The notes under the pieces are model-generated. The model was not told where the DNA came from, ran no database searches, and saw nothing but the letters and a program-made list of their open reading frames with translations. 46,452 nt of DNA from Paludibacteraceae bacterium (GTDB taxonomy: Bacteria > Bacteroidota > Bacteroidia > Bacteroidales > Paludibacteraceae): the NCBI GenBank assembly GCA_017630395.1, contig JAGBVI010000083.1, positions 1 to 46,452 of the forward strand, written 5' to 3'. The translations under genes and the position numbers were made by a program. Shown one piece after another: positions 1 through 46,452 of the stretch. Numbering within the stretch: the stretch's first letter is position 1; the number at the start of each line of letters is the position of its first letter.

Positions 1-447
1 GCAGCAAATTGCCGAAAGAAATCAAAAATTACCGAAAAGTTTATCAATCTGCGATTTACACGTTTTAAATTTTAAACGGTGAATTTATAGTACTCACCTT
101 AAACCTATTTTTATTCTCCTTTTTTGATAATAGTACTCTATTTTCTGCAAAAGAAGACTAAAAATAGATTTAAAAATCTCTCTCAAATAGGCTCGAAATA
201 AAATTTAAACAACTTCTAAATGTTGCAGAACATAAAAGGGGTGTTTATAAATTCACCTCTCGAAATTTCAAATGTATAAATCACGGGGGAAATGAACATT
301 TCGGACTTTTAGATTAATTTCGACAACTTTACGTTTGCCTGTTGGTTACAACTCTATCGCAGCGTCCAACTTTCGCTCAACAAACCGCTCGAAATAAATT
401 TTACAATCCGTAATACAATTTTATTGAACCCTACTAAAATAAATCAA
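1..447. other. Repeat-bearing intergenic leader
   Basis: No supported gene lies here; the first believable start codon is at 448. The stretch is AT-rich and contains pieces that recur elsewhere in the window. An AATTTATAG..CTCACCTTAAA motif is at 81-106. A block at 192-212 is an exact reverse-complement match to 41302-41322. The segment around 100-165 resembles 30410-30475. A further reverse-strand TTTATTTCGAG copy lies near 388-400. A TAnnTTTG promoter element is at 330-337. Confidence 0.7.
330..337 (+). promoter_or_regulatory. Candidate -7 element for the DUF4015 lipoprotein gene
   Basis: TACGTTTG fits the Bacteroidota primary sigma -7 consensus TAnnTTTG. A CTTTT stretch about 20 bp upstream (306-310) could serve as a weak -33 element. 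Transcription would begin near 344, giving a leader of about 100 nt before the ATG at 448. Confidence 0.4.
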
Positions 448-1713
448 ATGAGAAAGATATTTGCCCTATACACTATACTCTTATTAATTGTAACAACCGG
501 CTGTTCCAATTCTTCCATGCAAAAAAAGAGTAATGAAATGGATAGCATTCAACCCGACAAGGAAGCACCAATTCTAACTCCCCTCCCCTCTCCAGACACT
601 ATCGCACCAACTATCGACTCAATTTTAGCCATGCGAGAAAAAGAGATACCTCCATTACCTCCAATTAAAAAAGAGATCAAACGAAATGGAGATTTATTGG
701 TTCCTCCGGTGAAGGTAAAAGGGATCTATGTAACCGGACCGACAGCCGGCATACAACGAATGAACGAATTGACAGACTTGGTTGTATCCACTGGAATGAA
801 TACAATTGTTTTAGACATAAAGAATGATGGTGGTAATATCACATACAAGATGGAGCATCCCATAGCAAAAGAGATTGGAGCATGTAAACGTTTTGTTAGA
901 AATATGCCGGCCCTATTAGACACGCTACATGCTAAAAACATCTACGTCATTGGAAGGATTGTTTGCTTTAAAGATTCTTACCTTGCCAAAGCAAAACCCC
1001 AATTAGCCATACAAAATCCCGACAGCACGCTTTTCACAGATTCTAAAGGTCAAATATGGGTAAACCCTTACAACGAAGCAGTATGGGACTACCTATGCAG
1101 TTTGGCTGAAAAAGCAATTGAAGATGGATTTGACGAGATACAATTTGACTATGTTCGTTTCCCGATAGGAGAAGATGCCAATCAAGCCAATTATGGTGTC
1201 GATATAAACAGCTACACAAGAGAAGATGCGCTCAATAACTTTTTTGCCTACGTTGAGAAGCGATTGCACAAAAAGGGGATTATATACGGTGCAGACTTAT
1301 TTGGCACCGTAATAGGAAGCGATACAGACAGAGAAAGAACCGGTCAAGACTACGTAGATATAGCCTCGATGACAGATAATATTTGTCCGATGATATACCC
1401 TTCGCACTACGGTCCGAAGACCTTCGGGATTGATATTCCCGATGCCGACCCTTATAACACTATTTATAGAGCATTGAAGTTATCAAAAAAACAACTATCC
1501 AAAAGAGATTCATCTCAAATAGCAGTAGTAAGGCCATGGTTGCAATGCTTCACCGCCCCTTGGAGAAATGGGCATATCAAATACGGGAGCAAAGAGATTA
1601 GAGACCAAATAAAAGCTGTATATGACGCAGGCTACGAAGAGTGGATATTATGGAACGCCTCAAATCGATATGACTACGTAAAAGAGGCTCTCTTGATGGA
1701 TGAATTACCCTAA
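448..1713 (+). CDS. Putative glycoside hydrolase lipoprotein (DUF4015 family)
   Basis: The ATG at 448 is chosen over a TTG at 424 because it opens a clean lipoprotein signal: MRKIF, a hydrophobic stretch, then TTGC with the lipidation cysteine at about residue 19. A Pro-rich, low-complexity linker follows to about residue 85. The rest matches the DUF4015 'putative glycosyl hydrolase' domain, a TIM-barrel fold, including KGIYVTGPTAG, TIVLDIKNDGG, FDEIQFDYVRFP and ICPMIYPSHYG. Acidic residues in QFDYVRFP and DIKNDGG are candidate catalytic residues. By family it would act on a polysaccharide at the cell envelope, but the substrate is unknown. The stop codon directly abuts that of the convergent histidine kinase gene, with no room for a terminator between them. 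Confidence 0.85.
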   Translation: MRKIFALYTILLLIVTTGCSNSSMQKKSNEMDSIQPDKEAPILTPLPSPDTIAPTIDSILAMREKEIPPLPPIKKEIKRNGDLLVPPVKVKGIYVTGPTAGIQRMNELTDLVVSTGMNTIVLDIKNDGGNITYKMEHPIAKEIGACKRFVRNMPALLDTLHAKNIYVIGRIVCFKDSYLAKAKPQLAIQNPDSTLFTDSKGQIWVNPYNEAVWDYLCSLAEKAIEDGFDEIQFDYVRFPIGEDANQANYGVDINSYTREDALNNFFAYVEKRLHKKGIIYGADLFGTVIGSDTDRERTGQDYVDIASMTDNICPMIYPSHYGPKTFGIDIPDADPYNTIYRALKLSKKQLSKRDSSQIAVVRPWLQCFTAPWRNGHIKYGSKEIRDQIKAVYDAGYEEWILWNASNRYDYVKEALLMDELP

Positions 1714-2958
1714 TTAACGAGCAAGGGTAAAAATAAACTCTAGCCCACCTTCGACTCTATTTTTTACAGAAATAGAACCTCCATGCAATACAACTGCATT
1801 TTTCACTATGGAAAGCCCTAATCCGGTTCCTCCCAATTTACGACTACGGCCTTTATCTATTCTGTAAAAACGCTCGAAGAGACGATTTAAATACTTATCA
1901 TCCACCCCTACACCATTATCAGAAAAACTGATATACAAAAATTTTTCATCAGAGCGGAAACAATTGATAAAAATCGTAGTTCCTCTCCCAGCATAAGAAA
2001 TAGAATTATCAATCAAATTACGAAAAATAGAATAAACCATTGAAAAATTACCTCGCATAAAGAGAGGATTAGGCAGATGGTTGTTCACCTGTATTTCGCT
2101 CGCGTCCAAATTAAGAGAAACATCTTCTAACACGGTTTTAACCAGTTCAGAAAGATTAAACGACTCCATTTTACTAATATGACCAACAGCCCCCATCTTA
2201 TTCAACAAAGAGATATCTTGCAAAAGATTATTCAATCTCTCACCTTGTGCATAGCAACGTTCCAAGAAATAGAGTTCCTTTTCAGGTGGCAATCCGCCAC
2301 TCTCCTTTCCTTTCAAAATAGTTTCCAAGTAACCTTGGATACTACTAACGGGTGTTTTAAATTCATGAGCAATGTTTTGGGTCAACTGATTCTTTAAACG
2401 TTCTTGCTCTTCCACCTGCGTCACATCATTTATGGAGAGTTCAAACCCTTTATTTTGCAAACGGATACAATTAACCTTAAATATTTTCCCATTTTTGTCA
2501 ATAGAAAATGAGACGTATGAATCACTATTAGCATCATCCTCCGTACCATTCAAGAATTGAGCTATCCGAGCAAATTCAGGAACATCAAGAATAGCCTCCG
2601 GGGTTGATAAAATCTTATCTGAAATCAAATCACAATATTGATTAAACAAGGGATTAGATAGAGACAATCGTTTGTGATTATCGAAAATAGCCAAGCCTTC
2701 TCGAGAAATTCTTAAATGGGCTAAAAAGTTTTCTTTTTCTTCCCATGAAGTCCTCACTCTACTAATCATAAAAATAGAGATAAAGGCAAAAAGAATAAAA
2801 AAAATAAAACTTAACAGATATGTCCAAAATTTGGAATTATCCAAAAAAAACGCATCCCAGATATCAGCAAAAAGGAAAATATAACAAACAATAAAAAGCA
2901 GGGATAACAAAATAACCGTTATATACAGATAAGACAATTGTTTTAGTTTTGCTTTCAT
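1714..2958 (-). CDS. Sensor histidine kinase, PhoR-like
   Basis: This is a membrane sensor kinase of about 414 residues. Two hydrophobic segments lie in the first 70 residues (around 8-30 and 45-67), followed by a PAS-like stretch. The H-box NIAHEFKTPVSSIQGY with the phosphoacceptor His is at about residue 200. N-, G1- and G2-box motifs follow (NLIDNSISYAG, DNGVGV, GGTGLGLSIVK). The ATG at 2958 is preferred to the TTG at 2970. It begins 8 nt after the stop of the response regulator, so the two are co-transcribed. The pairing and the two phosphate transporter genes immediately upstream suggest a phosphate-starvation PhoR. The sequence alone proves only a transmembrane HisKA kinase. Confidence 0.9.
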   Translation of the reverse strand: MKAKLKQLSYLYITVILLSLLFIVCYIFLFADIWDAFFLDNSKFWTYLLSFIFFILFAFISIFMISRVRTSWEEKENFLAHLRISREGLAIFDNHKRLSLSNPLFNQYCDLISDKILSTPEAILDVPEFARIAQFLNGTEDDANSDSYVSFSIDKNGKIFKVNCIRLQNKGFELSINDVTQVEEQERLKNQLTQNIAHEFKTPVSSIQGYLETILKGKESGGLPPEKELYFLERCYAQGERLNNLLQDISLLNKMGAVGHISKMESFNLSELVKTVLEDVSLNLDASEIQVNNHLPNPLFMRGNFSMVYSIFRNLIDNSISYAGRGTTIFINCFRSDEKFLYISFSDNGVGVDDKYLNRLFERFYRIDKGRSRKLGGTGLGLSIVKNAVVLHGGSISVKNRVEGGLEFIFTLAR

Positions 2959-2966
2959 AAAATAAA

Positions 2967-3668
2967 TCAATTAGTTTTTTTAAAACAATAGCCATAACCA
3001 CTCCGAGAAACTATATAATCAGCATGTGACCCAATTTTTTTTCTCAAACGTGCTACTGTAACATCTACACTACGTTCAAGAACCGTAACATCGTCAGACC
3101 ACACCTGTTCAATTATCTGCTCTCGACTAAAAAATTTCCCCTCATTCTTCATTAAAAAGAGTAATAGCACAAACTCTTTCTTCGTCAAAACAATCTCTTG
3201 TTCATTGAGTTTTACGAGCATTCTAATTTCATCTACAACCAAACCATCGCACTCATAAAGGTGTTTATTTTCCGGGAGCGAAGAAGTTGGAATATCATGC
3301 AAAGGCACCCTCCTCAGAATAGCTTTAATACGAGCTAATATTTCAGAAACTCTAAATGGTTTTGAGACATAATCATCCGCCCCCAGATTAAAACCTGTAA
3401 GCATATCATTTTCGGCATCCTTTGCAGTTACAAAGATGATTGGGATATGAGCCGTAGAATCATTTTTTTTCAATTGTGCTGCCAAAGAAAACCCACTCAT
3501 CTCTCCCATCATAACATCCAATAAAAGGAGGTGATAGGAAGAGATATTCAAAAGGAGGGCTTCCTCCGCAGAGAAAGCCACATCCACTTCATATCCTGCA
3601 AATTCTAAATTAAATTTTAAAATTTCGCAAATATCTTCTTCGTCATCAACTACTAAGATTCGTTTCAT
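2967..3668 (-). CDS. Response regulator, OmpR/PhoB family
   Basis: About 233 residues from the ATG at 3668; a TTG at 3686 would add six residues before the conserved MKRILVVDDEED start and is less likely. The receiver domain shows the acidic pocket DDEED (8-12), the phosphorylation Asp in LLLLDVMMGEMSG (about 51), the Thr in IFVTAK and the Lys in KPF. The C-terminal winged helix ends in VDVTVARLRKKIG and SRSGYGYCF, typical of DNA-binding PhoB/OmpR proteins. Its gene lies 51 nt downstream of the second pit gene and just upstream of a PhoR-like kinase. This regulator is the natural candidate for binding the 11-bp TTACAA repeats in front of both pit genes; that link is inferred from context. Confidence 0.92.
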   Translation of the reverse strand: MKRILVVDDEEDICEILKFNLEFAGYEVDVAFSAEEALLLNISSYHLLLLDVMMGEMSGFSLAAQLKKNDSTAHIPIIFVTAKDAENDMLTGFNLGADDYVSKPFRVSEILARIKAILRRVPLHDIPTSSLPENKHLYECDGLVVDEIRMLVKLNEQEIVLTKKEFVLLLFLMKNEGKFFSREQIIEQVWSDDVTVLERSVDVTVARLRKKIGSHADYIVSRSGYGYCFKKTN

Positions 3669-3719
3669 AGACGTATTATTTATCAATGTGTTAACCTAAA
3701 ATTTAGGCAACCGATACCG

Positions 3720-5999
3720 TTAAACTATCTCATCTTCATCGAAGTAAGGGGTCAAAGTTTCCGCAAAGAATTTTTGACTACCACGAAGGGCATTACGCAC
3801 CTCACTCAACAACTCGTGCGACTCCTGAATCAGGTTCAAGTAAACAAAAGCAGTTTTCAAACTCTCCTCATCTTGCAAGCGAGCAGTTTGCAACTTTCTC
3901 AAATTTGAGAACTCCTTTTTAAGAGCCTTACTCTCTTGAGAAATACGCTCTGCCTGAGAGAAATCGCCCGAACTAATCATTTGAGTAATATTTTCGAACA
4001 CAATATACAAATTTCTGCAGTACGGAGAAAATTCTTCAACATATTTTTCAGACAAAGGAGTAAAATTGTTATCCGTATGATCTTTCATCGGCATACAGAT
4101 ACGGTTGAGTGTATTCAAAATCTGCACACAACTATTGCTTGACAAGTGATACCATGCATTTCTCTCATATCCTACACCTCTGTCAACACGACGAAGACCT
4201 AATGTTTCTACACTTCTCATTTTCTTTAACAAAGCCCTCTCTTCCAAAATCTTGATAGAAGAACGCCTCAATCCTTTCAAATTTTCACTAGCGAACGACT
4301 CGAACATAGACTTATAAGTTTCAGCAGCAAAGCCAATTGAGCGAGATAGTGTCCCGGCGGTATGACTCTTAAGGCTATCCCAAACCTCCTCTTTATTATC
4401 AGAATTCAAGAAGATTTCCACCTGTTCCTCATCAGCACTTTTCTCTTTCGTATCTTTGTAAGTAACATTACTACGAACAATGATAAAGACAGTAACTGCA
4501 ATTAAACAGAACATGGCTACCAATCCACCATAATTCATGATAAGCACCAAAATACTAGCAATAACAAAAGCTGCTCCTGCAGTAATAAACCAACCACCCA
4601 CAACAGAGATAACACCGGTTACACGATAAACTGCACTTTCGCGTCCCCATGCTCTATCCGCCAAAGACGAACCCATAGCCACCATAAATGTAACATACGT
4701 AGTAGATAGAGGTAATTTTAAAGAAGTACCTACTGCAATAAGCAATCCGGCCAAAACCAAGTTAACCGAAGCTCTCACCAAATCAAAAGCTGCACCATCA
4801 GCCTCATTTTCAACTCCTTTTTGCTCAAATCTCTTATTTATCCAAGCTTTTGCCCCATCAGGTACAACCGAAACTACAAATTCTGCCATAGAAGAGAAAG
4901 TTCTAACCAAATTTCGTGCAACAGAAGAAGTTCCAAACATCTCATCACCACCATCTTGTCTTGACAAACCAATAGAGGTATTCAAAACTTTTTTTGCTTT
5001 TTTACTAGTCGTTAACGCAATAACCATAACAGTTCCTGCCCCGATAAGGAAATAAACCGGTGTTTTAGCAGAAGCCATCAAAGAGGTCATTAAAAATTGA
5101 TCCGGTGCCAACCCATTTGCGTTGGCAGAAAAATCCATATATGAAGAGTATCCCGCCAACGTCACTCCAATAAAATTAACCAAGTCATTACCTGCAAATG
5201 CCATCGCCAAAGAGAAAGTACCCATAAGAACAATCACTTTGAAAACATTCACCTTCAACCAATGCAAAGTTTGCATTAAGATGAAGAAAAATACGAAGCA
5301 AATTCCTAATAATGACAGTACATTATTATCCAACCACGTTTGAAATTCCGCAGACATAAAAGAAGAACCCTTCAAGCCTTTAATCAACATAAAGTAAATA
5401 ATACTTGTAGCTGCAATACTTCCAAAAAATCCAATTTTCTTTCCTAAATTCCTTTTGTAATTATAGGTAAAAAAGAGACGAGAAAGCCATTGTACAATCG
5501 TTCCAAAAAAGAAAGCAATGGCGACAGAAAGAAAAATACCGATAATAACGGTCAAAGCCTTTTCTGTATTTATTAAATCAGCCATACTTAAACCTGTTTC
5601 ATCAGAGGCTAACTTAATTAAAGCCATGATACAAGAGGCTCCCAACAATTCAAAAACCATTGAAACAGTTGTTGAAGTAGGCAATCCTAATGTATTGAAA
5701 ATATCCAACAAAATCACGTCACTGATTACTACTGAAAGGAAGATGCACATCACCTCACGGAAATAAAAATGCTCGGGCAAAAATATACCATGCCGAGCAA
5801 TATCCATCATACCATTACTTAGGGAAGCTCCCAAAAACACACCTACAGCGGCTATAAATAGAATAACTTTCAACGAGGCAGCTTTAGACCCAACTGCAGA
5901 ACTCAAAAAATTCACCGCATCATTACTTACCCCCACGGTCAAATCAATCGTTGCTAAAACAAACAGGAAAATGACAATACATAAATAAGCCCATTCCAT
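3720..5999 (-). CDS. pit: Inorganic phosphate transporter, PiT family, with PhoU-like C-terminal domain (copy 1)
   Basis: A 759-residue inner-membrane phosphate permease. The two PiT signature repeats are visible: VGVSNDAVNFLSSAVGSKAA near residue 23 and AFAGNDLVNFIGVTLAG near residue 268. They are embedded in 10 or more hydrophobic helices and separated by a soluble loop around 350-400. From about residue 535 a soluble helical PhoU-like tail follows. Such PiT-plus-tail fusions are common in Bacteroidota. It is the downstream member of a tandem pair with the gene at 6362-8650. The tails of the two paralogs are almost identical even at the DNA level, while the membrane halves have diverged. 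The leader carries four 11-bp-spaced TTACA repeats (6137-6175). Confidence 0.93.
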   Translation of the reverse strand: MEWAYLCIVIFLFVLATIDLTVGVSNDAVNFLSSAVGSKAASLKVILFIAAVGVFLGASLSNGMMDIARHGIFLPEHFYFREVMCIFLSVVISDVILLDIFNTLGLPTSTTVSMVFELLGASCIMALIKLASDETGLSMADLINTEKALTVIIGIFLSVAIAFFFGTIVQWLSRLFFTYNYKRNLGKKIGFFGSIAATSIIYFMLIKGLKGSSFMSAEFQTWLDNNVLSLLGICFVFFFILMQTLHWLKVNVFKVIVLMGTFSLAMAFAGNDLVNFIGVTLAGYSSYMDFSANANGLAPDQFLMTSLMASAKTPVYFLIGAGTVMVIALTTSKKAKKVLNTSIGLSRQDGGDEMFGTSSVARNLVRTFSSMAEFVVSVVPDGAKAWINKRFEQKGVENEADGAAFDLVRASVNLVLAGLLIAVGTSLKLPLSTTYVTFMVAMGSSLADRAWGRESAVYRVTGVISVVGGWFITAGAAFVIASILVLIMNYGGLVAMFCLIAVTVFIIVRSNVTYKDTKEKSADEEQVEIFLNSDNKEEVWDSLKSHTAGTLSRSIGFAAETYKSMFESFASENLKGLRRSSIKILEERALLKKMRSVETLGLRRVDRGVGYERNAWYHLSSNSCVQILNTLNRICMPMKDHTDNNFTPLSEKYVEEFSPYCRNLYIVFENITQMISSGDFSQAERISQESKALKKEFSNLRKLQTARLQDEESLKTAFVYLNLIQESHELLSEVRNALRGSQKFFAETLTPYFDEDEIV

Positions 6000-6136
6000 A
6001 CTAATACAAAATAAAATTAAATTTTAACTTCAATAACATCTCAAATTATCTCTCTCATGCAAACACACATTTTTCACCATAAATTCACCAGCACCATTTC
6101 CAGCTACAAATAAAATAAATAATCATGACATTAGAA

Positions 6137-6175
6137 TTACAATTCTATTACAAAAATATTACAAAATCATTACAC
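6137..6175 (-). promoter_or_regulatory. Pho-box-like array of four 11-bp direct repeats
   Basis: On the + strand TTACAA begins at 6137, 6148 and 6159, and TTACAC at 6170, an exact 11-bp period. PhoB-family winged-helix regulators bind tandem direct repeats spaced 11 bp apart. In the direction of the pit gene at 5999 the repeats read TTGTAA-N5 and lie about 140-175 bp upstream of the start codon. A matching array lies before the second pit gene. Assignment to the neighbouring PhoB-like protein is inference. Confidence 0.6.
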
Positions 6176-6269
6176 CACGCCCAATAATAATAAATATATC
6201 TAATTATCAGCCAATTAATATATATGTTTTTTTTCTGATTCTAAAAAAAAGAAATTAACTAAAAACAAA

Positions 6270-6307
6270 AAAGAGTGTCCTTCACTTCTAAGCAAGACAC
6301 TCTCTTT
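6270..6307 (-). terminator. Rho-independent terminator of pit copy 2
   Basis: Inverted repeat AAAGAGTGTC (6270-6279) / GACACTCTCTTT (6296-6307). Read on the minus strand, the stem is followed by a T-rich tract (TTTTTTGTTTTT), as expected for intrinsic termination downstream of the gene ending at 6362. Confidence 0.75.
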
Positions 6308-6361
6308 ATCATCGTTCAATTCGTTAATAAATCAAGATGGGGTCTATAATTTTTTACAGTA

Positions 6362-8650
6362 TTAACCGGCATGCGAAACCTCGTCTTCATCATAATAAGG
6401 AGTAGAGGTTTCTGCAAAGAATTTTTGACTACCGCGAAGGGCATTACGCACTTCACTCAACAACTCGTGCGACTCCTGAATCAAGTTCAAGTAAACAAAT
6501 GCAGTTTTCAAACTCTCCTCATCTTGCAAGCGAGCAGTTTGCAACTTTCTCAAATTTGAGAATTCCTTTTTAAGCGCCTTACTCTCTTGAGAAATGCGTT
6601 CTGCTTGAGAGAAATCGCCCGAACTAATCATTTGAGTAATATTTTCGAAGACTATATATAAATTCTTACAATATGGAGAAAATTCTTCAACATATTTATT
6701 AGATAACGGAGTAAAATTGTTGTCTGTATGATCTTTCATCGGCATACAGATACGATTTAGCGTATTCAAAATCTGCACACAACTATTGCTTGATAAGTGG
6801 TACCATGCATTTCTCTCATATCCAACACCTCTGTCAACACGACGAAGACCTAATGTTTCGACACTCCTCATCTTCTTTAACAAAGCTCTTTCTTCCAGAA
6901 TCTTGATAGAAGAGCGTCTCAATCCCTTCAAGTTTTCATTGGCAAACGACTCAAACATAGACTTGTAAGTTTCAGCAGCAAAGCCAATTGAACGAGACAA
7001 AGTTGTGGCAGTATGATTCTTAAGGTTATCCCAAACTTCCTCTTTATTATCAGAATTCAAAAATATCACCATCTGCTCATCAGCAATGCCCTTCTTTGCT
7101 TTATTTTGGTAAGTCAAATGACTTCGAACTAATACAATCACAGTCAAAACAACAGAACAAACCATTGCAACAATCCCTCCATAGTGCATTATCAACACAA
7201 AAACACTAGCGATAACAAATGCAGCTCCGGCAGTAATAAACCAACCTCCAATCACAGAAATAACGCCGGTTACACGATAAACAGCACTTTCTCTTCCCCA
7301 CGCTCTATCAGCCAAAGAGGAACCCATAGCCACCATAAATGTAACGTAAGTTGTAGAAAGGGGCAATTTTAATGAAGTTCCTAAAGCGATTAACAAACCG
7401 GATAACACCAAATTCACAGATGCTCGAATTAAGTCAAATGCAACTCCTTCTTCCTCTTTTACTGCATCCCTTTGATCAAATCGTTTATTAATCCATGCCT
7501 TTACATTATCAGGAACAATTGCCACAATAAATTCAGCTACAGAAGAAAAAGCTCTCACCAAATTACGCGCAACAGAAGAGGTTCCAAACATTTCATCACC
7601 TCCATCCTGACGAGACAAGCCGATAGAAGTTTCCATAACCCTTTTAGCCTTTTTACTGGTAACCAAAGTTACAACCATAACTGCTCCTGCACCAATCAAA
7701 AGATAAAACGGTGTTTTTGCGGACGAAAGCAAAGAGGACATTAAAAATTGGTCTGGAGACAATCCATTACCATTAGCAATAAAATCAGTGTAAGAAGCAT
7801 AACCAGCCAAAGTAACTCCAATAAAATTAACCAAATCATTTCCTGCAAAAGCCATTGCCAACGAAAAAGTACCTAAAAGCACGATCACCTTAAATACATT
7901 CACTTTTAGCCAGTACAATGTTTGCATCAGAATAAAAAAGAAAACAAAACAGCCTCCAACTATATACAAAACATTGGCATCTATCCAGTTTTGTATTTCA
8001 GCAGTCATAAATGAGGCACCTTTTAGTCCCTTAATAAGCATAAAATAGATAATGCTTGTGGCTGCTACACTTCCAAAAATTCCAATTTTCTTTCCTAAAT
8101 TTTTCTTGTAATTATAGGTAAAAAAGAGACGAGACAACCATTGTACAATCGTTCCAAAAAAGAATGCAATAGCAACAGAAAGGAAGATACCAATAATTAC
8201 TGTCAACGCCTTTTCTGTATTAATCAAATCAGCCATTGTCAATCCCGTATCATCGGATGCTAACTTTATCAATGCCATCACACAAGCAGCTCCTAACAAT
8301 TCAAAAACTAAAGAGACAGTTGTCGAAGTTGGCAATCCTAACGAATTAAAAATATCCAATAAAATTACATCGCTGATTACTACTGCAAGAAAAATTGACA
8401 TCACCTCACTAAAATAGAAGTGTTCCGGCCAAAAAATTCCATGTCTCGCAATATCCATCATTCCATTACTAAAAGCTGCGCCCATGAAAACCCCAACTGC
8501 AGCAATAAATAAAATCACTTTCAAAGAGGCTGCTTTCGCACCAACCGCAGAACTTAAAAAATTAACAGCGTCGTTACTAACACCAACAACTAAATCTACA
8601 ATTGCTAAAACGAATAAAAAAACAACAATACTTAAATAAGCTAATTCCAT
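6362..8650 (-). CDS. pit: Inorganic phosphate transporter, PiT family, with PhoU-like C-terminal domain (copy 2)
   Basis: A 762-residue paralog of the gene at 3720-5999, with the same architecture. The PiT motifs VGVSNDAVNFLSSAVGAKAA and AFAGNDLVNFIGVTLAG are present, as are the membrane helices, the central soluble loop and a C-terminal helical PhoU-like domain. Differences are concentrated in the membrane loops and in the linker around residues 490-530. From NSDNKEEVWD onward the two proteins differ by only a handful of residues. Its leader has three TTAC repeats at 11-bp spacing (8785-8812). Why two copies are kept is unknown; different affinity or expression is possible. Confidence 0.93.
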   Translation of the reverse strand: MELAYLSIVVFLFVLAIVDLVVGVSNDAVNFLSSAVGAKAASLKVILFIAAVGVFMGAAFSNGMMDIARHGIFWPEHFYFSEVMSIFLAVVISDVILLDIFNSLGLPTSTTVSLVFELLGAACVMALIKLASDDTGLTMADLINTEKALTVIIGIFLSVAIAFFFGTIVQWLSRLFFTYNYKKNLGKKIGIFGSVAATSIIYFMLIKGLKGASFMTAEIQNWIDANVLYIVGGCFVFFFILMQTLYWLKVNVFKVIVLLGTFSLAMAFAGNDLVNFIGVTLAGYASYTDFIANGNGLSPDQFLMSSLLSSAKTPFYLLIGAGAVMVVTLVTSKKAKRVMETSIGLSRQDGGDEMFGTSSVARNLVRAFSSVAEFIVAIVPDNVKAWINKRFDQRDAVKEEEGVAFDLIRASVNLVLSGLLIALGTSLKLPLSTTYVTFMVAMGSSLADRAWGRESAVYRVTGVISVIGGWFITAGAAFVIASVFVLIMHYGGIVAMVCSVVLTVIVLVRSHLTYQNKAKKGIADEQMVIFLNSDNKEEVWDNLKNHTATTLSRSIGFAAETYKSMFESFANENLKGLRRSSIKILEERALLKKMRSVETLGLRRVDRGVGYERNAWYHLSSNSCVQILNTLNRICMPMKDHTDNNFTPLSNKYVEEFSPYCKNLYIVFENITQMISSGDFSQAERISQESKALKKEFSNLRKLQTARLQDEESLKTAFVYLNLIQESHELLSEVRNALRGSQKFFAETSTPYYDEDEVSHAG

Positions 8651-8784
8651 ACTAAAATCTAATTTAAAATTCTAACTTTCTTAATGTAAGTTCTACAAAT
8701 TCATCACGACTTTCGCTCATATCATCAACAATTCATCAATTCCTTTTCATGTTGCGAAGAAAATAAATAATCATTTCATAGCAA

Positions 8785-8812
8785 TTACTAAATTATTACA
8801 AGAATATTACAA
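8785..8812 (-). promoter_or_regulatory. Pho-box-like array of three 11-bp direct repeats
   Basis: TTACTA at 8785, TTACAA at 8796 and TTACAA at 8807 on the + strand, with exact 11-bp spacing. They lie about 135-160 bp upstream of the pit start at 8650. Spacing and core match the array upstream of the other pit gene, which supports a shared regulator. Confidence 0.55.
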
Positions 8813-8905
8813 ACAGATCGGGAATATATGTTTTTCAGATTTATGAATTTGTTTCAAGCAGAAAAGTTCATCACTCCATGAAATAAGTTTCAAAATCTTC
8901 TTGAC

Positions 8906-8928
8906 TAATTTATAGAAATTGCCTAAAG
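8906..8928 (+). repeat. Copy of the recurrent intergenic motif
   Basis: AATTTATAGAAATTGCCTAA at 8907-8926 differs from the copy at 41260-41279 at one position. It lies between the divergent pit and TSCPD genes. Confidence 0.6.
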
Positions 8929-8944
8929 AAATTCCAAAACCTTT

Positions 8945-8976
8945 TTTGACAAAAAGAGAATAATACCCTATCTTTG
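8945..8976 (+). promoter_or_regulatory. Bacteroidota-type promoter of the TSCPD gene
   Basis: A -33 TTTG at 8945-8948 and a -7 TATCTTTG at 8969-8976 are separated by 20 bp, matching the consensus TTTG-N19/21-TAnnTTTG. The ATG follows 14 bp after the -7 element, so the leader is very short. Confidence 0.75.
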
Positions 8977-8989
8977 TTAAAAAAATACT

Positions 8990-9238
8990 ATGGAACAGAC
9001 AAAACATTATCAATGCTATGGAACTTGCTCAAGGATGATAACCGTAACAGTAGAAGAGGGTATCATTACAAACGTTCAATTTTACGGCGGTTGTCACGGA
9101 AACACGCAAGGAGTTGCTTCTCTTGTCAAAGGGATGAAAATTACAGATGCCATCACTAAATTAAGAGGTATTGATTGTGGCGGAAGGGGCACCTCTTGTC
9201 CCGATCAATTAAGCAAAGCTCTCGAACAATTTTTGTAG
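8990..9238 (+). CDS. TSCPD domain-containing small protein (TIGR03905 type)
   Basis: An 82-residue protein that is essentially one TSCPD domain, named after the motif GRGTSCPDQLSKAL near the C-terminus. Conserved cysteines are also present at CYGTCS near the N-terminus, GGCHGNTQG in the middle and IDCGGRGTSC. The domain occurs alone and at the C-terminus of some ribonucleotide reductases, where it may bind metal or nucleotide. The function of the stand-alone form is unknown. It has its own promoter, is divergent from the pit genes and convergent with the thiamine operon, and nothing nearby suggests a pathway. Confidence 0.85.
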   Translation: MEQTKHYQCYGTCSRMITVTVEEGIITNVQFYGGCHGNTQGVASLVKGMKITDAITKLRGIDCGGRGTSCPDQLSKALEQFL

Positions 9239-9264
9239 TTCAGTGCAATAGTTGTTAGTTTATT

Positions 9265-10644
9265 TCAGAAATGCCACATCGGTCCGCACCCCTTTCCTAA
9301 CTGCATGATGTGTGAGTTTTGTATGCATGAAGACAAATACTCTTTTGCCAATCGAACTGCCTCTGGTAAATTATTTCCAAGAGCCAAGTAAGTAGCTATT
9401 GCGGAGGACAAAGTACAGCCGGTACCATGCAGATTAGAGGAGATAATTTTTTGGTGTGAAAACAGGTGTACCTCTCCCTTATCACATAAAACATCAACCA
9501 TATCATCAGAATCAAGATGTCCACCCTTCAGTAAAACAGAACATTCTAACTGTTGCTCCAATTCTTGCGAAGATGAAATCATATCCTCAACAGAAGATAT
9601 ATTTTTAGACAAAATCCACTCTGCTTCATGTATGTTAGGAGTTATCAAATCCAATAGTGGAGATAGTCTTTGAATAATCTCTCTTCGCACCTCTATATTC
9701 ATTAATGTTTGACCGGTAGACGAAACCATAATAGGATCATACACCACATTGGGGAAAGAATATATTTGTAAAGCCTCTACAACAGCCTCAACACTATCTA
9801 AGGTTGGCAACATACCAATTTTTACGCCTTTGACAGAAAAATCCTCAGATACCACTCTTATTTGGTCCAACAAATCGTTCTTAGAGATTGGAATAAACCG
9901 CTCTACTCTCTGTGTATTTTGTATTGTCAATGCTGAGATAGCTGTCAGCCCATACCCTCCAATCGAAGATATAGTTTTCAAATCCGCTTGTACTCCTGCC
10001 CCGGAAGATGGGTCTGAACCTGCAATAGAAAGAATCGAAGGAATGGTTGCCAATTGTGCAGTTTTTATAACTGATTGAATATAGGAAACAAAATAAGGGG
10101 AATCCCAACGGCTCCAAATATCGCCAAGAAATACAGCTCCACCAAAGCCCCATGCAAAAACTTCTGCTAAGCGATCTTGTGTTATTCCTCCTAAAGCATA
10201 AACGGATTTATCAATAATTCCCTCTTGATGTGCTTTATCCAACTCGTCAGCAGTAAATGCACAAGAATAGCCTTCTTTAGATATACTATCAAAAATGGGA
10301 CTTAAAAATAGATAATCGTACACCGATTTATACAATTTCAGTTCTAAGAAGTTGTGACACGACCTACTCAATCTTCCTTTCCAACCTAAAGGTATAGTTT
10401 GATTTCTACTATTATGATGAATCCCTCCACAGCCATATTCATGAGCCAAATCGAAAAAATCATGCAGCACCATTTTTTCTCGCTCATCAGCTGAAAATGA
10501 AGACAAAAAGGTCCTCATCTCAGGCTCTTTTGCTTGAGGTTTTCGGACATGAAGATAAGTTATACCAAGTTGCAACAACACTCTAATTACCTCAACTTCA
10601 CCCACCCTCCAAAATGGTTCAGTTATTACTATTATTGCTTTCAA
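9265..10644 (-). CDS. thiD: TenI/ThiE-like domain fused to ThiD (HMP-phosphate kinase)
   Basis: A 459-residue two-domain thiamine enzyme. Residues 1 to about 195 are a ThiE/TenI-type TIM barrel (TYLHVRKP, GGIHHNSRN, RLSRSCHN, YLFLSPIFDSISKEGY, VYALGGI). Residues from about 205 (SILSIAGSDPSSGAGVQADLKT) to the end are ThiD, which phosphorylates hydroxymethylpyrimidine phosphate (GYGLTAISALTIQNT, YDPIMVSSTGQ, LLKGGH, HGTGCTLSSAIA). A genuine ThiE is encoded separately upstream, and the HLGxxD motif of ThiE is degenerate here (GGIHHNSRN). The N-terminal half is therefore more likely a TenI-type thiazole tautomerase than a second phosphate synthase. It is the last gene of the TPP-controlled operon, 4 nt after thiF. 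Confidence 0.88.
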   Translation of the reverse strand: MKAIIVITEPFWRVGEVEVIRVLLQLGITYLHVRKPQAKEPEMRTFLSSFSADEREKMVLHDFFDLAHEYGCGGIHHNSRNQTIPLGWKGRLSRSCHNFLELKLYKSVYDYLFLSPIFDSISKEGYSCAFTADELDKAHQEGIIDKSVYALGGITQDRLAEVFAWGFGGAVFLGDIWSRWDSPYFVSYIQSVIKTAQLATIPSILSIAGSDPSSGAGVQADLKTISSIGGYGLTAISALTIQNTQRVERFIPISKNDLLDQIRVVSEDFSVKGVKIGMLPTLDSVEAVVEALQIYSFPNVVYDPIMVSSTGQTLMNIEVRREIIQRLSPLLDLITPNIHEAEWILSKNISSVEDMISSSQELEQQLECSVLLKGGHLDSDDMVDVLCDKGEVHLFSHQKIISSNLHGTGCTLSSAIATYLALGNNLPEAVRLAKEYLSSCIQNSHIMQLGKGCGPMWHF

Positions 10645-10648
10645 TGGA

Positions 10649-11344
10649 TTAAAAATTTAATACGTGAGATTCGTATGTATCCATGTTGACAGACCAAAAT
10701 TTATCCACCAACAAATTATCACTTCCAACCAAAACTTTTATTACTTCATTAGCCATAACGCTACCTACAATCTGAGTTACTGTTCCCACTATAGCCCGTT
10801 CTTCTTCATTCAAATTCCATGAAAAAACAGCTAAAAAATCATCAAACGTACGAAGAGATTGAGGCATAGAAAAGAGAGAGACCAATCCACAAAAACCGCC
10901 TACGGCACCCATCAAATAGGGAATTTTATATGTTTGACAAAAATGAGCCAATAGGATTCTTGTTTCTAAATTATCAGTTGCATCAATAATAATGTCGTAG
11001 TCGCACATATTATCCCCTAAATTCTGCTCTGAAATTCTTTCTGAAATGGATTTCAACTTAACCTCGGAATTCAATTGTGACAATCTGCGAACTAAACACT
11101 CTACCTTAGGCAAACCTTGATCTGTCTCTGTATAGAATAACTGACGGTGCAGATTGGTTATATCCACGCAATCGTCATCAAAAACGGTAAGAGTTCCGAT
11201 GCCACCCCCCACCAATAGAGGTGCAACAACAGAACCTAAACCGCCTGCTCCAACCAATAACGCAGATGATTGAGCCAAACTAACCTGTCCCTTCTCGCCT
11301 ATTTCATTGAGAAGAATCTGTCTATGATAACGTCTATTTTGCAT
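10649..11344 (-). CDS. thiF: ThiF/MoeB-family adenylyltransferase for ThiS
   Basis: About 231 residues from the ATG at 11344; a GTG at 11353 would add three. It activates the C-terminal Gly-Gly of ThiS by adenylation. Visible motifs are the nucleotide-binding GAGGLGSVVAPLLVGGGIG (about 32-50), DDDCVDITNLHRQLFY, the GLPKVE segment and DIIIDATDNLETR. HRQILL near the N-terminus is also typical. The usual pair of CxxC zinc motifs of longer ThiF/MoeB proteins is not seen, and the protein ends shortly after the E1 core. It sits between thiH and the tenI-thiD fusion in one operon. Confidence 0.88.
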   Translation of the reverse strand: MQNRRYHRQILLNEIGEKGQVSLAQSSALLVGAGGLGSVVAPLLVGGGIGTLTVFDDDCVDITNLHRQLFYTETDQGLPKVECLVRRLSQLNSEVKLKSISERISEQNLGDNMCDYDIIIDATDNLETRILLAHFCQTYKIPYLMGAVGGFCGLVSLFSMPQSLRTFDDFLAVFSWNLNEEERAIVGTVTQIVGSVMANEVIKVLVGSDNLLVDKFWSVNMDTYESHVLNF

Positions 11345-11368
11345 AAAAAACACCTTAAATAAAATCTA

Positions 11369-12493
11369 CTAAACGACCAAATCAAATGCAGTATCCCAAT
11401 CTTTCCAAACCACCTCCAACCCATTTCTACGAAGAGATTGTTCAACCTCTTTTGCAGAACGATTATCACACACTTCAAACTGCGCCAAAGAGACAGGATA
11501 GGAGGCATACCCACCCGGGTCTGTCTTACTACCAGCACTCATAGTTGTAACACCAAGAGTTGCCATATTGTCTCTAAAACGAGCTGTTTCTCGTGTAGAA
11601 TATGAAATATCGACATCTCGTTCAAAAATTCTCATTGCAAAAGTCAGTTGGGCTAAATCCCGATCAGACATAATAACATTAGGCATAAACAACCCATTTT
11701 CTGCAGGACGCATTCTTGGGAAATTAACACTAAATTTTGTTTTCCAATAATATTTTTGCAAATATCGCAGGTGTAGAGCCATCATGGTCATATCTGTTCG
11801 CCAATCACGATCCAATCCAATCAACACCCCCAATCCAATAGAATGGACACCGGCTTGTCCCATTCTATCAAACGCATTCACTCTCCATTCAAAGTCGGCC
11901 TTGCGTCCTCTTGGGTGGTAGAGATTATAATCCTCTCTATGATATGTTTCCTGAAAACAGATTACACCATTAAGTCCATCAGAACGTAAAGAAAGATAAT
12001 CATCTGCCTCTAAAGGCATAACCTCAATTTTTAAGTTAGAAAAATAGGGTTTAGCCAACTGCAATGCTCTACGAATATACTCAACTCCGGCCTTTGCCGG
12101 ATTCTCTCCGGTTACCAATAATAAATTTTCGAACGGACCTAATCGTTTAATTGCCTGATACTCATTTATAATCTCCTCTTCAGTCAGAATAATTCTTTCT
12201 GTTTTATTTGCACAATTGAATCCACAATAAACACAAGAATTAACGCAAGAATTAGTCAAGTATAAAGGAACAAACATATATATATTCTTACCAAAACGCT
12301 CTTGAGTATATTGCCGACTCAACAGTGCCATATTTTCTAAATAAGGAGAAGCCGCCTCTGATATTAATGCCATAAAGTCATCTATATCACAATATCTTTT
12401 AGAAAGAGCTTTGCGAACATCTGCCTCTGTTTTCTGTTTGATTTTATCAGAAATTTCATTCCAATTCAAATCTTTCAACACATCTGAAAACAT
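11369..12493 (-). CDS. thiH: 2-iminoacetate synthase ThiH (radical SAM)
   Basis: A 374-residue radical SAM enzyme that cleaves tyrosine to dehydroglycine for thiazole formation. The iron-sulfur motif is visible as NSCVYCGFNC (Cx3Cx2C) around residue 90. LLLVTGENP, KIEVMPLEADDY and SIGLGVLIGLDRDWR follow, then the C-terminal FPRMRPAENG and MSAGSKTDPGGY segments typical of ThiH. Its start is 3 nt after the thiC stop. Use of ThiH rather than glycine oxidase ThiO fits an anaerobic lifestyle. Confidence 0.95.
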   Translation of the reverse strand: MFSDVLKDLNWNEISDKIKQKTEADVRKALSKRYCDIDDFMALISEAASPYLENMALLSRQYTQERFGKNIYMFVPLYLTNSCVNSCVYCGFNCANKTERIILTEEEIINEYQAIKRLGPFENLLLVTGENPAKAGVEYIRRALQLAKPYFSNLKIEVMPLEADDYLSLRSDGLNGVICFQETYHREDYNLYHPRGRKADFEWRVNAFDRMGQAGVHSIGLGVLIGLDRDWRTDMTMMALHLRYLQKYYWKTKFSVNFPRMRPAENGLFMPNVIMSDRDLAQLTFAMRIFERDVDISYSTRETARFRDNMATLGVTTMSAGSKTDPGGYASYPVSLAQFEVCDNRSAKEVEQSLRRNGLEVVWKDWDTAFDLVV

Positions 12494-12496
12494 AAC

Positions 12497-14155
<1,659 letters not shown>

Positions 14156-14929
14156 TTACAGAAATGATGTTAATGGAGAGGATGGATTGACCTCAATAGG
14201 AGTCATTATAGAGGTTGTACAGCCGGCATTATAAGCCTCTCTTCCAGCTTTAACAGCCCAAGCAAATGCCTTTGCCATCCGTATAGGGTCATCTGCAATT
14301 GCGATTGCAGTATTAACCAAGCAAGCAGAGACACCCATTTCCATTGCTTCAGCGGCATGACTTGGTAGTCCGATACCTGCATCCACCACCACAGGAACAG
14401 AGGATTGCTCTACAATAAGGCGAATAAACTCTTTGGTTAGCAAACCTAAATTACTACCTATTGGTGCAGCCAAAGGCATTACTGCAGCCGCACCAACCGC
14501 CTCCAATTGCCTACATAAAATTGGGTCTGCCTGACAATAAGGTAAAACCACAAAGCCCTCTTTTACTAAAATTTCTGTAGCTTTTAATGTCTCTACACTA
14601 TCCGGCAAAAGATGGCGTGGATCCGGATGAATTTCCAATTTCAACCAATTGGTTCCAAATGCTTCTCGCGCTAAACGTGCTGCCATTATAGCCTCTTCTG
14701 CGCAACGAGCTCCGGAAGTATTCGGAAGAAGTTGAATGTGGTCATGACGAACATGTACTAACATATCATCTTGCTCATCCTCTAAATCAACTCGCTTCAT
14801 TGCTATTGTAACCATTTCAGACTCGGAAGCTAATATTGCTTGCTCCATTACCAAATTTGAAGGAAACTTACCCGTACCAACAAATAATCGTGATTTAAAC
14901 TCTTGACCTGCAATTATTAAATTATCCAT
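14156..14929 (-). CDS. thiG: Thiazole synthase ThiG
   Basis: A 257-residue TIM-barrel enzyme that builds the thiazole phosphate ring from DXP, ThiS thiocarboxylate and dehydroglycine. The start [23 protein letters not shown] and the [15 protein letters not shown] segment with the Schiff-base lysine (about residue 97) are characteristic. [32 protein letters not shown] and [20 protein letters not shown] are also present. It overlaps the end of thiE by 8 nt, so translation is probably coupled. Confidence 0.96.
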
Positions 14930-15551
14930 AAACTTGACGATTGATTTCTTTTAAAATTAAAGCTATTTCATGAGACGGATTATTCGCATTTAAGACGCTA
15001 CCGGATAACGCGATTCCATTAACACCTAATGCAAATAAGGAGGAAATATCACTTCGCTCAATTCCTCCTATTGCAACAAGAGGAACATCTATATTTTCTT
15101 TAATCATATCTAAAATGATTTTTCGCAAACCATCTTCCCCTAAAATTGGACTTAAATTCTTCTTGGTTGTTGTAAATCGAAACGGTCCACAACCAATGTA
15201 GTTCACCCCATCATGATAAAGGTGCTTTATATCTTCAAACGAATTTGCCGTTCCTCCGATAATAAACGAATCGCCTAAATACCTTCTGGCCTCCTTGATA
15301 GGCATATCATTTTTCCCAAGATGTACACCATCAGCGTTTACTATTTTGGCAACATTTACATAGTCATCTATAATAAAAACCGCATTATAGTCATTGCATA
15401 ATTTTTTCACCTTCCATGCGACCTCTTCAACCTCCGTAGGAGAAGCATTTTTCATTCGGAGCTGTACCCACCTACAGCCACCGGAGAGAGCAAGTTTTGC
15501 ACTCTCAACATGAGACAAACAATTGGTCTCTTGCGTAATAAACTGTAACAT
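14922..15551 (-). CDS. thiE: Thiamine phosphate synthase ThiE
   Basis: A 209-residue TIM barrel that joins HMP pyrophosphate and thiazole phosphate. Diagnostic motifs are [29 protein letters not shown] (HLGxxD), [26 protein letters not shown] with the phosphate-loop Thr residues, and VPLVAIGGI. In contrast with the TenI-like domain at 9265-10644, all expected ThiE residues are present, so this is the active synthase. Its start lies 3 nt after the thiS stop and its end overlaps thiG. Confidence 0.94.
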
Positions 15552-15554
15552 AAA

Positions 15555-15752
15555 TCACCCTCCACACACACCTTTAACGACTACAATACTCAACCCTTCA
15601 GAGAGGGAAATAAACTCCCATTGCGAACGAGGAATAACCTGACTCGCAACAGCCACTGCAACTCCCTTTTCAGGAATTGCCAACTCACACATTAATTGAA
15701 ACAAATTGATTGCCGTTGTTTCTACTTCTTTGTTATTTACAAATACTCTCAT
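15555..15752 (-). CDS. thiS: Sulfur carrier protein ThiS
   Basis: A 65-residue ubiquitin-like protein whose C-terminus ends in CGG, the di-glycine adenylated by ThiF and converted to a thiocarboxylate as sulfur donor for ThiG. The start MRVFVNNKEVET and the segment GVAVAVASQVIPRSQWE are typical of ThiS. It is the first gene after the TPP riboswitch. Confidence 0.93.
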   Translation of the reverse strand: MRVFVNNKEVETTAINLFQLMCELAIPEKGVAVAVASQVIPRSQWEFISLSEGLSIVVVKGVCGG

Positions 15753-15854
15753 AATTTATCAGTAAATAAAACAAAGAGTGCCACAATATGAGAAAGAAAC
15801 TCATCGGCGAAAAGAATGTATCTATGGCAACGTCTATAAAAGACATATAGCCTT

Positions 15855-15936
15855 TCACAATTCCTACGGCAGTATTAACTGCATCAGGTTCGAGGGTATA
15901 ATCTCAGCTTTTTACAGCACCCCTTTGTCTTAATAT
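15855..15936 (-). promoter_or_regulatory. TPP riboswitch (THI element)
   Basis: Read on the minus strand this region contains the conserved THI-box pieces in order: GGGGTGC (15918-15924), CTGAGA (15900-15905), ACCCTCGAACCTGAT (15884-15898), the GCAGTTAATACTGC hairpin (15869-15882) and CGTAGGAA. These form the thiamine pyrophosphate aptamer. It lies about 100 nt upstream of thiS and would repress the whole thi operon when TPP is abundant. The expression platform between aptamer and thiS was not resolved. Confidence 0.95.
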
Positions 15937-15942
15937 TTTCGG

Positions 15943-15950
15943 CAAAGTTA
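15943..15950 (-). promoter_or_regulatory. Candidate -7 element of the thiamine operon
   Basis: CAAAGTTA on the + strand reads TAACTTTG on the minus strand, matching TAnnTTTG. It lies just upstream of the riboswitch aptamer, so transcription would start near 15936. No clear -33 TTTG is seen at 20 bp; that area is a long A run. Confidence 0.5.
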
Positions 15951-16023
15951 AATGAAAGTTCTCATATAAAAAAAAAAAAAACAGGTAAAATTCTATGTTT
16001 TTCCAATAGCCTATGCAGCACGA

Positions 16024-16656
16024 TTAAAATGAAAAAGAGTCCAAAACGTCGCTTACAACCCCTCTCCAATCTTCTCTATTTTGAGGTTGATAGACATGAA
16101 ATCCCAATTTACGACCCATTTCCACATTACGACTTCCATCGTCTATAAAAAGGGTTTCCTCTGGTAGTAATGGAGCTTCGGCTATAACCCTATCGAAAAT
16201 TTCTTTAGAGGGTTTAGTTACGCCTATTTCATACGAACAAAACATTTTGTCAAAATAATAATTCAAAGGTTTCCCATATTCAGAAAAAGATGAGGAACGA
16301 GCCCAGTCCATAACAAACGGATTAATATTGCTTAGTAAAAACAAATTATACCCTTTAAGTCTCAATTCTTCTAAAAAGTCCAATTTAAAAAGTGGCGTTT
16401 TTTCCACGATTGATAACCAAGCTGCTTCCACCTCGTTATCAGAAACCCCTCTCCCTACATTATCAGAAATTTTTTGACAAAACTCATTGCGAGACAATTT
16501 TCCCTCTTCTAAATCCAAGAAAAAACCATTTTGGGTATATAAGTTCAATAGACTAGCCACATCCTTCAAGCCCAATTTTTCAAATTCAGAAATAGCTCGA
16601 GGCAAATCAGCATCAATAATCACTCCTCCAAAATCAAACAATAGATTCTTTATCAT
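16024..16656 (-). CDS. HAD-superfamily phosphatase (YihX/epoxide-hydrolase-like subfamily)
   Basis: A 210-residue HAD hydrolase. Motif I is FDFGGVIIDAD near the N-terminus; here the residue two after the nucleophile Asp is Gly, as in HAD-IA proteins of the YihX type. Motif II is FLLSNIN and motif III the lysine in VTKPSKEIFD, with motif IV FIDDGSRNVE. Such enzymes dephosphorylate small sugar phosphates or nucleotides; the substrate is unknown. It lies 114 nt downstream of the small membrane-anchored gene, across a GGTGAG..CTCACC hairpin (16736-16751), and may be transcribed separately. Confidence 0.85.
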   Translation of the reverse strand: MIKNLLFDFGGVIIDADLPRAISEFEKLGLKDVASLLNLYTQNGFFLDLEEGKLSRNEFCQKISDNVGRGVSDNEVEAAWLSIVEKTPLFKLDFLEELRLKGYNLFLLSNINPFVMDWARSSSFSEYGKPLNYYFDKMFCSYEIGVTKPSKEIFDRVIAEAPLLPEETLFIDDGSRNVEMGRKLGFHVYQPQNREDWRGVVSDVLDSFSF

Positions 16657-16669
16657 GATAAATAATATA

Positions 16670-16755
16670 TGGTGAGTACTGCAAATACACTTTACGAAAT
16701 TGTTGAATATATTTCGAGAAGATTGCTGCGCGAAAGGTGAGAGAACTCACCCTAT
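16670..16755 (-). repeat. Copy of the recurrent motif plus GGTGAG/CTCACC hairpin
   Basis: The reverse complement of 16670-16690 (GTGTATTTGCAGTACTCACC) matches 79-98 (GTGAATTTATAGTACTCACC) at 16 of 20 positions. A TATTTCGAG (16710-16718) and a perfect hairpin GGTGAGAGAACTCACC (16736-16751) follow. The stretch lies between the HAD gene and the small membrane protein gene. Confidence 0.45.
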
Positions 16756-16770
16756 AACAACAATCATTAC

Positions 16771-17274
16771 TTACAACTCATTATATTCCGTTTTTGTTCC
16801 AACAAATTTAATGATAGATTCAGGAGAAGCAGGAAAAGTTTTCATCAATTCCAGAATCTCCATTTCATCCATTTTTGCCAATAAATCCGAGAGGTTGTAT
16901 TTAAAAATTCCCTCATAAAGAAAATTTCCATCCATAGGATTCATATGTAGCTCAGAAAGCACAGAATTCATTTCAACACCCGAATGATTCAAAACACAAA
17001 TAATAGAATCAGATGGCAACAACTCCACTGCGCTCATTACCGAAAAATTAAATGTCAACGGCAAGTCATGCTCTCTGAGGTGAGTCAAAAAAACAGCCGA
17101 TAGTATAGGTGAATAATCAATATTTTGGATAGGAAGCGACATCAAACAAACATCATCAGCCCTATATAAAGTCCAATTATTCTCATGTTTCGCCATAGGT
17201 TTATAATGGACAAAGGCAAAAAAAGCCACTCCCAACAAAAGAAGTCCCAAAAGAAAAATTCCCCAACGCTTCAT
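16771..17274 (-). CDS. Hypothetical protein with N-terminal membrane anchor
   Basis: I do not recognise the family. The 167-residue protein starts MKRWGIFLLGLLLLGVAFFAFVHY, a signal anchor or uncleaved signal peptide. A soluble domain of about 140 residues follows, probably outside the inner membrane, with three cysteines, one of them in the signal region's vicinity (DDVCLMS). It starts 3 nt after the pyrD stop, so it is co-transcribed with pyrK-pyrD, but nothing in it points to pyrimidine synthesis. Confidence 0.65.
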   Translation of the reverse strand: MKRWGIFLLGLLLLGVAFFAFVHYKPMAKHENNWTLYRADDVCLMSLPIQNIDYSPILSAVFLTHLREHDLPLTFNFSVMSAVELLPSDSIICVLNHSGVEMNSVLSELHMNPMDGNFLYEGIFKYNLSDLLAKMDEMEILELMKTFPASPESIIKFVGTKTEYNEL

Positions 17275-17277
17275 ACT

Positions 17278-18192
17278 TTATCCCACTTTTAGAGCCCCCA
17301 CAATTTCACTTACGGAAGAACAACCATGTCTTTCTAAGTAATTCTTTATACCATCTGCCACTTTTAAAGCCGTTGTTGGATCAATAAAATTAGCAGTACC
17401 TATTTGGATGGCAGAAGCACCTGCCAAGAAAAACTCAATCGCATCTGTAGCATTCATTATTCCGCCCAAACCAATAATAGGGATCGAGACTGCTTTAGAG
17501 ACTTGCCACACCATTCTCAAAGCAACAGGTTTTACGCAAGGACCGGATAATCCGCCTGTAATGGTTGACAGTAAAGGTACTTGTTTTTCAGCATCAATAG
17601 CCATTCCCATCAAGGTATTAATAAGAGAAACCGCATCAGCACCCGCCTCCTCTACAGAGCGAGCAATTGCAGCAATATCCGTTACATTCGGAGACAATTT
17701 AACAATAAGCGTCTTATCATACACCTTCCTAACAGCCTCAACCACCGCATGAGCCCCTTCGCAAGTTGTTCCAAATGCCATTCCTCCCTGTTTAACGTTA
17801 GGACACGAAATATTTAACTCTATTGCTGGAATTTCTTTAAGAGCATTGATTTTAGCAGCTGTTGCCACATAATCTTCAATACACGCACCCGAAACATTAA
17901 CAATCATATTGGTATCGATATCCTTGATAGTAGGATATATATGTTCTACAAAGTAATCCACACCTTTGTTTTGCAACCCCACACAATTCAACATTCCGGA
18001 AGGAGTTTCAGCCATGCGCGGATAAGGATTTCCCTCACGATGATTAAGAGTTGTACCCTTCACAATGATTCCACCAATCTGACTAATATCCATAAAATCA
18101 GCATACTCAGTACCATAACCAAAAGTACCGGAAGCAGTCATAATGGGATTCTTCATTACAAGATTCCCTATTTTTGTCTTTAAATCTACCAT
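17278..18192 (-). CDS. pyrD: Dihydroorotate dehydrogenase B, catalytic subunit PyrD
   Basis: A 304-residue FMN-binding TIM barrel that oxidises dihydroorotate to orotate. Visible segments are [53 protein letters not shown] with the catalytic-loop Cys, [27 protein letters not shown] and [22 protein letters not shown]. The serine of class 2 enzymes is replaced by the Cys typical of class 1. It overlaps pyrK by 7 nt, which fixes it as the NAD-dependent type 1B enzyme. Confidence 0.95.
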
Positions 18193-18956
18193 TTCAAATT
18201 TTTTATATTAAACACCGGACCATCAGAACAAACACATTTATGACCTACAGAAGTCTCTGTCACACAACATAAACAAGCGCCTAAACCACAAGCCATTTTA
18301 TTTTCTAACGAAACCTCACAATCCACGCCTTCTTTTATTGCAAAAGAGGCTACACTTTTCATCATAGGAGTAGGTCCACAAGTATAAATTCTAGCATATC
18401 TCTGTTTTCTCAATACAGAATGATTGGTAACATACCCTGTCTCACCCTCTGAACCATCTTCTGTAGTAACATACACATCACCATATTTACGAAACTCATC
18501 TAACAACAATAAACCGGAAGCAGTTCGAGCTCCCAAAAGGTAATCAATCTGAAAACCATCTCTTTTCAACTCTGCCCCCAACATCAACAAAGGAGCAATA
18601 CCAACACCACCTCCTACTAATAAAACCTTATCGCGAGCATTAGTAGGTTTAGAAAAACCATTCCCTAACGGCATAATTATGTTTACGACATCACCTGCTT
18701 TTAACGTCGAAAGATGATTAGTACCATCACCTACTAATTGAATAAGCAACCATAACTCATTTGTTTTATAATCGACAAAATTAATGGATATTGGACGACG
18801 TAAAAAAACGGTTGGAGTGTGGTCTATACGAACTTCAACAAATTGTCCGGGCACCACTCCTGGAAGTTTTTCGTTGGATGTTAATTTCATCAATATATGG
18901 TTCTCACCAATAAACCGATTTTCTGTAATCGTTAAGTCTAAGAGATGTTTTTTCAT
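18186..18956 (-). CDS. pyrK: Dihydroorotate dehydrogenase B, electron transfer subunit PyrK
   Basis: A 256-residue flavoprotein that passes electrons from PyrD to NAD. It has the FAD-binding motif FLRRPISI, the ferredoxin-reductase-like [14 protein letters not shown] and [13 protein letters not shown], and YTCGPTPMM. The C-terminal [2Fe-2S] cluster motif is [10 protein letters not shown] followed by a fourth cysteine in HKCVC. It is first in the pyrK-pyrD-hypothetical transcript. Confidence 0.94.
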
Positions 18957-18984
18957 TTCTATACTAAATAAATATTTATTTTTA

Positions 18985-18992
18985 CAAATATA
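18985..18992 (-). promoter_or_regulatory. Candidate -7 element of pyrK-pyrD
   Basis: CAAATATA on the + strand reads TATATTTG on the minus strand, matching TAnnTTTG, about 30 nt upstream of the pyrK start. No good -33 element is seen at the expected distance. Confidence 0.4.
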
Positions 18993-19057
18993 AGAAGCAA
19001 ATTGAGAAGGTTTAGAATTTTTCTCAAAAAATTTCTATTACCTCCTATTTTTTTTAC

Positions 19058-19065
19058 TACCTTTG
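19058..19065 (+). promoter_or_regulatory. Candidate -7 element of dnaX
   Basis: TACCTTTG followed by C matches the Bacteroidota -7 consensus. Transcription would start near 19072, only about 11 nt before the ATG at 19083. This argues against the longer open frame that begins at 19002, upstream of this promoter. Confidence 0.6.
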
Positions 19066-19082
19066 CAAAAAAGCTAAAAGAT

Positions 19083-20189
19083 ATGGGAGATTATGTTGTA
19101 TCAGCAAGAAAATATCGTCCGTCAACCTTTGCTTCGGTTGTTGGTCAGCAGTCGCTTACCACAACTTTGAAAAATTCGATTGCGACAGGTCGGTTGGCTC
19201 ACTCCTACCTTTTTTGCGGTCCTCGCGGTGTAGGAAAGACTACTTGCGCCCGTATCTTTGCCAAAACAATCAATTGTTCTAATCTAACAAGCGACTTCGA
19301 ACCTTGTAACGAGTGTGAATCTTGTAAAGCTTTTAACGAAAATCGGTCATACAATATTCATGAATTAGATGCTGCTTCCAACAACTCTGTTGAAGACATT
19401 AGAAGCATAACCGACCAGGTTCGTATCCCTCCTCAGATAGGAAAATATAGTGTATATATCATCGATGAGGTTCACATGCTGAGTTCAAATGCATTCAACG
19501 CATTTTTGAAAACCCTAGAAGAACCGCCTTCGTACGCTATATTCATCTTGGCAACAACTGAAAAAAATAAGGTTTTACCGACCATCTTGTCTCGTTGTCA
19601 GGTATATAATTTTCAACGCATTAGCATAAAAGATGTTGCAAATCAACTTCAATATATAGCAGATAAAGAAAATGTTAAGACTGAAATTGAAGCACTAAAC
19701 GTCATCGCACAAAAAGCGGATGGTGCTATGCGTGATGCACTTTCTATTTTTGACCAACTTGTCGCAAGTACTTCTGGGAATGTCACCTACAAAAATGTTG
19801 CCGAAAATCTTAATATATTAGATTACGACTACTATTTTAAATTTGTAAATTATTTTTTAGAGGAGAAAATCCCAGAGTGTTTATTGGCATTTAATGATAT
19901 TTTGAACAAAGGTTTTGATGCTCACATCTTCATTGGTGGATTGGCTTCACACCTACGTAATCTGATGGTTTGCAAAGAGCCTGCGACTCTTGAATTATTG
20001 GAAGTTGGTGAAGAGACCAAAAATAGTTACAAAACACAGGCAGAAAAGTGCGACAAAGATTTCTTAATAAAAGGATTATACTTGATAAATCAATGCGATC
20101 TGAGTTATGCTGAAAGTAAAAACAAAAGATTGCTCATCGAATTAATGCTCATTCGTTTATGCCAATTAACGAGTGAAAAAAAAAAATGA
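19083..20189 (+). CDS. dnaX: DNA polymerase III clamp-loader subunit gamma/tau, zero-frame product (gamma form)
   Basis: From the ATG at 19083 the zero frame encodes 368 residues of the AAA+ clamp-loader ATPase. It shows VGQQSLTTTLKNSI, Walker A GPRGVGKTTCARIF, the zinc module CSNLTSDFEPCNECESC, Walker B IIDEVHML, LSRCQVYNF with the SRC sensor, and the KADGAMRDALS sensor-2 region, then the domain III collar. The frame ends in Ser-Glu-Lys-Lys-Lys-stop within an 11-A run. The following 219-codon frame carries the tau-like tail. The layout is the one expected if gamma is the unshifted product and tau needs slippage, but a homopolymer sequencing error would look identical. Confidence 0.9.
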   Translation: MGDYVVSARKYRPSTFASVVGQQSLTTTLKNSIATGRLAHSYLFCGPRGVGKTTCARIFAKTINCSNLTSDFEPCNECESCKAFNENRSYNIHELDAASNNSVEDIRSITDQVRIPPQIGKYSVYIIDEVHMLSSNAFNAFLKTLEEPPSYAIFILATTEKNKVLPTILSRCQVYNFQRISIKDVANQLQYIADKENVKTEIEALNVIAQKADGAMRDALSIFDQLVASTSGNVTYKNVAENLNILDYDYYFKFVNYFLEEKIPECLLAFNDILNKGFDAHIFIGGLASHLRNLMVCKEPATLELLEVGEETKNSYKTQAEKCDKDFLIKGLYLINQCDLSYAESKNKRLLIELMLIRLCQLTSEKKK

Positions 20190-20832
20190 ATTAGGGTATG
20201 ACGATATTTGGGGGATCAATGATTTGGCTCTTCTTCCTTTCATACCTAACATTCCAATAGAAGCACCAACTAACCCAACATACTCTTCTCCGACTCCGAC
20301 TCTAAATAAAGAGAGCCAAAATCAACAGCCGGTAGGCTCTCAACCTGTTCAACCTCAAAACTATTCCTCTGCAAGAAAATCAATTAAAAGTTTTTCTATA
20401 AAAGGGAGTATCAACAAAAAGGAGGAAGAGATCAAGCAGGAAGAAGAACGACTAATGGCTCTTTCTCAAAATAAAGAATTTACACAAGAAGAACTTATTC
20501 GCTGCTGGAACAACTTTATAAAAGGATTGACAGAAAAACAGATTTTGAAAAACACAATGATGAGTTGCAAACCTCAATTAGAAGAGGATTTCAAAATTAC
20601 TGTTCATGTAGATAATTCAGTACAAAAAGAACAATTGGAACTAGAGTTGGTGGCCCTAACCAATCATCTGAGAGAGAACTTAAAAAATGGGAAAATCGAG
20701 ATAGTTATTCATATCAATGAAATGGGAGAAAGTATAAAAACCAAAACAACTCATGAATTATTTATGGAGCTAAAGGAAATATCTTCTGATTTTGCAAAAT
20801 TTGCAGAGCTACTAAAATTAGAAGTAGAATAA
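20173..20832 (+). CDS. dnaX: DnaX tau-specific C-terminal part, in the shifted frame
   Basis: This frame is open from inside the 3' end of the dnaX zero frame and encodes a Pro/Gln-rich linker (PTPTLNKESQNQQPVGSQ), a Lys/Glu-rich stretch, then a folded domain. The folded domain (RCWNNFIKGL, FKITVHVDNSVQKEQLELE, LLKLEVE at the end) resembles the C-terminal region of Bacteroidota DnaX. It has no independent promoter or convincing start; a GTG at 20173 is the only candidate. Joining it to the zero frame needs loss of one A, or gain of two, and would give a protein of about 582 residues, a normal length for DnaX. Confidence 0.75.
   Translation: MKKKNELGYDDIWGINDLALLPFIPNIPIEAPTNPTYSSPTPTLNKESQNQQPVGSQPVQPQNYSSARKSIKSFSIKGSINKKEEEIKQEEERLMALSQNKEFTQEELIRCWNNFIKGLTEKQILKNTMMSCKPQLEEDFKITVHVDNSVQKEQLELELVALTNHLRENLKNGKIEIVIHINEMGESIKTKTTHELFMELKEISSDFAKFAELLKLEVE
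20176..20186 (+). other. A11 slippery run in dnaX
   Basis: Eleven consecutive adenines span 20176-20186. The zero frame reads GAA AAA AAA AAA TGA; the downstream tau frame is offset by +1 (equivalent to -2). A -1 shift would stop almost at once at a TAG (20192-20194). Transcriptional slippage on A runs is known to make gamma and tau in Thermus, and ribosomal frameshifting does so in E. coli. Confidence 0.6.
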
Positions 20833-20938
20833 AGACGCACTAACCAACTTCAGTCTTAACACACACCTACTCTACACGTTCAATCACATAAAGAATCTTA
20901 CACTTAGCAACCCTTAAACCAATTTAGGTGAAAACAAA

Positions 20939-21001
20939 AAAAGTACTTATACTGCGCTGAAATGAGTTTTTAAAATCACCCAACGCACCATAAGTACTTT
21001 T
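20939..21001. terminator. Bidirectional hairpin between dnaX and the phosphohexomutase gene
   Basis: AAAAGTACTTAT (20939-20950) and ATAAGTACTTTT (20990-21001) are perfect 12-bp inverted repeats, with a shorter GCG/CGC pair inside the loop. On the minus strand the stem runs into seven Ts, so it would terminate the operon ending at 21065. On the + strand a weaker T stretch follows and could end dnaX. Confidence 0.7.
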
Positions 21002-21064
21002 ATATAAGTCTATTTTAACAGAAACTATTTAATGCACCCCAAAGAGGGAGCATAGAAAAATCAA

Positions 21065-22804
21065 TTATAGGCCAAGAGACTTCTTGATAGCATCCACTTT
21101 TGCATTAGCTTCAGCATCCACTTTTGCATAGTCACCAGAAGAAAAATCACCCTTAACCTCTACATAGAACTTGATCTTAGGCTCTGTTCCGGAAGGACGA
21201 ACACTCACCTTTGTACCATCTTCAGTAAAGAACTGCAAAACATTAGCAGATTCAGGCATATTAATATCCTCAATCTTTCCACATTTAACACAATTTTGTT
21301 TCAAAGATTTGAAGTCCTTTATCAACTTAACCGGAGATCCAGCCAACTCTTTTGGAGGATTATTACGGAAATTTTCCATCATTGCCTTAATTTCGTCGGC
21401 ACCACTTTTTCCTGGTTTAACGACACTAATAGCACTCTCTTTTTGGAATCCGTATTCCTTATAAATATTCATCAACAATTGATACAAAGACATTCCATTA
21501 TCTTTCGCCCACGCAGCAATTTCGCAGATAAGACAGATAGAAGCCGGAGCATCCTTATCACGAACTTTATCATAAGGCAAGAATCCAAAAGACTCCTCAC
21601 CTCCACCAATGTATTTCTCTTTTCCTTCGTTTTCGCGAATACGATAAGCAATCCACTTAAATCCGGTATACTCATCATATAACTTCACATTATTTTTTTC
21701 AGCAATTTCACGAATTAATTCAGAAGTAACAATAGTTTTAACCAAGAATTCATTTCCTTTCAATTTACCCAACTTCTTCATGTTGGTAATGATATAATAA
21801 CAGAACATCATACAAGTCTGATTTCCATTAATAATCATCCACTCACCTTTATCATCACGACAAACAATAGCAAGACGGTCTGCATCCGGGTCAGAAGCGA
21901 TAACCAAATCAGCTCCCAACTTAGTACCTAAATTCATTCCCATTGTCATCGCTTCAGAGTTTTCCGGATTAGGCGACTTCACTGTAGAGAAATTACCATC
22001 AATAACCATTTGTTCAGGAACGACATTGATATTTTGGAATCCCCAAGAACGAAGGCACAATGGAACAATAACGCGTCCGGTACCATGAAGAGGAGAATAA
22101 ACAATATTCAAATCCTTTTGGCGAAGAATAACATCTTGATCCACCATAGCCTCTTTAACAGCCTCAAGGTAATCATAATCCATCTCCCCTCCGATGATAG
22201 TAATTAACTCTTTATTAGGAGTAAATTTAACATCCTCGATTTGCACTTTATTTACTTCATCAATAATACCCTTATCATGCGGAGCCAAAACTTGCGCACC
22301 ATCATCCCAATAAGCCTTATACCCATTATACTCTTTAGGATTATGAGACGCAGTAATATTTACACCGCTTTGACACCCCAATTGACGAATAGCAAAAGAA
22401 ATTTCCGGAGTAGGACGTAAACTTTCAAAAAGAAATGCTCTAATACCATTAGCAGAAAAAATTCCCGCAACAATCTCTGCAAAAAAACGAGAATTATTAC
22501 GACAATCATGCCCAACAACTACACTAATATCTTTTTTATCAGCAAAAGCTTTTTTCAAGTAATTAGCCAATCCTTGAGTTGCCATACCAACCACGTACTT
22601 ATTCATACGATTAGTACCCACACCCATAATACCACGCAAGCCACCGGTTCCGAACTCTAAATTTTGATAAAAAGCATCAATCAATGCTGTTTTATCAGAA
22701 CTATCCAACAAACTCTTTACCTCAGCTTTTGTTTCAGAATCAAAATTACCACTTAACCATGCATTAGCTTTTGCGGTAACCTCTTGCAATAAAGCATTAT
22801 CCAT
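21065..22804 (-). CDS. Phospho-sugar mutase (phosphoglucomutase/phosphomannomutase)
   Basis: A 579-residue alpha-D-phosphohexomutase that interconverts hexose 1- and 6-phosphates. The catalytic phosphoserine loop is NITASHNPKEYNGYK (about 145-160), the metal-binding loop is DPDADRLAIV, the sugar-binding loop is GGEESFGF and the phosphate-binding loop is RPSGTEPKIKFY. FGTGGLRGIMG near residue 50 is also typical. Length fits the PgcA-like long form of Bacteroidota and Firmicutes. It starts 16 nt after nagB and closes the secA-lgt-nagB-mutase run; a hairpin terminator follows. Confidence 0.92.
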   Translation of the reverse strand: MDNALLQEVTAKANAWLSGNFDSETKAEVKSLLDSSDKTALIDAFYQNLEFGTGGLRGIMGVGTNRMNKYVVGMATQGLANYLKKAFADKKDISVVVGHDCRNNSRFFAEIVAGIFSANGIRAFLFESLRPTPEISFAIRQLGCQSGVNITASHNPKEYNGYKAYWDDGAQVLAPHDKGIIDEVNKVQIEDVKFTPNKELITIIGGEMDYDYLEAVKEAMVDQDVILRQKDLNIVYSPLHGTGRVIVPLCLRSWGFQNINVVPEQMVIDGNFSTVKSPNPENSEAMTMGMNLGTKLGADLVIASDPDADRLAIVCRDDKGEWMIINGNQTCMMFCYYIITNMKKLGKLKGNEFLVKTIVTSELIREIAEKNNVKLYDEYTGFKWIAYRIRENEGKEKYIGGGEESFGFLPYDKVRDKDAPASICLICEIAAWAKDNGMSLYQLLMNIYKEYGFQKESAISVVKPGKSGADEIKAMMENFRNNPPKELAGSPVKLIKDFKSLKQNCVKCGKIEDINMPESANVLQFFTEDGTKVSVRPSGTEPKIKFYVEVKGDFSSGDYAKVDAEANAKVDAIKKSLGL

Positions 22805-22820
22805 ATAAATAAAATTTAGA

Positions 22821-23618
22821 TTATTTTAAAATATTATCTTTTTCTACACTCTTAAAATAGCGATAAGTTCCAACTTTTAAATCATATGTAGCCATCTCAT
22901 CACAAACGATAGTTCCTTTAGGATGCAATTGAAGAGCACTCAACGTACACATCTGAGAAACACCTCCCTCTATTGCCTGTTGTAAAGCTCTGGCTTTATT
23001 ATAACCGGAGACTAAAATCAACACTTCGTCAGCATCCATCACAGTTCCCACACCTACAGTCAAGGCTTTTCTAGGAACAATAGAAATATTATTTTCAAAG
23101 AAACGAGAATTGGCAATAATTGTGTCATCCATCAAAGTTTTAACTCTTGTTCTTGAAGTTAATGAAGAACCCGGTTCATTAAATGCAATATGTCCATCAG
23201 GCCCAATACCTCCAATAAACAATCTGATACCGCCTGCCTTTAAAATACGCTCTTCATACTCATTACACTCCTTTTCCAAATCAGGAGCATTACCATCAAG
23301 AATATTAACTTGTTCACGCGGAATATCAATATGATTGAAAAAATTATTCCACATAAACGAATAATAACTCTCTGGATGTTCACGAGGAAGAGCAACGTAC
23401 TCATCCATATTAAAAGTGACAACATGTTTAAAGGAGACCTTTCCTGCCTTATTCATGGCAATCAACTCTCTGTACATACCTAAAGGAGAAGATCCTGTTG
23501 GTAATCCCAAAACAAATTTTCTATTCTCAGAAGGTGCAAATGTATTAATCGCATTTGCAACATAATCAGCTGCCCACTTAGCAACAGCCTCATAATTGGG
23601 TTGTATGAGTACTCTCAT
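22821..23618 (-). CDS. nagB: Glucosamine-6-phosphate deaminase NagB
   Basis: A 265-residue enzyme that converts glucosamine 6-phosphate to fructose 6-phosphate and ammonia. Motifs are [35 protein letters not shown] with the catalytic Asp, [27 protein letters not shown] with the His/Glu active-site residues, and [19 protein letters not shown]. Length matches E. coli NagB. It lies 21 nt after lgt and 16 nt before the phospho-sugar mutase, linking amino-sugar use to central carbon metabolism. Confidence 0.96.
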
Positions 23619-23639
23619 TTCTTATATAATATAAAAAAA

Positions 23640-24491
23640 CTAATCTTTCATAATTCGCAAACCTCCCTCTGTTCTACTTATCTCGATAAATGACTTAATA
23701 AGTAGGTACACACCCCACACTATTAAAGGAACACTTAACAATTGTCCCATGTTCAATACCATGGAATCTTCAAAGCTTTCTTGATTATTCTTAATAAATT
23801 CCAATAAAAATCTAGTTAGAAAAACACCAATCAAAAAAACTCCAAAGATAAAACCTTCATACTTCCTTGCATTTGTCTTCCAATATAAAAACATTACTAC
23901 AGCAAAAGTAACGAGACAATACAACATCTCATAAATTTGAGTAGGATGACTTGGAGCTGAATAGATTGGCTCTGCACCTTGTTGCCAAGCATGAATATTG
24001 GTAATAAATTGGAATGCCCATGGAATATCTGTAGCATGACCATAAATCTCGTGATTCATCAGATTTCCAAAACGGATACAAGCGCCACAAAAAGCCACAG
24101 CTAAAACGATTCTATCCATCACCCACATGTAACTTTTCTGTACAACTTTTCGACTAAAGATATAAAGTGCCAACAAAATTCCACATGCGCCACCATGACT
24201 GGACAAACCACCCTTCCACACGCAAAGCACCTCTAATAAATGGTTGGAATAGTAGCTCCAATCATAAAAGAAACAATGTCCTAATCTTGCACCCAAAATT
24301 GTTCCTATCAACATATATAGAAACAACTTTTCCATTTTTTCTTCAGGCAAACCTTCTCGAGCATATACCTTTTCCTCTATCGAATAACCGACAAGAAAAC
24401 CCATTGCCCACATTAAACCGTACCAACGAAGAACCAATGGTCCAATGGCTACAATCTCTGGATCTACATTCCAAACTATACTTGCTAACAT
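23640..24491 (-). CDS. lgt: Prolipoprotein diacylglyceryl transferase Lgt
   Basis: A 283-residue polytopic inner-membrane enzyme that attaches diacylglycerol to lipobox cysteines. It has at least six hydrophobic segments, the N-terminal LRWYGLMWAMGFLVGY, GARLGHCFFYD, SSHGGACG and the Lgt signature GNLMNHEIYGHATDIPWAFQF near the middle. The start lies 3 nt after the secA stop, suggesting translational coupling of two protein-export functions. Confidence 0.95.
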   Translation of the reverse strand: MLASIVWNVDPEIVAIGPLVLRWYGLMWAMGFLVGYSIEEKVYAREGLPEEKMEKLFLYMLIGTILGARLGHCFFYDWSYYSNHLLEVLCVWKGGLSSHGGACGILLALYIFSRKVVQKSYMWVMDRIVLAVAFCGACIRFGNLMNHEIYGHATDIPWAFQFITNIHAWQQGAEPIYSAPSHPTQIYEMLYCLVTFAVVMFLYWKTNARKYEGFIFGVFLIGVFLTRFLLEFIKNNQESFEDSMVLNMGQLLSVPLIVWGVYLLIKSFIEISRTEGGLRIMKD

Positions 24492-24494
24492 ATA

Positions 24495-27400
24495 TTATTC
24501 TCCTTTACCATGACAATGCTTAAACTTCTTTCCTGAACCACACGGACAAGGATCATTTCTCCCCACTTTCGGACCGGTACGAATAGGTTCAACTCTTCTC
24601 TGTTCCGGCATAGAAGCACGATTAGGCTGTTGTCCGGAACGATTTGTTTGATATTTCGAATAATCATTCTTTGGTTCCGGAGCCGCTGCCTTCACCTCTT
24701 CCGGAGCACGCTCTTGAACAGGAATTTGCCCTCTCATCAATATAGAAACTGCCTTACGGTTAGTCTCATCCAACATTTTTCTGAAAAGACCAAAAGATTC
24801 TAATTTATAAATCAACAGTGGATCCTTCTGCTCATAACTTGCATTTTGAACCGAGTTACGCAACTCGTCCATATCTCTTAAATGTTCTTTCCAATTATCA
24901 TCAATTGTATGCAATAAAATTGCCTTTTCAAACATCTTTACAATTTCCTTACCTTCCGACTCATAAGCCAATTTCAAACTTACCGGAATATTGTACTGAC
25001 GTTTACCATCTACAATTGGAATTAAAATATTTTCATAACGCTCTCCTTGCTCTTCATAAACAGTTTTTATTACCGGATAAGCGACCTCTGCAATTCGTTC
25101 CATTTTACGTTTGAACGACTCCATAGCAGAATCAAATATCTTTTCGGTTAAGTCGGCTGTTTTTATTGTCTTAAATTCTTCAGCAGAAACTGGCATATCA
25201 ATTGCATACAAACGCATAACATCTTCCTCCAACATCTCATAAGAAAGAGCTGCCTTAGCATTTTCTACACTAATTTGAGCCGACTCATATATCATATTCA
25301 TGATATTAACACCCATACGTTCACCCAACAACGTTTGTCTGCGCTTACGATAAACAACCTCTCTTTGAGCATTCATCACATCATCATATTCCAACAAACG
25401 CTTACGCACTCCAAAGTGATTCTCCTCTACTTTCTTCTGTGCTCTTTCAATTGATTTAGAAATCATGCTATGCTCAATAACCTCTCCATCTTGATAACCC
25501 AACTTATCAAGAATTCCGGAAATTTTTTCCGAACCAAAAAGACGCATCAAATTATCTTCCAAAGAGACAAAGAATACAGAAGAACCCGGATCCCCTTGAC
25601 GACCGGAACGTCCTCTCAACTGACGGTCAACACGTCGGGATTCATGTCGTTCTGTACCGATGATTGCCAAACCGCCTGCATCTTTAACCGCTTGCGACAA
25701 CTTAATATCAGTACCACGACCTGCCATGTTAGTTGCGATAGTTACAATACTACCCTTTCCGGCTTCTGCAACGATATCAGCCTCCTTTTGGTGTAGCTTA
25801 GCATTCAAAACATTATGTTCAATCTTTCTCAATTTCAGCATCTTACTTAACAATTCTGAAATTTCGACAGATGTTGTACCCACCAAAACCGGACGCCCAG
25901 CTTCTACCAAGCGAACAATTTCATCAATAACAGCATTATACTTTTCTCTTTTAGTTCGATATACACGATCATCCATATCTTTTCGAGCGATAGGACGATT
26001 AGTAGGAATCACAACGACATCCAACTTATAAATATTCCAAAACTCACCAGCTTCTGTCTCAGCAGTACCTGTCATTCCGGCTAACTTATGGTACATTCTA
26101 AAGTAGTTTTGCAACGTAATTGTTGCAAAAGTTTGCGTAGCAGCTTCAACCGTCACACGCTCCTTTGCCTCGATAGCTTGATGTAATCCATCAGAGTAAC
26201 GACGGCCTTCCATAATACGACCGGTTTGTTCATCAACGATCTTTACCTTATTATCAATCACAACATACTCTTCATCTTTCTCAAATAAAGTATAAGCCTT
26301 CAATAATTGACTAACCGTTTGGATGCGCTCCATCTTTATAGAGTAGTTTTGCATCAATTCATCCTTCTTTGCATTATACTCCTCTTTACTCAACTCCTCA
26401 TTACTTAATTGAGACAATTGAGTGGCAATATCCGGCAAAACAAAGAATTGAGAATCTTCTGAAGCCCCAGTCAAAGCATCAATACCCTTATCCGTCAATT
26501 CCACCGTACGATTTTTTTCATCAATAACAAAATAGAGCGGATCTGTTGCAATATGCATATTTCTATTTTGCTCGGCCATATAATACTCTTCGGTCTTCAA
26601 CAAAATTGTTTTATTACCTTGCTCACTCAAAAATTTAATCAGCGGAGTATTTTTAGGTAGAGCTTTAAACGAGCGAAACAAAGCCAAAGCGCCCTCTTCC
26701 CTATCTTTAGCATCGTCTGATTTCAACAATCGCTTTGCATCAGACAAATAATTTGTAGCCATTGTTCGTTGCAATGCCACCAATTTTTCCACCCGCGGGC
26801 ACAGCTCTTCAAACTGTTGATCTTCGCCTTTAGGGATAGGTCCGGAAATAATCAAAGGGGTTCTTGCATCATCAATTAAAACAGAGTCCACCTCATCCAC
26901 TATGGCAAAATTATGCATCCTTTGCACCAAATCTTTTGGAGAATTAGCCATATTATCACGTAGATAATCAAAACCAAACTCGTTGTTCGTTCCAAAGGTG
27001 ATATCAGCCATATAAGCTTTACGACGAGCTTCTGAATTTGGACGATGTTTATCAATACAATCCACTGTCAAACCATGGAACTGATACAAAGGACCCATCC
27101 ATTCAGAGTCTCGTTTGGACAAATAATCATTCACAGTGATAACATGCACACCATTACCGGTTAATGCGTTCAGGAAAACTGGCAACGTAGCCACCAACGT
27201 TTTACCCTCTCCGGTTGCCATTTCAGCAATTTTACCCTTATGCAATACAACTCCACCAAAAAGCTGCACATCGTAATGGTTCATATTCCATGTAATCTCA
27301 TTCCCTCCTGCAACCCAATGATTCCTATATATAGCTTTATCTCCATCTATCTCAACAAAATCATGCGTTGCCGCTAAATCTCTGTCCATATCCGTTGCTG

Positions 27401-27788
27401 TAACCTCAATTATTTCAGACTCAGCAAATCTACGAGCTGTATCTTTCACAATTGCAAAAACTTCCGGCAACACCTTTTCCAATATCTCCTCGTACTTCTC
27501 AACAACAACACTTTCAAGCTTGTCTATCTGAGCATACGTACCCTCTCTTGATTCAATTTCTAACCCTTCAATCGAATTACGTAATTCATCTATCTTCTTT
27601 TTTTCTGAACTTACATACTCTCTAATCTCTGTTCTTATTTGAGATGTTCTATTTCTTAATTCGTCGTTTGTCAAACGTTGAATAGTTGGATATACCTCTT
27701 TAACCTTGTCAACATAAGGTTGAATTTGTTTTATATCTCTTTGGGCTTTATTGCCAAATAACTTAGATAAAAATTCATTAAGTCCCAT
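24495..27788 (-). CDS. secA: Preprotein translocase ATPase SecA
   Basis: A 1097-residue SecA, longer than E. coli SecA because of insertions usual in Bacteroidota. It shows the Walker [36 protein letters not shown], the [15 protein letters not shown] region, [44 protein letters not shown] and [12 protein letters not shown]. At the extreme C-terminus is the zinc-binding [13 protein letters not shown], which contacts SecB or ribosomes. A TAnnTTTG element on the minus strand lies about 30 nt upstream. It leads the secA-lgt-nagB-mutase run. Confidence 0.97.
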
Positions 27789-27816
27789 AAATCATCATTA
27801 ATTTTATTTCAAGGGA

Positions 27817-27824
27817 CAAATTTA
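27817..27824 (-). promoter_or_regulatory. Candidate -7 element of secA
   Basis: CAAATTTA on the + strand reads TAAATTTG on the minus strand, 29 nt before the secA start, matching TAnnTTTG. No good -33 element is seen. Confidence 0.4.
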
Positions 27825-28015
27825 AATAAAAATTGGCAAAAAAATTAGTATTACACCCATCTTATTATTAAATTTATCTAAAAGTCTCATCATTAAATCT
27901 CTTTTATGGTTCTTAACTCCCTATATCTCCAAAATGATTTCGATAAAATCTATAAAACTCTCTTTAAGAATATTTAAGAACAACAAATCCATTTACTACT
28001 TTAAACAGAGTTTAT

Positions 28016-28023
28016 TATATTTG
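28016..28023 (+). promoter_or_regulatory. Candidate -7 element of the 68-codon ORF
   Basis: TATATTTG matches TAnnTTTG and lies 24 nt upstream of the ATG at 28048. A TTTA at 27992-27995 sits at the right distance for a weak -33. Confidence 0.45.
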
Positions 28024-28047
28024 TAAGAGTAATAAAGAAAAAATATT

Positions 28048-28254
28048 ATGAACGAATTAAAAGAGAAAATAGCAGATGTTATTAGTGAATACGGAAATAC
28101 AACGATTAAAAATGCCATTAGTAACATGATTTATCATGAAGGGATCTCTGCAGTTACATCTAAAAAGGTCTATGAAGAGTGCATAGAGAAAGTGCGATGT
28201 ACCTCGTTCGTAGTTGAGCAAGTTATAGAAATTAGCATAAAATCTTTTTACTGA
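28048..28254 (+). CDS. Small hypothetical protein (68 aa)
   Basis: I do not recognise the family. The protein is 68 residues, probably all helical, without signal peptide or membrane segment, and has two cysteines (YEECIEKVRC). It is believed to be real because a well-placed TAnnTTTG element precedes the ATG by 24 nt and because the ORF fills the space between the divergent secA and the sugar transferase. The next gene has its own promoter element at 28318-28325, so the two need not be co-transcribed. Confidence 0.5.
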   Translation: MNELKEKIADVISEYGNTTIKNAISNMIYHEGISAVTSKKVYEECIEKVRCTSFVVEQVIEISIKSFY

Positions 28255-28317
28255 ATAAAGATTCAACAAAGACTCATAATAAGAGAACAAAAATTTTAAT
28301 AAATTCAATAAATGATT

Positions 28318-28325
28318 TATCTTTG
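28318..28325 (+). promoter_or_regulatory. Candidate -7 element of the sugar transferase gene
   Basis: TATCTTTG followed by C is a full match to the Bacteroidota -7 consensus and lies 17 nt upstream of the ATG at 28343. The region 20 bp upstream is TTTTA, a weak -33. Confidence 0.55.
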
Positions 28326-28342
28326 CAAAAGAATTTGAAGAG

Positions 28343-29752
28343 ATGAGAAAGGAAAAGCAACAAAAAAAAGCCGGACTACTAAAAATCATCGTTGGAATCG
28401 GTGATTTTATAGTGATAAATACATGTTTTCTTGCAATATTGTATTTATCCGGAGAATTATATGGAACGGGATTGCATGGAATAAAGACTCAATTACTACT
28501 TATCAACCTTGCCTATGCAGTTAGTTTATCTATATTTGGCATCATACTCGACAAGCGAATTGTTTATATGGAAAAGATATTAAATCTCACAACCAAAACA
28601 ATTCTGCTATTCTCAAGCATCACATTATCCTCTATTTTGATATTAGGAAATAATCAGATCCCGGCCAAAAGTTGGGCTATCTACTTTGCGCTTGCATTTG
28701 TATTTGTCTCTATATGGAGAATATTATCGCGTGTCACAGTGAAAATATATCGTAAAAGTGGAGGTAATTATAGAAATGTAATTATATTGGGAGCAGGTAG
28801 TGTTGCGAAGGAGACATACGAAACCATTTCTCATAACCTAATCTCAGGGTATCGTTTCCTTGGATTTTTCGATGATAGAAATCCGGAAGATTACAAAGTG
28901 GATTCTAAAATGGTGATGGGCAAATTGGAGGATGTTGAAAAATATTCTCAAGAGAATAATATTGATGAAATTATATGTGCTCTTCCTGCAGGAGATGACA
29001 GAAAAGCCTTACCTATCCTGCATTTTGCAGAAAACCATCTTATTAGGTTTTATATCATACCGGACTTTAAGCGATTCATAAAAAAATCTGTCTCTCTTTC
29101 TACATTAGGCGAAAACATCCCTATTGTATCTTTAAGAGAAGAGCCTCTCAGAAAAACAACAAATAAGGTTGTTAAACGCGCTTTTGATATTATCTGTTCA
29201 CTAGGATTTAACTTAACGGTATTCCCCCTCATATTTATCATTGTTGCTCCAATGATTAAATTAAGTTCTAAGGGGCCTATATTCTTTAAACAAAAGAGAA
29301 CAGGTGAAAATGGCGAGGAGTTCGATTGTTTGAAGTTTAGGACTATGAAAGTCAATAAGGATGCAGACAAAGTGCAGGCCACCCAAAATGACAGTAGAGT
29401 TACTAAGATTGGTGCTTTTCTAAGAAAAACAAATTTAGATGAGACTCCTCAATTCTTAAATGTGCTGTATGGTAACATGTCTATTGTTGGTCCAAGACCT
29501 CACATGTTACAACATACAGAAACTTACTCTCAATTAATCGACAAATACATGGTTAGACATTATATTAAACCAGGTATAACCGGTTGGGCACAAGTTACCG
29601 GATTTAGAGGTGAAACAAAGGATCTATCTGAAATGGAGGGACGCGTCAAGCAGGATGTGTGGTACATAGAAAATTGGACATTTTGGCTTGACATAAAAAT
29701 TATTTTCTTAACCGCATTCAACATGATTAAAGGAGAAGAAAAGGCATATTAG
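28343..29752 (+). CDS. Undecaprenyl-phosphate sugar-1-phosphate transferase (WcaJ-type, polyisoprenyl-phosphate hexose-1-phosphate transferase)
   Basis: A 469-residue membrane protein that begins capsule, exopolysaccharide or O-antigen repeat units by moving a sugar 1-phosphate to undecaprenyl phosphate. Four to five N-terminal helices are followed by a Rossmann-like CoA-binding domain (NVIILGAGSVAKETYETI, FLGFFDD). A fifth helix precedes the catalytic domain with KRAFDIICSLG, GPIFFKQKRTGENGEEFDCLKFRTM, LRKTNLDETPQFLNVLYG, MSIVGPRPHM and KPGITGWAQVTGFRGET. Unusually, no glycosyltransferase cluster follows it here. A 14-bp inverted repeat (29788-29837) lies just downstream. Confidence 0.92.
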   Translation: MRKEKQQKKAGLLKIIVGIGDFIVINTCFLAILYLSGELYGTGLHGIKTQLLLINLAYAVSLSIFGIILDKRIVYMEKILNLTTKTILLFSSITLSSILILGNNQIPAKSWAIYFALAFVFVSIWRILSRVTVKIYRKSGGNYRNVIILGAGSVAKETYETISHNLISGYRFLGFFDDRNPEDYKVDSKMVMGKLEDVEKYSQENNIDEIICALPAGDDRKALPILHFAENHLIRFYIIPDFKRFIKKSVSLSTLGENIPIVSLREEPLRKTTNKVVKRAFDIICSLGFNLTVFPLIFIIVAPMIKLSSKGPIFFKQKRTGENGEEFDCLKFRTMKVNKDADKVQATQNDSRVTKIGAFLRKTNLDETPQFLNVLYGNMSIVGPRPHMLQHTETYSQLIDKYMVRHYIKPGITGWAQVTGFRGETKDLSEMEGRVKQDVWYIENWTFWLDIKIIFLTAFNMIKGEEKAY

Positions 29753-29787
29753 AAAACTTCTTTTAAACATACTGAAACATAAAAAAT

Positions 29788-29837
29788 AAATAGTAATTTA
29801 TAGAAGCTCTAGAAACAAATTCCATAAATTACTATTT
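29788..29837. repeat. 14-bp inverted repeat overlapping a recurrent motif copy
   Basis: AAATAGTAATTTAT (29788-29801) and ATAAATTACTATTT (29824-29837) are perfectly complementary, with a 22-nt loop. The left arm merges into AATTTATAGAAGCTCTAG, a copy of the motif that recurs between genes. It lies 35 nt after the sugar transferase stop and could protect the 3' end or end transcription. It lacks a strong T run. Confidence 0.6.
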
Positions 29838-29945
29838 GTATTGTAACAGACAAAACGCTCTTTTCTATAGTTCAAAATCAACAGAAAAGTTGTTTATTTT
29901 ATTATTAAAATGTCTGCAAAAAAAGAAAAAAAATCAGATGTACAA

Positions 29946-30131
29946 CTAATTCAACATGAAAGCATCGTTACTACCTATTAAATGCTCATCACTCAATAAA
30001 TAAGCGTACTGCCTAATAACATCCAAAACTACCTTAGGAGGTTCAACATCTAAATTTGCGGTTGAAAATAAAGACTCAAATTCCTCAACCATAAAATCTG
30101 AATCATAACTTTGAGTAAAGGATTCTACCAT
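29946..30131 (-). CDS. Small hypothetical protein (61 aa)
   Basis: The ATG at 30131 is preferred to the TTG at 30137. The 61-residue product is acidic, with no membrane segment, and carries the segment VEPPKVVLDVIRQYAYLLSDE. I know of small Bacteroidota proteins with a similar P..V...I..YA pattern, but I cannot name a family. It is isolated in a long non-coding stretch, with no TAnnTTTG element clearly in place. Confidence 0.4.
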   Translation of the reverse strand: MVESFTQSYDSDFMVEEFESLFSTANLDVEPPKVVLDVIRQYAYLLSDEHLIGSNDAFMLN

Positions 30132-30370
30132 AAGCAAAATATTTTTTTTTAATTACACAATATTAAAACTCATAATACTGTCTAAACAAATAAAACTGTT
30201 AGATAAGCATCATTATAGAGTTAACGTAATTTTTACATAAATAGTATAAAATTCGAATAAGAAAAGAGAAGCAAAATAATTTACCTAATCACAAAGAAAC
30301 AATATTATGTAGTAATACTCAAAATTTAAGTATGACATATAAGAAATTGTTTAAAATTGATTATATAATT

Positions 30371-30475
30371 AGTTTTGAGTTGACTCTTTCGTTTCCGTTT
30401 CTTTGATGCGGTTTTTAGCCTATTTTTACCATTATTTTTGAATAATAGTGCACTATTAACCACAAAAGAATAACA
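30371..30475 (+). repeat. Dispersed intergenic repeat copy
   Basis: The left part (30371-30440) can be aligned by eye to the reverse complement of 46231-46302: TTTTGAGTT, ACTCTTTC, GTTTC, TTTGA, AGCCT and TTTTTAC occur in the same order. The right part (30415-30475) aligns with about 96-160: CCTATTTTTA, TTTTTGA, ATAATAGT, CTATT and CAAAAGAA occur in order. No coding frame is shared. Confidence 0.5.
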
Positions 30476-30790
30476 ACCAATTACGGAATGTATTACCCCT
30501 TTAGAGGATAAATTTTACGGATAGGAACAGAGTGAATACAATTCGCCCCAACTGCAGTAACCGAAATCAATAAATTGTAATAGAAAACAAATTGATACGA
30601 TTTCATCGGGAAAAGAGGTGATAAATTATGGTAAAAGATAAACTTAATTATAGGAAATTAAACATAAAATCTTAAAATATTCCACATAAGGGGCACATAT
30701 AAAGAAAAGGAAGAATGAATTAAAATGTTATATTTTAAAATTATCCACATTATTTTACAATTCATCCACACAATAAAAAATATTTCGAGG

Positions 30791-30914
30791 TACATTTGTG
30801 ATATAAGATAAGAAATAAAATTTGACCCTATTATATAAATATACTATATCCAGTCTAACCTATCATGAACATTGTTTTGTTGAAAAAAAATCCGATAAAT
30901 CATCGGATTTTTTT
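30791..30914 (+). ncRNA. Candidate small RNA with promoter and intrinsic terminator
   Basis: TACATTTG at 30791-30798 matches the -7 consensus, giving a start near 30805. The hairpin TCCGAT-AAATC-ATCGGA (30891-30907), extended by A/T pairing to 13 bp and followed by seven Ts (30908-30914), is a strong intrinsic terminator. The predicted transcript is about 110 nt with no ORF. The -33 position lacks TTTG. The terminator is symmetric and could serve a leftward transcript instead. Confidence 0.4.
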
Positions 30915-31379
30915 ATTAGATAAGAAGATATAAATACAAGCTTATTCTACCTAATTCTATCCATCACAGGAGAGTCGACACTAATATCCGTTATTAGACT
31001 CAAGGCTACCTTTCATACTAAGTTGCCAGCCAGTTTAAAGAGAATTTACAAAAGAAAACTTTAAGTAGTTATTTCATTGAGCAAACACTCATTAACGACA
31101 ATAAGAAAAGCATTCATAAATGTTTCAGGTAAGAAGTTAATTAAATTTAGAGGATATCTATGAGTGATTTTTAAGATAGATTCTATGAATTCAATTCGTA
31201 AAATTTTGGAACTTACTAGAAAAACTTATACTATTTCTACAAATTACGGATTTAAATACTTGAACAATAATTTACATAAAGAATGCTTTAGATTTAATTC
31301 ACTTTGCAAACATAACCATATCACCCAGAAAGAATAGCTATGTCGCTCCCTAGCTTGTATAATCAATCTTAAAAAGATT

Positions 31380-31760
31380 ACAAAGGAATGAAGACAGAAA
31401 AGAAAGCAAAGACAAAGAGAAGTAAAAAAGAAGTAAAGAAGATTATATTAATGTAAGAAAAGGCGAAAGAAAGGACTATATAGCGAAAATATAAGAGTTA
31501 AAGAAAAAGTTGAAAAAGCAGAGCTGGAGAAAGAGATAGGACAAGAAACTGAAGCGGTTTGAAAGAACCCCTACAAATATTACATATTCTATCGGAATAG
31601 ATAGAAATATTAAGAATAATAACACACCAAAGGAAATAGAGAAAAAATTCCAAAGGTATCACGATAAGGAAAGATAAAGAGCCACAAACAATTTACAATA
31701 AACATATAGAGACGAAATAGGGAAGTTCAACTTAATAGTCGAGAAAAGAGGAAAATAAAA
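31380..31760 (+). pseudogene. Purine-rich tract, possibly decayed coding DNA
   Basis: The + strand is strikingly rich in A and G for nearly 400 nt. Short frames in succession read as Lys/Glu-rich peptides with few residues typical of random DNA, for example ENIRVKEKVEKAELEKEIGQ, then in another frame TYSIGIDRNIKNNNTPKEIE and KKFQRYHDKER. Stops and frame changes separate them. This could be a pseudogene broken by frameshifts or a purine-skewed non-coding tract. I cannot name a parent family. Confidence 0.25.
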
Positions 31761-31797
31761 TCTTAAACCTATTATCAAAGAGTAATAAGCATAAAAA

Positions 31798-31821
31798 AAG
31801 GGAGTGCCTAAACACTCCCTT
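31798..31821 (-). terminator. Rho-independent terminator of the GH5 gene
   Basis: AAGGGAGTG (31798-31806) pairs with CACTCCCTT (31813-31821) around a 6-nt loop. On the minus strand the stem is followed by a run of Ts (complement of the A run at 31793-31799), 26 nt after the stop of the GH5 gene. Confidence 0.9.
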
Positions 31822-31846
31822 AAAATATCAGTTAACTTAAACTTGA

Positions 31847-33856
31847 TTATTCAACAATCAATTTTTGTTGAGCAACAGAGTTTGCAGTCTTAACAGTTAC
31901 AATGTAAGTACCTTTAACCAAACCTGCATTAATCTTAGCACCAGACTCAATTGTAGAAGAGTAAACAATTTGACCCATCATATTAATGATGTTAACCTCA
32001 GCTTCGTCAGCATCAGCAAGATCAATATTGATTTCTCCTGTAGTTGGGTTAGGATAGATTACGAAATCAGCAGAAGCAGCATCTGAAAGTCCTACACCAG
32101 CATCTGGCTCAGGATAACCTTCACCAGAGTAAGAAGCAGCTTTAGTGAAACGGAATGGACCTAAGTCACCACCATCTTCTGGGAACAACATAGTGATAGT
32201 GAAAGTACCAGCCTCTTTGAACAATAATGATGGGCTTTTTGCACCAAGAGGCTTATCCCACTCCCAACATTCCCAAGTAGCAGCACAACCTTCAACATCA
32301 TCATAGTTATCGAATGTTATATAAGGAATTTCATCTAAAGTTCCAGAAGTGTACATACAATTTCCAAGAGGTTGAGTTCCACCAGTTTTGATTGGTTTTT
32401 CCAAAGAGAAAGAAACTGTTCCAGAAGTAGATGGATTAGACATATATTCGAAACTATAGTAACCTGGCTCTTTAACTTCTACAGTATATTTCATCCACTC
32501 ATCGTTTTCACGATTACAAAGGTTGTAGTTAGTATAAGTTCCAGATAAACCATAACAACCAGATACGTCAACGCATTCTCCATTACGGAAATTAAATTCT
32601 TCTCCACCATATTCATATCCAGCATTACAATTAGTAGTCAACTCAAAACCTGGATTCTCAGCATCACCATTACCATCGTGGTAAGCAACACCTTCACCAC
32701 CTAAGTCATAGTAAGCAATTTCAAAATATTCACCAGTCGGAGTTGGAATTACTTGAGGAGTACCACCATAAGCACCATCAGTAGAAGGAACAGGAGTTGC
32801 ACAAGTACCATCACCGCATAATTTAGTCAAGATGTAACGACCAGAAGCTAACAAATTATCATTTGTGACATTACCACAATCTCTCAAAGAAGAAGATCCT
32901 TCCCATTTGTCACCCCAGTTCCACATCCACCATGAAATCTTAAGATTTCCATTATTGTTACCATCACAAGTTGACAATAATTGATCAGATTGAGAAGTAC
33001 AGATTTGGAAGTCTTTTTTACCATCAATAGTAGTTTCAGCTTGGTCACCATCGAAGTTTACAGCACCCCACTCAGAAACAACAACCGGAATAGAACCAGC
33101 AGCAGCTTGTAATTTAGGCAAGAAGTTCATGTGTGAACATGCATAGAAGTGGAATGAGTACAACAAATAATCTTTGTATTGATCAATTGGAGAACTAACA
33201 GCTTGATCTATCAATTGACACCATTGAGGAGTACCGATAATCATCAAAGCTCCTGGGTCATTATTTTGAACTGCAGGCATAACTTGACTTGCATAATTCT
33301 TGATATCATTCCAAGAGCAATTGTTAGGCTCGTTACACAACTCATAAATTACGTGCTTGTAACCCTTACTTTTTACGTAAGAAGAAATTTCTTTAAAGAA
33401 ATATTGAGCACCTTGATTTCCCATTCTGTCATCCAAAGTCTTGTTAGGATTATCACTTTCACCCGGAGTCAAAGTGTGCCAGTCAACAACACAGTAGATA
33501 CCCAAATCTTTAGTCCATTCGATAAAATCCTTAACTTTTGCAATTCGCGCAGGTTTATCGCTTACATAACCACCCTCGTTTACATACATTGCCACACGCA
33601 CTGAGTTTGCACCCCACAATTTCATGGTTTCAACTGCAGCTTTAGTGTAGCAAGAAACTTGCCATTGAAGTCCGAATGTACTCCAACCTTTCAACTGAAC
33701 AGGTTGCCCGCTTTCGCTACAAATCTGTTTGTTCTGAATCTTTAGACGTCCCCACTGTTGAATATAATTCTTAGAGGAGAAATCTTCAGCTGCATTCACT
33801 TGGAAACAAGCAAACGCTACCATTAATAAGAATAACAATTTTTTCATGTTCTCCAT
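31847..33856 (-). CDS. Secreted GH5 endoglucanase with carbohydrate-binding region and T9SS sorting domain
   Basis: A 669-residue exported enzyme. A signal peptide covers residues 1-22 (MKKLLFLLMVAFACFQVNA); an internal ATG at 33847 is an equally possible start. Residues about 30-345 are a GH5 barrel: the acid/base Glu in YELCNEPN (E176), HFYAC (H236) and the nucleophile Glu in VVSEWGAV (E262), as in cellulases of the GH5_2 type. Residues about 374-575 look like a CBM6-type beta-sandwich (AYYDLGGEGVAYHD, RENDEWMKYTVEVKEPGYYSFEYM, GPFRFTKA). Residues about 590-669 are a Por-type sorting domain (VIYPNPTTGEINI, NMMGQIVYS, GTYIVTV), so the enzyme is exported through T9SS. It has its own promoter and terminator and stands alone, not in a SusCD locus. 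Activity on cellulose or beta-glucan is inferred. Confidence 0.92.
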   Translation of the reverse strand: MENMKKLLFLLMVAFACFQVNAAEDFSSKNYIQQWGRLKIQNKQICSESGQPVQLKGWSTFGLQWQVSCYTKAAVETMKLWGANSVRVAMYVNEGGYVSDKPARIAKVKDFIEWTKDLGIYCVVDWHTLTPGESDNPNKTLDDRMGNQGAQYFFKEISSYVKSKGYKHVIYELCNEPNNCSWNDIKNYASQVMPAVQNNDPGALMIIGTPQWCQLIDQAVSSPIDQYKDYLLYSFHFYACSHMNFLPKLQAAAGSIPVVVSEWGAVNFDGDQAETTIDGKKDFQICTSQSDQLLSTCDGNNNGNLKISWWMWNWGDKWEGSSSLRDCGNVTNDNLLASGRYILTKLCGDGTCATPVPSTDGAYGGTPQVIPTPTGEYFEIAYYDLGGEGVAYHDGNGDAENPGFELTTNCNAGYEYGGEEFNFRNGECVDVSGCYGLSGTYTNYNLCNRENDEWMKYTVEVKEPGYYSFEYMSNPSTSGTVSFSLEKPIKTGGTQPLGNCMYTSGTLDEIPYITFDNYDDVEGCAATWECWEWDKPLGAKSPSLLFKEAGTFTITMLFPEDGGDLGPFRFTKAASYSGEGYPEPDAGVGLSDAASADFVIYPNPTTGEINIDLADADEAEVNIINMMGQIVYSSTIESGAKINAGLVKGTYIVTVKTANSVAQQKLIVE

Positions 33857-34318
33857 GTTTTTAATTAATAATTTTAGTTTAAATAATTTCTTCTTTCAAT
33901 AAATTCTGTTTTACCCTACTATATCCATCTTCTCCCACTCTATCAACCATTCAACCAATCTAACATTGCAATCCTAGTTTACAGAATTTCGACAAAAATA
34001 CACATTTTTTTAGAATTCCCCAAACTTCTTTTATTATTTTTTTTATTTCTATCTACCTAAGAGGAATATTTACCGACTAAAAGCATTTAACAATATTTGT
34101 TTTATAATAAAACTATTTTGTAAAATATCATATTAAACCAATTATATACAATTATATTCACTGTTCATTTTAGTGTCTACATATCTTACTCGTAATTATA
34201 CAAAGCATACGCAAAACAAACATCGCTATTTCACGATAGCCAAAAAGTTTATTCTCTTGTATTTTGTGTTTTTAAAATTTTAAACAGCCAAATTATAGAA
34301 CTTCCCTAAAATAATTCT
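33857..34318. other. Intergenic region upstream of the GH5 gene
   Basis: No gene seen. It holds the GH5 promoter (33993-34024) with a leader of about 130 nt. Its right end is repeat sequence: 34270-34310 resembles 62-105 near the left edge of the window (TTTTAAA, TTTTAAAC, AATT.ATAG, CCT.AAA in order). Confidence 0.65.
33993..34024 (-). promoter_or_regulatory. Promoter of the GH5 gene
   Basis: On the minus strand a -33 TTTG (34024-34021) and a -7 TATTTTTG (34000-33993) are separated by exactly 20 bp, a full match to the Bacteroidota consensus. Transcription would start near 33986. Confidence 0.7.
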
Positions 34319-34942
34319 CTATAATTTATGCATCAACTTCAAATATTCTATCGTCAATTCTGTTGCTCCCTCTATCCCTACCTTAGAAACATCAATACTG
34401 AGAGAATAGGTTGCTGCATCTCCCCAAGTTTTATCTGAATAAAAATTGTAATAGGCAGCTCTACGCCTATCTTCTGTTCTGATTTGAGTCAATGCTTTTT
34501 GAGGAGACATTCCCGATCTTTCACAAATACGTTGCACCCTATCCTCCTCTGTTGAATGTAGAAAAACACTTACACAATTGGGGTTATTACGTAAAACATA
34601 ATCCGAACACCGACCAACAATAACACAAGAACGCTCTGTCGCTAATTTTCGGATTGCATTGGATTGCATTTCAAAAAGGGCATCTGATGAAAGATAGTTT
34701 TTTGCTAAAAACTCACCAGGTACTAACGATTCTATCCACTGCAACAAATTTCCGGAAATAGTGGAAGATTTTTCGTCGGCCTGCTCTAAAACCTCTGAAT
34801 CAAATCCATATTCCTGAGCTGCTAACAAAATCAACTCTTTATCATAGTAATCAATTCCAAGCTTTTCGGACAATAATTTGCCGACCCCCCGACCACCGGC
34901 ACCAAACTGCCGACCAATGCTGATTATAAGATTATTTTCCAT
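34319..34942 (-). CDS. Cytidylate kinase-like family protein
   Basis: About 207 residues from the ATG at 34942 (MENNLIISIGRQFGAGGRGVGK); a GTG at 34978 would add a hydrophobic 12-residue extension and is less likely. The N-terminal GRQFGAGGRGVGKLL is the P-loop variant of the cytidylate-kinase-like family. LGIDYYDKELI, CVIVGRCSDYVLRNNPNCVSVFLH and RRAAYYNFYSDKTWGDA are also conserved. Members phosphorylate nucleotides or have unproven roles. They are distinct from the true Cmk, and the substrate here is unknown. It lies 37 nt downstream of the MATE gene and is probably co-transcribed with it. Confidence 0.85.
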   Translation of the reverse strand: MENNLIISIGRQFGAGGRGVGKLLSEKLGIDYYDKELILLAAQEYGFDSEVLEQADEKSSTISGNLLQWIESLVPGEFLAKNYLSSDALFEMQSNAIRKLATERSCVIVGRCSDYVLRNNPNCVSVFLHSTEEDRVQRICERSGMSPQKALTQIRTEDRRRAAYYNFYSDKTWGDAATYSLSIDVSKVGIEGATELTIEYLKLMHKL

Positions 34943-34979
34943 GGCAAAAAAATAAAATAATAAATTTAGAGAACTCACG

Positions 34980-36335
34980 TTAAGTGGTTTGACGATTAAA
35001 ACGTTTCATCTCTCTTCTAAGCAATACAAAAGCTAAAATAGTAGACAAGGTATCAGCAATAGGCATACTAGCAAATACCCCAATCATACCAAACTTTTCC
35101 GGCAATATTAACAATAATGGTACCAACAGTAATAACTGTCTGGTTGAAGATAACAACACTGCCATTGGCGCTCTACCTATAGATTGAAAGAAATTAGATG
35201 TTACCATTTGAAATCCGACAATAGGGAATGCAATAGAACAAGTTCTCAACCCTATGATTGTCAAATCAATCAATTCTTTATCAGAAGTGAAAAGTCGAGC
35301 CAAATAAAACGGAATTGTTTCACTGACCAAAAAAGCGGAAGTAGTCAGAATAGTAGCACATATAATCGTCAGACGTAACACTTCCCACACTCTATCGTAT
35401 TTTTTTGCACCAAAATTGTACCCTGCAATAGGTTGCATTCCTTGGTTAAGCCCCATAACAAGCATACCAAAAATCATCAATAAACTATTGGTAATACCAT
35501 ACGCTCCAATAGCTAAATCTCCTCCATGCAGATATAAAGCCCTATTAATCAAAACGACCACCAAACAGGCACAAGAATTCAACACAAAGGGAGCCATTCC
35601 AATGGAAATAATTCCGTAAGTAATTCGTTTGTCAAATTTAAAAATAGAGCGAGAAAAACGTGGAAAAGTATTCTCTCCACAAAAATGTTTGATAACAATT
35701 AATAAAGCAATAAATTGTGCTATGATAGTTGACAATGCCGCTCCTCGTATTCCCCATTTAAAAACAAATATAAAAATAGGTGCCAATACCAAATTGATTG
35801 CCACCGTCGAAAGAGTGACATACATCGCCTTTTGAGGATTACCGGAAGAACGCATCACACTATTCAGACCTAAATAGGTGTGAGTTATGGTATTACCAAT
35901 CAAAATGACTTGCATAAAATCTCTCGCATAAGGAAGAGTGTCTTGACTTGCTCCAAAGAAAAAGAGAATTTCATCTAAAAACAACAAACCCAATATCATA
36001 AAAAGAATACCCAAAACAATATCGAGCAAAACCACGTTCCCCAAAACTTTTTGCGCGCCTTTATAATCTTCTTGACCCATTTTAATGGAGGTCAATGTGG
36101 CACCTCCTGCACCTATCATTGCTCCAAATGCAGCCGATAAATTCATTACCGGCATAGTAATAGCTAAGCCCGATATGGCCAATGCAGAGACTCCCTGTCC
36201 GATAAAAATTCTATCAATTACATTATATAAAGACGATGCCATCATTGCAGCGATAGCTGGTCCTGAATAACTAATCAACAATTTCTTTAGATCGCCTGAA
36301 CCTAACTCTTCAGCAGTTGCTTTTGTTGTTGCCAT
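34980..36335 (-). CDS. MATE family efflux transporter
   Basis: A 451-residue inner-membrane protein with about 12 hydrophobic segments in two similar halves. Typical segments are ISGLAITMPVMNLSAAFGAMIGAGGATLTSIKMGQ in the first half and GAYGITNSLLMIFGMLVMGLNQGMQPIAGYNFGAK in the second. MATE pumps export drugs or metabolites in exchange for sodium ions or protons; the substrate is not predictable. It precedes the cytidylate-kinase-like gene in the same direction. Confidence 0.92.
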   Translation of the reverse strand: MATTKATAEELGSGDLKKLLISYSGPAIAAMMASSLYNVIDRIFIGQGVSALAISGLAITMPVMNLSAAFGAMIGAGGATLTSIKMGQEDYKGAQKVLGNVVLLDIVLGILFMILGLLFLDEILFFFGASQDTLPYARDFMQVILIGNTITHTYLGLNSVMRSSGNPQKAMYVTLSTVAINLVLAPIFIFVFKWGIRGAALSTIIAQFIALLIVIKHFCGENTFPRFSRSIFKFDKRITYGIISIGMAPFVLNSCACLVVVLINRALYLHGGDLAIGAYGITNSLLMIFGMLVMGLNQGMQPIAGYNFGAKKYDRVWEVLRLTIICATILTTSAFLVSETIPFYLARLFTSDKELIDLTIIGLRTCSIAFPIVGFQMVTSNFFQSIGRAPMAVLLSSTRQLLLLVPLLLILPEKFGMIGVFASMPIADTLSTILAFVLLRREMKRFNRQTT

Positions 36336-36562
36336 TTCTTTTTTTATTTTCTACATATATTTCTTATTCTTCTGTAAATTTCGACTTATCTCTCATTGAA
36401 GTGCTATATACATTCTCCGTTTATGATTAAGAAAATATTATTCAAGTGGGTGAAGATATTCGCATCGCTTCCGCACGTATATAATCAATTTAAGTAAAAT
36501 GCTCTTCAAAATCATCTCGACCTAATTTATAGCAACCTCCTTTAGATAGAAAAAGAAGACTA

Positions 36563-37576
36563 TTACCTTATAAAACAGACCTCCGGTTCTATCTTCAATC
36601 CGAATTCTTGGAGCACGGACAAACAGATATCATTTGCTAAATTCTCTATATCACGTCCGGTAGCACCTCCATAATTCACCAAAACCAAAGCTTGCTTATC
36701 ATATACACCTACACTCCCCACTCGTTTACCTTTCCAACCACACTGTTCAATCAACCAACCTGCAGGGATTTTTATTTTCTCCTCTCCTACTTCAAAAAAG
36801 GGAACATTCGGATAGCGTTCCTTAATACCCGTAAATTGATCAATAGAAATAATCGGATTTTTAAAGAAACTGCCCGCACTTCCAAGAAGGGATGTCTCTG
36901 GCAACTTCGATTTTCGCACATCCACAACAACCTCTCTGATAGAACGCAAAGTTGGCTCCACTCCTTTTTTCTCTATAACGGATAGCAAATTCCCATACGT
37001 TAAACAAAATTTATGATGAGGGGACTTTGTCAAACGAAATGTCACATACGTAACAATATAGTAAGGGTTTGTTTTAAAAAGGCTATGACGATAAGCAAAA
37101 GCGCATGCAGAACCAGCAAAGGTTGAAACACAGCCGGTTTGAGTATCAAAAGCCTCAACCTCAGAGATAACATCCTTTGCCTCAACACCATACGCACCTA
37201 TATTCTGAACCGGAGAGGCACCAACACACCCTGGTATATAGGATAAATTTTCAACTCCACCCAAATCATGCTCAACACACCAAGCAACAAAATCATCCCA
37301 CACAACACCTGCACCAACACGCACTTCAACATTTTGTTCTCGCTCCTGAATAACTTCTATCTCTTTTATGGAAGAATGTAAAATTGCCCCTTGGAAATCT
37401 TGCAAAAAAAGCAAATTACTCCCTCCACCGACAGACAACCACTTAGAAGTGAACAAACCTTCTTGAAAAAGCTTCTCTAACTCTTCAACCGAACTATATT
37501 GATAAAATTCAGAACATAACACATCGATACCAAATGTATTATGCGGCAATAACGAAATATTTGATTCTATTCTCAT
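36563..37576 (-). CDS. murB: UDP-N-acetylmuramate dehydrogenase MurB
   Basis: About 337 residues from the ATG at 37576. The longer frame starting at 37624 adds 16 residues with no conservation expected. It reduces UDP-GlcNAc-enolpyruvate to UDP-MurNAc in peptidoglycan synthesis. Motifs are LLPHNTFGIDV, WLSVGGGSNLLFLQDF for FAD binding, LSYIPGCVGASPVQNIGAYG, AFAYRHSLFK, LLGSAGSFFKNP with the catalytic Ser, PAGWLIEQCGWKG and IEPEVCFI with the proton-relay Glu. The YRxS-type arrangement and length fit the type I enzyme of E. coli. Confidence 0.95.
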   Translation of the reverse strand: MRIESNISLLPHNTFGIDVLCSEFYQYSSVEELEKLFQEGLFTSKWLSVGGGSNLLFLQDFQGAILHSSIKEIEVIQEREQNVEVRVGAGVVWDDFVAWCVEHDLGGVENLSYIPGCVGASPVQNIGAYGVEAKDVISEVEAFDTQTGCVSTFAGSACAFAYRHSLFKTNPYYIVTYVTFRLTKSPHHKFCLTYGNLLSVIEKKGVEPTLRSIREVVVDVRKSKLPETSLLGSAGSFFKNPIISIDQFTGIKERYPNVPFFEVGEEKIKIPAGWLIEQCGWKGKRVGSVGVYDKQALVLVNYGGATGRDIENLANDICLSVLQEFGLKIEPEVCFIR

Positions 37577-37662
37577 AGCCTTATTTTCAAGTTTTACAAT
37601 AGTGGCAAAAACAACTTCCACCAAACAACAAAATTAGAAAAAGTTTTGAAGATAAAAAGCGT

Positions 37663-38775
37663 ATGATAAAAGAAAAAATGATACCTTCGCACATTATGGA
37701 GAAAAAAAGAATCATATTCACAGTTACAAGTAATTTAGAAAACGACCAACGTGTACACAAAACAGCCCTTCATTTTCACAATAACGGTTGGATTGTTAAA
37801 GTCATTGGTTCGCAAAATGTTCGTTGCAACCCCAATTATACACAACCCTATCAAACACACCGAATAAATGTGGCCTTTAAGAAGGGTGTTTTATTTTATG
37901 CTGAATTTAACATTCGCCTTTTTTTTCTCCTTCTATTTTCTCGTGCCGACCGTATCTGGGCGAACGATACAGATACTGCATTGGCTGGATTTTTTGCGTC
38001 AAAAATAAAAAGAACTGAATATACACAGGATCTTCACGAACTATTCCCCGAGGTACCGGAAGTAACTCTTCGTAAAAACGTAAAAGCAGTTTGGACAAAA
38101 ATTGAAGATTTAGTTTTTCCTCATATAAAAGATGGTTACACCGTCTGTCAATCCATAGCTGATTACTACAAAAAAAAGTATAAAATTAATTTAAAAGTAT
38201 TACGTAACGTCCCCTACTACAAAACTTATAAAGGTAAAAGAAACGAATTTGCCAATTTAAAAGGGAAAATAATACTCTATCAAGGAGCTGTAAATGAAGG
38301 CAGAGGGATTGAATGGATTATTGATGCCATGGAGTATGTTGAAAATGCAACTTTTGTAATTATTGGCGGAGGTGATATTGCTGATGAAATAAGAGAGCGC
38401 ATTACAAAAAAAGGAGTAAGCGACAAAGTGATAATGATGGGAAGATTACCGTTCTCAGAATTAGAAAAATATACTTTAAGCGCAGATTTAGGTGTATGTC
38501 TGCTAAAAGAAAAAGGGCTTAGTTATTATTTTTCTCTACCGAATCGAATCTTCGATTTTATGCAAGCTCATGTTCCTATTCTTGCCACTCAATTCCCCGA
38601 GATAGAAAAAGTAGTGGTCAACTATCGTACCGGACGGGTAATCAACCACTATGAGCCTCAATATTTAGCGCAACAAATCAACGAGATGTTGGGAATGGAA
38701 ATAAACCACGAAGATTTTGAAAAAGCATCCCAACTATTTAATTGGGAAAGAGAGTGCAAAAACAATCTTTACTAA
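37663..38775 (+). CDS. Glycosyltransferase (GT4-like, GT-B fold)
   Basis: A protein of 359-370 residues depending on the start: ATG at 37663, 37678 or 37696. The third gives MEKKRIIFTVTSNLENDQRVHK, which begins at the conserved core. The N-terminal half has the pattern NDQRVHKTALHFHNNGWIVKVIG of glycosyltransferases acting on lipid-linked or surface sugars. The C-terminal nucleotide-sugar half shows ILYQGAVNEGRGIEWIIDAM, FVIIGGGDIADEI, VIMMGRLPFSELEKY and SLPNRIFDFMQAHVPILATQFPE. Donor and acceptor are unknown. It is divergent from murB and stands alone. Confidence 0.88.
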   Translation: MIKEKMIPSHIMEKKRIIFTVTSNLENDQRVHKTALHFHNNGWIVKVIGSQNVRCNPNYTQPYQTHRINVAFKKGVLFYAEFNIRLFFLLLFSRADRIWANDTDTALAGFFASKIKRTEYTQDLHELFPEVPEVTLRKNVKAVWTKIEDLVFPHIKDGYTVCQSIADYYKKKYKINLKVLRNVPYYKTYKGKRNEFANLKGKIILYQGAVNEGRGIEWIIDAMEYVENATFVIIGGGDIADEIRERITKKGVSDKVIMMGRLPFSELEKYTLSADLGVCLLKEKGLSYYFSLPNRIFDFMQAHVPILATQFPEIEKVVVNYRTGRVINHYEPQYLAQQINEMLGMEINHEDFEKASQLFNWERECKNNLY

Positions 38776-38782
38776 ATTAGTT

Positions 38783-38816
38783 TCAGGTTTCAAACATAAT
38801 GCCACTGGAAACCTGA
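38783..38816. terminator. Hairpin between convergent genes
   Basis: TCAGGTTTC (38783-38791) and GAAACCTGA (38808-38816) are perfectly complementary 9-mers with a 16-nt loop, 7 nt after the glycosyltransferase stop and 28 nt before the convergent DUF1573 stop. There is no T run, so intrinsic termination is only a possibility. Confidence 0.5.
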
Positions 38817-38843
38817 CATGCGCGCCTATACTATACCTAATAT

Positions 38844-39215
38844 TTATTTGCTTTTACGTGTTTCTCCAGATATTTTCAAAACGGGTCTTTTCCCTTGTGA
38901 ATTCGAATAAATTTTTATGGTTTTACTGAACGCTCCACTCATATTACTCTTGTAATAAACATGAACAGAGCCCGTATCACCCGGAGAAACAGGACTTTTT
39001 GTCCAAGAGGGGGTTACGCAACCACAAGAAGGAACTGCGTTATTTATTATCAAAGGAGCGTCGCCTTCATTCTTAAACACAAAAACATGTTCAGACGTTT
39101 CCCCTAAGATATTATCGGTAAAAACATACTCAACTTCGCTAAAAACGATCTTAGGTTTTGCACACACAAAAGCAACACCCACAAAAGCAAATAAAAATAG
39201 TAATACCTTTCTCAT
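38844..39215 (-). CDS. Small exported DUF1573 protein
   Basis: A 123-residue protein with a signal peptide (MRKVLLFLFAFVGVAFVCA, cleavage near residue 19) and a single Ig-like DUF1573 domain. The hallmark VPSCGCVTPSWTKSPVSPGDTG is present, with two cysteines one residue apart (about 64 and 66). The function of DUF1573 proteins is unknown; they are very common in Bacteroidota envelopes. It lies 134 nt downstream of a CcdA-like membrane protein, and a larger homolog is at 41492-42562. Confidence 0.88.
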   Translation of the reverse strand: MRKVLLFLFAFVGVAFVCAKPKIVFSEVEYVFTDNILGETSEHVFVFKNEGDAPLIINNAVPSCGCVTPSWTKSPVSPGDTGSVHVYYKSNMSGAFSKTIKIYSNSQGKRPVLKISGETRKSK

Positions 39216-39349
39216 AACACAAAAAATTTTGTTTTACATCCTTTGTCAATTTCTATAAATTATGATTTAAACCAAATCGATGGCACATTTGAATTCAATT
39301 TGCATATTGTAAAAAGAGTTTCAGAACCAACCTAACTTATAAAAATTGC

Positions 39350-40045
39350 CTACATATAGAACTCTAAGATAAACAAAATTCCTGAAATAATAAAAAAAAC
39401 AGCCAAAATTCGTCTCAACCACAATTCAAACGTTTGAAATTTACTCAATAAATGTTTGTTTGAATCCCATCCCCAAAAGAACAATAACGCCACCAAAAGA
39501 ATAGGGAGTGCAGTACCAATGGAAAAGAAAAGAGGCACCCACAACCCATTGATAGAAGTGACAGACAAAGGAATCATCATTCCAAAGTAAATCAATGCTC
39601 CATAAGGACAAAAAGCGAAAGCAAATGCTAATCCTAAAAGGAAAGGACCTACCAATTTATCTGACATAGTCCACTTTTTCATCCAAATCAAACATTTGTT
39701 TTCCAAACCATGAACATGGACAATATCCAACATCAATATACCAACCATAAGGAATAAAGGTCCTAACAATAAACCTAAAATATTTTGAATAGATTCGGAG
39801 ATAGCAATAATTTCCGAAAAGGAATAAAGCAAATAAGCAATACCCAAGTAAGCCACCATCCTACCCAACACATATATACAAGCTTTCGAAAACAACATAG
39901 AAGCAGAAACATTTCTATTAAGCATACTGGTAAGAATCGTAACATTGGAAGCAATCGTACACGGACAAGCGATCACCACAAGTCCCATAATAAAAGCACT
40001 TAACAAAGGGAAACCACCCTCTTTGAGAAACTCAAAATATTCCAT
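39350..40045 (-). CDS. CcdA/DsbD-like membrane protein (cytochrome c biogenesis type, ArsG-like)
   Basis: A 231-residue polytopic membrane protein of the DsbD/CcdA transmembrane family. Six hydrophobic segments are visible. A cysteine pair occurs in the first helix (VIACPCTIASN, about 27-29) and another cysteine in the fourth (AFAFCPYGALIYFG, about 146). In CcdA/DsbD such cysteines pass reducing power from cytoplasmic thioredoxin to the periplasm. Bacteroidota homologs have also been named ArsG-family permeases. It starts 3 nt after the stop of a thioredoxin-fold lipoprotein, so the two surely belong together. Confidence 0.8.
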   Translation of the reverse strand: MEYFEFLKEGGFPLLSAFIMGLVVIACPCTIASNVTILTSMLNRNVSASMLFSKACIYVLGRMVAYLGIAYLLYSFSEIIAISESIQNILGLLLGPLFLMVGILMLDIVHVHGLENKCLIWMKKWTMSDKLVGPFLLGLAFAFAFCPYGALIYFGMMIPLSVTSINGLWVPLFFSIGTALPILLVALLFFWGWDSNKHLLSKFQTFELWLRRILAVFFIISGILFILEFYM

Positions 40046-40048
40046 ACA

Positions 40049-41152
40049 TCAATTTTCAAGAACTTGTTTTAAGTAACGCTTCAATTTATCTATCGAAGGG
40101 TTTATTAATACAATTTTCCCCTGAGTATCAACTAATACTCCATAAGGAAGATTCAACACTCTATAATGTTTCGTTACAGGAGAAGACCAATACAAAAAAT
40201 CCGAAATAAACTCCCATTGCGGATTAACTTCCGCTAAATAATTTTTCCAATCACATTCATCAGAATCTAATGAAACAGAGACAATATCAAAGTTATAACC
40301 ACTATACTCCCTATAAAGTGATAGCAGTTGATTGTAACGCCTAACAGACGGGATGGACCACGAAGCTCCAAAATCAATAAACAGATACTTACCTTGAAAA
40401 TTTTCCAAACAAACCACCTCTTCTCTACTATTTTTCAAACAAAAAGAGGGTGCATCAGTACCAATCTCTAAATCTTTTCTCAAAAGCAATTCATCTTTTA
40501 AATACCTGACATATTGACAATCTTCAATAGAGGGATCTATCAACATAACAATTTCTTCCAATTTTTTTACATCGTAATGCGAAGATAAAAGGCATAAAAA
40601 ATAGACAGCTCCAACAGAAGAGGGATTATTTAATACAAATTGTTTTGTTATAGTAATAATTGTATCTTGATAAGACGAAAACCGTTTATTAATCTCTCTA
40701 ATTTTTTTTCTATCCTTTAAATTTTGAGCAGAGCTCAACTCTAAAATCAAGGCATTTTTATTATTTTGAATTGATTCTAGCTCGCTGCTCAGATAGTTAA
40801 AATCATCATGAGAAATAGAACCTTCCACTTTGATTTCGTCAGGTAAGAGCAGAGAACCGGACACTTCAATCTTTCCATTTTCAACAAAGATGTCAAATGG
40901 CCTTCTTGTTCCAATCCTCAGGAAACGCATTTCCGGATAATCAACACGTCCTCTAAAACGGAATTCACCTCCACGAATAAATGTACTATCAACCACCACC
41001 ATATTCCCCAATTGGTCCATTTTCATTAAATAGGCAACATTATCACTGACACTTCGAATTCTGCCATGAATTAGATATTCCTCATCACTATGACAACACA
41101 CAAGAAGCTGTGACAACAAAAAAAATATTACTATTTTAATTTCTTTGCACAT
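40049..41152 (-). CDS. TlpA/AhpC-like thioredoxin-fold lipoprotein with DUF4369-like N-terminus, active-site cysteines lost
   Basis: A 367-residue exported protein, probably a lipoprotein (hydrophobic start, then LLVCCHSDEE near residue 20; the lipobox is not ideal). Residues about 25-120 resemble the DUF4369 domain (YLIHGRIRSVSDNVAYLMKM, DSTFIRGGEFRFRGRV). Residues about 225-367 are a thioredoxin-like domain (IGTDAPSFCLKN, YLFIDFGASWSIPSVRRYN, LPYGVLVDTQGKIVL with the cis-Pro). Where active TlpA proteins have WCxxC this protein has WSIPS, so both redox cysteines are serine. It sits directly upstream of the CcdA-like gene. It could be a chaperone-like or binding subunit rather than a reductase. 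Confidence 0.82.
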   Translation of the reverse strand: MCKEIKIVIFFLLSQLLVCCHSDEEYLIHGRIRSVSDNVAYLMKMDQLGNMVVVDSTFIRGGEFRFRGRVDYPEMRFLRIGTRRPFDIFVENGKIEVSGSLLLPDEIKVEGSISHDDFNYLSSELESIQNNKNALILELSSAQNLKDRKKIREINKRFSSYQDTIITITKQFVLNNPSSVGAVYFLCLLSSHYDVKKLEEIVMLIDPSIEDCQYVRYLKDELLLRKDLEIGTDAPSFCLKNSREEVVCLENFQGKYLFIDFGASWSIPSVRRYNQLLSLYREYSGYNFDIVSVSLDSDECDWKNYLAEVNPQWEFISDFLYWSSPVTKHYRVLNLPYGVLVDTQGKIVLINPSIDKLKRYLKQVLEN

Positions 41153-41258
41153 ATCATTTTCATGAAGTAAATATCATACAACTAGATTAGAAACAAACTG
41201 ATAATAAAAGAGTTTAAAAATATCCGAACTGAATTAATGAGCCGCAAATATAAAATCG

Positions 41259-41391
41259 TAATTTATAGAAGTTGCCTAAAAATATAGAATCACCTTAGAA
41301 ATTGTTTAAATTTTATTTCGAGCATATTTAAGGTCGATTTTTAAGGTGGGTCTAAAAATTTATTTCGTGGAATTTTTGAATTTATTTCGAG
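41259..41391 (+). repeat. Dispersed intergenic repeat copy
   Basis: This copy joins the two blocks that recur between genes: AATTTATAGAAGTTGCCTAA at 41260-41279 and a TTTAAATTTTATTTCGAG block at 41305-41322. The second block matches 192-212 on the opposite strand without a mismatch, and the similarity continues at lower level for about 40 nt. Two more TTTATTTCG repeats follow at about 41360 and 41381. Confidence 0.65.
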
Positions 41392-41435
41392 TAAAAACTA
41401 TCAACTCTCACAACCACTCTCCATATAACAAGAGA

Positions 41436-41473
41436 AAGGCAGGAAAAATCTAATTTAAAATTTCTCCTGCCTT
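41436..41473 (-). terminator. Hairpin terminator of the large DUF1573 gene
   Basis: AAGGCAGGA (41436-41444) pairs with TCCTGCCTT (41465-41473), 19 nt downstream of the stop at 41492. A moderately T-rich tract follows on the minus strand. Confidence 0.65.
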
Positions 41474-41491
41474 AATATCAATCAAAACAAA

Positions 41492-42562
41492 TTACTCAAC
41501 AACACCGCTTAACTCAACAATATAAGTTGATCTATTTGGATCATTTGAGATAACTGTTAATTTTTGAGAATACTTACCAGCCTTCATTTTAGAAGCATCC
41601 ACTTTTACGCGAATATCAGCACTCTTTCCCGGTTTAATTTCTTTGCTAGGAGCAGTAATAATGAAAGAGTTTGAATCACAATTGATAGCTCTAATAATCA
41701 AATTGCTCTTACCTTCATTTTTAACAGAGAATTTAAAAGTTTTAGAAGCACCAACTTTAACATTGCCCAAAACAACTTTATTTCCAACAGTCATAACAGG
41801 AGCATTTGCTTTCTCCTCAGCACTCATTTTAGAGAAGTTTTCAGCAATATTACCAAATACATTAATTTGATTTTGCTCTCCAACTTTTCCATTTACAGCT
41901 ACTTTAAAATTCTTCTTAAATGCACCCCAAACGCCAGAATCTTGTGTTTTAACAGAAACAGTAACAATACCTTTCTCGTTAGGTTTCAAAATTTCAGGTT
42001 CACATTTAACAGATAAAAATCCTGGAACATCTTGGAAAGAAACCTTAATATCTTCCTTAGAATTATTTATAACATCAACACGCTGATCTTTTACACCAGG
42101 AACAAAAACAGTATTAAAATACAAGTTTTGTTTCATAAAGCGCAAACCTTGCATATCAAATGGGTATTTATCCTCAACTTTTTGAGCTTTAGGAATAACA
42201 TCTCCCTTAATAGACAAACGTTTTTCACCTGCATTAGATGTAACCGTAATTGTCTTAGTAAATGCACCGGGACGACCAGATGCATTATAGGTAACATCAA
42301 TGGTTCCTGTTTCACCTGGTTTAACAGGAGTTTTCGTCCAATTTGGAGTAGTACATCCACAAGATGCTCTAACTTTTTGCAAAATCAAATCTGCATCACC
42401 GGTGTTTTTGAATTTAAACTGACATGTTACTTTACCATTCTCCTCAGGGAAGGTTCCGTAGTCATGAACAATTTCATCAAACTCAATCGCAGGTTTCCCT
42501 TGCGCATTGGCTATCGCTAAACAAGCAAATAGCGCAACAATTGAAATCAATAATTTTTTCAT
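41492..42562 (-). CDS. Exported multi-domain DUF1573 protein
   Basis: A 356-residue exported protein with signal peptide MKKLLISIVALFACLAIANA (about 20 residues). Three Ig-like modules of about 100 residues follow. The first is DUF1573 with the hallmark RASCGCTTPNWTKTPVKPGETG. The second has QDVPGFLSVKCEPEILKPNEKG, and the third, KNEGKSNLIIRAINCDSNSF, ends in SNDPNRSTYIVELSGVVE, an ASPM-SPD-2-Hydin-like repeat. The function is unknown; such proteins are abundant in Bacteroidota envelopes. A TAnnTTTG element lies about 52 nt upstream. Confidence 0.88.
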   Translation of the reverse strand: MKKLLISIVALFACLAIANAQGKPAIEFDEIVHDYGTFPEENGKVTCQFKFKNTGDADLILQKVRASCGCTTPNWTKTPVKPGETGTIDVTYNASGRPGAFTKTITVTSNAGEKRLSIKGDVIPKAQKVEDKYPFDMQGLRFMKQNLYFNTVFVPGVKDQRVDVINNSKEDIKVSFQDVPGFLSVKCEPEILKPNEKGIVTVSVKTQDSGVWGAFKKNFKVAVNGKVGEQNQINVFGNIAENFSKMSAEEKANAPVMTVGNKVVLGNVKVGASKTFKFSVKNEGKSNLIIRAINCDSNSFIITAPSKEIKPGKSADIRVKVDASKMKAGKYSQKLTVISNDPNRSTYIVELSGVVE

Positions 42563-42613
42563 ATCTTTAACTAACTTAATAAACTTTTACAATATTATTA
42601 TACAATCCGATTG

Positions 42614-42621
42614 CAAAGTTA
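42614..42621 (-). promoter_or_regulatory. Candidate -7 element of the large DUF1573 gene
   Basis: CAAAGTTA on the + strand reads TAACTTTG on the minus strand, matching TAnnTTTG, 52 nt upstream of the start at 42562. Confidence 0.45.
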
Positions 42622-42735
42622 TAAAAAAAACAAAGAGAAAACATTTTCTTTTTAAAATAAAACTTAACAAATCTAAAATTAATAAATAATTGACGTTTTA
42701 AAGGGCAATAAAAAGGAGGTACATAGTTTTTTTTA

Positions 42736-42743
42736 TATCTTTG
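42736..42743 (+). promoter_or_regulatory. Candidate -7 element of the M23 peptidase gene
   Basis: TATCTTTG followed by C matches the -7 consensus and lies 19 nt upstream of the ATG at 42763. No clear -33 TTTG is present at 20 bp. Confidence 0.55.
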
Positions 42744-42762
42744 CAAAAGAATCACCATCATC

Positions 42763-44469
42763 ATGAAAAGGATATTTTTTTACATAATTTTAATCTCTTT
42801 TGTTTTTCAAATAAGAGCTCAAATGAGCAATTGGAGTGTCTATTCACCCGTTGGTGAGGCTACAACACTGAGTGGTAGTTTTGCAGAAATGAGAAGAAAT
42901 CATTTCCATGGTGGATTGGATTTCCGAACAGAGGGTCAAGAAAATAAACCCATTTACGCCATTGATGATGGGTTTGTCTCCTTCATTTCCATATCAAGAA
43001 CCGGTTACGGGAAAGTTGCGTTTATCACTCATCCCAACGGATACACCTCTGTATATGCCCATTTAAATGGATTTGTACCGAAATTGGATTCTATTATCAA
43101 ATCCAAACAATACAGTGAGAAAAAATTTGAAATCGACCTCTCCTTAGATTCTTCGAAATTCCAAGTGAAAAAGGGAGAGCAATTTGCTATTTCAGGAAAT
43201 ACCGGTGCTTCCGGCGGACCTCATCTCCATTTCGAAATACGAAAAACGGATGGCTACATACTGGAAAACCCATTAGAGCTAAACAAAGATTTTCAATTCA
43301 ATGACAGTCGGAAACCTCGCATCATGGGTATAAAACTATATGCAATGAAGAATGGTCATATCAATGATAAAGAGGAAAAAAAATGTAGAGTTATTGTAAC
43401 CAAAGATAGGACTAGAAAAGTACAAACCGGAGGACCTATCTACGTTTGGGGTGAAGTTGGGCTTTCTGTTAAAGCTAATGACTATATGGATGGGACATCT
43501 TTTGTCTACTCTCCCCGAGTACTAAGAGCATACGTTGACAATCAACTCATATCTGATATTTGTATTGACAATATTAAGTATGCAGACACACGCGCTCTGA
43601 ATAGTTTTATCGACTATAAACAATGGTCCAATACCGGCGAGTTTTTCATGAAATCTTTTAAAGACAAAAATTCACCTCTTCACAATCTTTATAACCCTGA
43701 ATTTAAAGGAACCTACTTCTTTAATGAAGAACGTGATTACACCATCCGTTACGAGGTTGTTGATGATTTCGGCAATACGGATGATATCAGTTTTGTGGTT
43801 ACCGGAAAGAAATCAACTCTCGCACAACAAGACACCATTGAAGAGTCTCAACTCATAAAATGTGGCGAGGGGGTGTTTTTTGACAAAGGAACATTTGGTA
43901 TGCATTTCCCTCCGAATGCACTTTATACCGACGTAGAACATAAATTTCGCTGTGACACATCATCAAGGTTCTGCTCACCAATTTACTCAATTGGAGACGC
44001 ACAAACACCTTTGCACACCATGAGTGATGTTTCAATAAAAATAGAGCACGACACACTCCCCGATCCTGACAAATATTACATAACAAAGGTAAATGAAAAT
44101 AATCTTCCAACCTACGCTGTTGGAGGGAAATACATCAATGGAGTGATGGTTGGAAAAACCAATACTTTCGGTCGTTTTGCCGTAGCAATTGATAAAACAC
44201 CCCCTTCCATAGCTCCTATTCATACGAACAAATTGAGAAATATCCCCTATATCCGTTTGAAAATATATGACGGGCAATCCGGAATTGATTCGTATGATGC
44301 TTACATAGATGGCAAATGGGTATTATTTGAGTATGATGCAAAAACTCGCAACCTCACCTATTGGATAGACAACAGAGAAATCGAGCAAAATAAAACACAT
44401 CTTTTTGAACTAATTGTAAAAGATCGTTGTGGTAACGTTGCAAAATTTACCAAAAATATTTACTATTGA
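42763..44469 (+). CDS. M23-family zinc metallopeptidase (LytM-like), exported
   Basis: A 568-residue exported protein with a signal peptide of about 19 residues (ending IRAQ). The M23 domain covers roughly residues 25-175. Zinc ligands lie in NHFHGGLDF (HxxxD), and HLHFE (GASGGPHLHFEIR) carries the catalytic and third-ligand histidines. The HPNGYTSVYAHLNGF segment lies between. Residues about 190-568 form a long C-terminal region of beta-rich, Ig-like character (KPRIMGIKLYAM, YTIRYEVVDDFGNTDDISFVVTG, LFELIVKDRCGNVAKF) with no domain I can name. It probably cleaves peptidoglycan peptides or helps control a partner. The next gene starts 17 nt after the stop. Confidence 0.9.
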   Translation: MKRIFFYIILISFVFQIRAQMSNWSVYSPVGEATTLSGSFAEMRRNHFHGGLDFRTEGQENKPIYAIDDGFVSFISISRTGYGKVAFITHPNGYTSVYAHLNGFVPKLDSIIKSKQYSEKKFEIDLSLDSSKFQVKKGEQFAISGNTGASGGPHLHFEIRKTDGYILENPLELNKDFQFNDSRKPRIMGIKLYAMKNGHINDKEEKKCRVIVTKDRTRKVQTGGPIYVWGEVGLSVKANDYMDGTSFVYSPRVLRAYVDNQLISDICIDNIKYADTRALNSFIDYKQWSNTGEFFMKSFKDKNSPLHNLYNPEFKGTYFFNEERDYTIRYEVVDDFGNTDDISFVVTGKKSTLAQQDTIEESQLIKCGEGVFFDKGTFGMHFPPNALYTDVEHKFRCDTSSRFCSPIYSIGDAQTPLHTMSDVSIKIEHDTLPDPDKYYITKVNENNLPTYAVGGKYINGVMVGKTNTFGRFAVAIDKTPPSIAPIHTNKLRNIPYIRLKIYDGQSGIDSYDAYIDGKWVLFEYDAKTRNLTYWIDNREIEQNKTHLFELIVKDRCGNVAKFTKNIYY

Positions 44470-44485
44470 TAATAATTTAAGCGTC

Positions 44486-46135
44486 ATGAAAAAAAGCTAT
44501 ATCCATAAAATCTCTCTTTTTATAATTGGAATATTATCCCTTCAGTTCGTTTACGGAGGAACAAATATATTGGTTGGGAAAGATGCCTCTGAAGATGGTT
44601 CAACCTTCTGCACCTACTCGGCAGACTCCTATTACCTTTATGGAGAGCTATCCTTCTATCCCAACGCAGACTACTCCAAATACACCATGATGGACATCTA
44701 TGGTTGGGACACACACAAGTACCAAGGTAAAATCGAGCAAGTTGCCAATACCTATGCAGTATTAGGTAATATTAATGAATATCAAGTTTGTATAACAGAA
44801 TCGACCTTTGGCGGACGAAAAGAGTTGATTGATACCACTGGAATACTTGATTATGGTAATTTAATCTACATCACACTACAACGCGCCAAAACCGCTCAGG
44901 AAGCGATACAAGTCATGAGCGACCTCGTAAATCGCTATGGTTATTGCAGTTCCGGCGAGACCTTTTCCATCGCAGACCCCAATGAAGTTTGGATTATGGA
45001 GATGATTGGCAAAGGTCCGGATGTCAAAGGTGCGGTGTGGGTTGCATTGCGCGTACCTGACGATTGTGTCAGTGCACATGCTAATCACTCTCGAATCACA
45101 ACCTTCCCATTAAATGACAGAGCCAATTGCCGTTATTCCAAAGATGTGATTTCATTTGCTAAAGAGATGGGCTATTTTGACGGAAGAAACAAAGAATTTA
45201 ACTTTTCAGAAGTCTATGATCCCGTCTCATTCAATGCTCGAAGATTTTGCGAATCAAGAGTTTGGAGTATTTTCCGCAAATTAGATCCTACAACAGAAAA
45301 ATACATAGATTATATATTAGGAAAAAGCAACGAACGACTGCCTCTTTGGATAAAACCACAACAAAAGGTTTCATTATTAGAATTAAAAAATTTGATGAGG
45401 GACCATTTTGAAAACACTCCGCTTGCGCTCAACAATGACGTTGGAGCAGAACCATTTGGGGCTGAGTTTCGCTACGAACCCCGATTTTGGGAGATGAACG
45501 GAAAAACCTATTTCAATGAGACACCTACAGCCAGTCCGAAGAATGCCTTCTCATTTATTGCTCAAATGAGGAACTGGCTCCCAAATAAAATCGGAGGTGT
45601 ATTATGGTTTGGAGTGGATGATGCCACTTTTACCGTGTATATCCCGATTTATTGTGGCACAAATTCTGTACCCACATGTTTTAGTGTTGGAACCGGCAGT
45701 TTGCTAAAATTCTCTTGGGAGTCTGCTTACTGGGTATTTAACTGGGTATCCAACTTGGCTTACGGAAAATATAAATACATGGCAGAAGATATCAAAAAAG
45801 TGCAAAGTGACTTTGAGCAAAAATTGGAAGATAACTTAGAGGTTGTTGAAGTAGCTGCCCAGTCGCTATACAAAAAATCCCCTGAATATGCGACGCGATT
45901 CTTAACAGAATATTCTGAAAACCAAGCCAATATAATGATGAGAGAGTGGAAAGCCTTAGGTGAATTTTTGATGGTAAAATATACTGATGGAAATATAAAG
46001 CAAGAAAGAAACGGCAAATTTATAGACAATGGTTGGGGTATTCCTGAAAATATACAAACACCGGGATACTCTGAAGAATATTACAAACGAATAATAGAAA
46101 CAACCGGAGATAAATATGTTGTACCAGGAAAGTGA
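44486..46135 (+). CDS. C69-family dipeptidase-like protein, exported, nucleophile position Gly
   Basis: About 549 residues from the ATG at 44486 (MKKSYIHKISLFIIGILSLQ); a start at 44429 would overlap the M23 gene and destroy the signal peptide. The protein has the typical body of Bacteroidota C69 peptidases: ASEDGSTF, YTMMDIYGWDTHKYQGKI, TESTFGGRKEL, MEMIGKGPDVKGAVWVA, CVSAHANHSRITTFP and TASPKNAFSFIAQMRNWLP. Active members begin, after signal removal, with a catalytic Cys in CT(N)xxVG; here the same place reads GGTNILVG (residues about 23-30). The nucleophile is therefore apparently Gly, and activity is doubtful. It probably forms an operon with the upstream M23 gene. Confidence 0.88.
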   Translation: MKKSYIHKISLFIIGILSLQFVYGGTNILVGKDASEDGSTFCTYSADSYYLYGELSFYPNADYSKYTMMDIYGWDTHKYQGKIEQVANTYAVLGNINEYQVCITESTFGGRKELIDTTGILDYGNLIYITLQRAKTAQEAIQVMSDLVNRYGYCSSGETFSIADPNEVWIMEMIGKGPDVKGAVWVALRVPDDCVSAHANHSRITTFPLNDRANCRYSKDVISFAKEMGYFDGRNKEFNFSEVYDPVSFNARRFCESRVWSIFRKLDPTTEKYIDYILGKSNERLPLWIKPQQKVSLLELKNLMRDHFENTPLALNNDVGAEPFGAEFRYEPRFWEMNGKTYFNETPTASPKNAFSFIAQMRNWLPNKIGGVLWFGVDDATFTVYIPIYCGTNSVPTCFSVGTGSLLKFSWESAYWVFNWVSNLAYGKYKYMAEDIKKVQSDFEQKLEDNLEVVEVAAQSLYKKSPEYATRFLTEYSENQANIMMREWKALGEFLMVKYTDGNIKQERNGKFIDNGWGIPENIQTPGYSEEYYKRIIETTGDKYVVPGK

Positions 46136-46319
46136 CAAAGCCAAAGAAAAATGAATTCAAGGCAACTTCTGTAAATTACTATTTTCTATTTAGGGCTGAT
46201 AAATTCAGTTTTGGAAGCTTTAGAATTAATTTTAATAGTAAAAACAGGCTCAAAGTTCCTCAAAGTTGACGAAACAGAAAGAGTAAAACTCAAAAACAAT
46301 TAATAATAAAATTTGGCGT

Positions 46320-46401
46320 ATAGGTCATTTTGCAGGCTATAAACAAGTATGTATTGTTCAATAGGTCAAATTGCAGGCTGAAATTGAGGCATGTAATTTG
46401 T
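46320..46401 (+). repeat. Two imperfect 41-nt tandem repeat units
   Basis: ATAGGTCATTTTGCAGGCT begins at 46320 and ATAGGTCAAATTGCAGGCT at 46361, giving a 41-nt period. Similarity continues weakly to the ATGTA of each unit (46349 and 46391). Only two units are visible. Confidence 0.6.
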
Positions 46402-46428
46402 CTATATCAACAGATGCTATTACCTTTG
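46397..46428 (+). promoter_or_regulatory. Strong promoter reading out of the window
   Basis: A -33 TTTG (46397-46400) and a -7 TACCTTTG followed by C (46421-46428) are separated by exactly 20 bp. Transcription would start near 46435. The last bases (GCGGA at 46448-46452) resemble the 5' end of some tRNAs, and promoters of this strength often precede stable RNA genes. The gene itself lies outside the window. Confidence 0.7.
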
Positions 46429-46452
46429 CTCCGCAGTCTGAAGCATAGCGGA

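Follow-up and report, generated by a model that had tools for sequence, protein, structure and literature searches.

The dnaX gene at positions 19083–20832 of the window (the whole stretch of 46,452 nt that was analysed, contig JAGBVI010000083.1 of a Paludibacteraceae bacterium) raises the question of how the tau part of its product is made when the frame encoding the AAA+ core closes at a run of adenines and the tau region lies in a different frame.

A dnaX gene divided at a run of eleven adenines

The original prediction, made from this stretch of DNA alone, placed the end of the dnaX zero frame right after eleven As, with the tau region continuing in the +1 frame to 20832. Direct reading bears this out, as a TGA (20187–20189) stands immediately behind the A11 run (20176–20186) and closes the zero frame after 368 codons. 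The +1 frame is open downstream to a TAA at 20830–20832, and upstream only back to 20170, behind a TAA at 20167–20169. The two frames thus overlap over 17 nt, comprising the run and the six bases before it, and because both are open nowhere else, any change of frame must take place within the run or these six bases. The features of the locus are as follows:

19083..20189, + strand: zero frame of dnaX, with the AAA+ core and collar domain of a gamma-like product of 368 aa (NF011531, TIGR02397, Pfam and PDB matches)
20170..20186, + strand: the sole stretch in which the core and tau frames are both open, 17 nt, flanked by TAA 20167–20169 (tau frame) and TGA 20187–20189 (core frame)
20176..20186, + strand: A11 run, the putative slippery site (read directly; A10–A12 in 14/14 recovered same-genus loci)
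20187..20189, + strand: TGA closing the unshifted, gamma-like product (read from the sequence)
20187..20832, + strand: tau C-terminal region in the +1 frame, ending at TAA 20830–20832 (NF011531 positions 434–613; purifying selection against the nearest relative)

The core alone scored 708 bits against the NF011531 (PRK14971) profile, above its curated cutoff of 685, which identifies it as a DnaX, and it also exceeded the cutoff of TIGR02397 in the profile search. Pfam domains DNA_pol3_delta2, DNAX_ATPase_lid and DNA_pol3_gamma3 were found within it, and residues 4–358 matched the E. coli gamma/tau chains of the PDB. Although the first start in the list of open reading frames is a TTG at 19002, the ATG at 19083 was adopted because the NF011531 profile aligns there from its first position. 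From this start the zero frame encodes a gamma-like product of 368 residues with an AAA+ core, as predicted. The +1 segment alone matched positions 434–613 of the 614 in NF011531 (E 5e-20). A profile search for PDB relatives of the tau C-terminus found none that was convincing (best E 0.042), and an AlphaFold model of the C-terminal segment (window 20425–20829; pLDDT 71) gave weak PDB matches in Foldseek, the best to DciA (E 0.011) and the next to DnaA domain I.

The predicted consequences of altering the run also follow from the sequence: the loss of one A or the gain of two gives a DnaX of 582 residues, while a −1 slip adds two codons and then meets a TAG. Stops in the two non-tau frames lie 5 and 0 nt past the run. 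Runs of at least A10 are rare in this genome: counting both strands and allowing overlaps, A10 occurs 99 times in 3.57 Mb.

Some other features of the window and genome were recorded in passing. Fourteen As occur between two open reading frames at window 15968–15981, and runs of A10/T10 or longer lie inside open frames of 453, 336 and 436 codons (L231, L236 and L249; putative genes) elsewhere in the genome. Downstream of dnaX, an inverted repeat at 20927–21020 (AAGTACTTAT ... ATAAGTACTT) may be a terminator or a small repeat; two Rfam microRNA matches on it fell below the gathering score and were taken as chance.

Conservation of the split among close relatives

The original prediction had called for a comparison with close relatives, expecting a conserved run with an adjacent stop, and had named relatives with no run at this place as evidence against it. 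The search covered 16 genomes of the genus; 14 yielded a dnaX locus, which was fragmented in one case, and the other two gave weak AAA+ matches alone. In all 14 recovered loci the gene is split at the same run, which is A10 in four, A11 in eight and A12 in two, with a stop close behind, so that each has the two-ORF form of dnaX in which tau depends on recoding. The tau frame is +1 in 12 and +2 in two, and as none has tau in frame, the default product in this genus is steadily gamma. The expected conservation is therefore present within the genus, where no locus lacks the run; run-less relatives do exist at greater distance, and in these tau is always or nearly always in frame.

The nearest relative (L002) shares 97% identity in the core and carries A12 where the window has A11, so that different shifts are needed in the two genes. 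Their tau parts nevertheless align over 214 codons free of gaps, and the changes number 32.5 at 127.5 synonymous sites and 25.5 at 514.5 non-synonymous sites (dN/dS approximately 0.16, compared with 0.04 in the core). The tau part is thus under purifying selection in both genes, though it is out of frame differently in each; this pattern argues against both sequencing error and gene decay.

Genes from the wider order bear on the same point. The order search gave 290 matches, and among the 150 listed, 30 had an open frame shorter than 430 aa (counted by hand); 28 of these were newly fetched, along with four long-frame genes from single-contig genomes (L287–L290). Tau was out of frame in 28/28 of the short-frame genes, 26 of which carried A10–A13, and in 24 of these 26 both non-tau frames stopped within 30 nt (the exceptions being L276, at 132 nt, and L279, at 106 nt). 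Three came from single-contig genomes (L258, L259 and L260), each split at A10. In the four long-frame genes tau was in frame throughout, with A11 in L289 and no run in L287, L288 and L290. An assembly or sequencing error, with A11 written for A10, was the alternative raised by the original prediction, and homopolymers are indeed error-prone and the assembly is in 128 contigs; however, the split in 14/14 genus loci and in all 28 short-frame order genes, three of them in single-contig genomes, contradicts it and leaves this explanation with an almost negligible probability.

Run length, closed frames and the encoded frame

The survey was extended to 201 distinct loci with both core and tau, comprising 125 from the genus and family search and 76 from named genome records. 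These were drawn from 211 loci with a core, after removal of seven for which no tau match was found (L032, L153, L214, L056, L068, L073 and L084, some of which run off contigs) and three duplicates (L132, L167 and L184); L132 and L184 duplicate loci of the named set, so two family members are counted there. L017 is a further piece of the gene in L014. DNA was examined for 131 of the 275 matching family genomes, nearly in match order, with three near contig ends skipped (G195, G088 and G169) and three lower matches taken (G131, G072 and G036). The sample leans to the nearer relatives of the window. The run was absent in 7/7 loci examined from genus g22, the most sampled genus among the matching family genomes, and as the best matches were examined first, this large genus is under-represented and the family-wide share of run-bearing loci lies below the 101/125 found here.

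A junction run of at least A9 was present in 159/201 loci (101/125 in the genus and family set, 58/76 in the named set), while the cores of these 159 genes, which were picked from the 201 for their junction run, contained no run of at least A9 in 166,851 nt. The run at the junction is therefore more than chance; among loci with a G+C content of at least 50% it was found in 12/26. Of the 159 genes, 107 encode tau in frame, and the remaining 52 divide equally between +1 and +2 (26 each). Both non-tau frames stopped within 30 nt in 153/159 (102/107 in-frame and 51/52 split genes), whereas within the cores of these genes this holds for 24% of positions on average (range 0.2–56%). Mean stop distances of the two other frames were 10 and 6 nt in the in-frame genes, versus 49 and 28 nt under synonymous recoding, and 7 and 8 nt in the split genes, versus 59 and 24 nt; for individual genes the effect is moderate, with the later stop at a mean percentile of 0.29 (in-frame) and 0.21 (split) where approximately 0.5 is expected. 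The window and these 153 loci thus share the layout described for Thermus, namely a junction run of at least A9 with near stops in both non-tau frames. In the 42 run-less loci tau was in frame in 41 (including L113, with a stop in that frame), and gamma made by slippage seems dispensable there; L097 is split though it has no run.

The encoded frame varies with the run. Tau was out of frame in 52/159 loci with at least A9 and in 1/42 without (Fisher 1.7e-5), and in the family set in 38/101 with the run and 0/24 without (Fisher 9.9e-5), both uncorrected for relatedness. The share of split genes by run length, likewise uncorrected, was 0/15 at A9, 28/91 at A10, 22/48 at A11, 2/4 at A12 and 0/1 at A13, and a run of at least A10 accompanied 52/53 out-of-frame tau genes. 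Parsimony on a FastTree phylogeny of dnaX cores required at least 9 changes between in-frame and out-of-frame tau in the family set and at least 19 across all 201 loci, and at least 13 changes in the presence of the run. Over the history of these relatives, the encoded form seems to have switched in both directions. The 107/159 loci with tau in frame exceed the third expected from free drift of run length and, together with 0/14 in the genus, this indicates that the encoded frame is selected or inherited rather than simply neutral.

A pair of genes from one order genus shows such a difference at close quarters: in similar surroundings, tau is out of frame in L268, which carries A12, and in frame in L289, which carries A11, so that the encoded product differs by a single base of the run.

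Variation of run length between species, from A9 to A13, would also be compatible with replication slippage at the run, producing phase variation of tau at the DNA level within a population. Tau is required for normal replication, however, and the closure of both other frames beside the run likewise counts against this reading, which we regard as very improbable. The tau part could also be translated as a protein of its own from a start within the overlap, for example by coupling. The window does have a tau-frame GTG just before the run (20173), nine split genes have an ATG in that position, and 12/52 have GTG or TTG only, somewhere in the scanned stretch; yet between the opening of the tau frame and approximately 45 nt past the run, 31/52 split genes lack any ATG, GTG or TTG in that frame. 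An internal start was accordingly rejected as a general route to tau, and we give it hardly any weight as an explanation of the window.

Probable slippage at the run and comparison with known systems

The dnaX gene of the window is very probably a programmed slippage gene, in which RNA polymerase would slip on A11 to give both gamma and tau, a reading drawn from the arrangement of the gene and its relatives. Slippage would yield mRNAs with mixed numbers of As: unslipped A11 messages would encode the 368-residue gamma-like clamp-loader subunit, those with A12 nearly the same protein, two residues longer, and those with A10 or A13 the core joined to the +1 frame, giving a tau of 582 residues. 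Slips during reading are probably needed for the long form, and gamma would be the default product throughout the genus. With one frame open and both non-tau frames closed after the run, the default could shift in evolution while both subunits would still be made.

Ribosomes might instead change frame on the run, either by programmed frameshifting or by sliding on AAA lysine codons. In E. coli, which with Thermus provides the classical cases, dnaX undergoes a −1 ribosomal frameshift at A_AAA_AAG, stimulated by an SD-like motif and a stem-loop. The window would resemble that gene in obtaining gamma and tau from a single gene at a lysine AAA/AAG site, but it requires a different phase: its A11 is followed by T, and tau lies in +1, out of reach of a −1 shift. 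No strong stimulators, whether an SD-like motif upstream or a fold downstream, were found in the window or across the 159 loci. An SD-like motif within 25 nt upstream was present in 33/159 (21%), compared with 15% of control windows. Folding of the 60 nt downstream in the 159 loci was slightly above control, with a mean z of −0.40 versus −0.14 and z below −2 in 11% versus 6%, and the 70 nt downstream in the window itself gave z −1.38. An Rfam scan of 18900–21100 detected no frameshift element.

Ribosomal sliding on poly-A has been reported (PMC4363877), and two genes of one order genus (L264 and L265) have a site of the E. coli kind, with a zero-frame stop after 367 aa at AGA AAA AAG TAG, tau in −1 and no A-run. 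Over the 77 nt that follow the stop, the fold had a z of −3.3 in one of them and −1.4 in the other; over 60 nt starting at the stop, the values were −0.8 and +0.9 (simple shuffles). Two other genes of their family (L267 and L272) carry A10, and slippage may possibly have been replaced by an E. coli-like ribosomal frameshift site in L264 and L265. For the window, however, a ribosomal change of frame is unlikely. Both +1 and +2 tau occur within one genus, and this mixture of phases, the weakness or lack of stimulators and the 17-nt overlap in the window together favour slippage of RNA polymerase, of the Thermus type, over ribosomal frameshifting. The use of all frames among close relatives similarly fits polymerase slippage rather than a ribosomal shift of fixed direction.

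Slippage in dnaX of Thermus thermophilus was reportedly described by Larsen et al. in 2000. According to later accounts, that gene carries A9 with near stops in both other frames, slippage on the run amounts to about half, and the mixed transcripts give tau and gamma (PMC1088944, PMC5009743). Tau is the encoded frame there, as these accounts present it, whereas gamma is encoded in the window. Transcriptional slippage on A11, the same run as in the window, has been measured at approximately 20–25% in tssM1 of Citrobacter rodentium, a gene unrelated to dnaX, and the roles are described as reversed in tssM3 of Yersinia (PMC4256274). With Thermus dnaX, this case shows that bacterial slippage at runs of this kind can be efficient. 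Atkins et al. (2016; PMC5009743) point out that a difference of a single nucleotide is enough for the roles to be swapped.

The layout in which tau is reached by recoding was already described by Antonov et al. (2013; PMC3711429), whose GeneTack analysis reports 17 two-ORF dnaX genes in 12 genera, 12 of them with a poly-A of 7 to 10, nine of these being A10. The window shares with these genes a recoding-dependent tau, a gamma encoded in the zero frame and, as in most of them, a poly-A at the junction. The published genes are all given as −1 shifts at the DNA level, unlike the A11 and +1 tau of the window. Transcriptional realignment was proposed for the two-ORF dnaX genes, and orthologues with differing shift directions serve as its criterion in the same study (PMC3711429). 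What is added here is that the encoded frame has changed repeatedly. No account of such changes among Bacteroidota was found in a search of open-access article texts, which is weak evidence of novelty.

On balance, we think it rather probable that the core–tau junction acts as a frame-tolerant cassette in many Bacteroidota, in which A10–A12 with a single open exit frame would let the encoded frame of an essential gene change repeatedly, with gamma or tau as the default, while both subunits are still made. If so, gene callers may truncate dnaX, or call an essential replication gene broken, in many of these bacteria. The group would also offer a natural series of run lengths and encoded frames with which to ask how they affect the gamma:tau ratio and whether gamma is retained for some purpose.
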